Part shown: positions 1 through 64,000 of the stretch, in pieces
Layout of the letters: each line of letters opens with the position of its first letter
Position numbering within the stretch: position 1 is the stretch's first letter
DNA from: Alistipes sp. CHKCI003
Lineage (GTDB): Bacteria; Bacteroidota; Bacteroidia; Bacteroidales; Rikenellaceae
Assembly (NCBI RefSeq): GCF_900021155.1
Contig: NZ_FCNT01000018.1
Location: forward strand, 1 to 64,000
Direction: 5' to 3'
DNA: 64,000 bases
Translations under genes and position numbers: made by a program
The notes under the pieces: model-generated
What the model was told of the DNA's origin: nothing
Databases searched by the model: none
What the model saw: the letters and a program-made list of their open reading frames with translations, nothing else

Positions 1-203
1 CCGAGCGTGAGCGCCCCGGCGGTCGCTTCTCCCGAGCGGGTGCGGACCGGACGGGCGGTTTCGTAAAATTCGCGGGCCGCGGCCGCGGTGAGGCCCGCCC
101 CGTCCCGGACGGGCGGCTCCGAGGGTGTGGTGTCGACCGAACAGGACGGCGGCAGCCACCACGCGGCAGCACACAGGATCGGGAGTAACAATTTTTTATT
201 CAC
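1..203 (-). CDS. N-terminus of a lipoprotein, cut by the left edge
   Basis: Reading leftward from a GTG at 203 gives MNKKLLLPILCAAAWW followed by LPPSCS, a lipoprotein signal peptide with a Cys near residue 21. The mature part seen (67 residues in all) is Ala/Pro/Thr-rich and includes AREFYETARPV. An in-frame stop at 216-218 leaves no room for an upstream ATG, so GTG at 203 or TTG at 191 must be the start. The protein is probably exported and lipid-anchored; the family cannot be told from this fragment. Confidence 0.6.
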   Translation of the reverse strand, partial: MNKKLLLPILCAAAWWLPPSCSVDTTPSEPPVRDGAGLTAAAAREFYETARPVRTRSGEATAGALTL

Positions 204-659
204 AGGCGAGAAATATTAAGTGTGCACACTCGATCTTCACCTGCAATGTACGCGATTTTTCCCGGCTCTGCAAGTTCGTGCGGGCTGCGGGGTGGAAAAC
301 TTCGAGGGGTATGATATAAAACCGCCGGTAAGGCCGTGGACAGGAAGCCCCGCCGTGCGCGACGCGCGCACGCGGAAAGGTGTCCGGCACGGCCCGAACC
401 GGGGGGCGGATCAGCAGGCGGCGAACGGGCCGGACCGACGAGGCGATCCGACGGTGAGACCCGAAGAAGGAACAGAGACGAATTCGGACCGAAGCGCGGG
501 AGACTTGAGGCAGGTTCGGACCGAAGCGGCGGGCCGACCGAGACGGGCCGGGCCTGCGTTGCGGTCTTGCTGCCGATCCGATTCGAACCTTGTTCGTCCG
601 CGGACGGTAGCGGGGCGGGAATTTTTGAGGACCGGGTCGTAAAATAACGCCGCAATTAC
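204..659. other. intergenic region without a recognisable gene
   Basis: GC-rich sequence between two divergent genes. The open frames on both strands overlap each other and have Arg/Pro-rich, low-complexity translations with no recognisable family. I see only the promoter region of gcvH at its right end. Confidence 0.5.
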
Positions 660-689
660 TTGCTGTTACGAAAATAACACTTATATTTG
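660..689 (+). promoter_or_regulatory. Bacteroidetes-type promoter of gcvH
   Basis: TTG at 660-662, a 19-nt spacer, then TATATTTG at 682-689 matches the Bacteroidetes housekeeping promoter. Transcription would start about 695, giving a leader of roughly 40 nt before gcvH. Confidence 0.75.
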
Positions 690-733
690 CATGAATTTTA
701 CCCGAAAACTACCACTTAAAATAGAAACGCATT

Positions 734-1111
734 ATGAACGTACCTGCAAACCTGAAGTATTCGAACGATCACGAATGGTGCCGCGTCGAAGGCGACACGG
801 CTTATGTCGGCATTACCGATTTCGCCCAGAGCCAGTTGGGCGACATCGTCTTCGTGGACGTGCCGACCGTGGGCGAGACCCTCGCCGCCGGCGACGTCTT
901 CGGCTCGATCGAGGCCGTGAAGACCGTCAGCGATGCCTTCATTCCCGTCTCGGGCGAGATTCTGGAGTTCAACCCGGCCGTCGATGCCGATCCCGCCGTC
1001 GTGAATAAGGACGCTTACGGCGAAGGCTGGCTCGTGAAGGTCCGCCTGTCGAATCCGGCCGAAGTGGACGGACTGCTCAGCGCCGACCAGTACAAGGAGC
1101 TGATCGGTTGA
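734..1111 (+). CDS. gcvH: glycine cleavage system H protein
   Basis: The 125-residue protein has the full length of the H protein, the mobile lipoyl carrier that shuttles aminomethyl groups between the P, T and L proteins of glycine cleavage in the cytoplasm. The lipoyl-domain signature [11 protein letters not shown] is present, with K63 as the predicted lipoylated residue, and the N-terminal YSNDHEW motif is typical. No gcvP, gcvT or lpd is nearby. mdh follows after 143 nt, so the two may be transcribed together. The ATG at 734 fits the family N-terminus. Confidence 0.95.
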
Positions 1112-1254
1112 GGTCGCTTTGCCGACGGACGGGGCGATTGGAGCGGTCCCGCAGCGATCGAGGCACGGTTTCGGTCCGGAAGGGGATTCGAAGGCGACGA
1201 GGAGGCCGTTGACGGAGGATACGAAACATAGAAATCTATAAATACCAAATTGTT

Positions 1255-2196
1255 ATGTCAAAAGTTACCGTTGTGGGCGCAGGCGCCGTGGGTGCTACCT
1301 GTGCGAATGTGATGGCCTGCCGTGAGGTGGCGAGCGAAGTGGTTCTCATCGACATCAAGGAGGGTCTCTCCGAGGGTAAGATGCTGGATATGTACCAGTG
1401 CTCGACGCTGATGGATTTCGATACGAAACTCGTCGGTGCGACCAACGACTACAAGGCTTCGGCCAATTCGGACGTAGTGGTCATCACTTCGGGTATTCCC
1501 CGCAAGCCGGGCATGACCCGCGAGGAGCTGATCGGCACCAATGCCAAGATCATGAAGGGCGTGATCGAGAATGTCATCAAGTATTCGCCGCGTGCGATCG
1601 TGATCGTGGTCGCCAATCCGATGGATACGTTGACCTATCTGGCGCTGAAGGCTTCGGGGCTGCCCAAGAACCGCATCGTCGGCATGGGCGGCGCGCTCGA
1701 TTCGTCGCGTTTCAAATGCTATCTGGCGAAAGCCACGGGCGCGAACATCAATAACGTGGACGGCATGGTCATCGGCGGCCACGGCGATACGACGATGCTG
1801 CCGCTGCTGTCGAAGGCGACGGTAAACGGCGTGCCCGTCGCACAGTTCGCGTCGAAAAAGAAATTGCAGGAGGCCGTGGCCAATACGATGGTCGGCGGCG
1901 CTACGCTGACCAAACTCATCGGTACGTCGGCATGGTATGCTCCGGGCGCTGCGGCTTCGATGATGGTCGAGTCGATTCTCCACGATCAGAAGAAGATCGT
2001 GCCCTGCTGCTGTTACCTCGAAGGCGAGTACGGGCAGTCGGACATCTGCATCGGCGTGCCGGCCGTGATCGGCCGCAAGGGCGTCGAGAAGATCGTGAAG
2101 ATCGACCTTACGAAGGAGGAGGCCGAGAAATTCGCCGCATCGGCCGATGCCGTGCGCAAGACGAACAAGGTCCTCTATGAGATAGGCGCCTTGTAG
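1255..2196 (+). CDS. mdh: NAD-dependent malate dehydrogenase
   Basis: This 313-residue protein interconverts malate and oxaloacetate with NAD(H) in the cytoplasm. The Rossmann motif GAGAVG lies at residues 8-13. R83 in IPRKPGMTR is the arginine that marks malate rather than lactate specificity (lactate dehydrogenases usually have Gln there). LDSSR (149-153) and the catalytic His in GGHGDT (H176) are intact. The size and layout are those of the LDH-like bacterial MDH. A strong hairpin terminator follows directly. Confidence 0.96.
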   Translation: MSKVTVVGAGAVGATCANVMACREVASEVVLIDIKEGLSEGKMLDMYQCSTLMDFDTKLVGATNDYKASANSDVVVITSGIPRKPGMTREELIGTNAKIMKGVIENVIKYSPRAIVIVVANPMDTLTYLALKASGLPKNRIVGMGGALDSSRFKCYLAKATGANINNVDGMVIGGHGDTTMLPLLSKATVNGVPVAQFASKKKLQEAVANTMVGGATLTKLIGTSAWYAPGAAASMMVESILHDQKKIVPCCCYLEGEYGQSDICIGVPAVIGRKGVEKIVKIDLTKEEAEKFAASADAVRKTNKVLYEIGAL

Positions 2197-2210
2197 TCCG
2201 GCGCGCTTTC

Positions 2211-2256
2211 CGAACGAAAACCCCGTCGCAGTCGGTGCGTCGGGGTTTTTCGTTCG
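2211..2256 (+). terminator. terminator after mdh
   Basis: Arms CGAACGAAAACCCCG (2211-2225) and CGGGGTTTTTCGTTCG (2241-2256) are complementary except for one extra T. The T-run sits inside the right arm. It is nearly symmetrical and may stop transcription from both sides. Confidence 0.75.
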
Positions 2257-2908
2257 GATTTGCGACAGACGTGCCGGGCGGGACACGTCGAAAGCAGGGA
2301 GCGGGAAAAGCAGGCAGACGAATTATGGAGCAGCAGATTACAGCCTATTTCCCTGATTCGAAGGTTGCAAACGGTTTGCGATTTCGTTCGGACAGCATCG
2401 GGATATGTCGTGCCTTGCTCGGACGGGGTGTTCGAACCGAAATTGCGGCACCGGTCGAAAGAGCCCTTGAAAATTGCCTGCAATCCGTCTGCGAATACCT
2501 CGGCAGAACCCCTGCCGCATGCCGGTAAAGCGGTGGTTCCGGCCGGATTTGCCGCATTGTCGGGATTACCTTAACGAGTACCCTCCAAGTGTCCGAGGCC
2601 CCGGAAAACATTCTTCGTAACTCTTGCCGAAAACTCCTGCCGAATCCCGCCGAAAACCCTTGCCGAACTCCGCCGGAAATCTTCGCCGCCCCCCCCCTCG
2701 GCAGAACTCATTTTCGGTCTGGGTTGCCGATGCAGCGGCATCCGCACGGGGATATGAGGCGGAATATCCCTGTGTTTGCGGTCGTCTTCACTGGATTCGC
2801 GAGGGGGCTTGGCGTGCGTAACGTTCGAACGAGAGAGGGCCCAACCGGTTTTTAATCCTCTGCGGGTAGTCTGCCGGGAAAGACCCTTTGTATGGGCGCT
2901 GCAAATGA
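2257..2908. other. intergenic region with degenerate short repeats
   Basis: No convincing gene lies between the mdh and tnaA 3' ends. At about 2620-2700 there is a degenerate tandem pattern of TTGCCGAA/TCCGCCGAA-like units ending in a run of C. Open frames here lack any recognisable family. Confidence 0.4.
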
Positions 2909-2944
2909 CAAGAGGCTGTCTGACAAGTCAGAGACAGCCTCTTG
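2909..2944. terminator. dispersed GGCTGTC hairpin at the tnaA 3' end
   Basis: Perfect 13-bp arms CAAGAGGCTGTCT (2909-2921) and AGACAGCCTCTTG (2932-2944) lie just beyond the tnaA stop. The same GGCTGTC...GACAGCC core recurs near 5312, 5405, 5565, 30713 and 59154, so this belongs to a dispersed hairpin family used at gene ends. Confidence 0.7.
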
Positions 2945-2965
2945 TCGTTGGCAGCGGAGCAGCCG

Positions 2966-4348
2966 TTATTTCTTCACCGGCTCCAGCTCCACGGTGAAGT
3001 GGCGCAGGATCGGGGTCTCGAACGTGATCTTATAGCCCGAGGTGATCGACTCGCGGCGCTCGTAAATGTTGCGGCAGGCGGCGGCGATCACGCGGATGTG
3101 ATTGTCCGTGTAGACCCGGCGCGGAATGGCCAGACGCAGCAACTCCAGTTTCGGATAGCGGTTCTCGTGGGTCTCGGGATCGCGGTCGGCAAGGATCGAG
3201 CCGATCTCCACGCCGCGGATGCCCGCTTCGAGGTAGAGCTCGATGCCGAGCGTCTGGGCGATGAACTCCTCCTTCGGCAGGTTGGGGAGAATCTTCTTGG
3301 CGTCGATGAAGATCGCATGACCGCCGGCAGGACGCTGGTAGGGTACGCCGTAGTCGTCGAGCAGGTCGCCCAGCAGTTTCACCTGCCGGATGCGGGCGTC
3401 GAGCTGTGCGAACTCGGTGTTCTCGTCCAGACCCACGGCGAGCGCGTCCATGTCGCGGCCCGACATGCCGCCGTAGGTGAGGTAACCTTCGAACATGATG
3501 CTGTACTGCATTACCTTGCGGTAGAGCTCCTCGGAGTGCATGGCCACGAAACCGCCCATGTTCACCACGCCGTCCTTCTTGGCCGAAATGGTCATCATGT
3601 CGGCATAGCTGTAAATCTCGCGTACGATCTCCTTGATGCTCTTGTCGGCATAGCCCTCCTCGCGCGTCTTGATGAAGTAGGCGTTCTCGGCGAAGCGGGC
3701 CGAGTCGAACAGGACGGGCACGCCGTAGCGGTGGCAGAGTTCCGACGTCTCGCGGATGTTGCGCATCGAAACGGGCTGGCCGCCGGCCGTGTTGTTGGTG
3801 ATGGTCAGCACCACGCACGGGATCTTCTCCTTGGGGTTCTCCTTGAGGATCTTCTCCAGTTTGCCGAGGTCCATCTCTCCCTTGAAGGGGATTTCGAGCT
3901 GCGTGTCGGCCGCGGCGTCGATCGTGCAGTCTACGGCGTGGCAGCGGCGGAACTCGATGTGGCCCTTCGTGGTGTCGAAGTGGGAGTTGCCCGGGACGAT
4001 GTCGCCCTCCTTGAGGATCGCCGAGAAGAGCACGTTCTCGGCGGCGCGGCCTTGGTGCGTGGGCAGGAAGTAGGGCATGTCGAAGAGCTTGCCGACCATC
4101 TCCTTGAGGCGGAAGTAGGACGATGCACCGGCATAGCTTTCGTCGCCGGTCATCATGGCGGCCCACTGACGGTCGCTCATCGAGCCGGTGCCCGAGTCGG
4201 TCAGCAGGTCGATCGTAACCTGCTCGCTGCGCAGTTTGAAGAGGTTGTACTTGGCTTCGCGGATCCACTGTTCGCGTTCGGCGCGGGTCGAGGGGCGGAT
4301 GGGTTCCGTCATTTTGATTTTGTAGGGTTCTGCGTACGGCAATTCCAT
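2966..4348 (-). CDS. tnaA: tryptophanase
   Basis: A 460-residue PLP enzyme of the tryptophanase / tyrosine phenol-lyase family, cleaving L-tryptophan to indole, pyruvate and ammonia. The PLP lysine is K258 in SAKKDG. Three positions separate tryptophanase from tyrosine phenol-lyase, and all point to tryptophanase: Asp125 in HFDTTKGH (Thr in TPL), EIGS where TPL has an Arg, and His450 in LRHFT (Phe in TPL). Indole production is typical of Alistipes. There is no TnaC-type leader peptide or tnaB beside it. Its promoter diverges from that of the rubredoxin gene. Confidence 0.93.
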   Translation of the reverse strand: MELPYAEPYKIKMTEPIRPSTRAEREQWIREAKYNLFKLRSEQVTIDLLTDSGTGSMSDRQWAAMMTGDESYAGASSYFRLKEMVGKLFDMPYFLPTHQGRAAENVLFSAILKEGDIVPGNSHFDTTKGHIEFRRCHAVDCTIDAAADTQLEIPFKGEMDLGKLEKILKENPKEKIPCVVLTITNNTAGGQPVSMRNIRETSELCHRYGVPVLFDSARFAENAYFIKTREEGYADKSIKEIVREIYSYADMMTISAKKDGVVNMGGFVAMHSEELYRKVMQYSIMFEGYLTYGGMSGRDMDALAVGLDENTEFAQLDARIRQVKLLGDLLDDYGVPYQRPAGGHAIFIDAKKILPNLPKEEFIAQTLGIELYLEAGIRGVEIGSILADRDPETHENRYPKLELLRLAIPRRVYTDNHIRVIAAACRNIYERRESITSGYKITFETPILRHFTVELEPVKK

Positions 4349-4393
4349 AGTTGTAAAAAGGTTTTAGAGATTATAGTTCGTAAGCATTTTGCC

Positions 4394-4426
4394 CAAAATT
4401 ACAAAAAATTTCCGGATAAATACAAA
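4394..4426 (-). promoter_or_regulatory. promoter of tnaA
   Basis: On the minus strand TTTG (4423-4426), a 21-nt spacer, and TAATTTTG (4394-4401) match the Bacteroidetes promoter, about 45 nt upstream of the tnaA ATG. Confidence 0.6.
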
Positions 4427-4435
4427 TAAAGGTAT

Positions 4436-4443
4436 TATATTTG
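4436..4443 (+). promoter_or_regulatory. -7 box for the rubredoxin-sodB unit
   Basis: TATATTTG at 4436-4443 fits TAnnTTTG and lies 30 nt before the rubredoxin start. No good upstream TTG is seen at the usual distance, so this call is weaker. Confidence 0.5.
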
Positions 4444-4473
4444 TTAGCATGATCGCAAAAACGAACCGGTCCT

Positions 4474-4638
4474 ATGAAAAAATACCGCTGCATTGTCTGC
4501 GACTACATCTACGATCCCGGGCCGGGCGATCCCGAGAACGGAATCGCTCCCGAAACCTCGTTCGACGATCTGCCCGACGGGTGGATCTGTCCCGTGTGCG
4601 GCGAGGGAAAATGGGCGTTCGAACCGGTTGCGGAATAG
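4474..4638 (+). CDS. rubredoxin
   Basis: A 54-residue protein starting [15 protein letters not shown]. Two CxxC pairs, CIVC (residues 6-9) and CPVC (about 39-42), supply the four cysteine ligands of the single iron, and the [11 protein letters not shown] stretch is the classic second loop. It is a cytoplasmic one-electron carrier, often used to reduce rubrerythrin, superoxide reductase or oxygen reductases in anaerobes. It sits immediately before sodB, which suggests a shared role in oxygen defence. Confidence 0.95.
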
Positions 4639-4692
4639 TTTTTGCGGCCTATGCAACCGTCAATCGTATCACTTTTAATCTTCATTACCGCT

Positions 4693-5301
4693 ATGACAAC
4701 CGACACGGCAACCGAAGCGCGGTTCGTAACCCGCGACCTGCCATACGCCTACGATGCGCTGGCGCCCCACATTTCCGAGGAGACGATGCGTTACCACCAC
4801 GACAAACACTATACGGGCTATGTGGCGAAGCTCAACGAGCTCGCCCTCGATACGCCCTTTGCGCAGCAGCCGCTCGAAGACATCGTCGTTTCGTCGGACG
4901 GTGCGCTGTTCAATAACGCCGCACAGGCGTGGAACCACGAATTTTTCTTCGACACCCTTTCGCCCGCCCCGCAGAGCGTTCCCACCGGCAAGCTCGCCGA
5001 GGCCGTCGACAAGTACTTCGGATCGTTCGAGAACTTCAAGGCTGAGATGAGTAAAGCCGGTACGGCGCTCTTCGGCTCGGGCTGGGTTTGGCTGGTCGAG
5101 GACAAGGCCGGCCGGCTGGCCGTCATGAGTGAGCAGAATGCCGGCAACCCGCTTCGCTACGGGATGAAACCTCTCATGTGCTTCGACGTGTGGGAACATG
5201 CCTATTACATCGACTACCGCAACCGTCGCGCCGACGCGATCGCCGCCCTGTGGAATGTAATCGACTGGAAGACGGTCGGCGAACGCTACGAAAAGAGATA
5301 A
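4693..5301 (+). CDS. sodB: superoxide dismutase, Fe/Mn family (Fe-type residues)
   Basis: About 202 residues from the ATG at 4693 (an in-frame ATG at 4651 and a TTG at 4642 are less likely starts, because SODs begin near LPYAYDALAPH). The metal ligands are visible: H35 (YHHDKHY), H82 (WNH), D165 and H169 (DVWEHAYY). FNNAAQAWNH carries the Gln typical of Fe-SODs, although Bacteroidales enzymes of this type can also work with Mn. It converts superoxide to peroxide and oxygen. The rubredoxin gene ends 54 nt upstream and an intrinsic terminator follows. Confidence 0.93.
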   Translation: MTTDTATEARFVTRDLPYAYDALAPHISEETMRYHHDKHYTGYVAKLNELALDTPFAQQPLEDIVVSSDGALFNNAAQAWNHEFFFDTLSPAPQSVPTGKLAEAVDKYFGSFENFKAEMSKAGTALFGSGWVWLVEDKAGRLAVMSEQNAGNPLRYGMKPLMCFDVWEHAYYIDYRNRRADAIAALWNVIDWKTVGERYEKR

Positions 5302-5309
5302 GGACGAAG

Positions 5310-5690
5310 GAGGGGCTGTCTGACACGTGTTAGCCCCCCCCCTTTTTTTCGTACCGCTATTCGGGAACTTTTCCGAATACGCGATTCTCTGAGCGTTAAA
5401 AAAACTTGTTAGACAGCCTCTCTTTTTTTCGTGCCGCTGTCCGAGACCTTTCCCCGAAAGGACGATTCCCGGATGGGTGAAAACTCCTCGGAAGCCCCTC
5501 GTGCGTTTGCGTGATCGGGCGCCGCAAGCCGCGAACGATTCGTCCGGATATGGATCGGGGCTGTCTGATGGGCTGTCTAACAGGTTTAGTCGGCCCTTTT
5601 TTGTGCCTGCTGCTATCCGGGGGTATTTCCGAACTCGAATCCTCAGAGGGTGTAAAGACTTGTCGGACGCTTCCTTTCGCACGGAATCCG
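5310..5690 (+). repeat. three diverged direct copies of a terminator-containing unit
   Basis: Three units of about 100-150 nt start near 5310, 5400 and 5565. Each has a GGCTGTC/TTAGACAGCC-type hairpin, a T-run, then CGTACCGCTATTCGGGAA or a variant, then ATTC..GAG.GTTAAA.ACTTGT. The CGTACCGCTATTCG part reappears inverted at about 30690-30710. No gene is visible between sodB and the DPP IV terminator. Confidence 0.6.
5312..5348 (+). terminator. intrinsic terminator after sodB
   Basis: GGGGCT (5312-5317) pairs with AGCCCC (5332-5337) around a TGACACGTGTTA core, followed by C-rich sequence and seven T. It is the first member of the repeated units annotated at 5310-5690. Confidence 0.8.
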
Positions 5691-5881
5691 TCGTCATCGC
5701 TCCTCGCGGCTTCGTTCGCGGCCGCCTCCGCGTCGCTTGCGGTCCCGCCTCTCTGCGCTCCGGTCGCTCCCTGTCGGGATCCGGTTCGTGCTTTGCGCGA
5801 TCCGGATGCGCCCGCATTGCCGGCTCCGAACCGGCTCCGGAAGCAGCTTCGTCTGAGCCGGTCGGCCGCCCTTCGCAACGA

Positions 5882-5920
5882 AGATGCCGCATGCGGGATG
5901 CTCTCCCGCATGCGGCATCT
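5882..5920 (-). terminator. perfect 17-bp hairpin at the end of the DPP IV operon
   Basis: AGATGCCGCATGCGGGA (5882-5898) and its exact complement (5904-5920) flank a 5-nt loop, about 30 nt beyond the DPP IV stop. There is no long T-run. Confidence 0.65.
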
Positions 5921-5952
5921 CCGTTCCGGCAGGAGTCCGCCGTTGCAGGGCC

Positions 5953-8079
5953 TCAGAGGTGCTCGATCGTGTACTCCGCCATCTTTTGCCGCACGTTGCG
6001 CATGTCGTGGGGCATCATCGAGTGGTTCTGGTCGGGATAGACCATCATGTCGTACTGCTTGCCGCAGCGGTTGAGCGCGCGGGCCATCTCCATCGTGTTC
6101 TGGAAGTGTACGTTGTCGTCCGCCGTGCCGTGGACGATAAGCAGTTTCGTGTGCGTGTCGTCGAGCCGCTCGGCGAAGTTGAGCGGCGAGTTGTCGTCAT
6201 ACCCCGCGGGGTTGTCCTGCGGCAGTCCGTTGTAAATCTCGGTATAGATGGAGTCGTAGAACCGCCATGAGGTAACGGGAGCCACGGCGATCGCCATCTT
6301 GAAGAGCCCGTCGCCCTTCAGCGCGCAGCCCAGCGCCATGAAACCGCCGTAGGACCAGCCGTAGATGCCGATCCGTGCGGGATCGGCCCACGGCTGCGCC
6401 GCGAGGTAGCGGGCCACGGAGAGCTGATCCTCGACTTCGAGCCGCCCGAGCTGTCCGTAGGTGCATTTCTTGAATGCTTCGCCGCGGAAGCCCGTGCCGC
6501 GTCCGTCGGCGCAGACCACGACATAGCCCGCGTCGACGAGGGCATCCTCCCAATCGAGCGACCAGCGGTCGGCGACCTGCTGCGAACCCGGACCCGAATA
6601 CTGGGTCATGAGGATCGGATAGCGTTTCGACGGATCGAATCCGCGCGGCCGCAGGATCCATGCATTCAGCGTGTCGCCCCGTTCGGTGGGAATCGTGATG
6701 AACTCCTTGACGGGGCGCTCCGAGGCTGCCAGTTCGCTGCGCAGCGCCTCGCTCGTGCGGAGCGTGCGGACCAGCTTGCCCTCGCCCGTGCGGATCTCGA
6801 CGCGGTTGGGGGTCGAGGCATTGGAGAAGGTCGAAATGTAGTATTTCATGCCGCGGCTTGGGGCGATCGTGTAGTAGCCGTCGCCGCCCGTGAGGCGCCG
6901 TTTCTTGCGTCCGTCGAGCGTGATGCTGTAGAGGTCGCGGCGCAGGGGCGATGCCTCGGTCGAGAGGTAGTAGATGCGTTTGTCCGTCAGGCCGGCGATT
7001 CCCGTAACCTCCCAATCGCCTCGGGTGATGGGGTGGAGCAGACCCTCGCCGATGCTGTACAAATAGAGGTGCATGCGCCCGGCCGAGGTCTCCTCCATGA
7101 CGACGAAGCGGTCCTCGTCGAGGAACGTTACGGTCGAGGCGTGTACGCGCTCCACGTAACGGGGAGAGCGTTCTTCGTAGATCGTGCGCTGCGATCCGTC
7201 GGCGTCGCACAGCACCACCTCGAACCGGTTTTGGAGGCGGTTGACGCGGTAGAAGTAAAGCCGCCCGTCGGGGGTCCAGCCCAAATGGGGGATGTACTGA
7301 TCGGTCTCGGCGCCGGTGTCGATGCGCGTGCGGGCGCCGGTGTCGATGTCGAAGAGCCAAAGCTCCACCGTGGAGTTCCGTTCGCCGGCCTTGGGGTATT
7401 TGAAGGTGTAGGCTTCGTTGTAGAGTTTGCCGTCGAAACGCATCATTTCGAAGACGGGGACCTCGCTCTCGTCGAAACGCAGGTAGGCGATCCGGCGGCT
7501 GTCGGGCGAGAAGGCGTAGGCTTTGGTGAAGCCGAACTCCTCCTCGTAGACCCAATCGGTCGTGCCGTTGATGATGCGGTTCCAAGCGCCGTCCTGCGTG
7601 ATTCGGCGCACGCTCTCGGTTTCGATGTCGTAGAGCCACAGGTCGTTGCGGCTCGAAAAGGCGATCCGACGGCCGTCGGGCGAGAACGATGCGTCGCGCG
7701 TGGAGTCGATCCCGAGCATGATGGGGCGAAGTCCCCGTGCGTCGGAAAGGTAGTAGCGCGTGGTGTAGGAGTGGCGGTAGATCGGCTCGCTGCCCGAGGC
7801 GACGAGAATGGTCCGTTCGTCGGGCGAGAGCTGGTAGTCGGCGATCGCGAAGCTGTCGGGCGTCTCGGGCAGCAGCGTCTCGCCCGCACATGCTTCGGCA
7901 TAGGCGTATTTGCGGATCGTGTTGTCTTCCAAGACGGTGTAGTGTACGCCGTCGGCCATCGAGCGGATGCCCCGCACGGTCTCGTTCATCGAGCGCAGAC
8001 GCACGATCTCGTCGTAGCTCTGGGCATGTGCGGCCGCGGCCGCGAGGGCCAGCGCCGCGAGGGTCAGCAGTTTTTTCAT
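5953..8079 (-). CDS. dipeptidyl peptidase IV (S9B serine peptidase)
   Basis: A 708-residue exported peptidase that removes X-Pro or X-Ala dipeptides from peptide N-termini. A Sec signal (MKKLLTLAALALAAAAAHAQ) is followed by a DPPIV-type beta-propeller containing the substrate-binding glutamate motif WVYEEEF. The C-terminal alpha/beta hydrolase domain has the nucleophile S576 (GWSYGG), Asp near 654 (HGTADDNVH) and H686 (DQNHSM). It probably acts in the periplasm on dietary or host peptides. It is the last gene of a three-gene leftward operon, only 3 nt after the preceding gene. Confidence 0.93.
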   Translation of the reverse strand: MKKLLTLAALALAAAAAHAQSYDEIVRLRSMNETVRGIRSMADGVHYTVLEDNTIRKYAYAEACAGETLLPETPDSFAIADYQLSPDERTILVASGSEPIYRHSYTTRYYLSDARGLRPIMLGIDSTRDASFSPDGRRIAFSSRNDLWLYDIETESVRRITQDGAWNRIINGTTDWVYEEEFGFTKAYAFSPDSRRIAYLRFDESEVPVFEMMRFDGKLYNEAYTFKYPKAGERNSTVELWLFDIDTGARTRIDTGAETDQYIPHLGWTPDGRLYFYRVNRLQNRFEVVLCDADGSQRTIYEERSPRYVERVHASTVTFLDEDRFVVMEETSAGRMHLYLYSIGEGLLHPITRGDWEVTGIAGLTDKRIYYLSTEASPLRRDLYSITLDGRKKRRLTGGDGYYTIAPSRGMKYYISTFSNASTPNRVEIRTGEGKLVRTLRTSEALRSELAASERPVKEFITIPTERGDTLNAWILRPRGFDPSKRYPILMTQYSGPGSQQVADRWSLDWEDALVDAGYVVVCADGRGTGFRGEAFKKCTYGQLGRLEVEDQLSVARYLAAQPWADPARIGIYGWSYGGFMALGCALKGDGLFKMAIAVAPVTSWRFYDSIYTEIYNGLPQDNPAGYDDNSPLNFAERLDDTHTKLLIVHGTADDNVHFQNTMEMARALNRCGKQYDMMVYPDQNHSMMPHDMRNVRQKMAEYTIEHL

Positions 8080-8082
8080 GGG

Positions 8083-8769
8083 TCAGATGTCTTCGGTGTC
8101 GAATTCGTATCCCAAGCGTTTGCCCGTTACGAACTTCGAGTTATCGAGTTTGGTGTTGAACTGGTCTACCGTAACACGTTTGCCGTCTTCGTACGAAGGT
8201 ACCAAAAGATCGAAGCCCAGTGCGAAGGCGATGGCCGCTTCGAGAATGCCTTTGAGCGCTTCGCGCCCGATTTCGGCCGTGCCGAACGAGGCGGCCTTGA
8301 CGCCCGTCTGGCCTTTGCCTTCGACGAAATAGCGCCGTTCGCGGTTGATGAAGATGCGTCCGATGAGGTAGCCTTCGTCGGCATTGCGGTTGAACTTGAA
8401 CGAGTCCGAAAGGAAATTGTAGATGTTGACGATGCCGCAGTAGGAGTTGTCCGGATCGGCTTCGACGTAGGGGGTTCGCCGGACGGCGTGGTCCTCCGGG
8501 AATTCGAAGACGTCGGTGTGCATCTGGAAGATCAGAAGATCGTCGGCGATCTGCATCTGCGCTTCGAACTTGCCCCGGTCGCGGTATTCGAGCCGTACGC
8601 GGCGGTCGAGTTTGCCGTCCAGCTCGTCGTCCATCTCCGACGCCATCTCCAGCAGGGTCTCCTTCAGTTCGTTGAAAGCCGCGAACGTGTTGTCGAAAAC
8701 GCGCTGCTTGAGCGTGGACTTGCGGACGATCGCGTCGAGGATTCGGCTCCTCGGGGAGGTTGGTTCCAT
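8083..8769 (-). CDS. conserved hypothetical protein
   Basis: I do not recognise a named family. The 228-residue protein has no signal peptide or membrane segment. Residues about 15-60 are helical and acidic (LKETLLEMASEMDDELDGKLD), and the centre is rich in aromatic and charged residues (FEFPEDHAVRRTPY, GIVNIYNFLSDSF). It looks like a soluble cytoplasmic protein. It lies 24 nt after the glucosaminidase-like gene and 3 nt before DPP IV, so it is co-transcribed with both. Confidence 0.7.
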   Translation of the reverse strand: MEPTSPRSRILDAIVRKSTLKQRVFDNTFAAFNELKETLLEMASEMDDELDGKLDRRVRLEYRDRGKFEAQMQIADDLLIFQMHTDVFEFPEDHAVRRTPYVEADPDNSYCGIVNIYNFLSDSFKFNRNADEGYLIGRIFINRERRYFVEGKGQTGVKAASFGTAEIGREALKGILEAAIAFALGFDLLVPSYEDGKRVTVDQFNTKLDNSKFVTGKRLGYEFDTEDI

Positions 8770-8793
8770 AAAAGATTATCGTAGGTTTTGTTT

Positions 8794-9798
8794 TCAGCGG
8801 ATTCTGACTTGCCGGCCCTTTTCGATCACCTCTCCGGGTCTGAGCCGGTTGAGCCGCTCGATCGAGCGGGTGCGGATGCCGTAGGACTGGCCGACGGCGT
8901 AGGCCGTCTCGCCTTCGCGGGCCGTGTGGACCAGTGCGTTCCCTTCCCAGCGTTTCTTCTTGCGCTCGATGTAGACCACTTCGCCCGTTACGGGCTGCGC
9001 CTTGCCCCTGAGGTCGTTGAAGCGGCGCAGGTTGCGGGCCGAGAGGCGGAAGCGTCGCCCGATGTTTTCGAACGTATCGTTCTCCTTGGCCAGCACGTAG
9101 TGCACGCCGTTGGTCATGTAGACGTTGTAGCCGTTGTGGGCATTGATCGTTACGCGGTACTGGTCGGGGTCGATGCCCGAATCGGCGGCGGCCGCGCGCT
9201 CCACGGTGCTCTGGTCGGGCAGCCAGTCGAGCGGGTCGGTGCTCGTGAGGCTGCGGGCTTCGTCGTAGCGTTTCATGCCGTCCTCGCGGTCGAGCAGGTA
9301 GAGCTGGTTCTCCTCGATGATGCGGATGAGTCGCTGCGCATAGTCCGGGGCCGTGGCGTAGCCGGCGGCCTTGAGGCCGCGCGCCCAGCTCTTGTAGTCG
9401 GTGGACGAGTAGGCGAACAGCGAGTCGTAGCGGGGCTGCGAGTCGAGAAACTCGGCATGGTCGTGGTACGAAGCCTCGACCGACGGGTAGCAGCGGAAAC
9501 ATTCGCCCTTGGCGTCGTCGTCGTAATAGATCTTCCGGCCGGTCCAGTTCGTCTTGCACTTGATGCCGAAGTGGTTGTTCGATTCGCGCGAGAGCCAACT
9601 GTTGCCGGCGTCCGATTCGAGCAAGCCTTGTGCCATGGTGATGCTCGCCGGAATGCCGTAGCGTTCCATCTGCGCTACGGCGATCGCCTTGTAGCGGTCG
9701 ATATACTCCTCCTTGGTGATGCGGAGCTGGGCCGCGGAGACGAGGGGCAAAGTTGCGAACAAAAAGAGGGCGGATATTGCTTTTTTGTAAATATTCAT
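8794..9798 (-). CDS. exported glucosaminidase-domain protein with LysM repeats
   Basis: The start MNIYKKAISALFLFATL at 9798 gives a clean signal peptide, so I prefer it to the upstream ATG at 9825. About 334 residues. The N-terminal half is a GH73-type N-acetylglucosaminidase domain (ASITMAQGLLESDAGNSWL with the catalytic Glu, then NNHFGIKC, SYHDHAEFL and RYDSLF). The C-terminal half holds two LysM-like peptidoglycan-binding modules (VLAKENDTFENIGRRF and HTAREGETAYAVG). It is a probable peptidoglycan hydrolase in the periplasm, acting in wall turnover or cell separation, and is the first gene of the operon ending with DPP IV. Confidence 0.88.
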   Translation of the reverse strand: MNIYKKAISALFLFATLPLVSAAQLRITKEEYIDRYKAIAVAQMERYGIPASITMAQGLLESDAGNSWLSRESNNHFGIKCKTNWTGRKIYYDDDAKGECFRCYPSVEASYHDHAEFLDSQPRYDSLFAYSSTDYKSWARGLKAAGYATAPDYAQRLIRIIEENQLYLLDREDGMKRYDEARSLTSTDPLDWLPDQSTVERAAAADSGIDPDQYRVTINAHNGYNVYMTNGVHYVLAKENDTFENIGRRFRLSARNLRRFNDLRGKAQPVTGEVVYIERKKKRWEGNALVHTAREGETAYAVGQSYGIRTRSIERLNRLRPGEVIEKGRQVRIR

Positions 9799-9822
9799 TA
9801 ACTTTGTTTGGTCTTTATGGAA

Positions 9823-9853
9823 CAAAGGTATAATTTTCTGCGGAAAATTACAA
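9823..9853 (-). promoter_or_regulatory. promoter of the glucosaminidase-DPP IV operon
   Basis: On the minus strand TTG (9851-9853), a 20-nt spacer and TACCTTTG (9823-9830) match the Bacteroidetes promoter about 25 nt upstream of the preferred ATG at 9798. Confidence 0.7.
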
Positions 9854-9869
9854 TATTAAACGCAACGCT

Positions 9870-10475
9870 ATGTTTACCGAGAACGCAAACGAGATTTTCG
9901 ACAGGGCCATTGCCGACTATCACCGCTACGACGACGTGGACCGTCCGATCGCCAACCCCTATGCGGAGGGGTCCGTCGAATACCTGCTCTATCTGAAGAA
10001 CTGGATCGACACGGTGCAGTGGCATCTGGAAGACATCATCCGCGATCCGGCGATCGACCCTGCGGAGGCGTTGAAGATCAAACGCCGCATCGACAAGTCG
10101 AATCAGGAGCGGACGGATATGGTGGAGTACATCGACTCGTGGCTGCTCGACAAGTATAAGGAGGTGGAGGCGCGCCCCGATGCTCGGATCAACACCGAGA
10201 CACCCGCTTGGGCGATCGACCGTCTCTCGATTCTGGCGCTGAAGATCTACCACATGGCCCGCGAGACCGAACGCACGGACGTCGGCGAGGAGCATCTCGG
10301 CGCCTGCCGCCGCAAGCTCGACGTGCTGAACGCGCAGCGGATGGATCTTTCGACGGCCATCGAAGAGCTGCTGGAGGATATCGAAGCGGGACGCAAGTAC
10401 ATGAAAACCTACAAGCAGATGAAGATGTACAACGATCCTTCGCTCAACCCCGTGCTGTATGCCAAGTCGAAGTAG
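9870..10475 (+). CDS. DUF4254 family protein
   Basis: A 201-residue soluble, mostly helical and strongly charged protein. The pattern EGSVEYLLYLKNWIDTVQW with a conserved C-terminal KQMKMYNDPSLNP resembles DUF4254, a family usually encoded beside a GT9 glycosyltransferase, as here. The next gene starts 17 nt before this one ends, so translation is probably coupled. A role in surface polysaccharide synthesis is inferred from context only. Confidence 0.78.
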   Translation: MFTENANEIFDRAIADYHRYDDVDRPIANPYAEGSVEYLLYLKNWIDTVQWHLEDIIRDPAIDPAEALKIKRRIDKSNQERTDMVEYIDSWLLDKYKEVEARPDARINTETPAWAIDRLSILALKIYHMARETERTDVGEEHLGACRRKLDVLNAQRMDLSTAIEELLEDIEAGRKYMKTYKQMKMYNDPSLNPVLYAKSK

Positions 10476-11496
10476 AGCGCTGCCCCGTCATCTTCTGGTC
10501 ATCCGCACGTCGGCCATGGGCGATGTGGCGATGTTGCCGCACGCCCTGCGCGCGCTGATGTCGGCCTATTCGGACCTGAAGGTTACGGTGGCGACTCTGC
10601 CTCTGTTCCGCCCCTTTTTCGAGGGGCTGGACGTGGATTTTCTCGACATCGACACGCGCGACGAACACCACACCATGCGCAGCATGTTCGCATTGGCCAA
10701 ACGGGTCCGCGGCATGGGCGTGGACGGTGTGGCGGACGTGCACGACGTGTGGCGGACGAAGAGCTTCCGGCTGGCGATGCGGATGCACGGCGTGAAGACG
10801 GCCCACATCGACAAGGCCCATCTGGAGAAGTGGATGCGCCTGAAGAGCGGCAACACCTGTGCCGTGCCGCTCAAGCACACCGTCGTCCGCTATTGCGACA
10901 CGTTCCGCCGGCTGGGGTTCGAATTCGCGGATCCGGCCCCGGCCGTCCGGCGCGAACGGGCGAATCCGATGGGGGAGAAGCGGGGTGTGTGGATCGGTTT
11001 CGCGCCTTTTTCGGCCCAGACGGGGAAGACCTATCCCGAAGAGCTGAGCCGCGAGGCGGTCCGCTTGCTGTGCGAGCGGTACGACCGGGTGTTCATCCAC
11101 GGTGGCGGCGGCCGCGAGCAGGCTTTCGCGCAGGAGATGGAGGCGCTTTATCCGAATGCCGCGGGAGTATACGGGCGCGTCGGGCTCGACGGCGAAATGG
11201 CGCTCATCGCTCATGAGGACTGCGTGGTGTCGATGGATTCGCTCGTCATGCACTTGGCGTCGCTTGTGGCGACGCCCGTGGTGTCGGTCTGGGGGGCGAC
11301 GCACCCTTCGCTCGGCTATATCGGCTACGGCATCGACCCCGCGGGGGTGTTGCAGGCCGACATGCCATGCCGCCCCTGTTCGGTCTACGGCAAGAAGGAG
11401 TGCCGTTACGGCGACTACCGCTGCATCCATGCCGTTACGCCCCGGATGATCGCCGACCGCGTGGCGCGGATGCTCGCCGGAAGCGGCGGAAAGTGA
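10459..11496 (+). CDS. glycosyltransferase family 9 (heptosyltransferase-like)
   Basis: A 345-residue GT-B fold transferase of the ADP-heptose:LPS heptosyltransferase type. The N-terminus has LLVIRTSAMGDVAMLPHALR, the family's first acceptor-side loop. The C-terminal half has GRVGLDGEMALIAHEDCVVSMDS and VSVWGATHPSLGY, the GT9 donor-binding signature. It is expected to add a sugar to lipid A core or a related glycolipid on the inner face of the membrane. It overlaps DUF4254 by 17 nt. No other LPS genes are adjacent, so acceptor and donor are unknown. Confidence 0.9.
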   Translation: MPSRSRALPRHLLVIRTSAMGDVAMLPHALRALMSAYSDLKVTVATLPLFRPFFEGLDVDFLDIDTRDEHHTMRSMFALAKRVRGMGVDGVADVHDVWRTKSFRLAMRMHGVKTAHIDKAHLEKWMRLKSGNTCAVPLKHTVVRYCDTFRRLGFEFADPAPAVRRERANPMGEKRGVWIGFAPFSAQTGKTYPEELSREAVRLLCERYDRVFIHGGGGREQAFAQEMEALYPNAAGVYGRVGLDGEMALIAHEDCVVSMDSLVMHLASLVATPVVSVWGATHPSLGYIGYGIDPAGVLQADMPCRPCSVYGKKECRYGDYRCIHAVTPRMIADRVARMLAGSGGK

Positions 11497-11531
11497 GGAG
11501 ACCGGGCGTCGCGATGCGGAGGATTGGAGGT

Positions 11532-12125
11532 ATGAAAAATATGAAAAAGTTGTTGTTGTTCGTTTTGTCCGCGGCATTGGCGGCGCCGCTCTTCGCCCAG
11601 CGCCGTGTGCAGCGGGATACGGTCCGGATCGGCGGAAAGCCTGTGGGAGTAACGGTTACGAACTGGTATTGCATCGAGGGCGACGAGTTGCCCGCCTTTA
11701 CCGTCCGGGACCAGAACGGCAAGACGATCCGAAGCGCAGACCTGCGCGGCAAGACGGTCGTCGTTAGTTTCTGGATCGGTAGTTGCGCTCCCTGCCTGAA
11801 GGAGTTGGGCCGCGTCGGTCCGGAGATCGTGGACCGCTACTCTCCCGATGAATTCGCCTTCATAGCCATCGGCTCGGGCGAGACGGCCGAGAGCGCCGCG
11901 CGGTTCGTGGAACTCGCGGGCGCGACCTTTCCGCTCTGCTACGATGCCTCGGGCGAGGTCTTCGGGCGATTCGCCGACAACGGGTTCCCGAAACTCTTCG
12001 TGGCCGATGCCGGCGGCACGGTACGGATGGTCGAACAGGGCTATGACGATGCAAAATTCGCCCGTCTCGAAGAGACGGTCGCCGGGTTGATCCGGGAAAA
12101 CCGGCGGGAGCTTTCCGAAGATTAG
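11532..12125 (+). CDS. exported thioredoxin-like (TlpA/ResA-type) protein
   Basis: Starting at the ATG at 11532, which follows GGAGG, the 197-residue protein has a signal peptide (MKKLLLFVLSAALAAPLFAQ). The thioredoxin fold contains the redox motif CAPC in SFWIGSCAPCLKEL and the cis-Pro region NGFPKLFVADA. Proteins of this type act in the periplasm as disulfide reductants or thiol peroxidase-like enzymes. It starts 35 nt after the GT9 gene and probably shares its transcript. The substrate is not evident. Confidence 0.85.
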   Translation: MKNMKKLLLFVLSAALAAPLFAQRRVQRDTVRIGGKPVGVTVTNWYCIEGDELPAFTVRDQNGKTIRSADLRGKTVVVSFWIGSCAPCLKELGRVGPEIVDRYSPDEFAFIAIGSGETAESAARFVELAGATFPLCYDASGEVFGRFADNGFPKLFVADAGGTVRMVEQGYDDAKFARLEETVAGLIRENRRELSED

Positions 12126-12454
12126 GCGCTCCGTTCCGGCGGTCGGCATGCGGACCGGAACATGCTCCCGGCGCGGATTGCGGCCGGAGCCGTTCGGCAT
12201 CGGCAGATGTCGGTCCCGGGTTCGGAGCCTGAGGGATGTGCGATAAAGGGTTGCGGGCCGTCGGTCGGGTGCTCCGTGCCGCGGCGGTCGGGAGCCGAAA
12301 TCTTCGGAATCGCAGGAGCCGGCCGGTCCGCGGTTTTAATCGCTCGTGGTCCGTATTCCTGAGAATGGGGCCGTATGGCCGTGGATATGAAAAGGCCCCC
12401 TCCCGGCTCGCCGAGAATTGCGGATTCGGAATGTGCTCGCATAAGCCGCACGAA
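12126..12454. other. intergenic, no gene seen
   Basis: GC-rich spacer between two convergent genes. Overlapping open frames on both strands have no recognisable features. Confidence 0.5.
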
Positions 12455-12497
12455 CCGAACGAGGCTGGCCGACGATTCGTCGGCCAGCCTCGTTCGG
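12455..12497. terminator. long perfect hairpin between convergent genes
   Basis: A 21-nt arm starting CCGAACGAGGCTGGCCGACG (12455-12475) is followed after one base by its exact complement (12477-12497). It probably acts as a bidirectional terminator, though no T-run follows on either side. Confidence 0.65.
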
Positions 12498-12504
12498 TCG
12501 CATG

Positions 12505-13122
12505 TCATGACACTGCGCTTCCTGCGGCGGAATACGGGTGCGGCACGCCCTGTTGCGTCCGTTTCGTCAGCACGATCTCCGTACCTTCGATCGAAAGGGT
12601 CTCGCGGCCTTCGGCATTCGTGCCGAGTACGGCCGTCTGCGTGAACCGCATCGTTCCGCCCGAACCTTCGCTTTCGCCCGTGAGCACGATCCGGTCCGTT
12701 TCGCCCTGAAGTTCCCATGCCGTGTAGCGGAGCGTGGCCATGCGGATCGACTCGGCCTCACCTTCGACCGAAAGCCGGATGCCCATTTCGAGGCTGTCGG
12801 GCGCGAGCGGGTCGGGCATCGTCCATTCGCCCACGGCTTTTGCATAGGCGGGATCGGTCGAGACCTTCGTCGCAGGAGTGGTCCCGCGGAGTTCGCCTTT
12901 GTAGTATACGGTAGCTATGTTGCCGATCAACAGCCCGTTGGCGTCGCTCATGTCCGCATCGGCGGTCGAGAAGACGATCGTCCGCTCTTCGGTGAGGCTC
13001 TTCACGGCGACGGTGTTCATCGAAGCCTCTTCGATGACGCCGGTGTACTGCTTCGGCTCGCTGCCGCACGCAACAAGAACGCAGGCGGCGGCTGCGAACG
13101 CCGGAATTCGGATGTTTTTCAT
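12505..13122 (-). CDS. lipocalin-like lipoprotein
   Basis: A 205-residue lipoprotein with lipobox LVACG (Cys19). Residues 95-185 match the Bacteroidetes lipocalin-like domain: VGEWTMPDP, GIRLSVEGEAESIRMATLRY, then ILTGES and the final ETLSIEG strand. The preceding 70 residues form a small beta-rich domain (YTGVIEEASMNTVAVKS). Such proteins are membrane-anchored in the periplasm or at the surface; their ligands are unknown. It lies 174 nt downstream of nfnB on the same strand. Confidence 0.8.
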   Translation of the reverse strand: MKNIRIPAFAAAACVLVACGSEPKQYTGVIEEASMNTVAVKSLTEERTIVFSTADADMSDANGLLIGNIATVYYKGELRGTTPATKVSTDPAYAKAVGEWTMPDPLAPDSLEMGIRLSVEGEAESIRMATLRYTAWELQGETDRIVLTGESEGSGGTMRFTQTAVLGTNAEGRETLSIEGTEIVLTKRTQQGVPHPYSAAGSAVS

Positions 13123-13296
13123 CTTTTTTTAATTGTCGGGGATGCGACGGTATGTGCGTCGTACGATCTTTGCGCCGCCGCATCCGATTGTCGAATCGTC
13201 CGTCCGTGCCGATCCGCGGTCTGCGCCTGCCGGTCGACTGCTGCTGCGGAGCACCAGCTCCGCCGGACCCCGCAGCGGCGGCAGCGGGCCCGAAGA

Positions 13297-14682
13297 TTAT
13301 TTGGATTTCACATATTCGTCGATCGCGCGCGCGGCCTTGCGTCCGGCGCCCATGGCGAGGATCACCGTCGCGGCACCCGTTACGGCATCGCCGCCGGCGA
13401 AAACCCCGCGGCGGCTCGTCGCGCCGTTCCCGTCGGCGATCACGCAGCCGCGGCGGTTGGTTTCGAGCCCGGCGGTCGTCGCGGCCAACAGCGGGTTGGG
13501 CGAGGTGCCCAGTGCCATGACCACCACGTCGCAGGGAATTTCGAAATCCGAACCCGGCTTCTCGACGGGCGAGCGGCGTCCGCTCTCGTCGGGCTCGCCC
13601 AGCTCCATCTCCACGCAGCGCAGACCGCGCACCCAGCCCTTCTCGTCGCCGAGTATCTCGGCGGGGTTGGTCAGCATCCGGAACTCGATGCCCTCCTGCT
13701 TGGCGTGGTGCACCTCCTCGACGCGGGCCGGCAGCTCCTTCTCGCTGCGGCGGTAGACGATCACGGCCTCGGCGCCGAGGCGCTTGGCCGTGCGCACGGC
13801 GTCCATCGCCACGTTGCCGCCGCCCACGACGACGACTTTCCGCCCGACGTAGATCGGCGTGTCGTACTGTGCATCGTAGGCGTGCATGAGGTTGGCGCGC
13901 GTGAGGAACTCGTTGGCCGAGACCACGCCGTTGAGGTTCTCGCCCGGGATACCCATGAAGCGGGGCAGCCCGGCGCCCGAACCGATGAAGACGGCGTCGT
14001 AGCCCTCCTTGTCCATCAGGTCGTCGATCGTTACGGTCCGGCCGACGATCACGTCGGTCTCGATCTCCACGCCCAGCGCCTTCACCTGCTCGATTTCGCG
14101 GGCGACGATGCGCTCCTTCGGCAGACGGAACTCGGGAATGCCGTAGACCAGCACGCCGCCGACCTTGTGCAGCGCTTCGAAAATCTTCACTTCGTAGCCC
14201 ATCTTCGCCAAGTCGCTGGCGCAGGCCAGACCGCTCGGGCCGCTGCCGATCACGGCCACCTTATGGCCGTTGCGGGGTGCGACGGCCGGTGCCGTACCTC
14301 CGTTTTGGAGTTTCCAGTCGCCCACGAAACGTTCGATCTTGCCGATCGCCACCGGCTCGCCCTTGATGCCCAGCACGCACGAACCTTCGCACTGGCTCTC
14401 CTGCGGGCAGACGCGGCCGCAGATCGAGGGCAGCGAGCTGTCCTCGCCGATGATTTCGGCCGCCTTGCGGAAGTCGCCCCGGCCGACCTCGTGGATGAAG
14501 TCGGGAATGCGGATGTTCACGGGGCAGGCCGCCACGCAACGGGGATTCTTGCAGTGGAGGCAGCGCGAGGCTTCGAGCATCGCCTCCTCCTGATTGTAGC
14601 CGTAGCAGACCTCCTCGAAGTTGGTCGCACGGACTTTGGGATCCTGTTCGCGCACGGGAACGCGCGGTATTTTGTTTGCCAT
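13297..14682 (-). CDS. nfnB: NfnB-type large subunit of the bifurcating ferredoxin:NADP transhydrogenase
   Basis: A 461-residue FAD/iron-sulfur oxidoreductase of the glutamate-synthase small-chain family. The N-terminus has two 4Fe-4S cysteine clusters (CLHCKNPRCVAACP and CGRVCPQESQCEGSC). Two nucleotide-binding folds follow: GSGPSGLACASDL for FAD and VVGGGNVAMDA for NADPH. Next to a gene for the small FAD/NAD-binding subunit it is best read as NfnB, which couples NADPH, NADH and ferredoxin by electron bifurcation, rather than as GltD (no gltB is near). An annotation as homotetrameric glutamate synthase would be the alternative. Confidence 0.85.
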   Translation of the reverse strand: MANKIPRVPVREQDPKVRATNFEEVCYGYNQEEAMLEASRCLHCKNPRCVAACPVNIRIPDFIHEVGRGDFRKAAEIIGEDSSLPSICGRVCPQESQCEGSCVLGIKGEPVAIGKIERFVGDWKLQNGGTAPAVAPRNGHKVAVIGSGPSGLACASDLAKMGYEVKIFEALHKVGGVLVYGIPEFRLPKERIVAREIEQVKALGVEIETDVIVGRTVTIDDLMDKEGYDAVFIGSGAGLPRFMGIPGENLNGVVSANEFLTRANLMHAYDAQYDTPIYVGRKVVVVGGGNVAMDAVRTAKRLGAEAVIVYRRSEKELPARVEEVHHAKQEGIEFRMLTNPAEILGDEKGWVRGLRCVEMELGEPDESGRRSPVEKPGSDFEIPCDVVVMALGTSPNPLLAATTAGLETNRRGCVIADGNGATSRRGVFAGGDAVTGAATVILAMGAGRKAARAIDEYVKSK

Positions 14683-14729
14683 TGTTTTATTGGTCTGTTT
14701 TTCAGGTTAGTCGGATGGGCCGGACCGCA

Positions 14730-15614
14730 CTATTTGTCCAGTCCGATTCTGCATACGTGCCCTTCGGCGCGCTCGGCGGCGATGGCCGCGGCACGCTGCT
14801 CCTGCGTGCGGTACATGCCTTGGCGGCGCATCGCCTCGTCGAAGTCGACTTCGTGGGCGTCGAACTCGGGGCCGTCGACGCAGGTGAAGCGGGTCTTGCC
14901 GCCCACCGTAACGCGGCAGGCGCCGCACATGCCCGTGCCGTCGACCATCAGCGCATTGAGCGACACGATGGTCTTCAGCGGATAGGCCGCCGTCGTGCGC
15001 GCGACGAACTTCATCATGACCATCGGACCGATGGCTACGCAGACGTCGTATTTCCTGCCCTCTTTCTCGATCAGCTCTTGGATCAGACCCGTAACCATGC
15101 CGTGGAAGCCCTCGCTGCCGTCGTCCGTGGCGATGTAGAGCGTATCGGCCACGGCACGCATGGCGTCGGTGTAGATGAGCATCGACCGGGTCTTGGCGCC
15201 GATGACGACATCGGCCTTCACGCCGTGTGCGTGCAGCCATTTGACCTGCGGGTAGACCGGGGCCGTGCCTACGCCGCCGGCGACGAAGAGAAAGTGTTTT
15301 TTGCGCAGTTCGTCGAGAGGTTCGTGCACGAATTCGGAGGGGTGCCCGAGCGGCCCCGCGAAATCGGCGAAGCATTGGCCGGCTTCGAGCGCGCAGATCT
15401 TGCGCGTGGAGACCCCGATGGTCTGGGTTACGATCGTTACGCTGCCCGCTTCGGCGTCGTAGTCCGAGATCGTGAGCGGCACCCGCTCGCCGTATTCGTC
15501 CGAACGGACGATCACGAATTGCCCGGGAAGCGCCGACTTGGCGATGCGCGGTGCATGGATTCGCATCAGGCAGATACCCTCTGCCAGATACCTTTTTTCG
15601 AGAATTTCAAACAT
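14730..15614 (-). CDS. nfnA: NfnA-type small subunit (FAD/2Fe-2S, NAD-binding)
   Basis: A 294-residue ferredoxin-NADP reductase-like protein. RVPLTISD is the FAD-binding motif, and FVAGGVGTAPVYPQ is the NAD-binding glycine loop. The C-terminal region MCGACRVTVGGKTRFTCVDG supplies the cysteines of the 2Fe-2S cluster, as in the dihydroorotate dehydrogenase electron-transfer subunit PyrK. The gene lies 47 nt upstream of nfnB, and the pair forms the soluble NfnAB transhydrogenase. A PyrK role is less likely because no pyrD is adjacent. Confidence 0.86.
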   Translation of the reverse strand: MFEILEKRYLAEGICLMRIHAPRIAKSALPGQFVIVRSDEYGERVPLTISDYDAEAGSVTIVTQTIGVSTRKICALEAGQCFADFAGPLGHPSEFVHEPLDELRKKHFLFVAGGVGTAPVYPQVKWLHAHGVKADVVIGAKTRSMLIYTDAMRAVADTLYIATDDGSEGFHGMVTGLIQELIEKEGRKYDVCVAIGPMVMMKFVARTTAAYPLKTIVSLNALMVDGTGMCGACRVTVGGKTRFTCVDGPEFDAHEVDFDEAMRRQGMYRTQEQRAAAIAAERAEGHVCRIGLDK

Positions 15615-15735
15615 TCCGTATTATTATATATATGTGTGTTTCTTCTTCCGTTCTCTGCTCATCCTCTTGCCGGGCTCGTTCTCCGGAGTCCGTCTGCTCC
15701 CCCCCCCTCTTGCTGCGTCGGGCCATCCCGTCCGT

Positions 15736-16812
15736 TCACTCTTCCACGACCGCCGTGATCCGCAGCCGCCGCATCGGGCGCGCCGGATCGTCCGTGATGA
15801 CCGTGATGCGTCCCGAGACCAGTCCGTGCTCCTGTTCGGAGGGATCGACCGTCGCATAGGCCGTAACCGACTTGCCGGCTTCGATCCGTCGCCCCGTGCG
15901 AAGCGTGCAGCCCACGCCGCCCTCGGTCTCTACGGCCTTGACCGTCAGAGCTCCGAGACCTGTGTTGGTGAGCCTGAAGGCTCTCTTTTGCAGTCCGGCC
16001 CCGCGTTTGAGGACACCAAATTTAAGCATATATTTGTCAATTTCGGCCTTCGGGGCGTAAATTTCGTTCGAAAGCTCGGGATTGTCCACGGCGATGCCGT
16101 GCGCCATGAGCCGTACGGGGGCGTCGCGTCCGTCGATCCGCAGCGTCAGCACGTCCTCCACCGTGCCGTAGTGCGTCGAACGCTCCGGCAGGTCGTATCG
16201 CAGGACGATCTCGGCGCATGCGCCGGCTGCGAGGGTGCGGGGCTGCTCCGCCGTGAGGAAGCCGCTGCACCGGTCCGGCACGAGCTCCAGCCGCACGGCC
16301 CGGCCGGTGGGGTTGGCGACGCCGACGGTCGCTTCGGCCGGTCGGCCGTGATAGAGGTAGGCGAACGTGCAGAGATTCTGCGTGAGGCGGAGCGGTCCGG
16401 CCTCGACCGGATAGCGTTCGGCGAGGGTCTTTTCGCGCTCTTCGACCGTCCCGCGGATGCGGATCGTGCCGATTTTGTTCCGCTCGGAATCGAAGACGGC
16501 GAGCTCCTTGGAGAAAACGCCCGGCCGGTTCGCCGGATCGTAGGTTACGCGGATTTCGGCTTGTTCGTGCGGCAGGATGGGCTTGCGCGAAAATTCGGGG
16601 ACCGTGCAGCCGCACGACGAGTAGACGTGCAGGATCACGACGGGGCTGTCCGATACGTTCGTCCCGGTGAACGTGTGCGTTACGGGGCCGTCGGCTTCGC
16701 GGATCCGGCCGAAGTCCCATTCGGCCGGATCGAAGCGCAGAGGTTGCTGGGCATGAGCCTGCAAAGTGCAGAATATCGGTATTAAAAATGCGATGCAGCG
16801 TTTCGTTGTCAT
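15736..16812 (-). CDS. exported DUF1573 protein
   Basis: A 358-residue protein with a signal peptide (MTTKRCIAFLIPIFCTLQAHA). Immediately after it, LRFDPAEWDFGRIREADGPV and the HVYSSCGCTVPEFSRKPI stretch are the DUF1573 hallmarks. Two further immunoglobulin-like beta domains (about 125-225 and 240-355) repeat the pattern of an NTG/NPTG turn and a TV strand. DUF1573 proteins are common periplasmic or surface proteins in Bacteroidetes; their function is unknown. It lies 121 nt upstream of nfnA and may be transcribed separately. Confidence 0.82.
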   Translation of the reverse strand: MTTKRCIAFLIPIFCTLQAHAQQPLRFDPAEWDFGRIREADGPVTHTFTGTNVSDSPVVILHVYSSCGCTVPEFSRKPILPHEQAEIRVTYDPANRPGVFSKELAVFDSERNKIGTIRIRGTVEEREKTLAERYPVEAGPLRLTQNLCTFAYLYHGRPAEATVGVANPTGRAVRLELVPDRCSGFLTAEQPRTLAAGACAEIVLRYDLPERSTHYGTVEDVLTLRIDGRDAPVRLMAHGIAVDNPELSNEIYAPKAEIDKYMLKFGVLKRGAGLQKRAFRLTNTGLGALTVKAVETEGGVGCTLRTGRRIEAGKSVTAYATVDPSEQEHGLVSGRITVITDDPARPMRRLRITAVVEE

Positions 16813-16837
16813 GATCTTCGTTATGTGCTATCCGATG

Positions 16838-16845
16838 CAAAGGTA
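16838..16845 (-). promoter_or_regulatory. -7 box upstream of the DUF1573 gene
   Basis: TACCTTTG on the minus strand at 16838-16845 lies 25 nt before the start codon. A possible TTG lies about 22 nt further upstream. Confidence 0.5.
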
Positions 16846-16874
16846 TATTTTTTGCGAAAAAAACGGGCAATAAT

Positions 16875-16905
16875 TTTGCACGAAAGAAATTTTGCCGTAT
16901 ATTTG
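16875..16905 (+). promoter_or_regulatory. promoter of tRNA-Asn
   Basis: TTTG (16875-16878), a 19-nt spacer and TATATTTG (16898-16905): a perfect Bacteroidetes promoter, 32 nt before the tRNA. Confidence 0.85.
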
Positions 16906-16937
16906 CACACCGAAACCGGGAAAGATCGGTTTTCGAA

Positions 16938-17011
16938 GCCTGAATAGCTCAGTTGGTTAGAGCACATGACTGTTAATCATGGGGTCCTAGGTTCAAGTCC
17001 TTGTTCAGGCG
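16938..17011 (+). tRNA. tRNA-Asn (anticodon GTT)
   Basis: A 74-nt cloverleaf with acceptor arms GCCTGAA / TTCAGGC, D-loop AGCTCAGTTGGTTAGAGC, anticodon loop CTGTTAA and T-arm GGTTCAAGTCC. CCA is not encoded. Confidence 0.95.
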
Positions 17012-17117
17012 CAGATGCGCGAAGGTTGCACGAGGGTTCTTATGAATACGGCGAAGGGCGGTCTTTTCAGAAAGGTCGACGCCGAAGTCGGATGAACGAA
17101 AAATTTTTCCGAAAAAA

Positions 17118-17148
17118 TTTGGAGTTCGTTAAAAATGAATTACCTTTG
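17118..17148 (+). promoter_or_regulatory. promoter of the left tRNA-Val
   Basis: TTTG (17118-17121), a 19-nt spacer and TACCTTTG (17141-17148), 20 nt before the tRNA. Confidence 0.85.
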
Positions 17149-17168
17149 CAGTCCCGAGCCATTTTTAA

Positions 17169-17243
17169 GGGAGCTTAGCTCAGCTGGTTCAGAGCGTCTG
17201 CCTTACAAGCAGAGGGTCGGGGGTTCGAATCCCTCAGCTCCCA
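17169..17243 (+). tRNA. tRNA-Val (anticodon TAC), left copy
   Basis: A 75-nt cloverleaf: acceptor GGGAGCT / AGCTCCC, anticodon loop CTTACAA, T-arm GGGGGTTCGAATCCCTC. It differs from the copy at 30304 at one base in the D-loop (C at 17184). Its 3' part, with the following terminator, forms the left boundary repeat of the island. Confidence 0.95.
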
Positions 17244-17255
17244 CAACTGAAAATC

Positions 17256-17285
17256 AACGACTTACAGCAATGTAGGTCGTTTTTC
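17256..17285 (+). terminator. tRNA-Val terminator, left copy
   Basis: AACGACTT/AGGTCGTT stem around ACAGCAATGT, followed by five T. It is repeated with a few changes at 30391-30420. Confidence 0.8.
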
Positions 17286-17313
17286 TTTTGTGTACCTCCG
17301 TGGTCGGTTTACA

Positions 17314-17352
17314 CGTTTTTTGCCCGTTTGTGTAAACCAGTGTGTAAACCGA
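17314..17352 (+). repeat. cluster of GTGTAAACC sites beside the integrase (left end)
   Basis: GTGTAAACC occurs twice in tandem (17330-17338 and 17342-17350) and once inverted (about 17316-17324) just upstream of the integrase start. The tandem pair TGTGTAAACCAGTGTGTAAA and its tail recur with one mismatch at 30185-30208. The placement fits arm-type binding sites for the recombinase. Confidence 0.6.
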
Positions 17353-17362
17353 GATTTACACG

Positions 17363-18580
17363 ATGAAAGCTACCGTAGAGGTTGTTTGTTACAAGTCCAA
17401 GCCGCTCAAAGACGGCACATTTCCTTTAATGCTCCGAGTTACGAAAGACCGCAAACGCAAATACGTTTCGCTCGGCCTTTCCCTGCACGAAAAGTTTTGG
17501 GATTTCGAGAAAGGCAAGCCCAAACGGAATTGTCCCAACAAAGAGCAAATCGAACGGCTGATAGCCGCAAAAACGGCGGAATACAACGATTTGATTGTCG
17601 AAATGACCTCCCAGCAACGCGAATACACGGTGGAAACGCTCGTGTCCCATTTTCATAACCAAGTCCGTTGCGCTACGGTGGTTGAATTGTACGATAAACT
17701 GATTGATGACATGAAACGCGGCGGTAAACTCGGCAATGCAGGCGTTTACAAATACTCCCGTACATCGTTGCTGAAATTCACGGGACAGCGGTTGCAAATT
17801 CCGTTCAGCGACATTGACGCCGTGTGGTTGCGTCGTTACGAGAATTGGTTACGGACGAGCGGTTGCGGTGATACGACCATTAGCCAGCTCTTTCGAACGT
17901 TGCGTAGCGTGTTCAACAAGGCGGTAGAATTGCAGTTGGTGAAACGGGACTATTACCCGTTCGATACCTATAAAGTCAGCAAATTCGATACGCGGACGAA
18001 GAAACGGGCCATTACGAAAGAGGATGTGCGCAAGGTTATTGCACTCGACTTATCACAAGGCTATCCCTCCGAACGATTGGCGCGTGATATATTCGTGTTC
18101 AGCTATTTCGGAGCAGGGATTAACTTTGCAGACATCGCCCTGCTGAAATACGGGAATGTACGGGACGGACGGGTGCAATACGTTCGCAAGAAAACGGGCA
18201 AGCCTATCAATTTTCTGCTGACGGAAGAAATGCGGAATATCATTGTCAAATACCAGCAACAAGGACAGACGGATGAAGATTATATTTTTCCGATACTCGA
18301 CCGCCGTGTGCATAGGACGGAACAGCAGAGATATGACCGAACGCATAAGGTGCTGACGAACACGAATCGTTGGTTACGTAAAATCGGGCAGCGGGTTGGC
18401 ATCGAACATCTGACTACCTATGTCGCTCGGCATACGTTTGCTACCGTGCTGAAAAGGTCGGGAGTGAACATTGCAATCATTTCCGAATCGCTCGGTCATT
18501 CCGATTTATCCACGACACAAATCTATTTGGATTCTTTCGAGAACAGCCAAATCGACGCGGCTATGCAAAACTTGCTATGA
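17363..18580 (+). CDS. tyrosine recombinase (integrase)
   Basis: A 405-residue Bacteroidetes-type integrase with an N-terminal arm-DNA-binding domain (1-85), a SAM-like core-binding domain (about 100-195) and a catalytic domain (215-400). Catalytic positions seen: K277 in RKKTG, Y353-A-R356-H357 (Y in place of the usual first His, common in this group), H379 in LGHS and the nucleophile Y388. The first catalytic Arg appears to be replaced by Ala251 (GAGINFADIA), comparable to the missing Arg in the CTnDOT integrase. It lies just downstream of tRNA-Val and presumably drives integration and excision there. Confidence 0.93.
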   Translation: MKATVEVVCYKSKPLKDGTFPLMLRVTKDRKRKYVSLGLSLHEKFWDFEKGKPKRNCPNKEQIERLIAAKTAEYNDLIVEMTSQQREYTVETLVSHFHNQVRCATVVELYDKLIDDMKRGGKLGNAGVYKYSRTSLLKFTGQRLQIPFSDIDAVWLRRYENWLRTSGCGDTTISQLFRTLRSVFNKAVELQLVKRDYYPFDTYKVSKFDTRTKKRAITKEDVRKVIALDLSQGYPSERLARDIFVFSYFGAGINFADIALLKYGNVRDGRVQYVRKKTGKPINFLLTEEMRNIIVKYQQQGQTDEDYIFPILDRRVHRTEQQRYDRTHKVLTNTNRWLRKIGQRVGIEHLTTYVARHTFATVLKRSGVNIAIISESLGHSDLSTTQIYLDSFENSQIDAAMQNLL

Positions 18581-18589
18581 CAAAAACTC

Positions 18590-18641
18590 GGACCGACTTT
18601 TCCGAGGGGTCTTAAAATAACCCCTCGGTCAAAGTTGGTCC
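18590..18641 (+). repeat. 52-nt palindrome, copy 1
   Basis: Outer arms GGACCGACTTT and AAAGTTGGTCC enclose inner arms CCGAGGGGT and ACCCCTCGG around an AT-rich loop. It begins 9 nt after the integrase stop. Confidence 0.85.
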
Positions 18642-18649
18642 TACTCTTT

Positions 18650-18692
18650 AAGGGATTATCCGCTTGCATCGGGTAGTCCCTTTTCTTTTTTC
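18650..18692 (+). terminator. intrinsic terminator after the integrase
   Basis: AAGGGATTA pairs with TAGTCCCTT, followed by a T-rich tract (TTCTTTTTT). It lies directly after palindrome copy 1. Confidence 0.75.
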
Positions 18693-18754
18693 TGCGGTCG
18701 TCGGTTGCGTCAGAATGCGAAATTTTGTAAATTCGTCTTTATAAAGATACTCCT

Positions 18755-19666
18755 ATGCAAGAAGAACAAACCTTTTACCCCGTAACGACCGAATATTTCA
18801 CCGCTTGCCTGCCCTTACTGGAAAAATATTTCGGCATCACGGCAGGCTATTTCAACAAAGAACTTTCGGATGCCAAATGTCTGATACCTCACCGAGAGGG
18901 TAATAACGTAAAGTACGGCATTAAAGAGGATTGCAATCTGGTTTTGCCGTTTCGACACCTCGAATGCCATGATTTGTTGTCGCTTATCAACTCTTACGGG
19001 ACAATTACCCCGATAATAGAGGAAGCCCTATTGCTGGTGGCCTACTGCATCCGTGAACGGCAGATCGACGAAAACGAATACAATGACCTTATTCAGTTTC
19101 ATACTTGGGACATATACCAAAGCGAATGGGCGCACCTGTTGCTTTTTATGGAGCAAATGGAGGCACGGGCATTTCAAGGCAACGAACAGACCGCTATCAC
19201 AATTCGCACCAACAACGGGATCAAGGAAAAGATTTCTATTCCGAACAGCGATAACTGGTTATTCCGTCTGATTAAAAAGGAACTTGCAGGCTATTTTCCC
19301 GAAGTACAGACAGCCGAGAAAGCACGGCAAGATATTCAATGGCGCAAACCGTCTGCGGGACGAAAAAAGGATAATGCCATCTATTCGGCAGTTGCATACG
19401 GCATTTACCGAATGCTCCATGAAGAAAACGCAATACCCAGCCAGCCCGATATGCCGAACGAATTATGCGCATTTATTCACGACTTTGCACGGCAGATGGG
19501 TTGCTATTCCGATAATAAAGGGTGGGATGGGGCCTATAGTCCCGATCGAATCCGTGCCGATCTTGCCGCCTATCTGAAACCCTCGGCCATAACACCACGA
19601 TTCAGACCGATACCATTGCAGAGGCAGGTTATCATGCAAGATTTTGATTTTCCGCTATTGGACTGA
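18755..19666 (+). CDS. hypothetical island protein
   Basis: I do not recognise the family. 303 residues, soluble, no signal peptide, moderately acidic. Segments of note are YFGITAGYFNKELSDAKC near the N-terminus, a helical middle (LLLVAYCIRERQIDENEYNDL), and a Lys/Arg patch (RKPSAGRKKDNAIYSAV) near 225. It has its own intrinsic terminator (19690-19727), so it is a single-gene unit between the integrase and the next operon. Confidence 0.65.
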   Translation: MQEEQTFYPVTTEYFTACLPLLEKYFGITAGYFNKELSDAKCLIPHREGNNVKYGIKEDCNLVLPFRHLECHDLLSLINSYGTITPIIEEALLLVAYCIRERQIDENEYNDLIQFHTWDIYQSEWAHLLLFMEQMEARAFQGNEQTAITIRTNNGIKEKISIPNSDNWLFRLIKKELAGYFPEVQTAEKARQDIQWRKPSAGRKKDNAIYSAVAYGIYRMLHEENAIPSQPDMPNELCAFIHDFARQMGCYSDNKGWDGAYSPDRIRADLAAYLKPSAITPRFRPIPLQRQVIMQDFDFPLLD

Positions 19667-19689
19667 TCGGACTATATAACCATACCATT

Positions 19690-19727
19690 TAAGGGAGCCG
19701 TTTATCGCGGTTCCCTTTCTTTTTTCT
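19690..19727 (+). terminator. intrinsic terminator after the 18755-19666 gene
   Basis: AAGGGAGCCG (19691-19700) pairs with CGGTTCCCTT (19708-19717), followed by a T-rich tract (TCTTTTTT). It is similar in sequence to the terminator at 18650. Confidence 0.8.
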
Positions 19728-20216
19728 GCCAAAAATCTGCCAGTGTCATGACATCTGCCGTTTTGTCATAACCGACAGATTTACAATGCTTTTTCAATAT
19801 ATTTTATAACATTTTCAATAGCAAAGGTAATGAATAGGTCTATTTTTAAGGGCTATTCTCTATTTTTTCAAAGTCTGCAAAGGTTGGATTTATGCAGGTT
19901 CAAAAGCCAGAATCCGCGAATAAAGCGTACGGTTATTCGAGAGATTCGGGGAGTAGCCGACAGCCTGCAAAAGAGGCGGTAAAATGAAAAAATACGACCG
20001 ATGAAGTACAAACTGTAAACAGTTGAAAACCAGAGATAAATAATAGGCTCAAATAGAGCCTGTAATATCTACCTCAAAACGGAAAACAAAAGGGGAAAAT
20101 ATCCCGTATTAACCCTGAAAAGCAACAGGTCGGAGCGTACGGCCGACCAAAGTTGCAGGGAGTAGCCGACAGCCCGAAAGAGGCGGCGACAAAACTTAAT
20201 AAAGAAGATAACGATT
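19728..20216 (+). other. long leader region with duplicated motif, no gene
   Basis: About 490 AT-rich bases upstream of the next gene. A unit of about 55 nt is present twice, at 19923-19979 and 20133-20186: AGCGTACGG, a variable part, then GGGAGTAGCCGACAGCC and AAAGAGGCGG. A small hairpin AGGCTC/GAGCCT lies between them near 20047-20063. No open frame looks real; the region may be regulatory or a structured leader. Confidence 0.5.
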
Positions 20217-20828
20217 ATGAAAACGCTTGTAAACACAATCGCTAACTCGAATACTAATTTTAATAATTTTAAAAAAATGGATAATTTAATTATTTCTGCG
20301 ACTGAGCCGAAGAAAGTAAGCTCGCTTGCCACCACCGTTCAGACGGTAACCAAAATTGAAGAGAAACCCGTAATGCGTTTCGTACAGATGAAGTACGAGA
20401 ACAACGCTCAAATGGTAGGCGTTATGCAGAAAGCCATTGGGCTGGGTTTGGACACCATCATCATTACGCCCCGCGTGGATGTCGCAGGTTGCGGTTACGT
20501 TTGGGTCGGCCTACGTAAAGGTCAGACCGAGTTGCAAGGCAAACTTTTGCTGAATGCTCAGATTTGGGCCTATTTGCTGGCGGCTCTGCTGGGCGAGGAA
20601 CTCCCCGAAATTAACAACTGCGACGCTGATAGCGAAATTTGCTGTCAGGGTGAATGGCTGGAAAAGTTGGAGGCGGAAATCCGCCGATACACTACCAAGC
20701 GTCGGGAAGAATACACCCAAGACGCGGAAAGCGGTACGGGTTATCTGACCCATTCGTGGATTTTCCCGAATGGTAAAATCAAGATGCCCGCCGAAGCAAT
20801 AGAAGATGTAACGGCACTTTTCGCCTAA
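20217..20828 (+). CDS. hypothetical island protein
   Basis: Family not recognised. 203 residues from the ATG at 20217; an internal start at 20277 (MDNLIISATEPKKV) is possible. The middle (MQKAIGLGLDTIIITPRVDV) looks like a small alpha/beta unit, and two Cys in SEICCQGEW stand out. The C-terminus includes HSWIFPNGKIKMPAEAI. There is no signal peptide. It ends 55 nt before the ATPase gene and probably shares its transcript. Confidence 0.65.
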   Translation: MKTLVNTIANSNTNFNNFKKMDNLIISATEPKKVSSLATTVQTVTKIEEKPVMRFVQMKYENNAQMVGVMQKAIGLGLDTIIITPRVDVAGCGYVWVGLRKGQTELQGKLLLNAQIWAYLLAALLGEELPEINNCDADSEICCQGEWLEKLEAEIRRYTTKRREEYTQDAESGTGYLTHSWIFPNGKIKMPAEAIEDVTALFA

Positions 20829-20883
20829 CATAAGTCAAACAGGGGAGCGGGTTTCGCCGCTCGCTCCCCATAATTTTTTATCT

Positions 20884-22671
20884 ATGGTCGAAAAAACGAT
20901 CGAAATCAAGCGGGGGCAGGTTCTTTCCGATATACTCCCCAATAAAGAAATCCCGACGAATACGATCCTTAACAAAACGCTGACGGGTTGCGGTGCTACC
21001 TATGGAGAGATCGTACATGCGAAACGGCACTCGATCATCATTGAACCGAATGTGCCCGTTATCCTCGGCAAAAAAGCGGAACACCCATCTTTATTTGCTG
21101 TCTACGAGGGGATAACCAAAGAGGATGTCAAGGCGTTTCTTGCAGGCGAAGAAGATGGATTCAGAAAGATCATCACCACGCCCGAAGGCTTCGATAAAAA
21201 GGTCCTGCCCGCCATGTACGAAACCCATACTCCGATGTACGACGATTATTTCCTCTTGCTCGACGAGTGCGAAAAGACCATACAGGATGTGGGCTACCGC
21301 GGGGATATTTACCTACCCGTCGAGGACTTTTTCAGATTCAAGAATAAGGCAATGGTCTCGGCAACTCCGATCCTGCCCTCCGACCCGCGTTTCGAGGAAC
21401 AGAATTTTGAAATGGTGCGGATTGCTCCCACTTACGACTACCGCCGACCGCTGACACTTTGCGTCACGAACAATACGGTGCGGATACTCCGAAAATTACT
21501 TGTACGGTTGAAAGATGAAACGGTCTGCATCTTTATAAATTCGACCGATACGATTTTGGGACTGATTCAGACGCTCAAATTGGAGGGCCGTTGTAAAGTG
21601 TTTTGCGCCGATAAGAGCGTCCGAAAACTCAAACAGCAGAATTTCACCGATGTAAGCGACCGCTTGTCCGAACTTGCAGGAGTAAATTTTTTCACCAGTC
21701 GGTTCTACTCGGCGGTAGACATTAAACTGGACTACAAGCCGCATGTAATCGTGCTTACGGATGTGTTCCATGCTCCCTATTCGATGATAGACCCGCAGAC
21801 CGAGGTCGTGCAGGCCATCGGGCGATTTCGTAACGGCATAGAGCAGGCGTACCATATAACGAATACCTGCGACAGATTGCAGAGCGTTTCGCGCGACAAG
21901 TTGTTCCATAACCTCGAATGTCAAGAACGGATTTACAACCGAATACGGGAGTTGCCTATTGAGGGCGAAATCGAACACCAAACCCTTACGCAAGCCTTGC
22001 AAGGGATGGACTATAAACGCTTCGTAACGCGCACGGGCAATCGAAACTGGTTCATGTGGGACAACGCATGGACGGATGCCCGACTGGAAGCCCTCTACCG
22101 ATCCTCCGCAACGATTGAGGAGGAGTACAAAGACGCCCCGTTCCAGTTGGCCGTTCATAAGGTAGATTACGACCTGACCGACGAAGACCGTCTGCGGCGG
22201 ACACAGGCCCAAATAAAAGGAACGACGGAATTATGGCGCGAGGTGGTAGAACAAATCGACCGAATCCAACGGCAGAATCCCGACGCAGAACAAACATTTC
22301 TCTGCGGACAATTAGGCGATACGTTCTCAGAAATCATTGAAGCGGCAACGATTCTCGGTAAAGAGCGCATCGGGCAACTGGGCTATGACAGGCGCAGAAT
22401 CAAGGCAGCGTTGGAGAACGTGGAGGAGAACCGATTGATGACCTCCGAAAAGATGCAACGAGCCGTCTATGCGAAATACAATACGGGCGATTTGGTGCTC
22501 TGTTCTGAAATACTCGGTTTTCTGCGGGGACTGATAACCGATAACGGAATACCATTCAAGGGGCGTGTAGACAGGCAGATTGTCAAGCTGTTTTTCGAGA
22601 TTGCCGATGACAAGCCACGAATTAAGGGCAACAAAGCCTATCTGCTCGGTAAAAAGATGTTCGAGTTTTAG
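20884..22671 (+). CDS. SF2 helicase-like protein with degenerate P-loop
   Basis: 595 residues. The order of motifs follows superfamily-2 helicases. A Walker-A-like TLTGCGATYG (about residues 33-42) lacks the Lys of GKT. LLLDECEK (about 123-130) is a DExx motif II. MVSATP (about 155) is motif III, and VVQAIGRFRNG resembles motif VI. The remainder is helical and charged. The missing Walker Lys suggests altered or no ATP hydrolysis, or use as a non-catalytic DNA/RNA-binding scaffold. It is not a relaxase or conjugation ATPase. Palindrome copy 2 starts 11 nt after the stop. Confidence 0.65.
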   Translation: MVEKTIEIKRGQVLSDILPNKEIPTNTILNKTLTGCGATYGEIVHAKRHSIIIEPNVPVILGKKAEHPSLFAVYEGITKEDVKAFLAGEEDGFRKIITTPEGFDKKVLPAMYETHTPMYDDYFLLLDECEKTIQDVGYRGDIYLPVEDFFRFKNKAMVSATPILPSDPRFEEQNFEMVRIAPTYDYRRPLTLCVTNNTVRILRKLLVRLKDETVCIFINSTDTILGLIQTLKLEGRCKVFCADKSVRKLKQQNFTDVSDRLSELAGVNFFTSRFYSAVDIKLDYKPHVIVLTDVFHAPYSMIDPQTEVVQAIGRFRNGIEQAYHITNTCDRLQSVSRDKLFHNLECQERIYNRIRELPIEGEIEHQTLTQALQGMDYKRFVTRTGNRNWFMWDNAWTDARLEALYRSSATIEEEYKDAPFQLAVHKVDYDLTDEDRLRRTQAQIKGTTELWREVVEQIDRIQRQNPDAEQTFLCGQLGDTFSEIIEAATILGKERIGQLGYDRRRIKAALENVEENRLMTSEKMQRAVYAKYNTGDLVLCSEILGFLRGLITDNGIPFKGRVDRQIVKLFFEIADDKPRIKGNKAYLLGKKMFEF

Positions 22672-22682
22672 AGAGGAAAAAC

Positions 22683-22734
22683 GGACCGACTTTCGCAAAG
22701 GGGGTAAATTAAGACCCCCTTGCAAAGTTGGTCC
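22683..22734 (+). repeat. 52-nt palindrome, copy 2
   Basis: GGACCGACTTT ... AAAGTTGGTCC with inner arms GCAAAGGGGGT and ACCCCCTTGC (one bulged A). The inner arms differ from copy 1 on both sides but stay complementary. Confidence 0.85.
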
Positions 22735-23002
22735 TATTCTTTGCTTGTGAAGATACTATCTCTTTTTCACCCCTCCCCCTTTTCAGATGGGAAACCGAAT
22801 TTTTTACTTACTATTTAATAGGATTCCACATAAAACAGACCACCCCTATTTATGCCCGAAACCATCTAACAGCATAAAATTATCGGAATTATATAGAATC
22901 GGAAAACTATTCTTACATGGAGATATGCCGCCCTGTTTAGTTGGTTATGAATGGAGTTATCTTTTTACAAGTAATGGGGAATAACTCTAAACTTTACAGA
23001 CC

Positions 23003-23392
23003 ATGAAAACATTAAATGAAAGGGCGACAGAAATTCTGAAAGCCTTGTTAGCCGTGCGGGCTTACAGAATCGACCACGGAAACGGAGTTTACACACGCTT
23101 ACGTGCCGCAATGATTGGGCGCAATGGAAAGTACAACCTTATTTCGCTGGTAGAATACTACGAAGCTAAAGGTAAACTTGCGCAGAATACAGAAATGAAT
23201 TTTGCATTTGACACAAGTACAAAGCAATTTATCCCGTACTATTACTGCAACAAAACTCTCCGCATTGAATCGCATAGTGCGTACCCGACAGAAAACGGAA
23301 TGGAGAATTGCGCCGAGGAAAGACAGGCTGACCACACAAATTTTGCAAACCGATGGCTAATACGCATGAACTCGCAACAACCGATTATATGA
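23003..23392 (+). CDS. hypothetical island protein
   Basis: 129 residues, soluble, no recognisable domain. It begins MKTLNERATEILKALLAVRA (helical) and has a Tyr-rich centre (FIPYYYCNKTLRIE). Its last 40 nt overlap the start of the next gene, which suggests translational coupling. Confidence 0.55.
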   Translation: MKTLNERATEILKALLAVRAYRIDHGNGVYTRLRAAMIGRNGKYNLISLVEYYEAKGKLAQNTEMNFAFDTSTKQFIPYYYCNKTLRIESHSAYPTENGMENCAEERQADHTNFANRWLIRMNSQQPII

Positions 23393-23670
23393 ATGCGCAA
23401 CGAATAGTACAGAATTGTGTTTTGAAGAATCAAAGCACGGTTATCGAGGAAATGATACGGGCAAACCTTATTTCCGAAGAATATCTTTATCCGTTCGCGG
23501 ATGATGTCATGGAATGGTGGCTGATTGATTCTTGGCTGGCCGAACGGCTGAAAGAGCAAGGCGAGGTTATCATCGAGGAATACGGTTGCTACTGGTGGGG
23601 CAGACAGTCCAGCGGGCAGGCTATCTACATGGATTATGTAATTCAGAGAATTTGCGGGGGAATCGACTGA
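23353..23670 (+). CDS. hypothetical island protein
   Basis: 105 residues, acidic, rich in Trp and Tyr (MEWWLIDSWLAERL, GCYWWGRQ). No domain recognised. Its size and overlap with its neighbour are typical of small accessory genes on Bacteroidetes mobile elements. Confidence 0.6.
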   Translation: MANTHELATTDYMNAQRIVQNCVLKNQSTVIEEMIRANLISEEYLYPFADDVMEWWLIDSWLAERLKEQGEVIIEEYGCYWWGRQSSGQAIYMDYVIQRICGGID

Positions 23671-23819
23671 TTCCCCTTGCAAATCTGAATCCGATTATTT
23701 ACTTTTGCAGAAACAACAAAATAAAGGCAAGAAAACCATGTAGCACGAATAGATTATTACGCTTCAAAACGGGTCCCCCATCCTGTCCCGACTATATCAT
23801 AAATCAAAACATTCAAAAA

Positions 23820-24173
23820 ATGGGGACAGTCAAGAATGTAGAGTTGTCGATGCAATCCGTTCGGCGGCTATTGGAGCGTAATCATCTTGCCTACACGATT
23901 GAAAAGGATTCGATTCTTTTCAACCGACGATTCAACCGCAGGACAGGACAAAAATCCTATTATTACATCGGCTTTACAGAGGGCGAGAAGCAAATCGGTC
24001 GTCAAAGCATCGCGTTCGGATGTGTAGACTACAATGTTTACGACGAAGATTTTGCAATGGGCACATGCTTTCGCCAGACGATGTGTACCGACATGGCGTT
24101 TTTCGCATTCCATTTCCACGACCTCTTTCCCGATTTCTATCCGACCGACGAATACAACGATTGGAGCGAATGA
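23820..24173 (+). CDS. hypothetical island protein
   Basis: 117 residues from the ATG at 23820; the open frame extends further upstream, but that part has no plausible start context. Begins MGTVKNVELSMQSVRRLLER and contains YYYIGFTEGEKQIG and an aromatic, acidic tail (FAFHFHDLFPDFYPTDEY). No domain recognised. A strong terminator follows 9 nt after the stop. Confidence 0.55.
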   Translation: MGTVKNVELSMQSVRRLLERNHLAYTIEKDSILFNRRFNRRTGQKSYYYIGFTEGEKQIGRQSIAFGCVDYNVYDEDFAMGTCFRQTMCTDMAFFAFHFHDLFPDFYPTDEYNDWSE

Positions 24174-24182
24174 CACGAACGA

Positions 24183-24227
24183 CAGACTTTGCAGACGGAC
24201 TGACAACCGACTGCAAGGTCTGTTTTT
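24183..24227 (+). terminator. intrinsic terminator
   Basis: CAGACTTTGCAG (24183-24194) pairs with CTGCAAGGTCTG (24211-24222), one G.T pair, followed by five T. Confidence 0.85.
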
Positions 24228-24272
24228 ATGTAATGACTAAATAAATAAGGCTATGCCAGCACCATAGAATCA

Positions 24273-24475
24273 AAAATAAGGGCAACAACCCCGAAAAGGA
24301 GTTAGGGCTATGCGTTTTTCCGAAAATGTTTCCTAAATTTGTGGAACATACGAACTACGGAAGCGTAAGTTTATTCTCGATGTTGAATCTGGTAAATTTA
24401 ATTGCGATGAGAATAAGCAGACCTAATCTCCCGCCATATCCATACGGATACGAGCGTGGGGTTGTTGCTTATTTT
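24273..24475. repeat. 203-bp element with terminal inverted repeats
   Basis: AAAATAAGGGCAACAACCCC (24273-24292) and GGGGTTGTTGCTTATTTT (24458-24475) are inverted copies apart from a 2-nt gap. The inside has no clear gene. It may be a small MITE-like insertion or a structured transcript. A TAAATTTG box lies inside at 24334-24341. Confidence 0.4.
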
Positions 24476-24577
24476 ATCGCAGGGCTTACCAGAGCCTAAC
24501 ATCATAAATAAGCGTACAACCCTGCGCTTTCTTTTTACTACTAACCGCTGTTTGAGGGTTGGAATGGCTAAAAACTT

Positions 24578-24946
24578 ATGATTATGTTTTTTACAAGCAA
24601 GGAGAAATCCGCAATTGTCAAGATTTCTAACATGATGATTCAAGCCGACGGAAAAGTTGAGCCGAAAGAATTATTGTTCAGTGTGACTGTCATTCAGAAA
24701 CTCAACATCGACAATGCAGATATTGCACGTTCTGAATTACTTTCAAACACAGAAGCATTGGATATTATTTCACGCATGACTGATAGTCAAAAACGATTGA
24801 TCTGCGCATTCTTGGGATGCTTGATGGCAGTCGATGGCAACATTGATAAAACAGAACAAGCACTTTGGAGCTTAATAAGTACATTATGCAATCTTCCGAC
24901 CATGACATTAAGAGAAGCTATTGAAGAAATGAAGGAACTGGCATAA
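24578..24946 (+). CDS. small TerB-like protein
   Basis: 122 residues (the ATG at 24584 is equally possible). The pattern ISNMMIQADGKVEPKE followed by a second FLGCLMAVDGNIDKTE resembles the ADG...E signature of TerB-like all-helical domains, repeated twice. Such domains occur in stress and phage-defence contexts. There is no signal peptide. It is the first gene of the very AT-rich part of the island. Confidence 0.55.
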   Translation: MIMFFTSKEKSAIVKISNMMIQADGKVEPKELLFSVTVIQKLNIDNADIARSELLSNTEALDIISRMTDSQKRLICAFLGCLMAVDGNIDKTEQALWSLISTLCNLPTMTLREAIEEMKELA

Positions 24947-24971
24947 GATAAATAAAAAATACAATATCACG

Positions 24972-25286
24972 ATGAAACGGAGTAATGAATACTACAAAAA
25001 AGTAATGCACACCTGTTTATGCCAAACCGTCATGTTCAAAAAAGTGTCGGAGGATGAATTGCTTTCTATTCTGAAAGGCGTTGTCTCGATATTAGCAGAT
25101 CGGGATAATTTGACACAAACCGATAAAGAAGCATGCTTAATGTACTTTTGGCAGGATTACAATAAAGGATTAAGTGTACCTATGTCAGATGAGTACATCC
25201 GACAAACTCTAATTCCTGCTGTTCTCAATCATCCCAATACGGATATGGCTTGGGCCATGACTGTTGTTTTTACAGCAGGAATGTAA
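24972..25286 (+). CDS. hypothetical island protein
   Basis: 104 residues, soluble and helical (VSEDELLSILKGVVSILADR), with Cys residues at LCQTV. No family recognised. It starts 25 nt after the TerB-like gene, so the two probably form one unit. Confidence 0.5.
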   Translation: MKRSNEYYKKVMHTCLCQTVMFKKVSEDELLSILKGVVSILADRDNLTQTDKEACLMYFWQDYNKGLSVPMSDEYIRQTLIPAVLNHPNTDMAWAMTVVFTAGM

Positions 25287-25333
25287 ATAGGCACAAAGGA
25301 TTAAACAACATTAAAATAACTATACATAGTAAG

Positions 25334-25441
25334 ATGAAAATTCTTGGAATCATTGCTCTTATCATTATTGGCCCTTATGTACTTGCCACAATCGGCGGAA
25401 TAATTTGGGGCATTATAGAAGAATTTACCAAAAAAGAATAA
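25334..25441 (+). CDS. small membrane peptide
   Basis: 35 residues from the ATG at 25334: a Lys, one hydrophobic helix (ILGIIALIIIGPYVLATIGG), then a charged tail ending EEFTKKE. It is a plausible single-pass inner-membrane peptide, 3 nt upstream of the next gene. Function unknown. Confidence 0.5.
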   Translation: MKILGIIALIIIGPYVLATIGGIIWGIIEEFTKKE

Positions 25442-25444
25442 CTG

Positions 25445-25846
25445 ATGAAAAAGATTCTATTTTTACTCGTTTTAATGTTTCTATATTCTTGCGCTTGGGC
25501 ACAAAGTGCCGATTGGAAAACTTGTACCCTCAAAGCAAGTAAGGTCGTCACTTATCAAAACGGGAGCAAAACGAATGAAACAAAATCAAACATATCTATC
25601 ACCATTGATAAGCCCAATTATACAATCCGTGTCGGCAATCAGATGTTCTATGTAGAGGGGAAAGAGGTTTTAAGTTCAAAAGAAATTTTATTTCAATGCC
25701 ACACATCCCAAAGTTCGGAAAAATATGTCATAGCTTATAACGCTAAAACATTCTTTATTCTCGTCGGAAAACAGAAAGATGAAAGTGCGCCAATGTACAA
25801 ATATTATTATTCGACCGACAAAAAGGATATAATTCTAACATATTGA
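25445..25846 (+). CDS. secreted hypothetical protein
   Basis: 133 residues. The N-terminal signal (MKKILFLLVLMFLYSCAWAQ) could be a lipoprotein signal with lipobox LYSC or a Sec signal cleaved after AWAQ. The mature part is beta-rich (ISITIDKPNYTIRVGNQMFYV) with a C-terminal YKYYYSTDKKDIILTY. No family recognised. Palindrome copy 3 begins 15 nt after the stop. Confidence 0.6.
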   Translation: MKKILFLLVLMFLYSCAWAQSADWKTCTLKASKVVTYQNGSKTNETKSNISITIDKPNYTIRVGNQMFYVEGKEVLSSKEILFQCHTSQSSEKYVIAYNAKTFFILVGKQKDESAPMYKYYYSTDKKDIILTY

Positions 25847-25861
25847 TAGCTATCTAATTTA

Positions 25862-25913
25862 GGACCGACTTATTCAAGGGGCCTTTATATAGACCCTTTG
25901 AAAAAGTTGGTCC
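25862..25913 (+). repeat. 52-nt palindrome, copy 3
   Basis: GGACCGACTTA ... AAAGTTGGTCC with inner CAAGGG / CCCTTTG. The next lipoprotein gene starts 13 nt after it. Confidence 0.85.
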
Positions 25914-25926
25914 GCCATTCCATTAT

Positions 25927-26412
25927 ATGAAAAAATACATACTACCCATACTCGCCTTGCTGATTGTAGGATGTAGCATATATCTTTGGGCCAATTCTAT
26001 ATCGAAAAGGGAGCGGTTAGAATTGCTCAATGGAGAATACGAATTAGTCGATTGGCAGATTCGCCCGAAATCTGCTATTCATGCGGATTCTCTTACGGTG
26101 CATGATGTTCCCCAGCGTGGCGAACGCTTAACCCTACAAACGAACGATAACGGAGATTTCCGCTTAACGGCTAAATCATCATTACCAGTCCTGCAACAGT
26201 TAGCTGATTTGGAATGGCAACTACTCTATGTTCGACGCACGTGGTTTGCATGGCGGCATCGTGTCATGGGGCTATATCATGTGGGCGAACATTCGGCAGA
26301 TGTTTACTGGCATCGGGCACTTATCAATCAAAAGGATGTAGGCATTGCTTTACAACTACCTGACCCGACAAATGAAAAGATTAGCTGGTTTCTGATTTTA
26401 CAGAAAAAATAA
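25927..26412 (+). CDS. array lipoprotein 1
   Basis: 161 residues. Signal MKKYILPILALLIVGC with lipobox IVGC (Cys16) shares its DNA leader with the genes at 26490, 27160, 27991, 29004 and 29716. The mature part is a small beta-rich domain (LLNGEYELVDWQIRPKSA, HRVMGLYHVGEHSADVYW) of about 145 residues with no recognised family. It should be anchored in the cell envelope. It is flanked by palindrome copy 3, 13 nt upstream, and copy 4, 4 nt downstream, so it looks like one complete cassette. Confidence 0.75.
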   Translation: MKKYILPILALLIVGCSIYLWANSISKRERLELLNGEYELVDWQIRPKSAIHADSLTVHDVPQRGERLTLQTNDNGDFRLTAKSSLPVLQQLADLEWQLLYVRRTWFAWRHRVMGLYHVGEHSADVYWHRALINQKDVGIALQLPDPTNEKISWFLILQKK

Positions 26413-26416
26413 TTTA

Positions 26417-26468
26417 GGACCGACTTTGTCAGAGGGTCTTAATATAGACCTTTTGAAAAAGTTGGTCC
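26417..26468 (+). repeat. 52-nt palindrome, copy 4
   Basis: GGACCGACTTT ... AAAGTTGGTCC with inner AGAGGGTCT / AGACCTTTT around TAATAT. Confidence 0.85.
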
Positions 26469-26489
26469 GATTTTCCACTCGATAATAAT

Positions 26490-27002
26490 ATGAAAAACTA
26501 CCTAATACCCTTACTTGCTCTACTGATTATGTCGTGTGGAGATTCCCGACCAAAACCGACCTATGATGAAACGCTGAATGATGTCGTTCTGAATTTTAAC
26601 ATTGGAACAGTAGGCGGCGATAGTGTGCTGAAAAACTTTGTAAAGAAAGCGCAGGCAGATTCAGTCGCTCGGCAATATTCCAATCCTACAATGAAAGAGG
26701 AAATGATGTTCACTCTAATCTCTGATTATATAGATGCAGGACAAGTAGACAATGCACAGCACCTATACGATAATATGCTGAAATATGCAGAACAGGAATA
26801 TGGAAAGGTCTGCCAAATGACAGCAATAACCTATAAGGAAAAAGCGCATTTATACGAACGTGTAGGAGATTTGGACAATGCTATTCAGATGATGCAAAAG
26901 TCCGCAGAGGTGTTTAAGAAATTGCCCAAGAATGACATCAATTATTATAAGGATGCAGAGGAGTTTATAAGGAGATGGGAAGAACAGAAGCAGATTAGGT
27001 GA
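26490..27002 (+). CDS. array lipoprotein 2 (TPR-like)
   Basis: 170 residues, signal MKNYLIPLLALLIMSCG (Cys16). The mature part is helical and resembles two or three tetratricopeptide-type repeats (YIDAGQVDNAQHLYDNML, YERVGDLDNAIQMMQKSAEV), a scaffold for protein binding. It starts 21 nt after palindrome copy 4. The next palindrome (copy 5) lies 78 nt downstream, preceded by a remnant leader. Confidence 0.7.
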   Translation: MKNYLIPLLALLIMSCGDSRPKPTYDETLNDVVLNFNIGTVGGDSVLKNFVKKAQADSVARQYSNPTMKEEMMFTLISDYIDAGQVDNAQHLYDNMLKYAEQEYGKVCQMTAITYKEKAHLYERVGDLDNAIQMMQKSAEVFKKLPKNDINYYKDAEEFIRRWEEQKQIR

Positions 27003-27040
27003 CATAATTTTTTACAGGCTATATAATAGCGATTTTTGCA

Positions 27041-27080
27041 AAATGCGTCATATAAGATGAAAACCTATTCACAACAAACC
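27041..27080 (+). pseudogene. remnant of an array-gene start
   Basis: TGCGTCATATAAG followed by ATGAAAACCTA (ATG at 27057) matches the start region of the gene at 27991 (TGCGTCATAGAAG, ATGAAAACCTA). After MKTY the similarity stops and the sequence runs into palindrome copy 5. It looks like a cassette whose body has been lost. Confidence 0.5.
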
Positions 27081-27136
27081 GTGACAAGGTTTATAACAGG
27101 GTCTATAAATATAGACTTTTCAGAAAAGTTTGTCAC
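27081..27136 (+). repeat. variant palindrome, copy 5 (56 nt)
   Basis: Outer arms GTGACAA and TTTGTCAC replace GGACCGAC/GTTGGTCC but remain complementary to each other. The centre is AGGGTCTATAAATATAGACTTT. This is a diverged member of the 52-nt family. Confidence 0.65.
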
Positions 27137-27159
27137 CGAGATAAAGTGGAATTATTAAG

Positions 27160-27957
27160 ATGAAAACCTACTTACTCTCCATATTTGCCTTACTGATTGT
27201 AGGGTGTGGAATTCAACGCCAGCAACAGGCTATTTTTGCGGATAAATTGGATTCAGTCAAACGAGCATATATAACAGCATTGGATTCTATGCGATTGGAA
27301 TATGCCAATACGACCGATTCATTGATTCACATTCGTTACACGAATCTGATAGACGGATATATAGTTAACGTCATGTGGCAACCTGAATATTGTCTTTATG
27401 GCAAAATAGTAGGTAAAGCTATAATTAATTTCAGAGGGCAAAAGCGGCATTTTTCAATGGTACATAGTCATTATTTCTTAAATAATGAAAACAGGGATGT
27501 TCCCGATAGCATAGCAATACAATCTTTTGATAAATCCCATATTTACGAAATCGAATATCCAGCACAGAGTAGGCGTGAAGATGTTCCATTTTTCTTTGAA
27601 GATAACGGAGCCACATTAGTACTCACTATGTGGGGTGCTGGGCGAAAGAATTGTAACACATATCGTTATCATAATGTAATTCATTCCCAAGACGATTTAT
27701 ACCAAGGCGTTTTTCAAGACCCACCCTATACGAAAATAGATGATTTTACCCGTTTTGATGAAGGTAAAATAATATTATTAACTGTTTTTCGTCAAAAAGA
27801 GGAAATATACGAAAAGAACGATTCCACAGAAAGCTATGAATTAACCTATATTAAAGAACGCCCAACCTTTTTTAGTGATTCTGTTTTTACTTATAAAGTC
27901 GAAAAACGATTAGTTAAGAAAGAATATTGTGAAAATAAATATTATTCTTTACAGTAG
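27160..27957 (+). CDS. array lipoprotein 3
   Basis: 265 residues, signal MKTYLLSIFALLIVGCG with Cys16. The first 30 mature residues are helical (KLDSVKRAYITALDSMRLEY); the rest is beta-rich and charged (VGKAIINFRGQKRHFSMVHS, FFFEDNGATLVLTMWGAGRK). No family recognised. It starts 23 nt after palindrome copy 5. No palindrome separates it from the next gene, 33 nt downstream. Confidence 0.7.
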   Translation: MKTYLLSIFALLIVGCGIQRQQQAIFADKLDSVKRAYITALDSMRLEYANTTDSLIHIRYTNLIDGYIVNVMWQPEYCLYGKIVGKAIINFRGQKRHFSMVHSHYFLNNENRDVPDSIAIQSFDKSHIYEIEYPAQSRREDVPFFFEDNGATLVLTMWGAGRKNCNTYRYHNVIHSQDDLYQGVFQDPPYTKIDDFTRFDEGKIILLTVFRQKEEIYEKNDSTESYELTYIKERPTFFSDSVFTYKVEKRLVKKEYCENKYYSLQ

Positions 27958-27990
27958 GTAAGGAAACATTCTACCGTTGCGTCATAGAAG

Positions 27991-29001
27991 ATGAAAACCT
28001 ACACACTCCTCATATTCACCCTGCTGATTGTAGGGTGCGGAAATCAATCGCAATCACGGTGCGATTCTGCGATAGTAGTCCCCATTGATTCATTTAGTAG
28101 GGAGATTGCTAATCGTTCCTTATGGCGGGAACTGTCACATGATGATAATGAATATTTCCCATACATAGATTCGGCCCGTTTGAATTGGTCGCAAGTGGTC
28201 AATCATTATCTCTCGACAAAACATTCTAATTCAAAACAGTTGATTTTGACATGGGGTAAGAATCAACGGTTCGATATAACTCAAACACCTCGATTAAACG
28301 ATATTCACTACATTGATACGCTCTTGTCATTGTGTTACTATTGTACGACTGGGCAATTATCATCGGCATTTGAGCGAGAGTTGGAAAAATATTTATCATT
28401 ACCTATAACATTCGACCAAACACTACCTTTACTTGAACACAATCCAAAGAATAGTGAAATAGATAGTTTGCTCAAAGAAGCAACAGACGGGATCAGAATC
28501 TTCCATACACCAGATAAAAAATACAGAATTTACTGTTGTGAAGATCGTTTTGGCTCCTCTGGCCGATTTTACAGCGTTTACCTGCAATACGTTAAAAATG
28601 GGGAAATCAAGTGGAATCAAATAGCTGATTGGGGTGGCCAAGGGAAATATTCCAATCAACAAATTGATAAAATATACACGTTCTTGCACAATGGACAAAC
28701 ATATTATGTGCTTATAAGTTACTGTTATAATATGGCATATTTTGAGATTGTTACAATCGAAAATGGAAACTTTATAACCCATTCAGAGTTTTACCCTAAA
28801 CAATTCCAAAATAATATAAAGGACGGTTTCATAGAATTTTATGGCGGGTCAGATTCTTATTTTGACCTCGAATTTGATTCACAAACCTTAACTATCAATT
28901 ATACTTTTTATTCTTACATGGGAGAGGTTGAAGAACATGGACAAAAATTCCCTCAATATAAAAAGACAGAGCAAAAAACTGTAAAGTTGGATATTGAATG
29001 A
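27991..29001 (+). CDS. array lipoprotein 4
   Basis: 336 residues, signal MKTYTLLIFTLLIVGCG (Cys16). The mature part contains RIYCCEDRFGSSGRFYSVYL and NQIADWGGQGKYSNQQIDKI, a beta-rich region where a conserved ligand-binding or propeller-like surface is possible but not identifiable. No named family. Its 3' end overlaps an alternative ATG of the next gene (28998), so the two are translationally close. Confidence 0.7.
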   Translation: MKTYTLLIFTLLIVGCGNQSQSRCDSAIVVPIDSFSREIANRSLWRELSHDDNEYFPYIDSARLNWSQVVNHYLSTKHSNSKQLILTWGKNQRFDITQTPRLNDIHYIDTLLSLCYYCTTGQLSSAFERELEKYLSLPITFDQTLPLLEHNPKNSEIDSLLKEATDGIRIFHTPDKKYRIYCCEDRFGSSGRFYSVYLQYVKNGEIKWNQIADWGGQGKYSNQQIDKIYTFLHNGQTYYVLISYCYNMAYFEIVTIENGNFITHSEFYPKQFQNNIKDGFIEFYGGSDSYFDLEFDSQTLTINYTFYSYMGEVEEHGQKFPQYKKTEQKTVKLDIE

Positions 29002-29003
29002 TT

Positions 29004-29711
29004 ATGAAACTCTACTTACTCCCCATATTTGCCTTACTGATTGTTGGGTGCGGAAATCGGGCGCAACCAAGTAGTGATGTAATATTGGATGATATTACAC
29101 GGAATTTCAACGGCGAAACAGAAAATTTAGATTCGATTCGTGTTTTAGTCAGATGTAAAGAAAAAGCAAAACTCTTTTTTGATAAAGAAGAATATACACA
29201 TCGAGCCTTAGATACGAGTTCCATTCATCAATGCTATGAAAATAAATATGCTGCGGCTTTTGTGGATTCTCTTGAAAAAATATTTCAACCATATAAAGAA
29301 CGGTTGATAACATCAGTAGATGGATTTCCCTATATTGATCGCATTTGTCCCGAATTGGCATTAGAATTTGCTCAAGATACGTGTTGGTTGCATACATACT
29401 GGAACTATCCAAAATACATAGGATTCTATAACCGATATATGGATGCGGTTACTGCAAAATATCAATATGTAAGGTTGCGGAGAATGGCAGATAAATACTA
29501 TCGTTATTTATTAATATGTGATGAGAGTGCTGATTGTTTAATGCTTCCTAAATTACACAAACAATGGGTAAAATCTTTAGAATTTGATATGCAATATTGT
29601 AGTCCTGAACAATTCGATCTCTTATATGAAATGATAGAACAGCGTATCGAGTTTTATTATAACGAATGCCAATATCGAATTCCATTAAACAAAAAGCTAA
29701 AAAAGTTGTAA
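29004..29711 (+). CDS. array lipoprotein 5
   Basis: About 235 residues from the ATG at 29004, chosen because it aligns with the shared leader (MKLYLLPIFALLIVGCG); an ATG at 28998 overlaps the previous stop. The mature part is helical and Tyr-rich (YVRLRRMADKYYRYLLICDE) with no recognised family. The following leader-only remnant starts 4 nt after its stop. Confidence 0.7.
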   Translation: MKLYLLPIFALLIVGCGNRAQPSSDVILDDITRNFNGETENLDSIRVLVRCKEKAKLFFDKEEYTHRALDTSSIHQCYENKYAAAFVDSLEKIFQPYKERLITSVDGFPYIDRICPELALEFAQDTCWLHTYWNYPKYIGFYNRYMDAVTAKYQYVRLRRMADKYYRYLLICDESADCLMLPKLHKQWVKSLEFDMQYCSPEQFDLLYEMIEQRIEFYYNECQYRIPLNKKLKKL

Positions 29712-29715
29712 GCTA

Positions 29716-29763
29716 ATGAAACCCTACTTACTCCCCATATTCGCCTTGCTGATTGTTGGGTGA
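29716..29763 (+). pseudogene. leader-only remnant of an array lipoprotein
   Basis: ATG at 29716 encodes MKPYLLPIFALLIVG and then TGA exactly where the lipobox Cys codon (TGC/TGT) stands in the other five genes. The DNA is almost identical to the leader at 29004. Palindrome copy 6 follows 7 nt later. Either the gene body was lost, or a stop was created during rearrangement. Confidence 0.75.
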
Positions 29764-29770
29764 AGAAAAA

Positions 29771-29822
29771 GGACCGACTTTGACAAGGGGGCTTATAATA
29801 GACCCTTTGAAAAAGTTGGTCC
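29771..29822 (+). repeat. 52-nt palindrome, copy 6
   Basis: GGACCGACTTT ... AAAGTTGGTCC with inner CAAGGGGGC / GACCCTTTG. Confidence 0.85.
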
Positions 29823-30021
29823 GATTTTATCAAACGATGACAGAAACAGAAATAAAACAAATGTAGAAGAAAATCAATGCTGGGATTCTGCTGCCCGAAA
29901 GCGTCTGATTGAGAAAACCAAGACAGAGAACGGTAGTAACGGAACAGACACACGTATTAGAGGTAAAGAATATTACTCCACAAAAAATGGAGTTATATAT
30001 ACTATATATCTTAAAAGTTAA
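29823..30021 (+). pseudogene. possible body fragment between palindromes 6 and 7
   Basis: An open frame without a start codon runs out of palindrome 6 and ends at TAA 30019-30021. Its translation includes CWDSAARKRLIEKTKTENG and ends KNGVIYTIYLKS, which looks protein-like. It has no leader, so it may be the 3' end of a lost cassette gene. Confidence 0.35.
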
Positions 30022-30065
30022 GGGCAGGCCAAAAAAAATGCGGTTTTCCTTTGACCTCAAAATTA

Positions 30066-30117
30066 GGACCGACTTTGCAGGATGGTCTATTTTAAGACCC
30101 CCTGCACAAGTTGGTCC
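30066..30117 (+). repeat. 52-nt palindrome, copy 7
   Basis: GGACCGACTTT ... CAAGTTGGTCC with inner arms GCAGG..GGTCT and AGACC..CCTGC around TTTTA. It is the last copy, about 185 nt before the right tRNA-Val. Confidence 0.8.
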
Positions 30118-30184
30118 GATTTTATTCAAATATAAGATTGTCAATTAATTCACTATTGTTTAACCAGCATTGGCTTTATGCAAA

Positions 30185-30208
30185 TGTGTAAACCAGCGTG
30201 TAAACCGA
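30185..30208 (+). repeat. GTGTAAACC tandem sites, right end
   Basis: Same 24-nt motif as at 17329-17352 with one mismatch (GTGTAAACC twice, 12 nt apart). It mirrors the set beside the integrase and lies about 110 nt inside the right boundary. Confidence 0.6.
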
Positions 30209-30252
30209 ACGAACTGCCAGCGAAAAAAGATTTCCCAAAATGAATGGAGGAC

Positions 30253-30283
30253 TTGCAGGAATGATTTATTTATCATACATTTG
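30253..30283 (+). promoter_or_regulatory. promoter of the right tRNA-Val
   Basis: TTG (30253-30255), a 20-nt spacer and TACATTTG (30276-30283), 20 nt before the tRNA. It differs in sequence from the promoter of the left copy. Confidence 0.75.
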
Positions 30284-30303
30284 CACTCGCAATTCAGCAA
30301 AAG

Positions 30304-30378
30304 GGGAGCTTAGCTCAGTTGGTTCAGAGCGTCTGCCTTACAAGCAGAGGGTCGGGGGTTCGAATCCCTCAGCTCCCA
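30304..30378 (+). tRNA. tRNA-Val (anticodon TAC), right copy
   Basis: A complete 75-nt tRNA, identical to 17169-17243 except for one D-loop base. Its 3' end and the following terminator form the right boundary of the island. Confidence 0.95.
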
Positions 30379-30390
30379 CGACTGAAAATC

Positions 30391-30420
30391 AACGACTTGC
30401 AGCGATGTAAGTCGTTTTTT
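30391..30420 (+). terminator. tRNA-Val terminator, right copy
   Basis: AACGACTT / AAGTCGTT stem around GCAGCGATGT, then six T. This copy pairs perfectly; the left copy has changes in the arms. Confidence 0.85.
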
Positions 30421-30689
30421 CGTATGATCCCTATTCGTTTTGCAGATTTCGGGTGTTTTCGTGCGGGGCGGCGGCACGATGTCGGTATTTCGGACCGGGA
30501 CGGCCGGCTGCGTGTTCATCCGATAAGACGGATCCGCCGGAAGGTCCGGACTTGCCGGAACCGCCGGGAGCTGTCCGGAGCGAATATCGGGAACGCGGGC
30601 GGAGGAATGTGCGGTTGCTGCCTGTTCCGCCGGCGGAAAAGAGATTGTCCGGCGGGGATTTCAGCTCTGTGCGAGTTGCATCCGGAGCG

Positions 30690-30750
30690 GATTTCGAATA
30701 GCGGTACGAATGAAAAGAGGCTGTCGGCGACTTGTCGGACAGCCTCTTTT
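30690..30750. terminator. dispersed GGCTGTC hairpin with conserved flank
   Basis: AAAAGAGGCTGTC (30713-30725) and GACAGCCTCTTTT (30738-30750) are perfect complements with A/T ends, so the site can terminate both ways. The preceding TTCGAATAGCGGTACGAA is the inverted form of the flank found in the repeats at 5349-5690. Confidence 0.75.
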
Positions 30751-30768
30751 ACATAGGCGGCAGTGCGC

Positions 30769-32229
30769 TCAGCGTTCCGTCTGCGGGTTCTTTTTGTTTT
30801 TCCGGTTCATCGCCCAACTGATGATGAGCGGGATGGAGAGGAATACCGCCGTGCCGATCACCACCAGCCATGTGTACATGGCGGGGCTTCCGACCGGAAG
30901 CTGCGAGGGCGGGAAAAACGTTACGACGAACGAGAAGAGGACCGCCAGAAAGCCGATGCCGGCCACGGCCCACATCCCCGCCTTGCCGCCCGGAACGCGG
31001 TAGCTGCGCGGCAGATCGGGCTGCGAGTAGCGCAGTTTGATGCCTGCGGCGTACATCATCATGTACATCACGAGGTAGAGGCCGACGGTGAGGGCGCTCA
31101 GCAGGAAGAAGGCGACGCTCACGTCGTTCATGAAGATGTAGAACGACGACAGCAGACTGACGATGCAGCCCTGAATCAGCAGGATGTTGATCTGTACGCC
31201 GTTCTTGTTGATCTTTTGCAGGAAGCAGGGCAGCTGTCCCTCTTTCGCGGTCCAGAGCAGGCCGCGGCTGGGGCCCGAAATCCACGACATCACGCCGGCC
31301 AGTGCGCCGAACGCCACCAGCAGGCTCATGACGTTGGTGAGCCAGCCCACATGGTAGTGGTCGAAGACGATCTGAAAGGTGGTGAAGAGCCCCGATTGCA
31401 GGTTGATCTGGTCATAGGGGGTGATGACCGCCACGGCCAGCGCTCCGAGCGTGAAGAGCGCGAAAGAGATGAAAGCCGCGAGGAACATGGCGCGCGGGAA
31501 CTGTTTCTGCGGATTTTTCAGTTCGGGGGCGTGCACGGCGTGCACCTCGACGCCTGCGAAGAGCAGCAGAATGCCTGCGAGGAACGCGATGTCGCTCATG
31601 CCGGAGATGTGCGGGAAGAGCCGCGGATGGACGTGTTGCAGCGCATCGACGTGGACGACCTGACTGACTTCGGCCGGGATGCGTTCGAAGGAGACGGGGT
31701 TGCCGCCGAGGATCCAGACGAGCGCCATGACGACGATTACGATGCCGGGCAGCACCGTGCCGATCAGGAAGCCCTTGCTGGTGATTCCCGAGACAGCCGA
31801 GGTGCCGTGCAGCGTAACCCATGTGGCGAACCAGTACATGACGATCGAAAACAGTCCGACGAACAGACCGTTCTGCGCCAGATCGGGCATGCCGATCAGA
31901 TAGGCGATGGAGGCGGCTGCGAAGCCGAGCACCGTGGGATACCAGACCACGTTCTGGATCCATTGCAGGAAGATGGCCGTGAAACCCATATGGGGGTTGA
32001 AGGCCTCCTTGACCCACGTGTAGACGCCGCCGCCGCGTTCGGGGAAGGCGCTGCCGAGCTCCGCACCGACGAGGGCTGCGGGAATGAGGAAAAGGAAGGT
32101 GGCGAAAAAGATGTAGAAGAACATGGTGAGTTCTTCCTGCGCCATCATGGGCAGTCCGCGAAGGCTGATGACGGCGGCCGCCGTCATCAGAGCGAGCTGT
32201 GAAGTGGTGATGTTCTTGTTCTTGACCAT
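30769..32229 (-). CDS. APC-family amino-acid antiporter, GadC-like
   Basis: About 486 residues from the ATG at 32229 (MVKNKNITTSQLALMTAAAV); an upstream ATG at 32286 adds a 19-residue extension not typical of the family. It has about 12 hydrophobic helices. The first-helix motif ISLRGLPMMAQEEL and the segment PERGGGVYTWVKEAF are typical of glutamate:GABA antiporters (GadC), which export GABA in exchange for glutamate and so consume protons. No gadB is nearby, so a different amino-acid pair is possible. The region upstream contains candidate small RNAs on the same strand. Confidence 0.8.
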   Translation of the reverse strand: MVKNKNITTSQLALMTAAAVISLRGLPMMAQEELTMFFYIFFATFLFLIPAALVGAELGSAFPERGGGVYTWVKEAFNPHMGFTAIFLQWIQNVVWYPTVLGFAAASIAYLIGMPDLAQNGLFVGLFSIVMYWFATWVTLHGTSAVSGITSKGFLIGTVLPGIVIVVMALVWILGGNPVSFERIPAEVSQVVHVDALQHVHPRLFPHISGMSDIAFLAGILLLFAGVEVHAVHAPELKNPQKQFPRAMFLAAFISFALFTLGALAVAVITPYDQINLQSGLFTTFQIVFDHYHVGWLTNVMSLLVAFGALAGVMSWISGPSRGLLWTAKEGQLPCFLQKINKNGVQINILLIQGCIVSLLSSFYIFMNDVSVAFFLLSALTVGLYLVMYMMMYAAGIKLRYSQPDLPRSYRVPGGKAGMWAVAGIGFLAVLFSFVVTFFPPSQLPVGSPAMYTWLVVIGTAVFLSIPLIISWAMNRKNKKNPQTER

Positions 32230-32310
32230 GTCGTCCGGTTTATGTCCGACGTAAACAGTTTTCGTGCCGTACCGGATTCGGATCATGCGCTCTAAGGTCG
32301 GAGATGCGAT

Positions 32311-32431
32311 AAAAAACAGCAGGGAATCGTCGCGATTGCCTGCTGCCTCCGGAGGTAGCCCTCCTTAAACTACTAACCCAAACTTAAATAAATGAAGAAA
32401 CCTCACTGAGTGGTTCTGCCACATCAGCTGC
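32311..32431 (-). ncRNA. candidate sigma-54-dependent small RNA, copy A
   Basis: Leftward transcription unit of about 120 nt. It starts about 12 nt downstream of a perfect sigma-54 promoter (32442-32457) and ends at an intrinsic terminator: CAGCAGG / CCTGCTG stem (32317-32323, 32339-32345) plus six T. It contains a CCTCCGGAGG palindrome and the stretch GAGGTTTCTTCATTTATT. About 90 nt are nearly identical to copy B at 33159-33283. There is no open frame of useful length. The terminator lies 82 nt before the GadC-like start, so it could also be an attenuated leader of that gene. Confidence 0.6.
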
Positions 32432-32441
32432 GAGAAAGGTT

Positions 32442-32457
32442 GCAAAGTGCGTGCCAA
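32442..32457 (-). promoter_or_regulatory. sigma-54 promoter, copy A
   Basis: Minus strand reads TTGGCACG-CACT-TTGC, then A: an exact match to the -24/-12 consensus TGGCACG-N4-TTGCW of RpoN-dependent promoters. Confidence 0.7.
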
Positions 32458-32531
32458 ACCTGTTATGAGGGGGCACTCGGACCGAAAAGATCCTTGCAGC
32501 GCATCTTCGGGACCGTCGGAACTACTTTCGG

Positions 32532-32703
32532 AAAAAGAAGGCGGCAGAAACACCGGGCCAAGAAAGGTGACGCCTCTTCATTAGTAGAAATCCCGAATCA
32601 TGTGTACTGCCGCCATGATTGTCCGATCATAACAACGACACCTTGCAACCTAAAGAGGGGTGGCGCTGTTTCGACTCATTGTGGAGGCTCTGGTTTGGCC
32701 CTG
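32532..32703 (-). ncRNA. candidate structured RNA between the sigma-54 units
   Basis: A TACATTTG box (32704-32711, minus strand) precedes a leftward region with no open frame that ends at a GGCGGCAG / CTGCCGCC stem and a T-rich tract (32532-32538). A second stem, GGGCCAA (32695-32701) with TTGGCCC (32555-32561), interleaves with the terminator stem, giving either a pseudoknot or two alternative folds. I could not match it to tmRNA, 6S or RNase P RNA. Confidence 0.35.
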
Positions 32704-33158
32704 CAAATGTATAAAACAGCACACACCCCTACCGGGGCGCGACGCTGTATCATAACATTTGCATTAAAATTTACCAGATTTCCCACGAAAGTCTGATACA
32801 ATCGCACAATATGAATATGTAGGTAGAATGCAATATTCTGTTGACAAAAATAAATAGAATTTAGCACACTTACAACTTTGGACCCGGAATATTTTATCAC
32901 GGGGATCTCCACCGCATCGGCCCGTTCGGGCGCAGCGTGCGTACGCTTCCGCAGACGGGCCGGCTCCGGCAGAGGCCGGCCGCCGCGGATGACTTGGAAG
33001 CCGAAGCGCGGGCGACGGACGCAGTGTTCGGCGACGGTGTGCGTGCCGTCTCGGGGCGGGCGGCGGAGCCCGCGGACGGATCGTCTATGATGAGGCGGTT
33101 CTCGTGCGACGGGCCGCATCCTTTGCGCGATGCTCGGCTGCGGCCGGCCGCAGACAAG

Positions 33159-33283
33159 AAAAAACGGCAGGGAATCGTCGCGATTGCCTGCCGCCTCCGG
33201 AGGCTGGCGCCTCCGAAAAACTACTAACCCAAACTTAATAAATGAAGAAACCTCACTGTGTGGTTCTGACACATCAGTTGATC
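33159..33283 (-). ncRNA. candidate sigma-54-dependent small RNA, copy B
   Basis: A paralogue of 32311-32431: sigma-54 promoter at 33293-33308, the same GAGGTTTCTTCATTTATT and CCTCCGGAGG segments, and an intrinsic terminator with CGGCAGG / CCTGCCG arms (33165-33171, 33187-33193) plus six T. Relative to copy A, the terminator's outer pair changes together (CAGCAGG/CCTGCTG), which supports a real RNA hairpin. Confidence 0.6.
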
Positions 33284-33292
33284 CGAACTGTC

Positions 33293-33308
33293 GCAAAGCC
33301 CGTGCCAA
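33293..33308 (-). promoter_or_regulatory. sigma-54 promoter, copy B
   Basis: Minus strand TTGGCACG-GGCT-TTGC. The promoter core is kept while the N4 spacer and the surrounding bases differ from copy A. Confidence 0.7.
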
Positions 33309-33878
33309 AAGGAGAAACCGCGACCGTCCGATTGCGGGTTTTGGCCGTACGGGCTATCATCGGGTCCGTGCGGAACGCTTCGCTGGGGGCGGTCGGTTGT
33401 CCTCCCCGTGCCGCGCCTGCTGCCGGGAGGCTTGTCGGCGCGGGCCGTGCTCCGGCGGTTGCGCGGCGCAGATGCCGGATGAGACGGGAGCGGGCCGGAT
33501 GCCGCGGCCGGCGGACCGTTTGCGGAGAGCGGTGGCGGTGTGTCCGTAAATCGGCCGGTTCGTCTTCGCCGGACGGGCGCACCGGTTTGAGCCGTTCCGG
33601 CTTTGGGTGTCGGGACAACCGGCGATCGGGTCTTCGGCAGCTCGACCCCGACGGGGGGGGGATTCGATGCGAACGGGCGATCCCGCCCGTTCTGACGCGA
33701 AACACCCCGGCGCCTCGTCTCGGACGGGGAGCGGGGGCGTTCCGTGCGTTGAACGGCAGCTATGGTGCGGCGGACTTCCGCGACGGGGCGGCCGGCCGGA
33801 TTTTCCGGAGAATGGAAGCGACACGGGACTTGTCGGCGCTTCGCGCACGGCGTCGCGCCCGTCCGCTCCGGAGGCTCG
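33309..33878. other. intergenic, no gene seen
   Basis: Very GC-rich, with overlapping Arg-rich open frames on both strands and no recognisable protein. An activator-binding site for the sigma-54 promoter at 33293 would be expected here, but I could not identify one. Confidence 0.4.
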
Positions 33879-35225
33879 CTATCGGAATATGCCCGTGTAG
33901 GTGGCGGGGCTCAGTGCACGTAGTTCGGATTTCACGTTCTCGGAGACGGCCAGCGTCTCGATGAAGGCCGCGATCGACTCGGCCGTGATGTGTTCGTTGG
34001 TGCGCGTGAGTGCCTTGAGCGCTTCGTATGGCTTGGGATAGCCTTCGCGCCGCAGGATCGTTTGGATGCCTTCGGCTACCACGGCCCAGTTGTTTTCCAG
34101 ATCGCGCTCCAGCGCCGCGGGGTTGAGGATCACCTTGCCCAGACCTTTGAGCAGCGACTTCAGCCCGATGAGCGTGTGGGCCATCGGCACGCCGATGTTG
34201 CGCAGCACGGTCGAGTCCGTCAGGTCGCGTTGCAGGCGCGAAAGGGGCAGTTTCGCCGAGAGGTGCGCGTAGACCGCTCCGGCGATGCCGAAGTTGCCCT
34301 CGGCATTCTCGAAGTCGATGGGGTTGACCTTGTGGGGCATGGCGCTCGATCCGACTTCGCCCGCCTTGATCCGCTGCTTGAAATATTCGGCGGAGATGTA
34401 CATCCACATATCGCGGCAGAGGTCCGTGAGGATGGTGTCGATGCGTTTGAGGCAGTCGAACACGGCGGCCAGATTGTCGTAGTGCTCGATCTGCGTGGTG
34501 TAGCGCGATCGGCAGAGCCCGAGCGTTCCGCCCACGAAACGGTCGGCGAACGAGGCCCAGTCGTAGTCGGGGTAGGCCGCATGATGGGCGTTGAAGTTGC
34601 CCGTCGCGCCGCCGAACTTGGCCGGTATGGCGATGTCGTGGAGCTGGGCCAGCTGTTTCTCGATGCGTTCGACGTAGACCATGAACTCCTTGCCCAGCGA
34701 GGTGGGCGAGGCGGGCTGTCCGTGCGTGCGTGCGAGCATCGGCACCGCACGCCACTCGTCGGCCAGCGAGGCCAGTGCGTCGCGCACCTCCTCGACCGCG
34801 GGGTAGTAGACCGCCGCCAGCGCCTCCTTGAGCGAGAGGGGGATCGCCGTGTTGTTGATGTCCTGCGACGTGAGGCCGAAGTGCACGAACTCCTTGTAGC
34901 GTTCGAGGCCCAGCGCGTCCATCTTCTCCTTGATGATGTATTCGACGGCTTTCACGTCGTGGTTGGTAACCGCCTCGATCTCCTTCACGCGCGCGGCGTC
35001 GGCCGGCGAAAAGTCGCGGTAGAGGGCGCGCAGCGCTTCGAACTGCACGGGCTCGATGCCGTTCAGCTGAGGCAGCGGGATGCGGCACAGGGCGATGAAA
35101 TACTCCACTTCGACGCGGATGCGGTAGCGGATGAGCGCCTGCTCGGAGAAATAATCGGCGAGTTTTTCCGTTTTACTGCGGTAACGGCCGTCGACGGGCG
35201 ATATGGCGGTGAGTTCGTTCAACAT
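33879..35225 (-). CDS. purB: adenylosuccinate lyase
   Basis: A 448-residue fumarase/aspartase-superfamily enzyme. It cleaves SAICAR to AICAR and adenylosuccinate to AMP, releasing fumarate, in purine synthesis. The family signature GSSAMPHKVNPIDFENAEGN (with the mobile catalytic loop Ser) and TSQDINNTA, THGQPAS are present, as is the N-terminal SPVDGRYRSKT typical of PurB. Cytoplasmic homotetramer. It is a single gene divergent from the DUF4834 operon. Confidence 0.96.
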   Translation of the reverse strand: MLNELTAISPVDGRYRSKTEKLADYFSEQALIRYRIRVEVEYFIALCRIPLPQLNGIEPVQFEALRALYRDFSPADAARVKEIEAVTNHDVKAVEYIIKEKMDALGLERYKEFVHFGLTSQDINNTAIPLSLKEALAAVYYPAVEEVRDALASLADEWRAVPMLARTHGQPASPTSLGKEFMVYVERIEKQLAQLHDIAIPAKFGGATGNFNAHHAAYPDYDWASFADRFVGGTLGLCRSRYTTQIEHYDNLAAVFDCLKRIDTILTDLCRDMWMYISAEYFKQRIKAGEVGSSAMPHKVNPIDFENAEGNFGIAGAVYAHLSAKLPLSRLQRDLTDSTVLRNIGVPMAHTLIGLKSLLKGLGKVILNPAALERDLENNWAVVAEGIQTILRREGYPKPYEALKALTRTNEHITAESIAAFIETLAVSENVKSELRALSPATYTGIFR

Positions 35226-35255
35226 ATTAAGGGGTGATTTTGTGCTTTACGGCAC

Positions 35256-35263
35256 CAAATTTA
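35256..35263 (-). promoter_or_regulatory. -7 box of purB
   Basis: TAAATTTG on the minus strand, 30 nt before the purB ATG. No clear -33 TTG is seen at the usual distance. Confidence 0.45.
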
Positions 35264-35273
35264 CGACTTTTAA

Positions 35274-35302
35274 TTGGAATACCCATATTTTTACTACCTT
35301 TG
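35274..35302 (+). promoter_or_regulatory. promoter of the DUF4834-mlaEF operon
   Basis: TTG (35274-35276), an 18-nt spacer and TACCTTTG (35295-35302), 23 nt before the start codon. Confidence 0.7.
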
Positions 35303-35325
35303 TAAGGCGAATATTTTTCCGAATT

Positions 35326-35724
35326 ATGAACCTGTTCATGGCAATCATCGATGCGGTAACCGGTTTCATCCGGCGCAATCCGCTGACGTGCCTCGTGATT
35401 CTGATTCTCGCGGTGGCGGCGCCCGCCGTGCTGAAGGGCATTGCGGTCTTCATACTCTATTTCCTGCTCGGCCTGCTGCTGCTCGCAGCCCTTTTGGCGT
35501 TCATGTTCCGCTGGCGCATCTGCAAGGTGCGCAGACAGATGGAGGAGCAGTTCGGTCCGCAGGGCGGTTTCGGGGGCGATCCGTTCGCCGGCCGCCGTGC
35601 GCGGACGCCGCGCGAGGGCGAGGTGAAGGTCCGCAAGACGCAGGACATGCCCGAAAAGCGGATTTCGGAGGACGTGGGCGATTACGTCGAGTTCGAAGAG
35701 ACGAAGGAGACCGGGGGCCGTTAG
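35326..35724 (+). CDS. DUF4834 family membrane protein
   Basis: 132 residues from the ATG at 35326 (MNLFMAIIDAVTGFIRRNPL). Two adjacent hydrophobic segments (about 19-38 and 43-60) are followed by a basic, low-complexity cytoplasmic tail with KVRKTQDMPEKRISEDVGDY, the arrangement of DUF4834 proteins of Bacteroidetes. Function unknown. It is 19 nt upstream of mlaE, in the same operon. Confidence 0.78.
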   Translation: MNLFMAIIDAVTGFIRRNPLTCLVILILAVAAPAVLKGIAVFILYFLLGLLLLAALLAFMFRWRICKVRRQMEEQFGPQGGFGGDPFAGRRARTPREGEVKVRKTQDMPEKRISEDVGDYVEFEETKETGGR

Positions 35725-35743
35725 TTCATATGCCGAGAACGAG

Positions 35744-36487
35744 ATGTTGAAACTGTTCGAGCAGATAGGGTGCTATTTCCTCCTGATGGGCAAGGTCTTC
35801 TCCCGTCCGGAGAAGGGAGCCATCTACCGCCGCCGCATCATCCGCGAGATGGAGGCGCTCGGCTTCGATTCGATCGGTCTGACGGCCATCATTTCGGTCT
35901 TCATCGGGGCCGTGATCACCCTGCAAATGTGCATCAACCTCGACTCGCCGTTCATCCCCCGCTCGCTGGTGGGCTACGCCACGCGCGAGACGATGATCCT
36001 CGAATTCTCGTCGACGGTCGTGGCGCTGATCCTCGCCGGCAAGGTCGGTTCGAACATCGCTTCCGAGATCGGCACCATGCGCATCACCGAGCAGATCGAC
36101 GCGCTGGAGATCATGGGCGTCAATTCGGCCTCGTACCTCATTCTGCCGAAGATCGTCGCGGCCGTCTGCTTCTTCCCGTTCCTCACGATTCTATCGATCC
36201 TGATCGGCATTCTGGGCGGCTGGGCGATTTCGGCCCTGACCGGGATCATGATCCCGGCCGATTACGTCGAGGGGCTGCTCATGGACTTCAAGCCCTATTC
36301 GATCGTCTACTCGCTCATCAAGACCGCGGTTTTCGCCTACATCATCGCTTCGATTTCGGCCTATTTCGGCTACTACGCCAAGGGCAATTCGCTCGAAGTG
36401 GGGCGTGCTTCGACCCGGGCCGTGGTCGCCTGTTCGATCGTCATCATGATCTTCAACCTGATCCTCACGCAAATCCTGTTGATATGA
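35744..36487 (+). CDS. mlaE: MlaE-type ABC permease for phospholipid transport
   Basis: 247 residues with about five membrane helices. The conserved MlaE loop is seen in ATRETMILEFSSTVVALILA and GKVGSNIASEIGTMRITEQI (the EIG/coupling region), together with DALEIMGVN. MlaE dimers form the inner-membrane channel that, with MlaF and an MCE protein, moves phospholipids between inner and outer membranes. It overlaps mlaF by 4 nt. The MCE (mlaD) gene is not in the downstream position here, as gap follows. Confidence 0.92.
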   Translation: MLKLFEQIGCYFLLMGKVFSRPEKGAIYRRRIIREMEALGFDSIGLTAIISVFIGAVITLQMCINLDSPFIPRSLVGYATRETMILEFSSTVVALILAGKVGSNIASEIGTMRITEQIDALEIMGVNSASYLILPKIVAAVCFFPFLTILSILIGILGGWAISALTGIMIPADYVEGLLMDFKPYSIVYSLIKTAVFAYIIASISAYFGYYAKGNSLEVGRASTRAVVACSIVIMIFNLILTQILLI

Positions 36488-37239
36488 TACGCGCGGAACA
36501 CATCGTCAAGTCGTTCGACGGCCGGGTCGTGCTCGACGACATTTCGGTCGAGTTCGAGACGGGCAAGACGAACCTCATCATCGGCCGGAGCGGTTCGGGC
36601 AAGACCGTGCTGCTCAAGTGCCTCGTGGGATTGCACGAGGTCGATTCGGGCCGCGTGTGGTACGACCGTACGGATTTCACGTCGCTCGGCTTCCACGAGC
36701 GGAAGGCGATCCGCAAGGACATCGGCATGATCTTTCAGGGCGGGGCGCTGCTGGACTCCTCGACCGTGGAGGAGAACGTGCGCCTGCCGCTCGACCTGTT
36801 CACGGACCAGAGCGCCGCGCAGAAGCGCGAGCGCGTGAACTTCTGTTTGCAGCGCGTGCGGCTCTCCGATGCCAACGGGCTCTACCCGGCCGAACTCTCG
36901 GGCGGCATGACCAAGCGCGTGGCCATCGCCCGCGCCATCGTGCTCAACCCCAAATACCTCTTTTGCGACGAACCCAACTCGGGCCTCGATCCCCGGACTT
37001 CGGTGGTGATCGACAACCTCATACACGAGATCACCGAGGAGTACAACATCACCACGATCATCAATACGCACGACATGAATTCGGTCATGGAGATTGGCCA
37101 GAAGATTGTATACATCCACGAGGGCCGCAAGTGGTGGGAAGGCACCAAAGAGGATATTCTCCATGCGGACAACCGCGAACTCAACGACTTCGTGTTCGCA
37201 TCGGCCATGGCCAAAAGAGCGAAATCGGCGGCCGAATGA
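36484..37239 (+). CDS. mlaF: MlaF-type ABC ATPase
   Basis: 251 residues, ATPase partner of MlaE. Walker A GRSGSGKT, the Q-loop (GMIFQGGALLDSSTV, typical of MlaF), signature LSGGMTKRVAIARAI, Walker B YLFCDEPNSGLDP and the H-switch THDM are all intact. It starts at an ATGA overlap with the mlaE stop, so translation is coupled. It is cytoplasmic and bound to MlaE at the inner membrane. Confidence 0.93.
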   Translation: MIRAEHIVKSFDGRVVLDDISVEFETGKTNLIIGRSGSGKTVLLKCLVGLHEVDSGRVWYDRTDFTSLGFHERKAIRKDIGMIFQGGALLDSSTVEENVRLPLDLFTDQSAAQKRERVNFCLQRVRLSDANGLYPAELSGGMTKRVAIARAIVLNPKYLFCDEPNSGLDPRTSVVIDNLIHEITEEYNITTIINTHDMNSVMEIGQKIVYIHEGRKWWEGTKEDILHADNRELNDFVFASAMAKRAKSAAE

Positions 37240-37287
37240 CGTCTGAACCGTATGCGGAACCTAATAATTAAAAAAATTTATTTTTTA

Positions 37288-37319
37288 TTTGCATTATAGG
37301 CGCGAAGTGTATAATTTTG
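37288..37319 (+). promoter_or_regulatory. promoter of gap
   Basis: TTTG (37288-37291), a 20-nt spacer and TAATTTTG (37312-37319), 55 nt before the gap start. Confidence 0.75.
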
Positions 37320-37356
37320 TAATTGAAAAATTCAGCCGAGGGTTTTAAGTTTTTAA

Positions 37357-38388
<1,032 letters not shown>

Positions 38389-38411
38389 GCGTCGCTGCTT
38401 CGGCGACGGAA

Positions 38412-38442
38412 AGCGGGGTGTCCGGTGTCCGGATGCCCCGCT
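38412..38442 (+). terminator. terminator after gap
   Basis: AGCGGGGTGTCCGG / CCGGATGCCCCGCT hairpin with a TGT loop (one internal TG/TG mismatch), then CGTTTCGT. Confidence 0.7.
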
Positions 38443-38656
38443 CGTTTCGTCCGGTACGAACCGGATGGGGCCGTAGGGCTGCGAAGGTCGCTCTGCGCTC
38501 GCGCAGGGAGGCTGTTGTCCGGCGGCGGCGAGGCGCCGAAGATCGGATCGGGGCGCGGATGGGATTTTCGGCCCTCGCCGTTTCGGACGGGGGCCGTGCT
38601 TTGCCGCAAAACCGGAGGGCGCTCGGCTGTCGCTGCGGTGAAGTGCGGGCGGAACG

Positions 38657-39064
38657 CTATTTTATATTCGGGATCCGCAGTTCGATGCTCGTGCCCGACC
38701 ACTGGTTGATCGCGTAGCGGGTGCGGGTCTCGCTCCCGTCGGGAAGCTCGATGCGGAGCTGCAAGGGAAAGGGTTTCGTTTCGGAGATGTCGCGCCCGGC
38801 GGGCAGCGTATGCGGAATGACGTACAGACAGAGCACGATGTGGTCGCAGGGCGGCGTTTCGAGCACGGTCGTACGCGGCGAGGCGTATGCTTCGGGCGGG
38901 GCCGGAAGATTCGCCCCGACGGGAGCCACGGTGCTTTCGGCGGATGCGAATCCCGTTCTGCGGTCTTCGCCGTCGAAACAACCGCACATGAGCGCCACGT
39001 TGTAGCGCCAGTATTCCGGGTAGGTGCTGGCGACGGCGATTTTGAATCCTTTTGCGATTTCCAT
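38657..39064 (-). CDS. hypothetical protein
   Basis: 135 residues from the ATG at 39064 (MEIAKGFKIAVASTYPEYWR), which lies just after a TACCTTTG box (39071-39078, minus strand). No signal peptide. The middle (GFASAESTVAPVGANLPAPP) is low-complexity; the ends look beta-rich (HIVLCLYVIPHTL, LQLRIELPDGSE). I do not recognise the family. Monocistronic, convergent with gap. Confidence 0.6.
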   Translation of the reverse strand: MEIAKGFKIAVASTYPEYWRYNVALMCGCFDGEDRRTGFASAESTVAPVGANLPAPPEAYASPRTTVLETPPCDHIVLCLYVIPHTLPAGRDISETKPFPLQLRIELPDGSETRTRYAINQWSGTSIELRIPNIK

Positions 39065-39208
39065 ACGGAACAAAGGTAGGCAATTTCCATGACAAGACCG
39101 CCTCCGAAGGCGGAAATATCGTCGGTTTTTTCGGCCTGCTTCGTCCGCGGAGGCGGAAGCGGCCGTCCGGTGCGGATGCGGCGTGCGGTCCGAAATATCG
39201 GCGAAATC

Positions 39209-39239
39209 TTTGCACTTGTCCGAATTTTTAGTAATTTTG
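39209..39239 (+). promoter_or_regulatory. promoter of the DUF177-rpmF-plsX-fabH operon
   Basis: TTTG (39209-39212), a 19-nt spacer and TAATTTTG (39232-39239): a perfect match, 17 nt before the first ATG. Confidence 0.85.
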
Positions 39240-39256
39240 CGCATTAAATGCGTTGA

Positions 39257-39868
39257 ATGAACGTGGCTGAAAGGTATACGATCGCTTACAAAGGGCTGAA
39301 AAACGGGCTGCACGAATTCGACTTCGAAGTCGGCGCAGCGCTGTTCGAAGCTTATGAAAGTACGGAGATCAAGGGCGGCGCATGCGAGGTGCATGTGTCG
39401 TTGAACCGTGCGGAACGTATGCTCGAACTGCATACGACGATCGACGGTGCGGTAACGGTGTCCTGCGACCGCTGTATGGAGGATTGCGACGTTCCGGTGC
39501 ATTTCGCCGGCGATCTGACGGTGAAGTTCTCGGACGAGACCGACGAGTACGACGGCGAGGTGATGTGGATCTCCCCCTCTGCGGGCGAGTTGGATCTTAC
39601 GCAGTATATCTACGAGAGCATCGTGCTCTCGCTACCCTATCAGCGCGTCCACCCCGAGGGAGGGTGCGATCCGGAGATGCTCGCTCGTTTCCATATCGTT
39701 TCGGGCGCCGAATTCGCGGCGATCGAGGCGCGTGCCGACGGGAACCCGGCCGGCCGCAGCGTGCCCGAGTCGGAGTGGGGCAAGCTGGAGGCCCTGCGCG
39801 AACAGCTGACGCGCGAGGTCGGGGAGGCCGTGCGCACGGACGGGAGCAATCATGATGGGAGAAAATAG
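39257..39868 (+). CDS. DUF177 (YceD-like) protein
   Basis: 203 residues. The paired cysteines in VSCDRCMEDCDVPVHF and the following SPSAGELDLTQYIYESIVL are the DUF177 core; the final Cys of the family is in GGCDPEM. DUF177/YceD proteins are regularly encoded just before rpmF and are linked to 23S rRNA maturation. The C-terminus ends in a Glu-rich helix. It is the first gene of an operon with rpmF, plsX and fabH. Confidence 0.85.
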   Translation: MNVAERYTIAYKGLKNGLHEFDFEVGAALFEAYESTEIKGGACEVHVSLNRAERMLELHTTIDGAVTVSCDRCMEDCDVPVHFAGDLTVKFSDETDEYDGEVMWISPSAGELDLTQYIYESIVLSLPYQRVHPEGGCDPEMLARFHIVSGAEFAAIEARADGNPAGRSVPESEWGKLEALREQLTREVGEAVRTDGSNHDGRK

Positions 39869-39894
39869 TTGAACTTATAAATAATAGAGAGAAA

Positions 39895-40077
39895 ATGGCA
39901 CATCCTAAACACAAAGTCTCGTCGACGCGACGCGATAAGAGAAGAACCCATTACAAGGCTGTGGTACCGACGGTGGTTACCTGCTCCAACTGCGGCGCTG
40001 CGGTGCTCTACCACCGCGTATGCCCCGAGTGCGGCTTCTACCGCGGCAAACTCGCCATCGAGAAAAAGACCGAATAG
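39895..40077 (+). CDS. rpmF: 50S ribosomal protein L32
   Basis: 60 residues: MAHPKHKVSSTRRDKRRTHY, then the zinc-ribbon pairs CSNC and CPEC, ending GFYRGKLAIEKK. A complete L32 of the zinc-binding (C+) type. Component of the large ribosomal subunit. Confidence 0.97.
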   Translation: MAHPKHKVSSTRRDKRRTHYKAVVPTVVTCSNCGAAVLYHRVCPECGFYRGKLAIEKKTE

Positions 40078-40169
40078 CCTCGGCGGCACGTCTGTGCCGC
40101 CTCGGGAGAGGTGCTGTCCGCGGGCGGTGCGTCTCCTCCGAATGATTTATAAACCGAATCTCACGATTT

Positions 40170-41132
40170 ATGTTAAAGATTGGTGTTGATGCCATGGGCG
40201 GCGATTTCGCTCCCGAGGCTGCGGTGAAAGGGGCCGTGTCGGCGCTCGAAGCCGTGAGTGCGGAGAGCCGGATCGTTCTGTTCGGCGACCGGACCCGCAT
40301 CGAGGCCGTGCTTGCGGCCGAGGGGTGTCCGGCCGACAAGTTCGAAATCGTGCATACCACGGAGGTGATCGAAATGGGCGACCATCCGGCCAAGGCTTTT
40401 CAGGCCAAGGCCGATTCGAGCATCGCGGTCGGTTTCGGCTATCTGGCCGGGGGAGCCGTCGCGGGCTTCGCGAGCGCCGGTTCGACCGGAGCGATGATGG
40501 TCGGTTCGATGTATGCGGTCAAACCGATCGCGGGCGTGATCCGTCCGACGATCTCTTCGGTCGTACCGACGGTGGCGGGGCGTCCCGCGCTGCTGCTCGA
40601 CGTGGGGCTGAACGTGGATTGCAAGCCCGAGGTGCTCGAACAGTACGGACTCATCGGCTCGATCTACGCCGAGGCCGTGCTCGGCATCGCCTCTCCGCGC
40701 GTCGCGCTGCTCAATATCGGCGAGGAAGAGGCGAAGGGGAACACCCAGACCAAAGCCGCGCACGAGCTGATGAAGGCTTCCGGGAAGTATAATTTCGTGG
40801 GGAATGTCGAGGCTTCCTACCTTTTCACGGGAAAGGCCGCCGATGTGTTCGTCTGCGACGGTTTCGTCGGCAATACGGTGCTCAAGATGGCCGAGGGCCT
40901 CTACCGCATCAATCAGTCGTTGGGCTGCAACGGCAATCCGTTCTGGTCGGCGATGAATTACGAAAACGTGGGCGGCACGCCCGTGCTGGGTGTCAATGCG
41001 CCCGTGGTCATCGGCCACGGCTGCTCGTCGCCGCTGGCGATCAAGAACATGATTCTCACTACCGAGAGGTGTGCTCAGGCCGACCTCGCGGGCAGGTTGC
41101 GCAGAGCGTTCGAAAACGAAAAATTAGATTAG
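40170..41132 (+). CDS. plsX: phosphate acyltransferase PlsX
   Basis: 320 residues. It makes acyl-phosphate from acyl-ACP for phospholipid synthesis. The N-terminal IGVDAMGGDFAPE, the GASTG-type loop (ASAGSTGAMMVGSMY), LLLDVGLNVDCKPE and GFVGNTVLKMAEG are the PlsX signatures. It acts at the cytoplasmic face of the membrane. Its stop is immediately followed by the fabH ATG, so the two are translationally linked. Confidence 0.95.
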   Translation: MLKIGVDAMGGDFAPEAAVKGAVSALEAVSAESRIVLFGDRTRIEAVLAAEGCPADKFEIVHTTEVIEMGDHPAKAFQAKADSSIAVGFGYLAGGAVAGFASAGSTGAMMVGSMYAVKPIAGVIRPTISSVVPTVAGRPALLLDVGLNVDCKPEVLEQYGLIGSIYAEAVLGIASPRVALLNIGEEEAKGNTQTKAAHELMKASGKYNFVGNVEASYLFTGKAADVFVCDGFVGNTVLKMAEGLYRINQSLGCNGNPFWSAMNYENVGGTPVLGVNAPVVIGHGCSSPLAIKNMILTTERCAQADLAGRLRRAFENEKLD

Positions 41133-42140
41133 ATGGGAAAAAAGATAACTGCTGCGATCACCGGAGTGGGCGAGTACCTTCCGGATCACCTTCTCACCAA
41201 TGAAGAACTCAGCCGCATGGTCGACACTTCGGACGAGTGGATCATGTCGCATGTCGGAATCAAGACCCGCCACATCCTCAAAGGCGACGGAATCGGCACC
41301 TCCTATATGGGAGCCCGTGCGATTATCAATCTGCTGGATAAGACCGGCATCGACCCGATGGAGGTCGATCTGGTGATCTGCGCCACGGTAACGCCCGACA
41401 TGTTCTTCCCTTCGACGGGCAACCTGATCGCCGATCAGGCGGGTTGCAAGAATGCTTTTGCTTACGACGTCTCCGCGGCATGCAGCGGCTTTCTCTTCGC
41501 GCTTACGACCGGTGCCAAGTTCATCGAGACGGGCACCTGCCGGAAGGTGGTCGTCGTGGGCGCCGACAAGATGTCGTCCATCGTCGACTATACGGACCGG
41601 ACCACCTGCCCGATCTTCGGCGACGGAGCGGCGGCCGTGATGCTCGAACCCAACACCGAGGGATACGGCGTGATCGACTCGATCCTCCACTCGGACGGCT
41701 CGGGCGAGTTGCAGCTCTACATGAAGGCGGGCGGCTCGCGTTATCCGGCCTCGAAAGAGACGGTGCAGAACAACTGGCATACGATCACGTGGGACGGTCC
41801 GGCGATCTTCAAGGCGGCGGTTTCGAAGATGGCCGACGTGTCGTGCGAAATGATGGAACGCCACAACCTCAAATCCGAGGATATACGCTATCTGGTACCC
41901 CATCAGGCCAACCTGCGGATCATCGACGCTACGGCCCGCCGCATGGGGCTGTCCCGCGAGCGGTGCATGGTCAACATCACCACCAACGGCAATACGACCG
42001 CGGCGACCATCCCCACCTGTCTGTACGACTACGAGAAGGAGCTTCGCCCGGGCGACAATCTGATTCTCTCGGCCTTCGGCGGAGGCTATACGTGGGGAGC
42101 GATCTATGTGAAGTGGGCCTACGACGGTTCGAAAGCCTGA
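41133..42140 (+). CDS. fabH: beta-ketoacyl-ACP synthase III
   Basis: 335 residues. It starts fatty-acid synthesis by condensing acetyl-CoA (or a branched acyl-CoA) with malonyl-ACP. The catalytic triad is visible: C117 (DVSAACSGF), His in VPHQANLR and Asn in TTNGNTTAAT. The gene order DUF177-rpmF-plsX-fabH is the widespread bacterial arrangement coupling ribosome and lipid synthesis. Confidence 0.95.
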   Translation: MGKKITAAITGVGEYLPDHLLTNEELSRMVDTSDEWIMSHVGIKTRHILKGDGIGTSYMGARAIINLLDKTGIDPMEVDLVICATVTPDMFFPSTGNLIADQAGCKNAFAYDVSAACSGFLFALTTGAKFIETGTCRKVVVVGADKMSSIVDYTDRTTCPIFGDGAAAVMLEPNTEGYGVIDSILHSDGSGELQLYMKAGGSRYPASKETVQNNWHTITWDGPAIFKAAVSKMADVSCEMMERHNLKSEDIRYLVPHQANLRIIDATARRMGLSRERCMVNITTNGNTTAATIPTCLYDYEKELRPGDNLILSAFGGGYTWGAIYVKWAYDGSKA

Positions 42141-42289
42141 GGCTTTTCCGGAGCATAAGAGCGTAGGGGCGTAAGGGACGAGAGTTCGTTGCGAACGGGG
42201 TGTTCGTTTCGGGCGAAGTGCCTGCTCCGGACCGGGAGACGGACCGTGCGGCGGGCGGATGGAGCCGCCGCCTCGGCGAAATGGCGAAG

Positions 42290-42328
42290 CGAACGAGCGG
42301 ACGGATTGATTTCCCGTCCGCTCGTTCG
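42290..42328 (+). terminator. terminator of the fabH operon
   Basis: Perfect 15-bp arms CGAACGAGCGGACGG (42290-42304) and CCGTCCGCTCGTTCG (42314-42328), then TTTC. It lies 150 nt after fabH. Confidence 0.75.
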
Positions 42329-42426
42329 TTTCAGCGGCCGAAGCCGTAAGACGGAATTATAAGCGGAGCCGATGTTTTTATCGGATAATCCGATCGTGCG
42401 GATGGTGCAGGAAACGGATAATCTTG

Positions 42427-42434
42427 TATCTTTG
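42427..42434 (+). promoter_or_regulatory. -7 box of the ferritin gene
   Basis: TATCTTTG, 43 nt before the start codon. No clear -33 TTG at the usual distance. Confidence 0.5.
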
Positions 42435-42477
42435 TAGCAGGAAATGAATATTAACGCAACGTTAAAACTTTCAGATT

Positions 42478-43005
42478 ATGTTATCGAAGCAATTGCAGGA
42501 CGCGCTCAATGCGCAGGTCAACGCCGAGTTCTGGTCGGCTTATCTCTATCTCTCGATGTCGGTCGACTTCTCGGCCAAGGGGTACAAAGGCATCGCCAAC
42601 TGGTTCGCCGTGCAGTTCCGCGAGGAGCAGGACCATGCCCAAATCCTGATAAACTACATCCTCTCGCGCGGCGGCGAGGTGAAGCTCGCGCCCATCGCCG
42701 AGGTCGAGACTTCGTGGGCTTCGCCGCTGGCGGCCTTCGAGGATACGCTCAAGCACGAGCGCGTGGTTACCTCCATGATCAATAACCTGTGCCGCATCGC
42801 AGCCGAGGAGCAGGACTACGCCACGTCGAACATGCTCGTGTGGTTCGTCGACGAGCAGGTCGAGGAGGAGGAGAGCGCGCAGGATATGATCGACGCCATG
42901 AAAGCCGTGGAGGGCAACAAATTCGGCACCTACATGCTCGACAAGGAGCTTTCGGCGCGGGTCTATACGCAGGCTGCGCCGCTGGCTGCCAAGAACGCCG
43001 AATGA
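42478..43005 (+). CDS. ftnA: bacterial non-haem ferritin
   Basis: 175 residues, four-helix ferritin that oxidises and stores iron in the cytoplasm. Ferroxidase-site residues are in place: E17 (NAEFWSAYLYLSM), the EEQDHA motif at about 49-54, and ERVVTSMINNL plus WFVDEQVEEEESA further on. Length and N-terminus match FtnA. It is a single gene with its own -7 box. Confidence 0.95.
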   Translation: MLSKQLQDALNAQVNAEFWSAYLYLSMSVDFSAKGYKGIANWFAVQFREEQDHAQILINYILSRGGEVKLAPIAEVETSWASPLAAFEDTLKHERVVTSMINNLCRIAAEEQDYATSNMLVWFVDEQVEEEESAQDMIDAMKAVEGNKFGTYMLDKELSARVYTQAAPLAAKNAE

Positions 43006-43180
43006 CGTCTGCTGCCTGTCGGAAACTATCCGTCTCGTCGGAGGTGATGCGGATATTTCCCGCCGGGATGACGAAACGGAAGCGGTTTTATATCGGTTTT
43101 TCATGCGATAGGCCGATTTAGGTGCCGATTTTGCAGGAAACCCGTTATACGATTCAATCAACATTAAAACGACGTAAGAG

Positions 43181-43624
43181 ATGAAAAAGATTGCAATGAT
43201 GTTGTTGGGAACCGCTGCGATGATGGTTTCGCTGGCTGCCTATGCGGATGACGATCGTCCGGTGAAGTTCTCGGAGCTGCCCGCTGCGGCGCAGACATTC
43301 GTAAACAGCCATTTCGAAGGCGTGGAGGTGCTGCTGGCGAAGAAAGATCCGAGCTTGCTGGGCGCCACCTATGAAGTTATGCTCGCCGACGGCACCGAGG
43401 TCGAATTCGACAGAGAGGGTGCATGGGTCGAGGTGGAGCGCAGGGGGTATCCGGTTCCCGCGGATATCGTGCCTGCCGAGATCGTCGATTATGTGAACAA
43501 GTATCAGCATGGAGCGATGATTCTCGGAATCGAACGCGACCGTCAGAGCTACGAGGTCAAACTCGGCAACGGATTCGAGGTGAAGTTCGACAAACAGTTC
43601 CGAGTGATCGATATCGACGACTGA
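43181..43624 (+). CDS. exported PepSY-like (PF11396-type) protein
   Basis: 147 residues with a signal peptide (MKKIAMMLLGTAAMMVSLAAYA). The mature protein has two repeats of the PepSY-like fold: LPAAAQTFVNSHFEGVEVL ... YEVMLADGTEVEFDREG and VPAEIVDYVNKYQHGAMIL ... YEVKLGNGFEVKFDKQF. Such small periplasmic proteins are common in Bacteroidales; a role as inhibitor or chaperone has been proposed for the family but not shown here. Monocistronic with terminator. Confidence 0.88.
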   Translation: MKKIAMMLLGTAAMMVSLAAYADDDRPVKFSELPAAAQTFVNSHFEGVEVLLAKKDPSLLGATYEVMLADGTEVEFDREGAWVEVERRGYPVPADIVPAEIVDYVNKYQHGAMILGIERDRQSYEVKLGNGFEVKFDKQFRVIDIDD

Positions 43625-43647
43625 CACCCGACCCGATTCGAAAACGA

Positions 43648-43680
43648 AGCCCTGTGTCCCGTGCGGATGCGGGGCTTTTC
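43648..43680 (+). terminator. terminator after the PepSY-like gene
   Basis: AAGCCC (43648-43653) pairs with GGGCTT (43672-43677) with G-rich inner pairing, followed by TTTTC. Confidence 0.6.
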
Positions 43681-43973
43681 GTGTGCCGAAGCCGCGCAGA
43701 TGCAGACCGGCGGATCGTCTGCGGGTGCGGCCGTCTGCACGCAGGTCTATGCTGCCGCGGGACCGTCCCCGGAGGCAGGATGTGCCGTCGGGGAGGTATG
43801 GGAGCCCCGGCTGCAAAGAGGCCCGGCCGCCTTCCGAGAGAGGGTGTGCGGAGGTGCCGGAGCGAACCGGACGGCAGTCTCCGGTTTGCCCGAGACCGGG
43901 GTGCCTGTCGCGTAGACTTTGAGGACTTGGTGGTCGGAGGGAGCGGCTGCGCCGCTTTCCGCGGAGCGGGGTG

Positions 43974-44699
43974 TCAGTGCTGCGGTCTGAAGTCGATGCC
44001 GGCACGGTGGGCCTGCGCATGTTGGAGCGCCCGGGGAATGCGGTAGAGCCGGCCGTCTTTTCGGAGTCGGGCGCCCGTCTGGTGAAAAGTGAAGGGGATG
44101 TTCCGTTCGGTGCATTGGCGGCGAATATCGAGAATCCAGTCGTAGTCGCATATGCGGGCGTCGGCACCCGATTCGCCGCCTACGGAGACCTCTTCGAATG
44201 CGGGATCGAGTTGTGCGGCAAGGTCGATCGGACCGAGCAGGGGCGCACAGATCACGAGCTTATGACGAATGGGTGCGGCGCGGAAGATCGGAAGCCTGCG
44301 GTCGGCCGTCTCCTGCATCTCGACCGTGCAGCCGACGGCGACGTTCTCATACCCGTCGCCCCAATCGTCCGGGAGACACTCTGCGAGTCGGTCGATGCGT
44401 TTGGTGATGAAGAAGAACCGCAGGTCGCTGCGCAGCCGCATCATCGCCCATGCTTGGGCGCGCCACGGATCCGCCTCCTCGACCAGAAAGTCGGAGGTGA
44501 AACAGGTGTAGACCCGCTCGCCTGCAGGTACCCTGAACCGTCCGTCGCGGCTGCGGCGGACCGGGAGGTCGAAAGCTGCGGTGCGCCGGATTCGGGAGCT
44601 GTCCCTGTCGTGGGCGGCGTCCTGCCGGTAGACGTAGCAATGACGGCACCCTTCGCTGATCTTGCGGCATCCGTGCCACGGGTTCCACGAGACGGACAT
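43974..44699 (-). CDS. DUF5131 (phage Gp37/Gp68-like) protein
   Basis: 241 residues. The N-terminal SWNPWHGCRKISEGCRHCYV has three spaced cysteines like the iron-sulfur motif of radical-SAM proteins, characteristic of the DUF5131/Gp37-Gp68 family. FFFITKRIDRLAECLPDDW and VGCTVEMQETADRR are further family segments. Function unknown; homologues occur in phages and bacterial genomes. It lies 6 nt downstream of the GNAT gene, same operon. Confidence 0.82.
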   Translation of the reverse strand: MSVSWNPWHGCRKISEGCRHCYVYRQDAAHDRDSSRIRRTAAFDLPVRRSRDGRFRVPAGERVYTCFTSDFLVEEADPWRAQAWAMMRLRSDLRFFFITKRIDRLAECLPDDWGDGYENVAVGCTVEMQETADRRLPIFRAAPIRHKLVICAPLLGPIDLAAQLDPAFEEVSVGGESGADARICDYDWILDIRRQCTERNIPFTFHQTGARLRKDGRLYRIPRALQHAQAHRAGIDFRPQH

Positions 44700-44705
44700 G
44701 ATCCT

Positions 44706-45158
44706 TCAGTCGAGTTCCATGCGCAGCCGGATCATGTCGCGGCATTCGACCCCGTGTTCGACGACGGGTTTCGGGTAGTACTTGCGGAAATAGTCGCGTT
44801 CGACGCCGCAGCGGACGAATCCGCAGCGCTCGTAAAGGGCGAGAGGCCCCGAGCTCGTGTCGCCCGTGCCGATTTCGAGGATGCGGAAGCCGGCCTTGCG
44901 GGCCGTGGCGACGGCGTGGGCGAGCAGCGCCGTGCCGATGCCGCGGCGCCGGTATGCAGAAGCGACGGCGAGGTTGACGATTTCGGCCGTGAACGGGCGG
45001 GTGTGCAGCAGGACGTATTCGCCCACGAGGCGGCCGTCCGAACGGGCCACGTAACAGGTGCCGCGTCCCGCGTAGTCGTCCACCGAGGCGGGCGACTCGT
45101 CGGCCGACAGCAGCAGTTCGCGCGGAGGATGGTCCGTGGGGGTTATTTCGAGTTCCAT
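44706..45158 (-). CDS. GNAT family N-acetyltransferase
   Basis: 150 residues. The acetyl-CoA-binding motif is clear in AVASAYRRRGIGTALLAHAV, followed by ILEIGTGDTSSGPLALYERC and GFVRCGVERDYF, a pattern seen in GNATs of the aminoglycoside-6'-acetyltransferase-like group. It transfers acetyl from acetyl-CoA to an amine; the substrate is unknown. Cytoplasmic. First gene of a two-gene unit with DUF5131. Confidence 0.88.
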   Translation of the reverse strand: MELEITPTDHPPRELLLSADESPASVDDYAGRGTCYVARSDGRLVGEYVLLHTRPFTAEIVNLAVASAYRRRGIGTALLAHAVATARKAGFRILEIGTGDTSSGPLALYERCGFVRCGVERDYFRKYYPKPVVEHGVECRDMIRLRMELD

Positions 45159-45235
45159 GATGTCGCAGTGATTTGCGGTGTAAAGATAGCCGATTTTGCA
45201 GGATTTTTGCCCCGTGCGTTCGAAAAATTTGCGGT

Positions 45236-45913
45236 ATGTATTGGCATATGGCCCTCAAGCTCGTCGTCGGAATGCTGGGCGTGCTCTTTTTCCTGCGTCT
45301 GTCGGGCAAGACGCAGATGGCTCAGCTTACGCCGCTCGACTCGGTGAACGCATTCGTGCTGGGCGCTCTGGTGGGCGGCGTGATCTATACGGCCGAGGTT
45401 TCGGTGTGGCAGCTCATCTTCTCGCTGGCGGTCTGGACCGTGGTGAATCTGTCGATCCGCTGTCTGCTGCACTTCCGACGGCTCCGGCGGTTCATTAAGG
45501 GCGATACGACGATGATCGTGCGCCGCGGAGCGCTCAACCTCCGCGAATTCCGCCGCAACGGTCTCGAAATGGAACAATTCCGGACGATGCTGCGCGAAAA
45601 CGGCATCTTCTCGATGTTCGACGTGGGAGACGCGCGTTTCGAAACGAACGGCCGTCTGACGGTCTCCCGACCCGGGAAGAGCTCCGAATCCTATCTTTTC
45701 GTCAACGACGGGACGGTGATGGAAGGGGCGCTCGCCGCGGCGGACAAGGACGAGCGGTGGCTGCTGCGCAATCTGAAAAAGCTCGGGTACCCCGATCCGG
45801 GGCGGTTGTTCTGCGTGGAGTGGACGCCCGGGCGCGGGTTCTATGTCTCGTCTTTCGACGAACGGTCGCACGAAAGCGGCAAGACGCTCGGGCAGGACGG
45901 GGCTTCGAATTAG
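45236..45913 (+). CDS. DUF421 (YetF-like) membrane protein
   Basis: 225 residues from the ATG at 45236 (MYWHMALKLVVGMLGVLFFL). Two or three N-terminal membrane helices include the DUF421 motif GKTQMAQLTPLDSVNAFVLG, followed by a cytoplasmic domain with RRGALNLREFRRNGLEMEQF and IFSMFDVGDARFETNG, also typical. Function unknown; the family has been linked to membrane and spore properties in Bacillus. Its stop overlaps the stop of the convergent DedA-like gene by 3 nt. Confidence 0.87.
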   Translation: MYWHMALKLVVGMLGVLFFLRLSGKTQMAQLTPLDSVNAFVLGALVGGVIYTAEVSVWQLIFSLAVWTVVNLSIRCLLHFRRLRRFIKGDTTMIVRRGALNLREFRRNGLEMEQFRTMLRENGIFSMFDVGDARFETNGRLTVSRPGKSSESYLFVNDGTVMEGALAAADKDERWLLRNLKKLGYPDPGRLFCVEWTPGRGFYVSSFDERSHESGKTLGQDGASN

Positions 45914-46374
45914 GCGAAGGCCGCGGCGGCCCATGCGTAGGAGAGCCACAGCACGAAGTAGCGGGCGAATTTCCCCGCACACATGGCCCCGGCGGTCAGC
46001 GCGAGGTTGGCCCGCATGAGCCCCAGTACGATGGCGATCGCCTCGCCCAGAGCGGGCAGAAAGGCGAAAAAGGCCATCAGCGCGCCCCGCCCGCCGAGAA
46101 ACCGTTTGGCCTTTTCCAGTTTCGCTTCGCCCACGCCCAGTTTCTCGATCCACTCCGTCTTGCCCATGCGGCCGATCCAGTAGCAGCTCATGCCCCCGAG
46201 GGTGTTGCCCGCGGTGGCGGCCGCGAGACAGCCCGCCGGATCGAGGCCCGTGCCGAGCAGTACCACGAAGACCGCCTCGGAGCCCAGCGGCAGGATGCTG
46301 CCCGCGGCGAAAGCCGCGAGAAACAGTCCCCAGTAGCCCCAATCGAGGAAGAATTGCGCGAGCGCTTCGGTCAT
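45910..46374 (-). CDS. small DedA/VTT-type membrane protein (YqaA-like)
   Basis: 154 residues from the ATG at 46374. About four hydrophobic helices. The motif GSILPLGSEAVFVVLLGTGLD, then AGNTLGGMSCYWIGRMGK (the conserved gate loop with GxxxG and an Arg), belongs to the SNARE-associated/VTT family. Members act in lipid flipping or membrane homeostasis. It lies 78 nt downstream of the AraC-type regulator gene and may be read through from it. Confidence 0.85.
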   Translation of the reverse strand: MTEALAQFFLDWGYWGLFLAAFAAGSILPLGSEAVFVVLLGTGLDPAGCLAAATAGNTLGGMSCYWIGRMGKTEWIEKLGVGEAKLEKAKRFLGGRGALMAFFAFLPALGEAIAIVLGLMRANLALTAGAMCAGKFARYFVLWLSYAWAAAAFA

Positions 46375-46451
46375 CCCTTGTATTTCTTCGTATTTCTTTC
46401 GTGTGCAGGAGGCGCCGGACGTTCGTCGTTCGCGGCTGCTGCAGGAGGCGG

Positions 46452-47348
46452 TCAGCTTTGCGTTCTGTATTCGAGCGGCGTGCGGCCCACGATCTTCTTG
46501 AACATGCGGCTGAAATGCTGCGGGTATTGGAATCCGAGTTCGTAGGCGATTTCGCTGACGGACATCTGAGTGCCGTAGATCCGTTCCTTGGCCAGTCCGA
46601 TCACGTAGGATTGGATGTGCTCCTGTGCGGTGCGGCCGGTCTCCCTCTTGATGAGATCGCCGAAATAGTTGGCCGAGAGAAAGAGCCGGTCGGCGAAGTA
46701 GCGGACCGTCGGCAGCCCCTCCCGGCGGGGCGCGCCGCTGCGGAAGTAGTCGTCGAGCAGTTGCTCGAACCGCGCGAGTGCATCGCAGTTGACGTGGTGG
46801 CGCGTGATGAACTGCCGTTCGTAGAAGCGCATGCAGTAGTCGAGCAGCAGACCGATGTTCGATACGATCAGTTGGCGGGTGTGCTTGTCGATGGCGTGGT
46901 GGAGTTCGGCGTCGATGTTGCGCAGGCATTCGGCGACGGTCCGTTTCTCCTGCTCGGAGAGGTGGAGCGCTTCGTTGACCTCGTAGGAGAAGAAGGTGTA
47001 ATCCTTGATCGTGCGGCCGAGCTCGGTGCCGCGGAGCAGGTCGGGGTGGAACAGCAGCGCCCAACCCTTGGGTTGGAAGGTCTGGCCGTTGTCCTCGATG
47101 CCGATCACCTGTCCGGGGGCCAGAAAGACGAGCGTACCCTCCTGATAGTCGTAGTAGTTGCGTCCGTAGCGGATCTCGCCGCATTTGACCTCCTTGAGAA
47201 AAACGGCGTAGTAGCCCACGCTGTGCCGCGCATGGCGTCGGGGGCTGCATTTCGAGAAGTCGATCACGCTGACCAGCGGATGCAGCGTCTCGACGCCCAT
47301 CATTTCGTTGTACTGGCAGATCGTGTCCACCTTGAGAATTCCATCCAT
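46452..47348 (-). CDS. AraC-family transcriptional regulator
   Basis: 298 residues from the ATG at 47348 (MDGILKVDTICQYNEMMGVE). The N-terminal cupin-like sensor domain (about 30-180) includes HARHSVGYYAVFLKEVKCGE and TLVFLAPGQVIGIEDNG. The C-terminal pair of helix-turn-helix motifs spans about 195-298, with ADRLFLSANYFGDLIKRETG and IAYELGFQYPQHFSRMFKKI, the AraC signature. Targets and effector are unknown; the DedA-like gene just downstream is a candidate. Confidence 0.93.
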   Translation of the reverse strand: MDGILKVDTICQYNEMMGVETLHPLVSVIDFSKCSPRRHARHSVGYYAVFLKEVKCGEIRYGRNYYDYQEGTLVFLAPGQVIGIEDNGQTFQPKGWALLFHPDLLRGTELGRTIKDYTFFSYEVNEALHLSEQEKRTVAECLRNIDAELHHAIDKHTRQLIVSNIGLLLDYCMRFYERQFITRHHVNCDALARFEQLLDDYFRSGAPRREGLPTVRYFADRLFLSANYFGDLIKRETGRTAQEHIQSYVIGLAKERIYGTQMSVSEIAYELGFQYPQHFSRMFKKIVGRTPLEYRTQS

Positions 47349-47591
47349 CGAGAGCCGGTTTTTTCCGGCGGTAAAGATACGTTTTTTTTCTTTTCCCCTA
47401 TCTTTGCGGAGTGCGGTAATCGGGGTAGGAAGTTCCGTAATTCGTATACGGCCCGCCGCCGGCCGTCGCAGCTTTGTCTCGTGGAGGGAACGGAGACGGC
47501 ACGGAAATCTCGAAAAACATCTGATTTTTTCCGTCCGTCTTCCGCCTCGGCAGAGCCCGGACGAGTTCGGCCCTGCACTCGGCTTAATGAA

Positions 47592-48674
47592 ATGATTCGT
47601 ATGATCGCAGCACTCATCGGGGCGGCCGTACTTCTCGGCATCGCCGCCGCCGTTTTTCTCAGCCGGCCGGCTTTCGGGCGGCTGCCCCGCGGAGCACGTC
47701 TCGCGCGGATCGAACGCTCGCCCAACTATCGGGACGGCAGCTTCCGCAACCGGCTCCCGACGCCGCTCTTCACTTCGGAGCGCGGCCGCCTCGGCACGAT
47801 GCTGGCGATGCTCCTCGGCAAACCGCCGCGCGTGCGGCCCGACGGACCGCTGCCTGTCGTGAAGAGCGACCTTCGGGGGCTGGATCCCGCGCAGGATCTC
47901 GTGGTGTGGTTCGGCCACTCGTCTTACCTTTTGCAGGCGGGCGGACGGCGCATCCTCGTCGATCCGGTTTTCTGCTGCGCGGCGCCCGTCTCTTTCGTCA
48001 ACCGTCCTTTTGCGGGGACCGATGCGTGGACGCCCGACGACATGCCTGCGGTCGACTGCCTCCTCATCACGCACGACCATTGGGACCATCTCGACTACCG
48101 GACCGTGATGCGGCTGAAGGGTCGCACGGCCCGTGTGGTCTGTCCGCTGGGCGTGGGGGAACATTTCGAATACTGGGGATTCGATCCGGCGCGCATCGTG
48201 GAGCTCGACTGGGACGAGTCGGCCCTCCTCGAAGCGGGGCTGACGATCCATTGTCTGCCTTCGCGCCATTTCTCGGGCCGCGGGCCGGTTCCGAACCGCA
48301 CCCTCTGGGCCTCGTATCTGCTGGAGACACCGGCCGGAAAGATCTATGTCGGCGGCGACGGCGGCTATGACGGCCGCTTCGCCCGGATCGGCACCCGTTT
48401 CGGCGGCGTGGATCTGGCCGTACTCGAAAACGGACAGTACGACGAGGCGTGGAGATACATCCACATGATGCCCCGCTACCTGCTGCGTGCCGCGCGCGAA
48501 CTCGGTGCCGCGCGCGTGTTGACCGTCCACCACTCGAAATATGCGCTGGCCCGCCATCCGTGGGACGAGCCGCTCGAAAATGCACGCCGCGCCGCGCAGT
48601 CGGGCGTGGCGGAGGTGATCGTCCCGGCGATCGGCGAGCTCGTGCCGCTGCGGGATTCGGCGCTGCGGCCGTGA
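47592..48674 (+). CDS. MBL-fold metal-dependent hydrolase (UlaG/NAPE-PLD-like)
   Basis: 360 residues from the ATG at 47592. One N-terminal hydrophobic helix (IAALIGAAVLLGIAAAVFL) anchors it or acts as a signal. The metal site is seen in LITHDHWDHLDY (HxHxDH), CLPSRHFSGRG and GGDGGYD. The GHSSYLLQAGGRRILVDPVF opening and the late TVHHSKYALARHPW fit the group related to N-acyl-phosphatidylethanolamine phospholipase D, so a phosphodiester or lipid substrate is likely but unproven. Confidence 0.88.
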   Translation: MIRMIAALIGAAVLLGIAAAVFLSRPAFGRLPRGARLARIERSPNYRDGSFRNRLPTPLFTSERGRLGTMLAMLLGKPPRVRPDGPLPVVKSDLRGLDPAQDLVVWFGHSSYLLQAGGRRILVDPVFCCAAPVSFVNRPFAGTDAWTPDDMPAVDCLLITHDHWDHLDYRTVMRLKGRTARVVCPLGVGEHFEYWGFDPARIVELDWDESALLEAGLTIHCLPSRHFSGRGPVPNRTLWASYLLETPAGKIYVGGDGGYDGRFARIGTRFGGVDLAVLENGQYDEAWRYIHMMPRYLLRAARELGAARVLTVHHSKYALARHPWDEPLENARRAAQSGVAEVIVPAIGELVPLRDSALRP

Positions 48675-49136
48675 AGCGCGGGGAGGGCCGCTGACCGAAC
48701 GGACGGATCCGCAGCTTCCGGCTGCTCGACGGGCGATTCCTGCCGGCTGGGGAAGCCGGCCGTACGGCGGCGGAGGGTCGTCCGCATCTTTTTCCGTCGC
48801 CCCCCCCCTACATTGCATTTGCGAACGCGGCGGCCTCGGAATCGTGATCCGAAGTCGCATGTCTCCGCGGAGCGTCCGGCCGTGCACGCCCCTCCTTGTG
48901 GCCTGCGGCACTCTTGGCGGAAAACGGCGCGGGCCTGTCTGCGGCGGAATACCCCGAGGCGGGCGGGATGCGGGGGGCTTCCGACCGCGACGCCGGACGC
49001 TTCAGCCAACCGCTTTTGCTGCCGTGCGGTGCGGGCGTGCAGCGGCTGCGATGGCACAAAAAGACATAAAATGCCGTTTTCGAGCCTTGTAGTCCAAAAA
49101 ATAATGAAAAACAGGATAGCGGATGAAAAAAAGTAA
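48675..49136. other. intergenic, no gene seen
   Basis: GC-rich spacer upstream of the B12 locus with a run of C at about 48800-48807. The open frames are Arg-rich and overlap on both strands. I see no further signal. Confidence 0.45.
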
Positions 49137-49144
49137 TATCTTTG
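49137..49144 (+). promoter_or_regulatory. -7 box of the B12 operon
   Basis: TATCTTTG about 7 nt before the first bases of the riboswitch. No clear -33 TTG. Confidence 0.55.
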
Positions 49145-49149
49145 TCGCG

Positions 49150-49325
49150 TTATAGGTTCCGAGGCCGCATCGCCGGCCGGGATTAAAAGGGAAACCGGTG
49201 AAAATCCGGTACAGTGCTCGCTGCTGTAAGTCCCCTTCTTCGTAAGAAACGGTTCATCGCACTCTTTGCCACTGGCTCGAAGCCGGGAAGGCGCGGTGAG
49301 CGGGACGAGTCAGAAGACCTGCCTT
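49150..49325 (+). promoter_or_regulatory. cobalamin riboswitch
   Basis: The order of conserved elements matches the AdoCbl class: AGGTTCC start, GGGAAACCGGTGAAAATCCG, the B12-box region CGCTGCTGTAAGTCC, GCCACTGG, GGGAAGG, then GACGAGTCAGAAGACCTGCC. It heads an operon for B12 capture and should shut it off when cobalamin is plentiful. The expression platform lies somewhere in the following 340 nt. Confidence 0.93.
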
Positions 49326-49664
49326 GACGATCGTGGAATTTGTACCTGCGGGACACGGGTGCGAATCGTAACGTACGGTATCCGAATACCCGTTCAGTCG
49401 ATTCCGCTCATCATTCCCGGAGTAAGCAAATTCGAAACAAAAAGAATTCGGGGTCGGATTATGATTGGTCGGAAACGCATGACATTCATGCCGTCGGGCG
49501 GCAGGGCAGATAGGATGGGCGGTTCGCAGGCGCTCGTCGAGTCGTCGTCGCTTGTCGTAAATCTCGATCTGCGGCAGGCGCTCTTTCCGCACCCAAAGAC
49601 TGAAACCGAACGGGTTTCGTTCGGTCGGGTAATTACTTTTCGTTCAACCAATACGTTTATCTAA
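49326..49664 (+). other. leader between riboswitch and first gene
   Basis: 339 nt without a convincing gene. A CCGAACG / CGTTCGG hairpin (about 49597-49624) lies 40 nt before the first start codon and could serve as the regulated hairpin. An open frame through the region overlaps the riboswitch and ends at the base before the ATG at 49665; I do not accept it as coding. Confidence 0.45.
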
Positions 49665-50621
49665 ATGAAAAAAACTTTCCGTTATCTGGCCTTGGCTGTC
49701 ATGGCGACAGCGGCCGCAGTTCTCACCGCTTGCAACGCGGATTCCGAATGGGCGCAACCGCTCGATTCGGCGACGCCCGAAACGCGCGGCGACGTACAGC
49801 CGAACGGCTCGGTGGTCATCACGTTCGAGGATGCCGGAGACTATCTGGCCGGCCCTACGTCGTACGGCGACAATCTTTATTCGGCCTACGAAGGGGGCGA
49901 ACAGTACACGATGTGGATGGATGTGGACGCATATGCGATCTTCTCGATCAACGAAAATTACGGTACGACGGAGTTCTGGAACGGAGGCATCGCCGTTTCC
50001 GACTGGTGCATCCGCCGCAATGTGGACGGCAACACGAAGGACTGGTGGTATTCCTACCTGAACCAATGCAGCGTCTACAACGTTTCCGTCGGCGCGGATG
50101 CGCGCCGGGGCGGTGCGGGTTATGGCGGGTCCGACAATTTCGCCGTCGTTTACGGCTACGTAGACGAGTACAATGCGGCCTACATGAGCTATCCCGAGAT
50201 TTCGTTCGAAGCTCCGGGTACGGTCTCCGACCTTTGGATCTGCAATACGGCCTACACCTACGGTGTGATTATGAACGGCAATCATTGGGACGACGGCGAG
50301 GACGACGGCTGGACGGGAACCGCCCGTCCGTTGAAGGAGGTCGTGGACGAGCAGGGCCGGAAAGGCTATCTGCGTGTGGATGCCTACGGTTTCTACGGCG
50401 ATGAGCCTACGAACGGAGGCGAACCCGTTTCGATCTATCTGGCCGACTACAATGCTTCGGCGGCCGGAAACGTCCTCGACACATGGACGGAGTGGAACCT
50501 TTCCGCTCTGGGGACGGTCAGCAAAATCAGGTTCAATATCGTGGGGAACGATTCGGGCGAATACGGCCTCAATACGCCGGCTTATTTCTGCTTGGACAAT
50601 ATTCGTTTTACGTTCGAATAA
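49665..50621 (+). CDS. DUF4465 surface lipoprotein of the B12 locus
   Basis: 318 residues, lipoprotein signal with lipobox VLTAC (Cys23). The mature part matches DUF4465: VVITFEDAGDYLAGPTSYGD at its start, WNGGIAVSDW, a Gly/Asn-rich NFAVVYGY segment, and a C-terminal CLDNIRFTF strand, giving a jelly-roll-like beta domain. In Bacteroidales such genes cluster with btuB under cobalamin riboswitches, and related surface lipoproteins bind B12. It is the first gene of the operon. Confidence 0.88.
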   Translation: MKKTFRYLALAVMATAAAVLTACNADSEWAQPLDSATPETRGDVQPNGSVVITFEDAGDYLAGPTSYGDNLYSAYEGGEQYTMWMDVDAYAIFSINENYGTTEFWNGGIAVSDWCIRRNVDGNTKDWWYSYLNQCSVYNVSVGADARRGGAGYGGSDNFAVVYGYVDEYNAAYMSYPEISFEAPGTVSDLWICNTAYTYGVIMNGNHWDDGEDDGWTGTARPLKEVVDEQGRKGYLRVDAYGFYGDEPTNGGEPVSIYLADYNASAAGNVLDTWTEWNLSALGTVSKIRFNIVGNDSGEYGLNTPAYFCLDNIRFTFE

Positions 50622-50630
50622 CCGTTGTTT

Positions 50631-50661
50631 GTGCCGGAGAAAATCGGGTTTTCTCCGGCAC
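50631..50661 (+). promoter_or_regulatory. intercistronic hairpin
   Basis: Perfect 13-bp arms GTGCCGGAGAAAA (50631-50643) and TTTTCTCCGGCAC (50649-50661) with loop TCGGG, between the first and second genes. The T-run is inside the arm. It may be a partial terminator or protect the upstream mRNA end, allowing different expression of the first gene. Confidence 0.6.
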
Positions 50662-50679
50662 GTCTTAATTCTCTTCGGA

Positions 50680-52470
50680 ATGAAAAAAATACGTCTCGTT
50701 TTCTTTTCTGCGCTGCTGCTGGCGTCGTCCTGCAACAAAGACGACGTAATCGTGGACGACGGTCCGCAGCCGCCCGTGATAACGCTGGATAGCGACACGG
50801 GCATCTATACGGTGAAAGTCGGCCGTGAACTGACGATCGCTCCGACGGTGGAGCATGCGGACGACGCGATCGTTACGTGGACGCTCGACAATAAGATCGT
50901 AAGCCGGCAGATCGTCTATACGGCGACGTGGAACGAAGTCGGCGAATATTATCCGGTGCTGAGCGTGCAGACCGAGGCCGGCAAGGCCGAGGAAGAACTG
51001 AAGGTCGAGGTGCTGGAACGGACGCCGCCCGTCGTCTCGATCGCCGTCCCGCAGCAGGGGCTCAAGGTCGTGGCGAATACCGATTATACGATTGCCCCGA
51101 CCTTCAAATACGACGATCTGGAGGAGTTTGCGATCGAATGGGTGCGCGACGGCAAGGTCGTGAGCACCGAACGGAGCTATACGTTCCGTGAAGAGGCGCT
51201 CGGAACGTATCCCGTTACCATCAACGCCTCGAACATCGACGGGTCCACGACCCGCGAACTGGAGATCGAAGTGGTCGAAACGATGCCTTATGCCGTATCG
51301 TTCGGCACGCCGTCTTATTTCCAGAGTTCCACCGACCGTTACACGTTTGCCGGTCGTCCGGTGTATCTGACTCCGCTGCTGGAGTACTTCGACCGTCCGC
51401 AGTTCAGTTGGAGCGTGAACGGCGAGCCGGTCGGATGCACGGATGGAACCTATGTCTTCACTCCTCGGGAGAGCGGCGAATACGATGTCGCGGTTTGCGT
51501 TACGGAGGGCGGAGCCGCTCCGCAGTCTCTTTCGCGCGACATCGCCCGTGCGGCGACGAGCCTGACGGCGCGGGTCGTGGTGCATTGTGTCGCCGATTCG
51601 GAGACCGAGCGCTACCGCCCGGCGGGCAGCGGCAGTTCGAAATATCAGAACGAAGTCTACGAATGGACTCCCGCCCCGGGGCAGTTCATCGGCGAAACGA
51701 GCGCCATCGGCGGAATGACGGGGAACGAAACGACGCCCGAAGCGGCCAACGCATGGGCCGAACGGCGGCTGGCGGAGCGTAAGTTCGTGTCGCTCGGCGG
51801 CTTCGGCGGTTATATCGTCGTGGGGTTCGATCACAGCATCGCGAGGACGGAGAACGAGTACGATTTTGCCGTCGGAGGCAACGCATTCGCCAGTTCGAAC
51901 GAGCCCGGCATCGTCTGGGTGATGCAGGATACGAACGGCGACGGCCTGCCGAACGACGAGTGGTACGAACTCCGGGGCAGCGAAAGCGGCAAAGAGGGAA
52001 CGATCGGGAATTATGCCGTTACTTATTACAAACCTACTGCTCCGAAGATGAACGTCGAGTGGACGGATTCGGAAGGGGAGAGCGGTTGTATCGACTATTT
52101 GCAAGCCTATCACCGGCAGGATTACTACTATCCGGCGTGGATTCCCGCGGATGCCTATACGCTGCGCGGTACGCGTCTGCCCTCGAAAAACCGGATCGAT
52201 CCGGTTACGGGGTATTGGTCCAACGATGCATACGACTGGGGATACGCCGACAACAAGGGGTCCGACAACCTGCCCGGAGGCGATGCCACGGACGGCAGCG
52301 GCCAGCGCAACGGATTCCGCATCGCCAACGCCGTTCAGCCCGACGGAACGCCCGTCGACTTGCAGTATATCGACTTCGTGAAGGTGCAAGTCGGGGTGAA
52401 CGCGAAGAGCGGCTGGTTGGGCGAAATATCCACCGAAGTGTTTTTTTTCGAAGATTTATCCATTCAATAA
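50680..52470 (+). CDS. PKD-domain surface lipoprotein of the B12 locus
   Basis: 596 residues from the ATG at 50680; lipobox LASSC (Cys18). Three immunoglobulin/PKD-like domains (about 30-110, 112-200, 205-300; e.g. YTATWNEVGEYYPVLSV, YTFREEALGTYPVTI, YVFTPRESGEYDVAV) precede a C-terminal domain with LGGFGGYIVVGFDHSI, VWVMQDTNGDGLPNDEWYEL and VDLQYIDFVKVQ. The C-terminal Asp/Asn-rich loop suggests Ca binding. It is a cell-surface protein, probably part of cobalamin or corrinoid capture by context; ligand binding is not shown by sequence. Confidence 0.82.
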   Translation: MKKIRLVFFSALLLASSCNKDDVIVDDGPQPPVITLDSDTGIYTVKVGRELTIAPTVEHADDAIVTWTLDNKIVSRQIVYTATWNEVGEYYPVLSVQTEAGKAEEELKVEVLERTPPVVSIAVPQQGLKVVANTDYTIAPTFKYDDLEEFAIEWVRDGKVVSTERSYTFREEALGTYPVTINASNIDGSTTRELEIEVVETMPYAVSFGTPSYFQSSTDRYTFAGRPVYLTPLLEYFDRPQFSWSVNGEPVGCTDGTYVFTPRESGEYDVAVCVTEGGAAPQSLSRDIARAATSLTARVVVHCVADSETERYRPAGSGSSKYQNEVYEWTPAPGQFIGETSAIGGMTGNETTPEAANAWAERRLAERKFVSLGGFGGYIVVGFDHSIARTENEYDFAVGGNAFASSNEPGIVWVMQDTNGDGLPNDEWYELRGSESGKEGTIGNYAVTYYKPTAPKMNVEWTDSEGESGCIDYLQAYHRQDYYYPAWIPADAYTLRGTRLPSKNRIDPVTGYWSNDAYDWGYADNKGSDNLPGGDATDGSGQRNGFRIANAVQPDGTPVDLQYIDFVKVQVGVNAKSGWLGEISTEVFFFEDLSIQ

Positions 52471-52482
52471 ACAATTCTGAAG

Positions 52483-54675
52483 ATGAAACGATTTTTTACA
52501 TGCTGGTTTTTTTTACCGTTGCTCGGCTTGTGTTTGGCGGCCTGCTCGGATGACAACGGAACGGAAGTTCCGGCGGATGCGGACGACAATTTCATCACCT
52601 CGTTCTGTTTGACGCTCGGCGGCGAAGAATACGCGGCGACGATCGACGGCAACGACATTACGGTAACGGTCCCCTATACGGTTTCGCTTCAGGGGGCTGT
52701 GGCGACGGTCGCCTACACGTCTTCCGCAACGATTCTGCCCGACCCGGCGACGGTCGACGAATGGGACGATGAGCAGATTTTCCGCGTAACCTCCTACAAC
52801 GGCGAGGTGAACGAATATACGTACCGTGCCGTCAAGGAGGAGATCTCCTCCGAAGGCGACGTGGAGCTGAAAACGGCGGCCGACATCGCGGCCTTCGCCG
52901 AGGCGGGTACGTCGGTCGTGAAGGGCAATCTCACGATCGGCACGGACGACGGCGAGGAGATCGAGTCCGTCGAGGCGCTGACGAAGATCAAGCAGATCAC
53001 CGGAAACCTCATACTGAAAAACAGCTTCAAAGCGACCGACCTGACCGGACTGGAGCACGTCGAGACGCTCGGCGGACTCGTCGTCGGATCGGTCGGGACT
53101 GCCTCGGAGGCGGAGCTGAATCTGGTAACGATGAATGCGCTCGCCGAAATCACGGGCGACGTCGTCATCCGCAACAATTCGCTCAAATGGATCGAGCTGG
53201 GAGCGCTGCAAAAGATCGGCGGCGACGTGGTCGTGGCATCGACGGCGCTGGAGAGCGTCGAACTCCCTGCGTTGACCGGGATCGGCGGCGACCTCGACTT
53301 GTGCGGCATCACCCAGATCGCATATGACGAATACGGTAACGTGAACATGGGCGGTGCGGTTGCGGAGCTGTCGTTTCCGCAGCTTGAGAAAGTCGGCGGC
53401 GTCGTCCGGATCAACTATTTCGCTGCGCTGACCGGAATCTCGCTGCCGGAGCTGTCGGCGGCCGGCGGGGTCGAGATCCCGACGCTGGGACACCTGTTCG
53501 AAACGATCGACCTTTCCGCACTGACCGTCGTCGACGAAAGTCTGAAAATCGGAAGCGTCCGCACCGCCGGCAAGTTCGCCAGCGATGCCGCGAACAATAC
53601 GACGCTCAGGACTCTGGGCGATCTTTCGAAGTTGCAGTCGGTCGGCGATTCGCTCAAAATCGAGAACTTCAGCGGCATGACGGAGCTGCCGGCATTCTCC
53701 GCGTTGAAATCCGTGCGGGTCCTTTATATCGCTTATGCCGAAAGCGTCGAAAACGACCTCGATTTGTCCTCCGTGGTGTTCCCTGAAGACGGAGCGTTGA
53801 TTATCAACAATAACTGTTCGATTCCGACGGTCGTCGGCAACGGAGCCATGGCCGGAGACATGATGCTGGAGACGAGCAATCTCGCGGGACCCTCCGTCAA
53901 AGGCTTCACGTCGGTCAGGAATCTGACCGTTACGGTGAACAACGGAGCCCAATACGATAAATCGGCGACCATTGCCTACGACTTCGAGCGGATCGAGGGA
54001 AATGTGGAGATCAATTATCGCGTTCCGATGAATGCAAAGGGACAGAATACGATAGCCTTTCCGAATCTGACGCAGGTCGGCGGAGCTTTCGTCATGCCGC
54101 AGCAGGCGACGATGCGATTCAAGAAGCTCTCCTGCCCCAAGCTGCAAACGATCGGCGGGCAGTTTTGCATCACCTCACCCGCCGAGGAGTACGATTTCCC
54201 CGAGTTGACGACCGTCGGTTGCGCGGACAACGCGGAACTGCTGAAGGTCGAGCGGACTTCGCAAAAGGTTCCGACATACGGAATGATGGACATCACGCTC
54301 TACTCGGTCGCATCGGTTTTCGAAATGCCCAAATTGGCGCGTGTGGGAGGTCTGAACGGATTGTATCTGGATTGCTCGAACACCAAAGCGACGACGATCT
54401 CGTGTCCGGCCTTGACCGAGGTGGATGAAAAAATCTGGATCTTCGGAAGCACCTCTTCGCTTAAAAATGCGAAGATCACGTCGATAGCTATGCCGAAGCT
54501 GGAGAAGGCGAAGGCCGTGTCCATCGAGCGTTTCTCCAAGTTCAGCGATTTTTCTTCGTTCGTCGCCGTCGTGCAGAACGGCAGCGTTACGGCGGAGAAC
54601 TGGACGGTAACGGACTGTACGGCCTATGCGCCGACCTATGAACAGATGAAGGCGGGACAGGCGCGTCCCGAATGA
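52483..54675 (+). CDS. leucine-rich-repeat-like surface lipoprotein of the B12 locus
   Basis: 730 residues, lipobox LAAC (Cys21). After a short N-terminal beta domain (about 35-120, ending SYNGEVNEYTYRAVKE), about 20 irregular repeats of 20-25 residues follow, each with the pattern L..I.G.L.L (ITGNLILKN, LGGLVVGSVG, IGGDLDLCGI, VGGVVRINY). They resemble receptor-L/leucine-rich solenoids. The position between the PKD lipoprotein and btuG, 12 nt from the former, argues for a role at the surface in cobalamin handling. I know of no assigned function for this protein. Confidence 0.78.
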   Translation: MKRFFTCWFFLPLLGLCLAACSDDNGTEVPADADDNFITSFCLTLGGEEYAATIDGNDITVTVPYTVSLQGAVATVAYTSSATILPDPATVDEWDDEQIFRVTSYNGEVNEYTYRAVKEEISSEGDVELKTAADIAAFAEAGTSVVKGNLTIGTDDGEEIESVEALTKIKQITGNLILKNSFKATDLTGLEHVETLGGLVVGSVGTASEAELNLVTMNALAEITGDVVIRNNSLKWIELGALQKIGGDVVVASTALESVELPALTGIGGDLDLCGITQIAYDEYGNVNMGGAVAELSFPQLEKVGGVVRINYFAALTGISLPELSAAGGVEIPTLGHLFETIDLSALTVVDESLKIGSVRTAGKFASDAANNTTLRTLGDLSKLQSVGDSLKIENFSGMTELPAFSALKSVRVLYIAYAESVENDLDLSSVVFPEDGALIINNNCSIPTVVGNGAMAGDMMLETSNLAGPSVKGFTSVRNLTVTVNNGAQYDKSATIAYDFERIEGNVEINYRVPMNAKGQNTIAFPNLTQVGGAFVMPQQATMRFKKLSCPKLQTIGGQFCITSPAEEYDFPELTTVGCADNAELLKVERTSQKVPTYGMMDITLYSVASVFEMPKLARVGGLNGLYLDCSNTKATTISCPALTEVDEKIWIFGSTSSLKNAKITSIAMPKLEKAKAVSIERFSKFSDFSSFVAVVQNGSVTAENWTVTDCTAYAPTYEQMKAGQARPE

Positions 54676-54733
54676 TGGATCGCGGGCGATGAGGCGACTG
54701 CTTTTCGAAGCGGTCGCCCGTCCCTTTTTGTAT

Positions 54734-55801
54734 ATGAAGCGGACTTTACGACATATTCTGACGCTCGCTGCGTGTCTGGCCGCCTTCGCGGGCTGCATGA
54801 AGTGGGACTACGGTACGACGGAGGATTTCCAAGCCTCGGAGCGGGGCCTGTTCATCACCAACGAGGGAAATTTCCAGTACGGAAATGCGTCGCTCTCCTG
54901 TTACGATCCGGAGACGAAGCACGTGGAGAACGAGGTTTTTTTCCGCGCCAACGGCTTCAAGCTGGGCGACGTGGCGCAGTCGATGACCATTCGCAACGGC
55001 GTGGGCTGGATCGTGGTGAACAATTCGCACGTCATCTTCGCCATCGACGTCGACACCTTCAAGGAGGTCGGGCGCATCACGAATTTCACTTCGCCGCGGT
55101 ACATCCATTTCCTGTCGGACGAGAAGGCTTATGTAACGCAGCTCTGGGACAACCGCATTTTCATCGTCAATCCCGAGCGGTACGAGATAACGGGCTACAT
55201 CGAATGTCCGGGGATGACGATGGAATCGGGCTCCACGGAGCAGATGGTGCAGTACGGGAAGTATGTCTACGTGAACTGCTGGTCGTACCAGAACCGCATC
55301 CTGAAGATCGACTCCGAAACCGACGAAGTGGTCGGCGAACTGACGGTCGGCATTCAGCCCACGTCGCTCGTGATGGACAAGAACAACAAGATGTGGACGA
55401 TCACCGACGGCGGTTACGAAGGCAGCCCCTACGGCTACGAGGCTCCGTCGCTCTACCGCATCGACGCCGAGAAGTTCGAGATCGAGAAGCAGTTCCGGTT
55501 CGAGCTGGGCGACTGGCCCTCGGAGGTGCAGCTCAACGGGACGCGCGACACGCTCTACTGGATCAACGACGATATTTGGCGGATGCAGGTGGAGGCGGAG
55601 CGCGTGCCGGTGCGTCCCTTCATCGAGTACCGCGACACGAAATACTACGGACTGACGGTCGATCCGCGCAACGGAGACGTCTACGTGGCCGACGCCATCG
55701 ACTACCAGCAGCAGGGCGTCGTCTATCGCTATACGGCCCGGGGCGAGCTGGCCGATCGGTTCTTCGTCGGAATCATCCCCGGCGCATTCTGTTGGAAATA
55801 A
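54734..55801 (+). CDS. btuG: BtuG-like cobalamin-binding surface lipoprotein
   Basis: 355 residues from the ATG at 54734 (MKRTLRHILTLAACLAAFAG, Cys21). The mature protein is a YncE/DUF5074-type seven-bladed beta-propeller: repeating blades such as SMTIRNGVGWIVVNNSHVIF, KAYVTQLWDNRIFIVN, KYVYVNCWSYQNRILKID and NGDVYVADAIDY. In Bacteroides, BtuG is a surface propeller that binds B12 very tightly and sits on BtuB. The btuB gene starts 13 nt downstream and the riboswitch controls both, which supports the same role here. Confidence 0.88.
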   Translation: MKRTLRHILTLAACLAAFAGCMKWDYGTTEDFQASERGLFITNEGNFQYGNASLSCYDPETKHVENEVFFRANGFKLGDVAQSMTIRNGVGWIVVNNSHVIFAIDVDTFKEVGRITNFTSPRYIHFLSDEKAYVTQLWDNRIFIVNPERYEITGYIECPGMTMESGSTEQMVQYGKYVYVNCWSYQNRILKIDSETDEVVGELTVGIQPTSLVMDKNNKMWTITDGGYEGSPYGYEAPSLYRIDAEKFEIEKQFRFELGDWPSEVQLNGTRDTLYWINDDIWRMQVEAERVPVRPFIEYRDTKYYGLTVDPRNGDVYVADAIDYQQQGVVYRYTARGELADRFFVGIIPGAFCWK

Positions 55802-55814
55802 CGGAGAGAAGCGT

Positions 55815-57896
55815 ATGAGAAAGACCATCCGGATTATCGCAATTCTACTGTTCCCGACGGCGCTGTATGCCCAGAACGACGGCCTGCGGCCCGAAGTCCG
55901 GGAGACCGGCGGCCGTCCCGAGAAACAGATCTCCATCCGCGAGGTTCCGATCTGGGGCCGGCGTCCGATGAAGGAGATCGGCATCGAGCGGACGACCCTC
56001 GACTCGGCGGTCCTCAAGGAGAACATCGCCCTGTCGATCGCCGACGTGCTGACGTTCAACTCCCCGCTATTCGTCAAGCAGTACGGCCGTGCGACGCTTT
56101 CGACGGTCTCGTTCCGCGGCACGGGGCCGTCGCATACGCAGGTTACGTGGAACGGCATGCGCATCAACAACCCGATGCTCGGCATGACCGACTTCTCGAT
56201 GATTCCGTCGTACTTCATCGACGACGCCTCGCTGCTGCACGGGACCTCGTCGGTGAACGAAGCGGGCGGGGCGCTCGGCGGCGTGGTGAAACTCTCGACC
56301 GTGCCCGCCGCGGCCGACGGTTTCGGCCTTCAGTACGTTCAGGGAATCGGCATGTACCGCACCTTCGACGAGTTTCTGCGCCTCACGTGGGGCGATGCGC
56401 ACTGGCAGGTCTCGACCCGTGCCGTCTATCAGTCTTCGAAGAACGACTACAAGTACCGCAACCGCGACAAGAAGGAGAACATCTACGACGACGACATGCA
56501 TATCGTCGGTTCGTACTATCCGGTGGAGCGGAACCGCAGCGGTGCGTTCGACGACGTGCACGTGTTGCAGGAGGTCTACTACAACACCGGCCGCGGCGAC
56601 CGCTTCGGACTGAATGCGTGGTATATCCGTTCGGACCGCGAACTGCCGCTGCTGACGACCGACTATGCCGACGACACCCAGTTCGAAAACCGCCAGCGCG
56701 AGCGTACGCTCCGCAGCGTCTTCACTTGGGATCACCTGCGCCGCAACTGGAAGGTGGGCGCACGGGCCGGATACATCCATACGTGGATGGCCTACGACTA
56801 CCGGCGCGATCCGGGCAACGGCGTGATGACCCCGATGACCCGTTCGCGCAGCCGGATCGACACCTTCTACGGGCAGGCGGCGGGAGAATACGCCGTCGGA
56901 AACGAGTGGCTCTTCACGGCCGATCTGGCGCTGCACCAGCACTTCGTCGAGAGTGCCGACAAGAACATCATCCTGCAACAGGGCGACAAGGCGATCGTGG
57001 GATACGATCAGGGCCGCGTCGAGATCGATGCCTCCGTGTCGGCCAGATGGCGCCCGGCGGAGCGGCTCGGCATGTCGGTCGTCCTGCGCGAACAGCTCTA
57101 CGGAACGGAATGGGCCACGGTGCCGGCTTTTTTCGCGGACTATCTGTTGTCGGAGCGCGGCAATGTCGTGGCGAAAGCCTCCGTGTCGCGCAATTTCCGC
57201 TTCCCGACGCTCAACGACCTCTACTTCCTGCCGGGCGGGAATCCCGATCTGAAGAACGAAACCGGCGTGCAGTACGAAGCCGGCCTGTCGTTCGCCACGG
57301 GCAAAGAGGGGAGCTGGTCGCTCTCGGGTTCGGCTTCGTGGTACGAGCAGCGCATCGACGACTGGATTTTGTGGCTGCCGACCACCAAAGGATTCTTCTC
57401 GCCCGTGAACATCAAGAAGGTGCACGCTTACGGCGTGGAGGTGCGGGCCGATCTGGCGGTCATGCTCGCACGGGAGCTGAAACTTGATCTGGACGGAACC
57501 TTCTCGTGGTCGCCGTCGGTCAACGTGGGCGAGCCGATGTCGCCGGCCGACCAGTCCGTAGGCAAACAGCTGCCCTACGAACCCGAATTCTCGGCCACGG
57601 CCACCGGACGTCTCACGTGGCGTTCGTGGGGGCTGTTGTGGCAGTATTGCTATTACAGCGAACGCTACACCATGTCGAGCAACGACATCACCCTCACCGG
57701 ACGGCTCACGCCCTACGTGATGAACAACCTCTCGCTCGAAAAGGGATTCGCGTTGCGCTGGGCCGATCTTTCGCTCAAGGCGACGATCAACAACCTCTTC
57801 AACGAGGAGTATCTCTCGGTCCTCTCGCGTCCCATGCCCCGTATGAACTGCGAATTTTTCCTGAGCATCAAACCCAAGTGGGGAAGAAACCGATAA
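55815..57896 (+). CDS. btuB: TonB-dependent cobalamin receptor
   Basis: 693 residues, signal peptide ending ALYAQ. A plug domain follows (about 60-170, with VLKENIALSIADVLTFNSPL, STVSFRGTGPSHTQVTWNGM and GGALGGVVKLST), then a 22-strand barrel ending in the typical aromatic C-terminus region (NCEFFLSIKPKW). It has no N-terminal carboxypeptidase-like domain, so it is BtuB-like rather than SusC-like. It imports cobalamin across the outer membrane using TonB energy, with BtuG as surface partner. Confidence 0.92.
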   Translation: MRKTIRIIAILLFPTALYAQNDGLRPEVRETGGRPEKQISIREVPIWGRRPMKEIGIERTTLDSAVLKENIALSIADVLTFNSPLFVKQYGRATLSTVSFRGTGPSHTQVTWNGMRINNPMLGMTDFSMIPSYFIDDASLLHGTSSVNEAGGALGGVVKLSTVPAAADGFGLQYVQGIGMYRTFDEFLRLTWGDAHWQVSTRAVYQSSKNDYKYRNRDKKENIYDDDMHIVGSYYPVERNRSGAFDDVHVLQEVYYNTGRGDRFGLNAWYIRSDRELPLLTTDYADDTQFENRQRERTLRSVFTWDHLRRNWKVGARAGYIHTWMAYDYRRDPGNGVMTPMTRSRSRIDTFYGQAAGEYAVGNEWLFTADLALHQHFVESADKNIILQQGDKAIVGYDQGRVEIDASVSARWRPAERLGMSVVLREQLYGTEWATVPAFFADYLLSERGNVVAKASVSRNFRFPTLNDLYFLPGGNPDLKNETGVQYEAGLSFATGKEGSWSLSGSASWYEQRIDDWILWLPTTKGFFSPVNIKKVHAYGVEVRADLAVMLARELKLDLDGTFSWSPSVNVGEPMSPADQSVGKQLPYEPEFSATATGRLTWRSWGLLWQYCYYSERYTMSSNDITLTGRLTPYVMNNLSLEKGFALRWADLSLKATINNLFNEEYLSVLSRPMPRMNCEFFLSIKPKWGRNR

Positions 57897-57917
57897 CGAT
57901 TCCATAACCGACGACAA

Positions 57918-59069
57918 ATGAATATGAAACGATTGCATTTCCTCTTTTTTTCAGCCGCGGCCCTGCTGCTCGCAGCCTGCGGAAGCCGGAACGCGGCGTC
58001 GCTCGACGATTTCACGGCTGCGGTCTATGCGCCGTCCCATGCCTCGGGCTTCGAGATCGTCGGGGCCGAGGGGCAGCGGAGTACGATTCTCAGGGTCTTC
58101 GATCCGTGGCAGGGAGCCGAGCGGACCGAAACGATGCTCTTCATCGCCCGCGACGGAGAGCGGGCCCCCGAGGGATTCGAAGGCCAAACGGTCGCAGCCG
58201 GGGCGCGCCGCATCGTCTGCATGTCTTCGACCCATGTGGCGATGCTCGACGCACTGGGCGAGGCCGACCGCGTGGTGGGCGTCTCGGGCCGGGACTATAT
58301 ATCGAATGAGTATGTCTCCTCCCACCCCGACGCCGTGGCCGACATCGGCTTCGACGGCAACATCGACTACGAACGGCTGCTCGCACAGCGTCCCGATCTG
58401 GTGCTGCTGTTCGGCGTGAACGGCGCCAGCGGCATGGAACCCAAACTGCGCGAAATGGGCATCCCGTTCTGCTACATCGGGGAGTATCTGGAGGAGTCGC
58501 CGCTCGGCAAGGCCGAGTGGCTGGTGGCCGTGGCGGAGATCGCCGGCATCCGCGAGCGGGGCGAAGCCGTATTCGCACCGATTCCGGATCGCTATGAAGC
58601 GCTGAAGAAGAAGGTCGCGGCGGTCGGAGCCGAACCGAAGGTAATGATCAACGCCCCCTACGGCGACTCGTGGTTCATGGCCTCGACCGAAAGCTACGTC
58701 GCACGCCTCATCGCCGATGCGGGCGGGGATTACATTTACAAAACGAACACGTCGAACCGTTCGCTTCCGATCGACCTCGAAGAGGCCTACGTGCTGGCTT
58801 CCAAGGCCGACGTATGGGTCAATGCGGGCAGCTTCCGGACGCTCGCCGAGTTCCGCTCCCGGCTGCCGAAATTCGCCGGCGTTCCCTGCGTCCGCCGGGG
58901 CGAGGTCTACAACTGCGACAAGCGGACGAATGCCGCCGGAGGCAACGACTACTGGGAGTCGGGCGTGGTGCGCCCCGATGTCGTATTGCACGACCTGATC
59001 GCCGTATTCCACCCCGAAGCGCTCGATGCCGCCGACCGGGAGATGTACTACTATCGGAAGCTCGAATAG
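57918..59069 (+). CDS. btuF: BtuF-like periplasmic binding lipoprotein
   Basis: 383 residues, lipobox LLAAC (Cys21 from the ATG at 57918). It is a cluster A-II substrate-binding protein of the B12/iron-siderophore type: RIVCMSSTHVAMLDALGEAD and VSGRDYISNEY in the N-lobe, DIGFDGNIDYERLLAQRPDL, a linking helix, and a C-lobe with KADVWVNAGSFRTL. It hands cobalamin from BtuB to an inner-membrane BtuCD transporter. btuC and btuD do not follow within the window, so the ABC part must be elsewhere. Confidence 0.88.
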   Translation: MNMKRLHFLFFSAAALLLAACGSRNAASLDDFTAAVYAPSHASGFEIVGAEGQRSTILRVFDPWQGAERTETMLFIARDGERAPEGFEGQTVAAGARRIVCMSSTHVAMLDALGEADRVVGVSGRDYISNEYVSSHPDAVADIGFDGNIDYERLLAQRPDLVLLFGVNGASGMEPKLREMGIPFCYIGEYLEESPLGKAEWLVAVAEIAGIRERGEAVFAPIPDRYEALKKKVAAVGAEPKVMINAPYGDSWFMASTESYVARLIADAGGDYIYKTNTSNRSLPIDLEEAYVLASKADVWVNAGSFRTLAEFRSRLPKFAGVPCVRRGEVYNCDKRTNAAGGNDYWESGVVRPDVVLHDLIAVFHPEALDAADREMYYYRKLE

Positions 59070-59153
59070 GGCCGGCGGGCATATCGGGCGGCGCGAACCG
59101 GCTTCGTCCGCTTCGGGCGGTTCGTGCGATCGAAGAGCGGGCGAAGGAAGAAT

Positions 59154-59179
59154 GGCTGTCCGACGAGGCTTGGACAGCC
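59154..59179. repeat. GGCTGTCC hairpin, member of the dispersed family
   Basis: GGCTGTCC (59154-59161) and GGACAGCC (59172-59179) flank a short loop, followed by CTTTCTCGTTCGCACCGTCTG, which resembles the flank of the units at 5349-5690. It marks the point where the integrase remnant loses similarity. Confidence 0.55.
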
Positions 59180-59189
59180 CTTTCTCGTT

Positions 59190-59533
59190 CGCACCGTCTG
59201 TGCAATCGTGCGGCGGAAATATTCGGCTATCGTGCAATAGACCCTTCGTCCGTCGGTTTCCGGCACCTTGTCCAGCGTTACGGGAACCTCCAATGCTTCG
59301 AGCCGTTTGATGTGTTTGTCGTATTTCTCGATTTGCTCGAAAATCCGCAGCTGAACGGCGGGATTTTGGGTTTTCGGTGTTTGGGTGTCGAAATCCCAAT
59401 CGTCGGCGGGGATATTGATTCCCGTGCTTACATGGCGGCTGCGGCGATTGACGGTAAAACGCAGGTAGATGCTCGTGGTGCGGTTTTGATTGATGCGGTC
59501 TTTTCTGCGAATGGCATTGATGCTGACAATCAT
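59190..59533 (-). pseudogene. truncated tyrosine recombinase
   Basis: From the ATG at 59533 the translation begins MIVSINAIRRKDRINQNRTT and continues IYLRFTVNRRSRHVSTGINI, an arm-DNA-binding domain of Bacteroidetes integrases, then helices (VQLRIFEQIEKYDKHIKRLE) and the start of the SAM-like domain (YCTIAEYFRRTI). Similarity ends near residue 114, at the dispersed hairpin; the frame runs on to 59051 with unrelated sequence. The catalytic domain is gone. It lies 180 nt beyond the 3' end of tRNA-Gly, the position expected for an island integrase, so it is the relic of a lost element. Confidence 0.75.
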
Positions 59534-59670
59534 AATGTTGCGTTATTATGCAGACAAGCGCGAGCGGTGTTGTACCGCCGTAAAACACGGTTAAACAAAT
59601 GGTAAAACAATCTTCGGAAAACGGCGCGAAAAAGGCATTACGGGGAGTGTTATTTCGCATCCGCAAAAAG

Positions 59671-59705
59671 AAAAAACGAGCGACAATCCATTGACTATCA
59701 CTCGC
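59671..59705 (-). terminator. terminator of tRNA-Gly
   Basis: On the minus strand GCGAGTGA pairs with TCGCTCG (one G.T), followed by six T, 9 nt beyond the tRNA 3' end. Confidence 0.75.
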
Positions 59706-59713
59706 TTGCCGAG

Positions 59714-59786
59714 AGCGGAAAACGGGACTCGGACCCGCGACCTCAACCTTGGCAAGGTTGCGCTCTACCAACTGAGCTATTTCCGC
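59714..59786 (-). tRNA. tRNA-Gly (anticodon GCC)
   Basis: A 73-nt cloverleaf on the minus strand: acceptor GCGGAAA / TTTCCGC, anticodon arm CAACC-TTGCCAA-GGTTG, T-arm CGGGTCCGAGTCCCG, discriminator T. CCA is not encoded. Confidence 0.95.
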
Positions 59787-59825
59787 GATTTCCGCGGCCT
59801 GATCGGAGAGACCGCTCCGGGACTG

Positions 59826-59856
59826 CAAATATAGGTCGAAAATTTCATTCTGCAAA
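59826..59856 (-). promoter_or_regulatory. promoter of tRNA-Gly
   Basis: Minus strand TTTG (59853-59856), a 19-nt spacer and TATATTTG (59826-59833): a perfect match. Confidence 0.85.
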
Positions 59857-59894
59857 ATTTTTTTTATTTTTGTTTCTGAAAATCTGTGTTTCCT

Positions 59895-60290
59895 ATGGAA
59901 GAATTCACGCTGACCACTCCGGCGCTGCTTTTTTCGGCCGTCTCGCTCATTCTGCTCGCCTATACGAACCGTTTTCTGGCCTATGCCCAACTCGTGCGCA
60001 CGCTCCGCGAGCGTTACCGCGAAAACCCGTCGCGCGTAACACGTGCGCAGATCGACAACCTGCGCCGGCGTCTGCATCTCACGCGGACGATGCAGATACT
60101 CGGCGTTACGAGCTTGTTTCTCTGCGTGGTAACGATGTTTATGATCTACATCGGATTATCGGCTGTTTCGGCCTATGTTTTCGGCGTCGCGCTGGTATGC
60201 TTGATCGGGTCGCTCGGAGTCTCGATACGCGAAATTCAGATTTCGGTGCGGGCGCTGGATCTCCATCTGCACGATATGGAGGAGCGTTGA
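59895..60290 (+). CDS. DUF2721 family membrane protein
   Basis: 131 residues from the ATG at 59895. An N-terminal helix (TPALLFSAVSLILLAYTNRF) is followed by a basic cytoplasmic stretch (RERYRENPSRVTRAQIDNLR) and two further helices (ILGVTSLFLCVVTMFMIYIG and VFGVALVCLIGSLGVSIREI), ending with an acidic tail. This is the DUF2721 layout. Function unknown. Divergent from tRNA-Gly; a TATTTTTG box lies at 59865-59872. Confidence 0.82.
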   Translation: MEEFTLTTPALLFSAVSLILLAYTNRFLAYAQLVRTLRERYRENPSRVTRAQIDNLRRRLHLTRTMQILGVTSLFLCVVTMFMIYIGLSAVSAYVFGVALVCLIGSLGVSIREIQISVRALDLHLHDMEER

Positions 60291-60304
60291 ACGGCGGCGG
60301 CCGA

Positions 60305-60333
60305 AGATGCAGTGACCGAGTACCACTGCATCT
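60305..60333 (+). terminator. hairpin after the DUF2721 gene
   Basis: AGATGCAGTG (60305-60314) pairs with CACTGCATCT (60324-60333), followed by pyrimidine-rich sequence. Confidence 0.65.
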
Positions 60334-60489
60334 TCCCTTCCCTTAACCTGCTCGCAGTGCCGAATCTTCGGCTGAACACTTTTCACGCAGGCAAAGATGC
60401 CCCGAACGGATCGCATCCGTATGTCGATGCGGTGCCGGTCGTGTGAAAAGCGGAAACGAGGCGCTCCGCAGAGGTTCCTTCTGATGATT

Positions 60490-60523
60490 TCACCCCTGCC
60501 GGAACGAATTCTGACAGGGGTGA
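60490..60523 (-). terminator. hairpin at the end of the phosphate transporter gene
   Basis: TCACCCCTG (60490-60498) and CAGGGGTGA (60515-60523) with A/T flanks on both sides, 40 nt beyond the transporter stop. Probably bidirectional. Confidence 0.65.
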
Positions 60524-60564
60524 TTTTCGGTTTCCGAGGCTTGGCGGACCGCCTCGCGGCTGCC

Positions 60565-62829
60565 TCAGGCCGCCGGATGTTGTTCCGCGGCGGATTCGGC
60601 GGCGCTGTCTTTGTGTGCGAGGAAGTAGTGCTGCGATTTGAGCAGGTTGCGCGCCTGAAGGATCATCGTCTTGGTCTCGTTGAGGATCGTGAGGTAGAGC
60701 AGGCCGGCTTTGGTGCTGGAGGCCGGATCCCGCTGGATGCGGACGAGCTGGCTCTTGGTGGCTTCCACGAGCGTGTCGAACAGCGCGTCGCGCATTTCGA
60801 GCACCAGATCCATGTCGGAGAAATCCTTGGTGCGCAGCATCTCGTTGATCTTGTCGAAGATGGCCTCCACCTCGTCGTTCACGCGCATGAGGTCTACGAT
60901 CTGTTCCTTAGAGAGCCCCGCGTGGTTGTTGTCGATGTGCGCGAAGGCCGGGCGGGTGATGTGTATGAGCGCCTTGGTCGCTTCGGAGAGGTAGTCGGCC
61001 ACCTGTACGTAGAAGTGTCCGGTGTCGATGTCGTTCTTCTGCAGGCGGCGGAGCGTCGGCATGATGCCGTATTTCCGGCGGCGGGCCTCTTCGAACAGCG
61101 CGTCGGAAGCGGCGACCATCTCTTTGAGCACTTTGCGGTTCTCCTTGAAGACGGCCACCAGCGTGCGGTTGTAGATCTTCGTAACCTGCTCCATCGTCGT
61201 GCAGACCTCCTCGACGCAGCCGTAGAGCACGTCGTCGGTCGTCTCGGAGGCGGTGATGACGGGTTTGGTGGCGGAGACGGTCTTTTCGACGGCGGGACTC
61301 TTGCGGTGGCTGCGGATCAGCATCCATGCGCAGAGTGCCGTCAGTGCGATCGCGGCGATCCAGCCGCCCCACAGCAGGAGGGCCGTAACGGCCAGTGCGA
61401 TGAGGAAACCGCCGAGCGCCGTAACGAACCAGCCCGAAATGACGGCCATGACGCCCGTGATGCGGTATACGGCGCTTTCGCGGCCCCACGAACGGTCGGC
61501 CAGCGACGAACCCATGGCCACCATGAAGACGACGTAGGTGGTCGAGAGCGGCAGTTTGTAGGAGGTGGCGATCGAGATGAGGATGGCCGAGGCCGTGAGG
61601 TTCACCACGGCGCGGATCATGTCGTAGGGGGCCGACGAGCGCTCTTCGGGGGGCAGCTGTTCGAACCGCCGGTCGATGGCGGCCTGTATGCGCGCGGGGA
61701 CGATTCCGCTCCAGAGGTTGTTGAGTACGAGCGTCGAGCGTACCAGACCGCGCGAGAGAAAGGTCGAGCCGAAGCGTTCGTCGCCTTCGTGCTGCGAAGC
61801 GAGCGAGAGTTCGGTCTCGGTTACATGGCGCGATTTCTTGGAGAGGAAGAGCGTGAGGATCATCACGATGCCGGCGCCGAGCAGCAGCAGGAAGTTGGCC
61901 TGCGCGGGGTGCATGAGCTGCCCCATGAGGATCGACTCGCTGCCGGCCTCCTGTGCGATGCGGTAGGAGTCGTAGCCGGCCAGCGGCACGCCGATGAAGT
62001 TCACCAGATCGTTGCCGGCGAAGGCGAGGGCGAGGGCGAAGGTGCCGGCGAGGATGGTGATGCGGATGATGTTGAGGCGCAGCAGTTGGAATACCCGCAG
62101 CAGGAGCGAGCAGACGATCCACAGGCCGAAGAGCGTGAGGAAAACGTGCTCCTTGACGTAGGCGAGGATCCCGTCGGGGATCAGTCCCGAGTTGTTGAGC
62201 CCCTTGAAGAGGGCGAAGTAGAGGATGCCGGCGAACGAAATGCCGCACCACAGAGCGCCGTAGCGGCGGAAAACGGGAGCGTAGCGGAACGAAAAGATGA
62301 GACGCGAAACGTACATGAACAGCGTGCCGGCCGCGAAGGCGAGCGCCACGGAGAGCAGGATGGCCGAGATGATGACCATCGCCTTGCCCGAGTTGATGAA
62401 CTGCGACAGATCGGCGAGGTGGACCGACGGATCGACGGCGATGCGGTGGAGGGCCGCTGCGACGGCGGCGCCCAGCAGCCCGAAGACCATCGACACGGTG
62501 GTCGAGGTGGGCAGGCCGAGCGTGTTGAAGATGTCGAGCAGGATCACGTTGCCGAGCATCATGCCCAGAAAGAGCATCATGATCTCGCCGTAGGAGAATT
62601 GCGCGGGGTAGAAGACGCCGCTGCGCGCCACCTCCATCATGCCCGAGGAGGTGAGGGTGCCGACCAGAATGCCCGCGGCGGCGACCGAGAGGATCACTTT
62701 GCGGGGCGCGACCTTCGAGCCGAGGGCCGAATTGAGGAAGTTGACCGCGTCGTTGGCCACGCCGACGACGATGCCCATCACGGCGAGCAGGCCGAGTACG
62801 ACGACCGAAAAGGTGAAGATTGGACTCAT
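60565..62829 (-). CDS. PiT-family phosphate transporter fused to a DUF47 (PhoU-like) domain
   Basis: 754 residues. The N-terminal 510 residues form an inorganic-phosphate transporter with about 11-12 membrane helices and the two inverted family signatures: VGVANDAVNFLNSALGSKVA near the start and ALAFAGNDLVNFIGVPLAGY in the middle, plus TLGLPTSTTVSMVFG and YKLPLSTTYVVFM. The C-terminal 220 residues (VLYGCVEEVCTTMEQVTKIY onward) are a helical DUF47/PhoU-like regulatory domain, often a separate gene in other bacteria. Import of phosphate by H+ or Na+ symport, probably gated by the fused domain. Confidence 0.93.
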   Translation of the reverse strand: MSPIFTFSVVVLGLLAVMGIVVGVANDAVNFLNSALGSKVAPRKVILSVAAAGILVGTLTSSGMMEVARSGVFYPAQFSYGEIMMLFLGMMLGNVILLDIFNTLGLPTSTTVSMVFGLLGAAVAAALHRIAVDPSVHLADLSQFINSGKAMVIISAILLSVALAFAAGTLFMYVSRLIFSFRYAPVFRRYGALWCGISFAGILYFALFKGLNNSGLIPDGILAYVKEHVFLTLFGLWIVCSLLLRVFQLLRLNIIRITILAGTFALALAFAGNDLVNFIGVPLAGYDSYRIAQEAGSESILMGQLMHPAQANFLLLLGAGIVMILTLFLSKKSRHVTETELSLASQHEGDERFGSTFLSRGLVRSTLVLNNLWSGIVPARIQAAIDRRFEQLPPEERSSAPYDMIRAVVNLTASAILISIATSYKLPLSTTYVVFMVAMGSSLADRSWGRESAVYRITGVMAVISGWFVTALGGFLIALAVTALLLWGGWIAAIALTALCAWMLIRSHRKSPAVEKTVSATKPVITASETTDDVLYGCVEEVCTTMEQVTKIYNRTLVAVFKENRKVLKEMVAASDALFEEARRRKYGIMPTLRRLQKNDIDTGHFYVQVADYLSEATKALIHITRPAFAHIDNNHAGLSKEQIVDLMRVNDEVEAIFDKINEMLRTKDFSDMDLVLEMRDALFDTLVEATKSQLVRIQRDPASSTKAGLLYLTILNETKTMILQARNLLKSQHYFLAHKDSAAESAAEQHPAA

Positions 62830-63397
62830 ACGCTCTTTATAGTGGTAGTGTTTGGTTGCCGCAAAGGAACGAAACGGATGTTACAAAGAGGTTACGGGAC
62901 GGTTACGGCTGTGCGAAGGTTGCCCGTGTGCGGGAGGGGCGGGGCATCGTCCGTGCCCCTCGGGCGGCGGCCCGCCGGCGGCGCAGTCCGGTTCCGGCAG
63001 GGCGTGCCGAACGACGGTCGGCACGCCCTCTCCCTGCCGCCCTCCTCTTTCGGCGAAACCTGCGGTTCCGGGAGGGGCGGCGGTTTCCCGTACTTGGCCG
63101 GCGATCGCCCGGTTCGGCTGCGGCTCTCTTGCGTCGTCTTGGGGCGGTGTGATTCGGCGCGGCGGCTCGTGAGGTTCCGGCCGCGGCCGGAGTGTGCGGC
63201 CGGACGGGTGTTGCGGAGTGCGTCATCCGGCTGCGTCCGGGGTGTGCGGGGCTGCGGCCGATTGCGCGGGCTGCGACCCATCGGCCGACCCGGAGAGCGG
63301 TGCGGCCGGACCGGGTGAGGATCGTCGGTTTCGCAGCTGGCGTCCGTGCTGCGGGCAGCGGCGGGCGGACCCGCAGCGAACCCCGTCTGCCGGCCGC
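62830..63397. other. intergenic with one strong hairpin
   Basis: No gene seen; GC-rich with Arg-rich open frames. A perfect 12-bp hairpin AGGGCGTGCCGA (62999-63010) / TCGGCACGCCCT (63018-63029) lies inside and could be a terminator for the gene at the right edge or a remnant of one. Confidence 0.5.
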
Positions 63398-64000
63398 TCA
63401 CTCGGTCCGCAGACGCAGCACGCGGCGGTCGCAGGTGTAGCTGGTGAAGATGCCCAGCGCGCCGCGGATGTTGCCGTGCAGCGGCGTGGGCGGGATCAGC
63501 GGATCGCGGTTGGCGGCCTGCGCCTCCTTGACCGAGAGCTGGTAGAGATAGCCTTCGCGCGTCAGGCGCTTGAGCTCCACGGCCACGCTGTCGAGCGGGG
63601 CGCCCAGCCGTGCTTCGGAGGGGATGTCGTAGTGCTGGCTGACCGGCCCGGATTCGGTGTATTCGCGGAACAGCCGGTCGTCCGACAACACGCGGCCGCC
63701 GTCGCCCCAGCCCGTTACGGAGAGGATGAAGCAGCGTTCGGGCGAGCGGCCCTCCGCCTCGTTCGCCTCGGGACGGTATGCGGCCGTGAGCCGTCCCGCC
63801 TCGATGCGCACGTCGTCCAGCTCGGCTTGGGGTGGGATGGCCGTCGAGGCGGCGATGAGGGTGCCGTCGGGGGCCGTCATCCGCAGCCGCACGCTGTCGG
63901 CGGCCGCAGGGTCGAAGCGGCGCGACGAGGCGTAGTTGTAGATGTAGCTTCCGTCGTGGTAGAGGCTGTGCAGGAGCCGGAACTCTTCTCCGGCGGTGAT
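63398..64000 (-). CDS. C-terminal part of a DUF4249-like exported protein
   Basis: The frame is open to the right edge, giving at least 200 residues. Segments include LLHSLYHDGSYIYNYASSRR, CFILSVTGWGDGGRVLSDDR and a final LHGNIRGALGIFTSYTCDRR. The closing N(I)xGxLGIFxxY pattern and the beta-rich repeats resemble DUF4249 lipoproteins of Bacteroidetes, which usually accompany TonB-dependent receptors. The start and signal peptide lie outside the window, so the family call is tentative. Confidence 0.6.
   Translation of the reverse strand: MTAGEEFRLLHSLYHDGSYIYNYASSRRFDPAAADSVRLRMTAPDGTLIAASTAIPPQAELDDVRIEAGRLTAAYRPEANEAEGRSPERCFILSVTGWGDGGRVLSDDRLFREYTESGPVSQHYDIPSEARLGAPLDSVAVELKRLTREGYLYQLSVKEAQAANRDPLIPPTPLHGNIRGALGIFTSYTCDRRVLRLRTE

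Follow-up and report, generated by a model that had tools for sequence, protein, structure and literature searches.

The tRNA-Val element and its cargo

The window analysed here, 64,000 nucleotides of contig NZ_FCNT01000018.1 from Alistipes sp. CHKCI003, holds five co-oriented genes (25927, 26490, 27160, 27991, and 29004) with a common leader of 48-51 nt, which begins at the ATG, ends with the lipobox Cys codon, and encodes an export tag of 16 residues. These genes are carried as cargo by an integrative element of 13.1 kb (17141-30419) at a tRNA-Val gene, with the following features:

17141..17284, + strand: left attachment repeat of 144 nt, with an intact tRNA-Val at 17169-17244; 88% identical to 30276-30419
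17363..18580, + strand: integrase, a tyrosine recombinase (Arm-DNA-bind_5, SAM-like, Phage_integrase)
18590..18641, + strand: 52-nt hairpin 3' of the integrase (pattern match and fold)
18650-18682: separate intrinsic terminator after the integrase hairpin
18755..22671, + strand: backbone module with a hairpin at each end; the same hairpin-bounded module occurs in sister elements
18755-19666, 20217-20828, and 20884-22671, + strand: backbone genes, the last with helicase-like motifs recognised by eye
22683..22734, + strand: 52-nt hairpin (pattern match)
24282..24564, + strand: conserved candidate structured non-coding RNA, directly 5' of the variable cargo
25862..25913, + strand: 52-nt hairpin (pattern match and fold)
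25927..26412, + strand: array gene 1, 161 aa (leader at 25927-25976), the sole array gene with a hairpin on each side
26417..26468, + strand: 52-nt hairpin (pattern match and fold)
26490..27002, + strand: array gene 2, 170 aa, leader and TPR-like body (PF13424, 9e-8)
27057..27072, + strand: leader remnant of 16 nt, directly 5' of the diverged hairpin
27083..27136, + strand: diverged seventh hairpin with arms GTGACAAG / GTTTGTCAC (DNA fold z -3.2)
27160..27957, + strand: array gene 3, 265 aa; its body family recurs in genomes G257 and G039, and distantly in G063
27991..29001, + strand: array gene 4, 336 aa; relative in a G247 element
29004..29711, + strand: array gene 5, 235 aa, with a relative in the G063 element
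29716..29765, + strand: leader remnant of 50 nt, in which the leader is followed by a stop codon and a hairpin and the body is absent
29771..29822, + strand: 52-nt hairpin (pattern match)
30066..30117, + strand: terminal 52-nt hairpin, where homology with the G202 element begins
30276..30419, + strand: right attachment repeat with the second tRNA-Val (30304-30379)

The five genes and the one leader remnant of the initial annotation are all in place, and a second remnant, the 16 nt at 27057, was seen besides. The island with a tyrosine recombinase, on which the array had been placed, proved to be a tRNA-targeted integrative element, with an integrase (Pfam matches at E values of 1.9e-25, 4.6e-21, and 1.3e-17), bounding direct repeats of 144 nt that are 88% identical and each contain an intact tRNA-Val, and a related insertion at the same site in genome G202. 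The integrase of the G202 element is 96.5% identical to the window enzyme, and the right ends of the two elements agree from the terminal hairpin outward to the attachment site (89% over 321 nt), with mostly different interiors. The helicase-like backbone gene has 63-65% amino acid identity to its copies in loci L054 and L058. The chromosome has a GC content of about 0.61, compared with 0.43-0.50 for the backbone genes and 0.335-0.436 for the array genes, four of the five lying below 0.41.

Copies of the candidate non-coding RNA were found in loci L048, L049, L053, L054, L057, L061, and L064. It comprises 38 pairs, with two-sided changes in eight of them, and a long-range helix switches from CGTAGGAAA/TTTCCTACG to TCTGGTAA/TTACCAGA.

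A common leader before unrelated bodies

Pairwise identity among the leader DNAs of the five array genes is 67-90% over 51 nt; the shared block of about 50 nt described in the initial annotation is thus real, but "almost identical" overstated its conservation. In 10-nt bins, mean pairwise identity rises from 0.34 to 0.84 at the ATG, stays at 0.70-0.84 from there to the Cys codon, and falls from 0.71 to 0.36 just past it, with background values both upstream of the ATG (0.20-0.34) and 3' of the Cys codon (0.21-0.36). Twenty other predicted lipoprotein genes from the fetched loci served as the comparison set and gave a mean identity of 0.41, with a 95th percentile of 0.55. The five bodies are mutually unrelated at the sequence level (z -1.6 to 2.5 in shuffled alignments), in agreement with the earlier observation. 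Weak similarity persists for about 30 residues beyond the leader in the N-termini of 26490 and 29004, and also extends some distance beyond it in 27160 and 27991.

A profile of the leader was searched in 180 Alistipes genomes, one per species, and strong matches were confined to elements of this kind, with six in the window element (G000), two in G257, and further matches in G002, G063, and G050. Two genes in a G247 element and, in G097, a remnant of 26 nt gave weaker matches that held up on reading. The G097 remnant runs into the terminator that in G002 sits 3' of the leader gene, indicating that the body was deleted in G097. The remnants at 27057, at 29716, and in G097 all end before hairpins.

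Hairpins as module borders

Six palindromes in the window fit the pattern GGACCGACTT-N32-AAGTTGGTCC, compared with none in 100 shuffles. They had been described as bounding several of the array genes; the copies are real, but two of the six (3' of the integrase and at 22683) lie outside the interval first given for the array (25862-30117), only 25927 is individually bounded, and no hairpin separates the successive genes 27160, 27991, and 29004. A covariance model found hairpin relatives in 42 of the 180 Alistipes genomes at E <= 1, and the best E was below 0.001 in 19 of these, often with several hairpins per contig; outside Alistipes, only two genomes in a 295-genome sample of the order gave matches, and these were marginal. 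The contig of the G257 element has no hairpin within the fetched part. The arms are of two types, GGACC...GGTCC and GGACA...TGTCC, with conserved ends GGACMGAC / GTTKGTCC and a G.T (G.U) pair fixed at one position in 29 of 31 hairpins, and the covariation score of 0.226 was reached in none of 500 shuffles. No Rfam family matches the hairpin or the non-coding block.

The hairpins usually stand 5-30 nt past a stop codon and have the orientation of the gene in 26 of 32 cases. Five different genes precede one and the same downstream module, and three different modules follow the helicase-like gene, joined at hairpins in both cases. The hairpins are covarying elements 3' of genes and, as this flank-family comparison confirms with neighbours swapped on either side, module borders. 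The comparison is preferred to a count of alignment endpoints at hairpins (52 against 4.6 +/- 2.4 expected), which is biased because hairpins resemble one another. The borders may reflect site-specific recombination, homologous recombination at the hairpins, or selection keeping 3' ends intact. Reading the hairpin as a simple terminator is insufficient, since the integrase hairpin precedes a separate intrinsic terminator and since the arm sequence and the wobble are conserved; an additional terminator role may exist. The element is one of a family of modular Alistipes elements marked by these conserved 52-nt hairpins.

The only palindrome in a viral contig (L014) looks like chance, and L116, considered as a phage copy, was rejected as an integrase fragment beside other integrases. 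Hairpins stand in tandem right behind the integrase in L047 (8933/9030), L054 (8049/8148), L057 (12947/13042), and L058 (14328/14423). A hairpin of the same family also adjoins a gene for a 1226-aa protein whose N-terminus appears Cas9-like in G216 (L050 1404-5084).

Separate histories of leaders and bodies

The gene at 29004 shares 94% of its leader DNA with a gene in G002 whose body is unrelated to it (z 0.5) and to the other window bodies, and 25927 has a 74% identical relative in G050 with only 76% identical leader DNA. In G231 and G039, the members of the 25927 family lack a lipobox Cys and possess only a membrane anchor, the 27160 family elsewhere carries MKRILF- and MKTCIS-type leaders, and seven further genomes hold distant 27991 relatives that begin with other leaders. 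When 25927 and 27160 were compared with their G257 relatives, five leader sites grouped genes of the same genome, and no site grouped them by family or crosswise; codon or GC bias may contribute to this genome-specific signal, because four of the five sites are changes towards G/C in G257. Sequence comparison thus shows that leaders and bodies have had separate histories, and that leaders of different genes within one element resemble each other.

Exchange could be followed most closely between the elements of G231 (L048) and G039 (L049), whose backbones are 93.8% identical across 6.9 kb, the common block stopping just past the conserved non-coding block, where the cargo starts. Their family-1 genes have a 65-bp leader block that is 97% identical, with unrelated upstream DNA and only 23% identical bodies. 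The leader of the z-body gene in G231 is 82% identical to that of a different G039 gene and 69% to that of its own G039 relative; together with the preceding 11 nt, it is 85% identical to the different gene over 67 nt. This pattern would be the product expected from recombination between two leaders with deletion of the intervening DNA, in either direction of change. Within G039 (L049 2350-2400 / 5000-5040), half a hairpin is fused mid-gene to another gene at a shared 9-nt ACAAACTTT, indicating that short-homology joining occurs in these arrays. The aligned loci show leader/body junctions that differ between closely related elements, so that the leader is best regarded as a recombining, homogenised module, in support of shuffling. 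The proposal that different bodies were joined to a common export leader by recombination is therefore upheld by the G231/G039 comparison, the 29004/G002 pair, and the grouping of leader sites by genome.

Overall, the best explanation is probably that the array is cargo of a modular element in which leaders recombine and are homogenised. Short leader repeats would recombine, by a homologous or annealing-type process, and reassort the bodies, and the same leader-leader recombination would homogenise the leaders by gene conversion, so that a new or diverged body would be turned into a ready-made exported lipoprotein. Short-homology recombination alone suffices for leader exchange. Genes for a Sak4-like single-strand annealing ATPase and for a conserved partner occur in several sister elements (L046-L065); the link to leader exchange is only suggestive, because the window element has no recognisable Sak4-like copy.

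Predicted function of the array proteins

For the array proteins, Pfam gave TPR-like repeats only, NCBIfam and PADLOC gave no family of note, and PDB sequences gave no useful match. None of the bodies matched a family of immunity, toxin, or defence proteins in Pfam, NCBIfam, or PADLOC, libraries that unknown immunity families may escape, and the suggested role in immunity against neighbours' toxins consequently found no backing. No relatives of the array proteins occur in viral contigs or phage records.

An acidic motif for surface export, placed past the Cys, is known from Bacteroides lipoproteins. The array proteins have no such motif, so that anchoring towards the periplasm is more likely. 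Related elements carry other lipoproteins too, as well as known or candidate anti-phage cargo, namely a PDC-M12 pair, an AbiLi-like ATPase, a UG26 reverse transcriptase, SoFic, and PDC-M30B/M41B (loci L057 7168-9089, L061 534-1895, L059 7556-8869, L046 6871-7911, and L054 4256-5002). Since anti-phage genes often occupy the same cargo slot in sister elements, the products might tentatively be regarded as periplasm-facing accessory or defence proteins of the envelope; defence of any kind as the function of the array is less likely than not.

Comparison with known systems and alternative explanations

The initial annotation pointed to a system related to rAID, and a divergent version of it, in which the integrase captured orphan immunity lipoproteins against neighbours' toxins, is unlikely. 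rAID clusters consist of a tyrosine recombinase upstream of co-oriented genes of about 100-300 codons with less than 41% GC and a conserved intergenic motif (PMC12247911). The rAID recombinase of B. fragilis is BF9343_RS08045; the window integrase is an Arm/SAM/Phage_integrase protein. The window resembles rAID clusters in having an integrase upstream and five genes in one orientation, 161-336 aa long and in four cases below 41% GC, and therefore contains at least two co-directional short genes of such GC downstream of a recombinase, but with backbone genes between integrase and array. Hairpins, possible counterparts of the intergenic motif, stand at 25862, 26417, 27083 (diverged), and 29771, some of them between array genes; most array genes, including 27160, 27991, and 29004, have none between them. 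Furthermore, no immunity domain or homologue (T6SS or other) was found in Pfam, NCBIfam, PADLOC, or PDB sequences, and rAID is described as broad across Bacteroidales genera, whereas the present hairpins are restricted to Alistipes in the 295-genome sample. The shared lipoprotein leader and the multi-gene backbone also set the array apart, and the proposed kinship with rAID was not sustained.

It is rather improbable that the element is a dedicated platform for domain capture, in which leader (5') and hairpin (3') form a slot where the element's own recombination system inserts and loses bodies, giving changing envelope-anchored inhibitors of phage or toxins. Equally improbable are integron-like cassettes, with hairpins acting as attC-like sites recombined by the element integrase. 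Like integron arrays, the locus has imperfect palindromes with fixed ends and a variable, covarying middle that lie 3' of genes and are mostly gene-oriented; one or two copies adjoin the integrase, and modules change at hairpins, whose neighbours vary on both sides. However, the integrase is a phage/ICE-type enzyme that reaches 48.9 bits against a cut-off of 265 for TIGR02249 and 33.4 against 435 for PRK15417, leaving no integron integrase here; the hairpin ends do not fit the attC consensus GTTRRRY / RYYYAAC by eye, T runs behind many hairpins are terminator-like, and the hairpin at times moves with the downstream instead of the upstream module. The tRNA attachment site and the several multi-gene modules are further differences from integron arrays.

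Simple duplication in tandem of a single lipoprotein gene, after which the bodies diverged past recognition and the signal peptide stayed conserved, would account for neighbouring co-oriented genes with one leader and for the weak resemblance that two pairs retain beyond it. It is nevertheless very improbable, as the bodies differ in kind: one is TPR-like, and low-confidence structure models make the 27160 family beta-rich (pLDDT 44.5) and the 29004 family all-helical (pLDDT 43.7). Body relatives with other leaders (the membrane anchor without Cys, MKRILF-, and those of the seven other genomes) and the G002 gene, whose leader precedes a body related to none of the five, also speak against it, and the array does not present one diverged family with conserved synteny. 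In the lpl clusters of Staphylococcus aureus, the genes belong to one paralogous family with related mature parts. The Alistipes array differs in its unrelated mature parts. Like these clusters, which are located on vSa-alpha, it consists of lipoprotein genes arranged in tandem within a genomic island (PMC4470592).

The closest known arrangement of a conserved leader with variable bodies is that of the mycoplasma vsp/vpma genes, which likewise combine a conserved signal peptide with mature parts that differ and have a tyrosine recombinase nearby, and in Mycoplasma agalactiae vpma and M. bovis vsp the leader is common even between species with unrelated bodies (PMC2268961). In vpma, a conserved 72-nt 5' UTR holds the proposed Xer1 site, and DNA inversion switches expression (PMC2268961). 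Phase or antigenic variation of this type, with the leader as switch point for one expressed surface lipoprotein, is highly improbable in Alistipes, where identity is at background upstream of the ATG and only the ATG-to-Cys stretch is shared, no single promoter was identified, inversion between copies is impossible because all point the same way, and the genes are carried on a tRNA-Val element.

Implications for modular elements in Alistipes

Leader recombination and homogenisation on a modular element, as favoured here, would make this locus a natural example, open to dissection, of a signal-peptide sequence of 50 bp acting as the joint at which unrelated proteins are shuffled into the envelope, and its sister elements are nearly identical yet found in different states. 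If a dedicated capture system were at work instead, the array would supply a changing set of inhibitors directed at phage or toxins and anchored in the envelope. The hairpin signature, the likely structured RNA, and the cargo slot also mark out a family of modular elements in Alistipes. Because sister elements have known or predicted anti-phage systems in this slot, the neighbouring unknown genes are good candidates for function tests.
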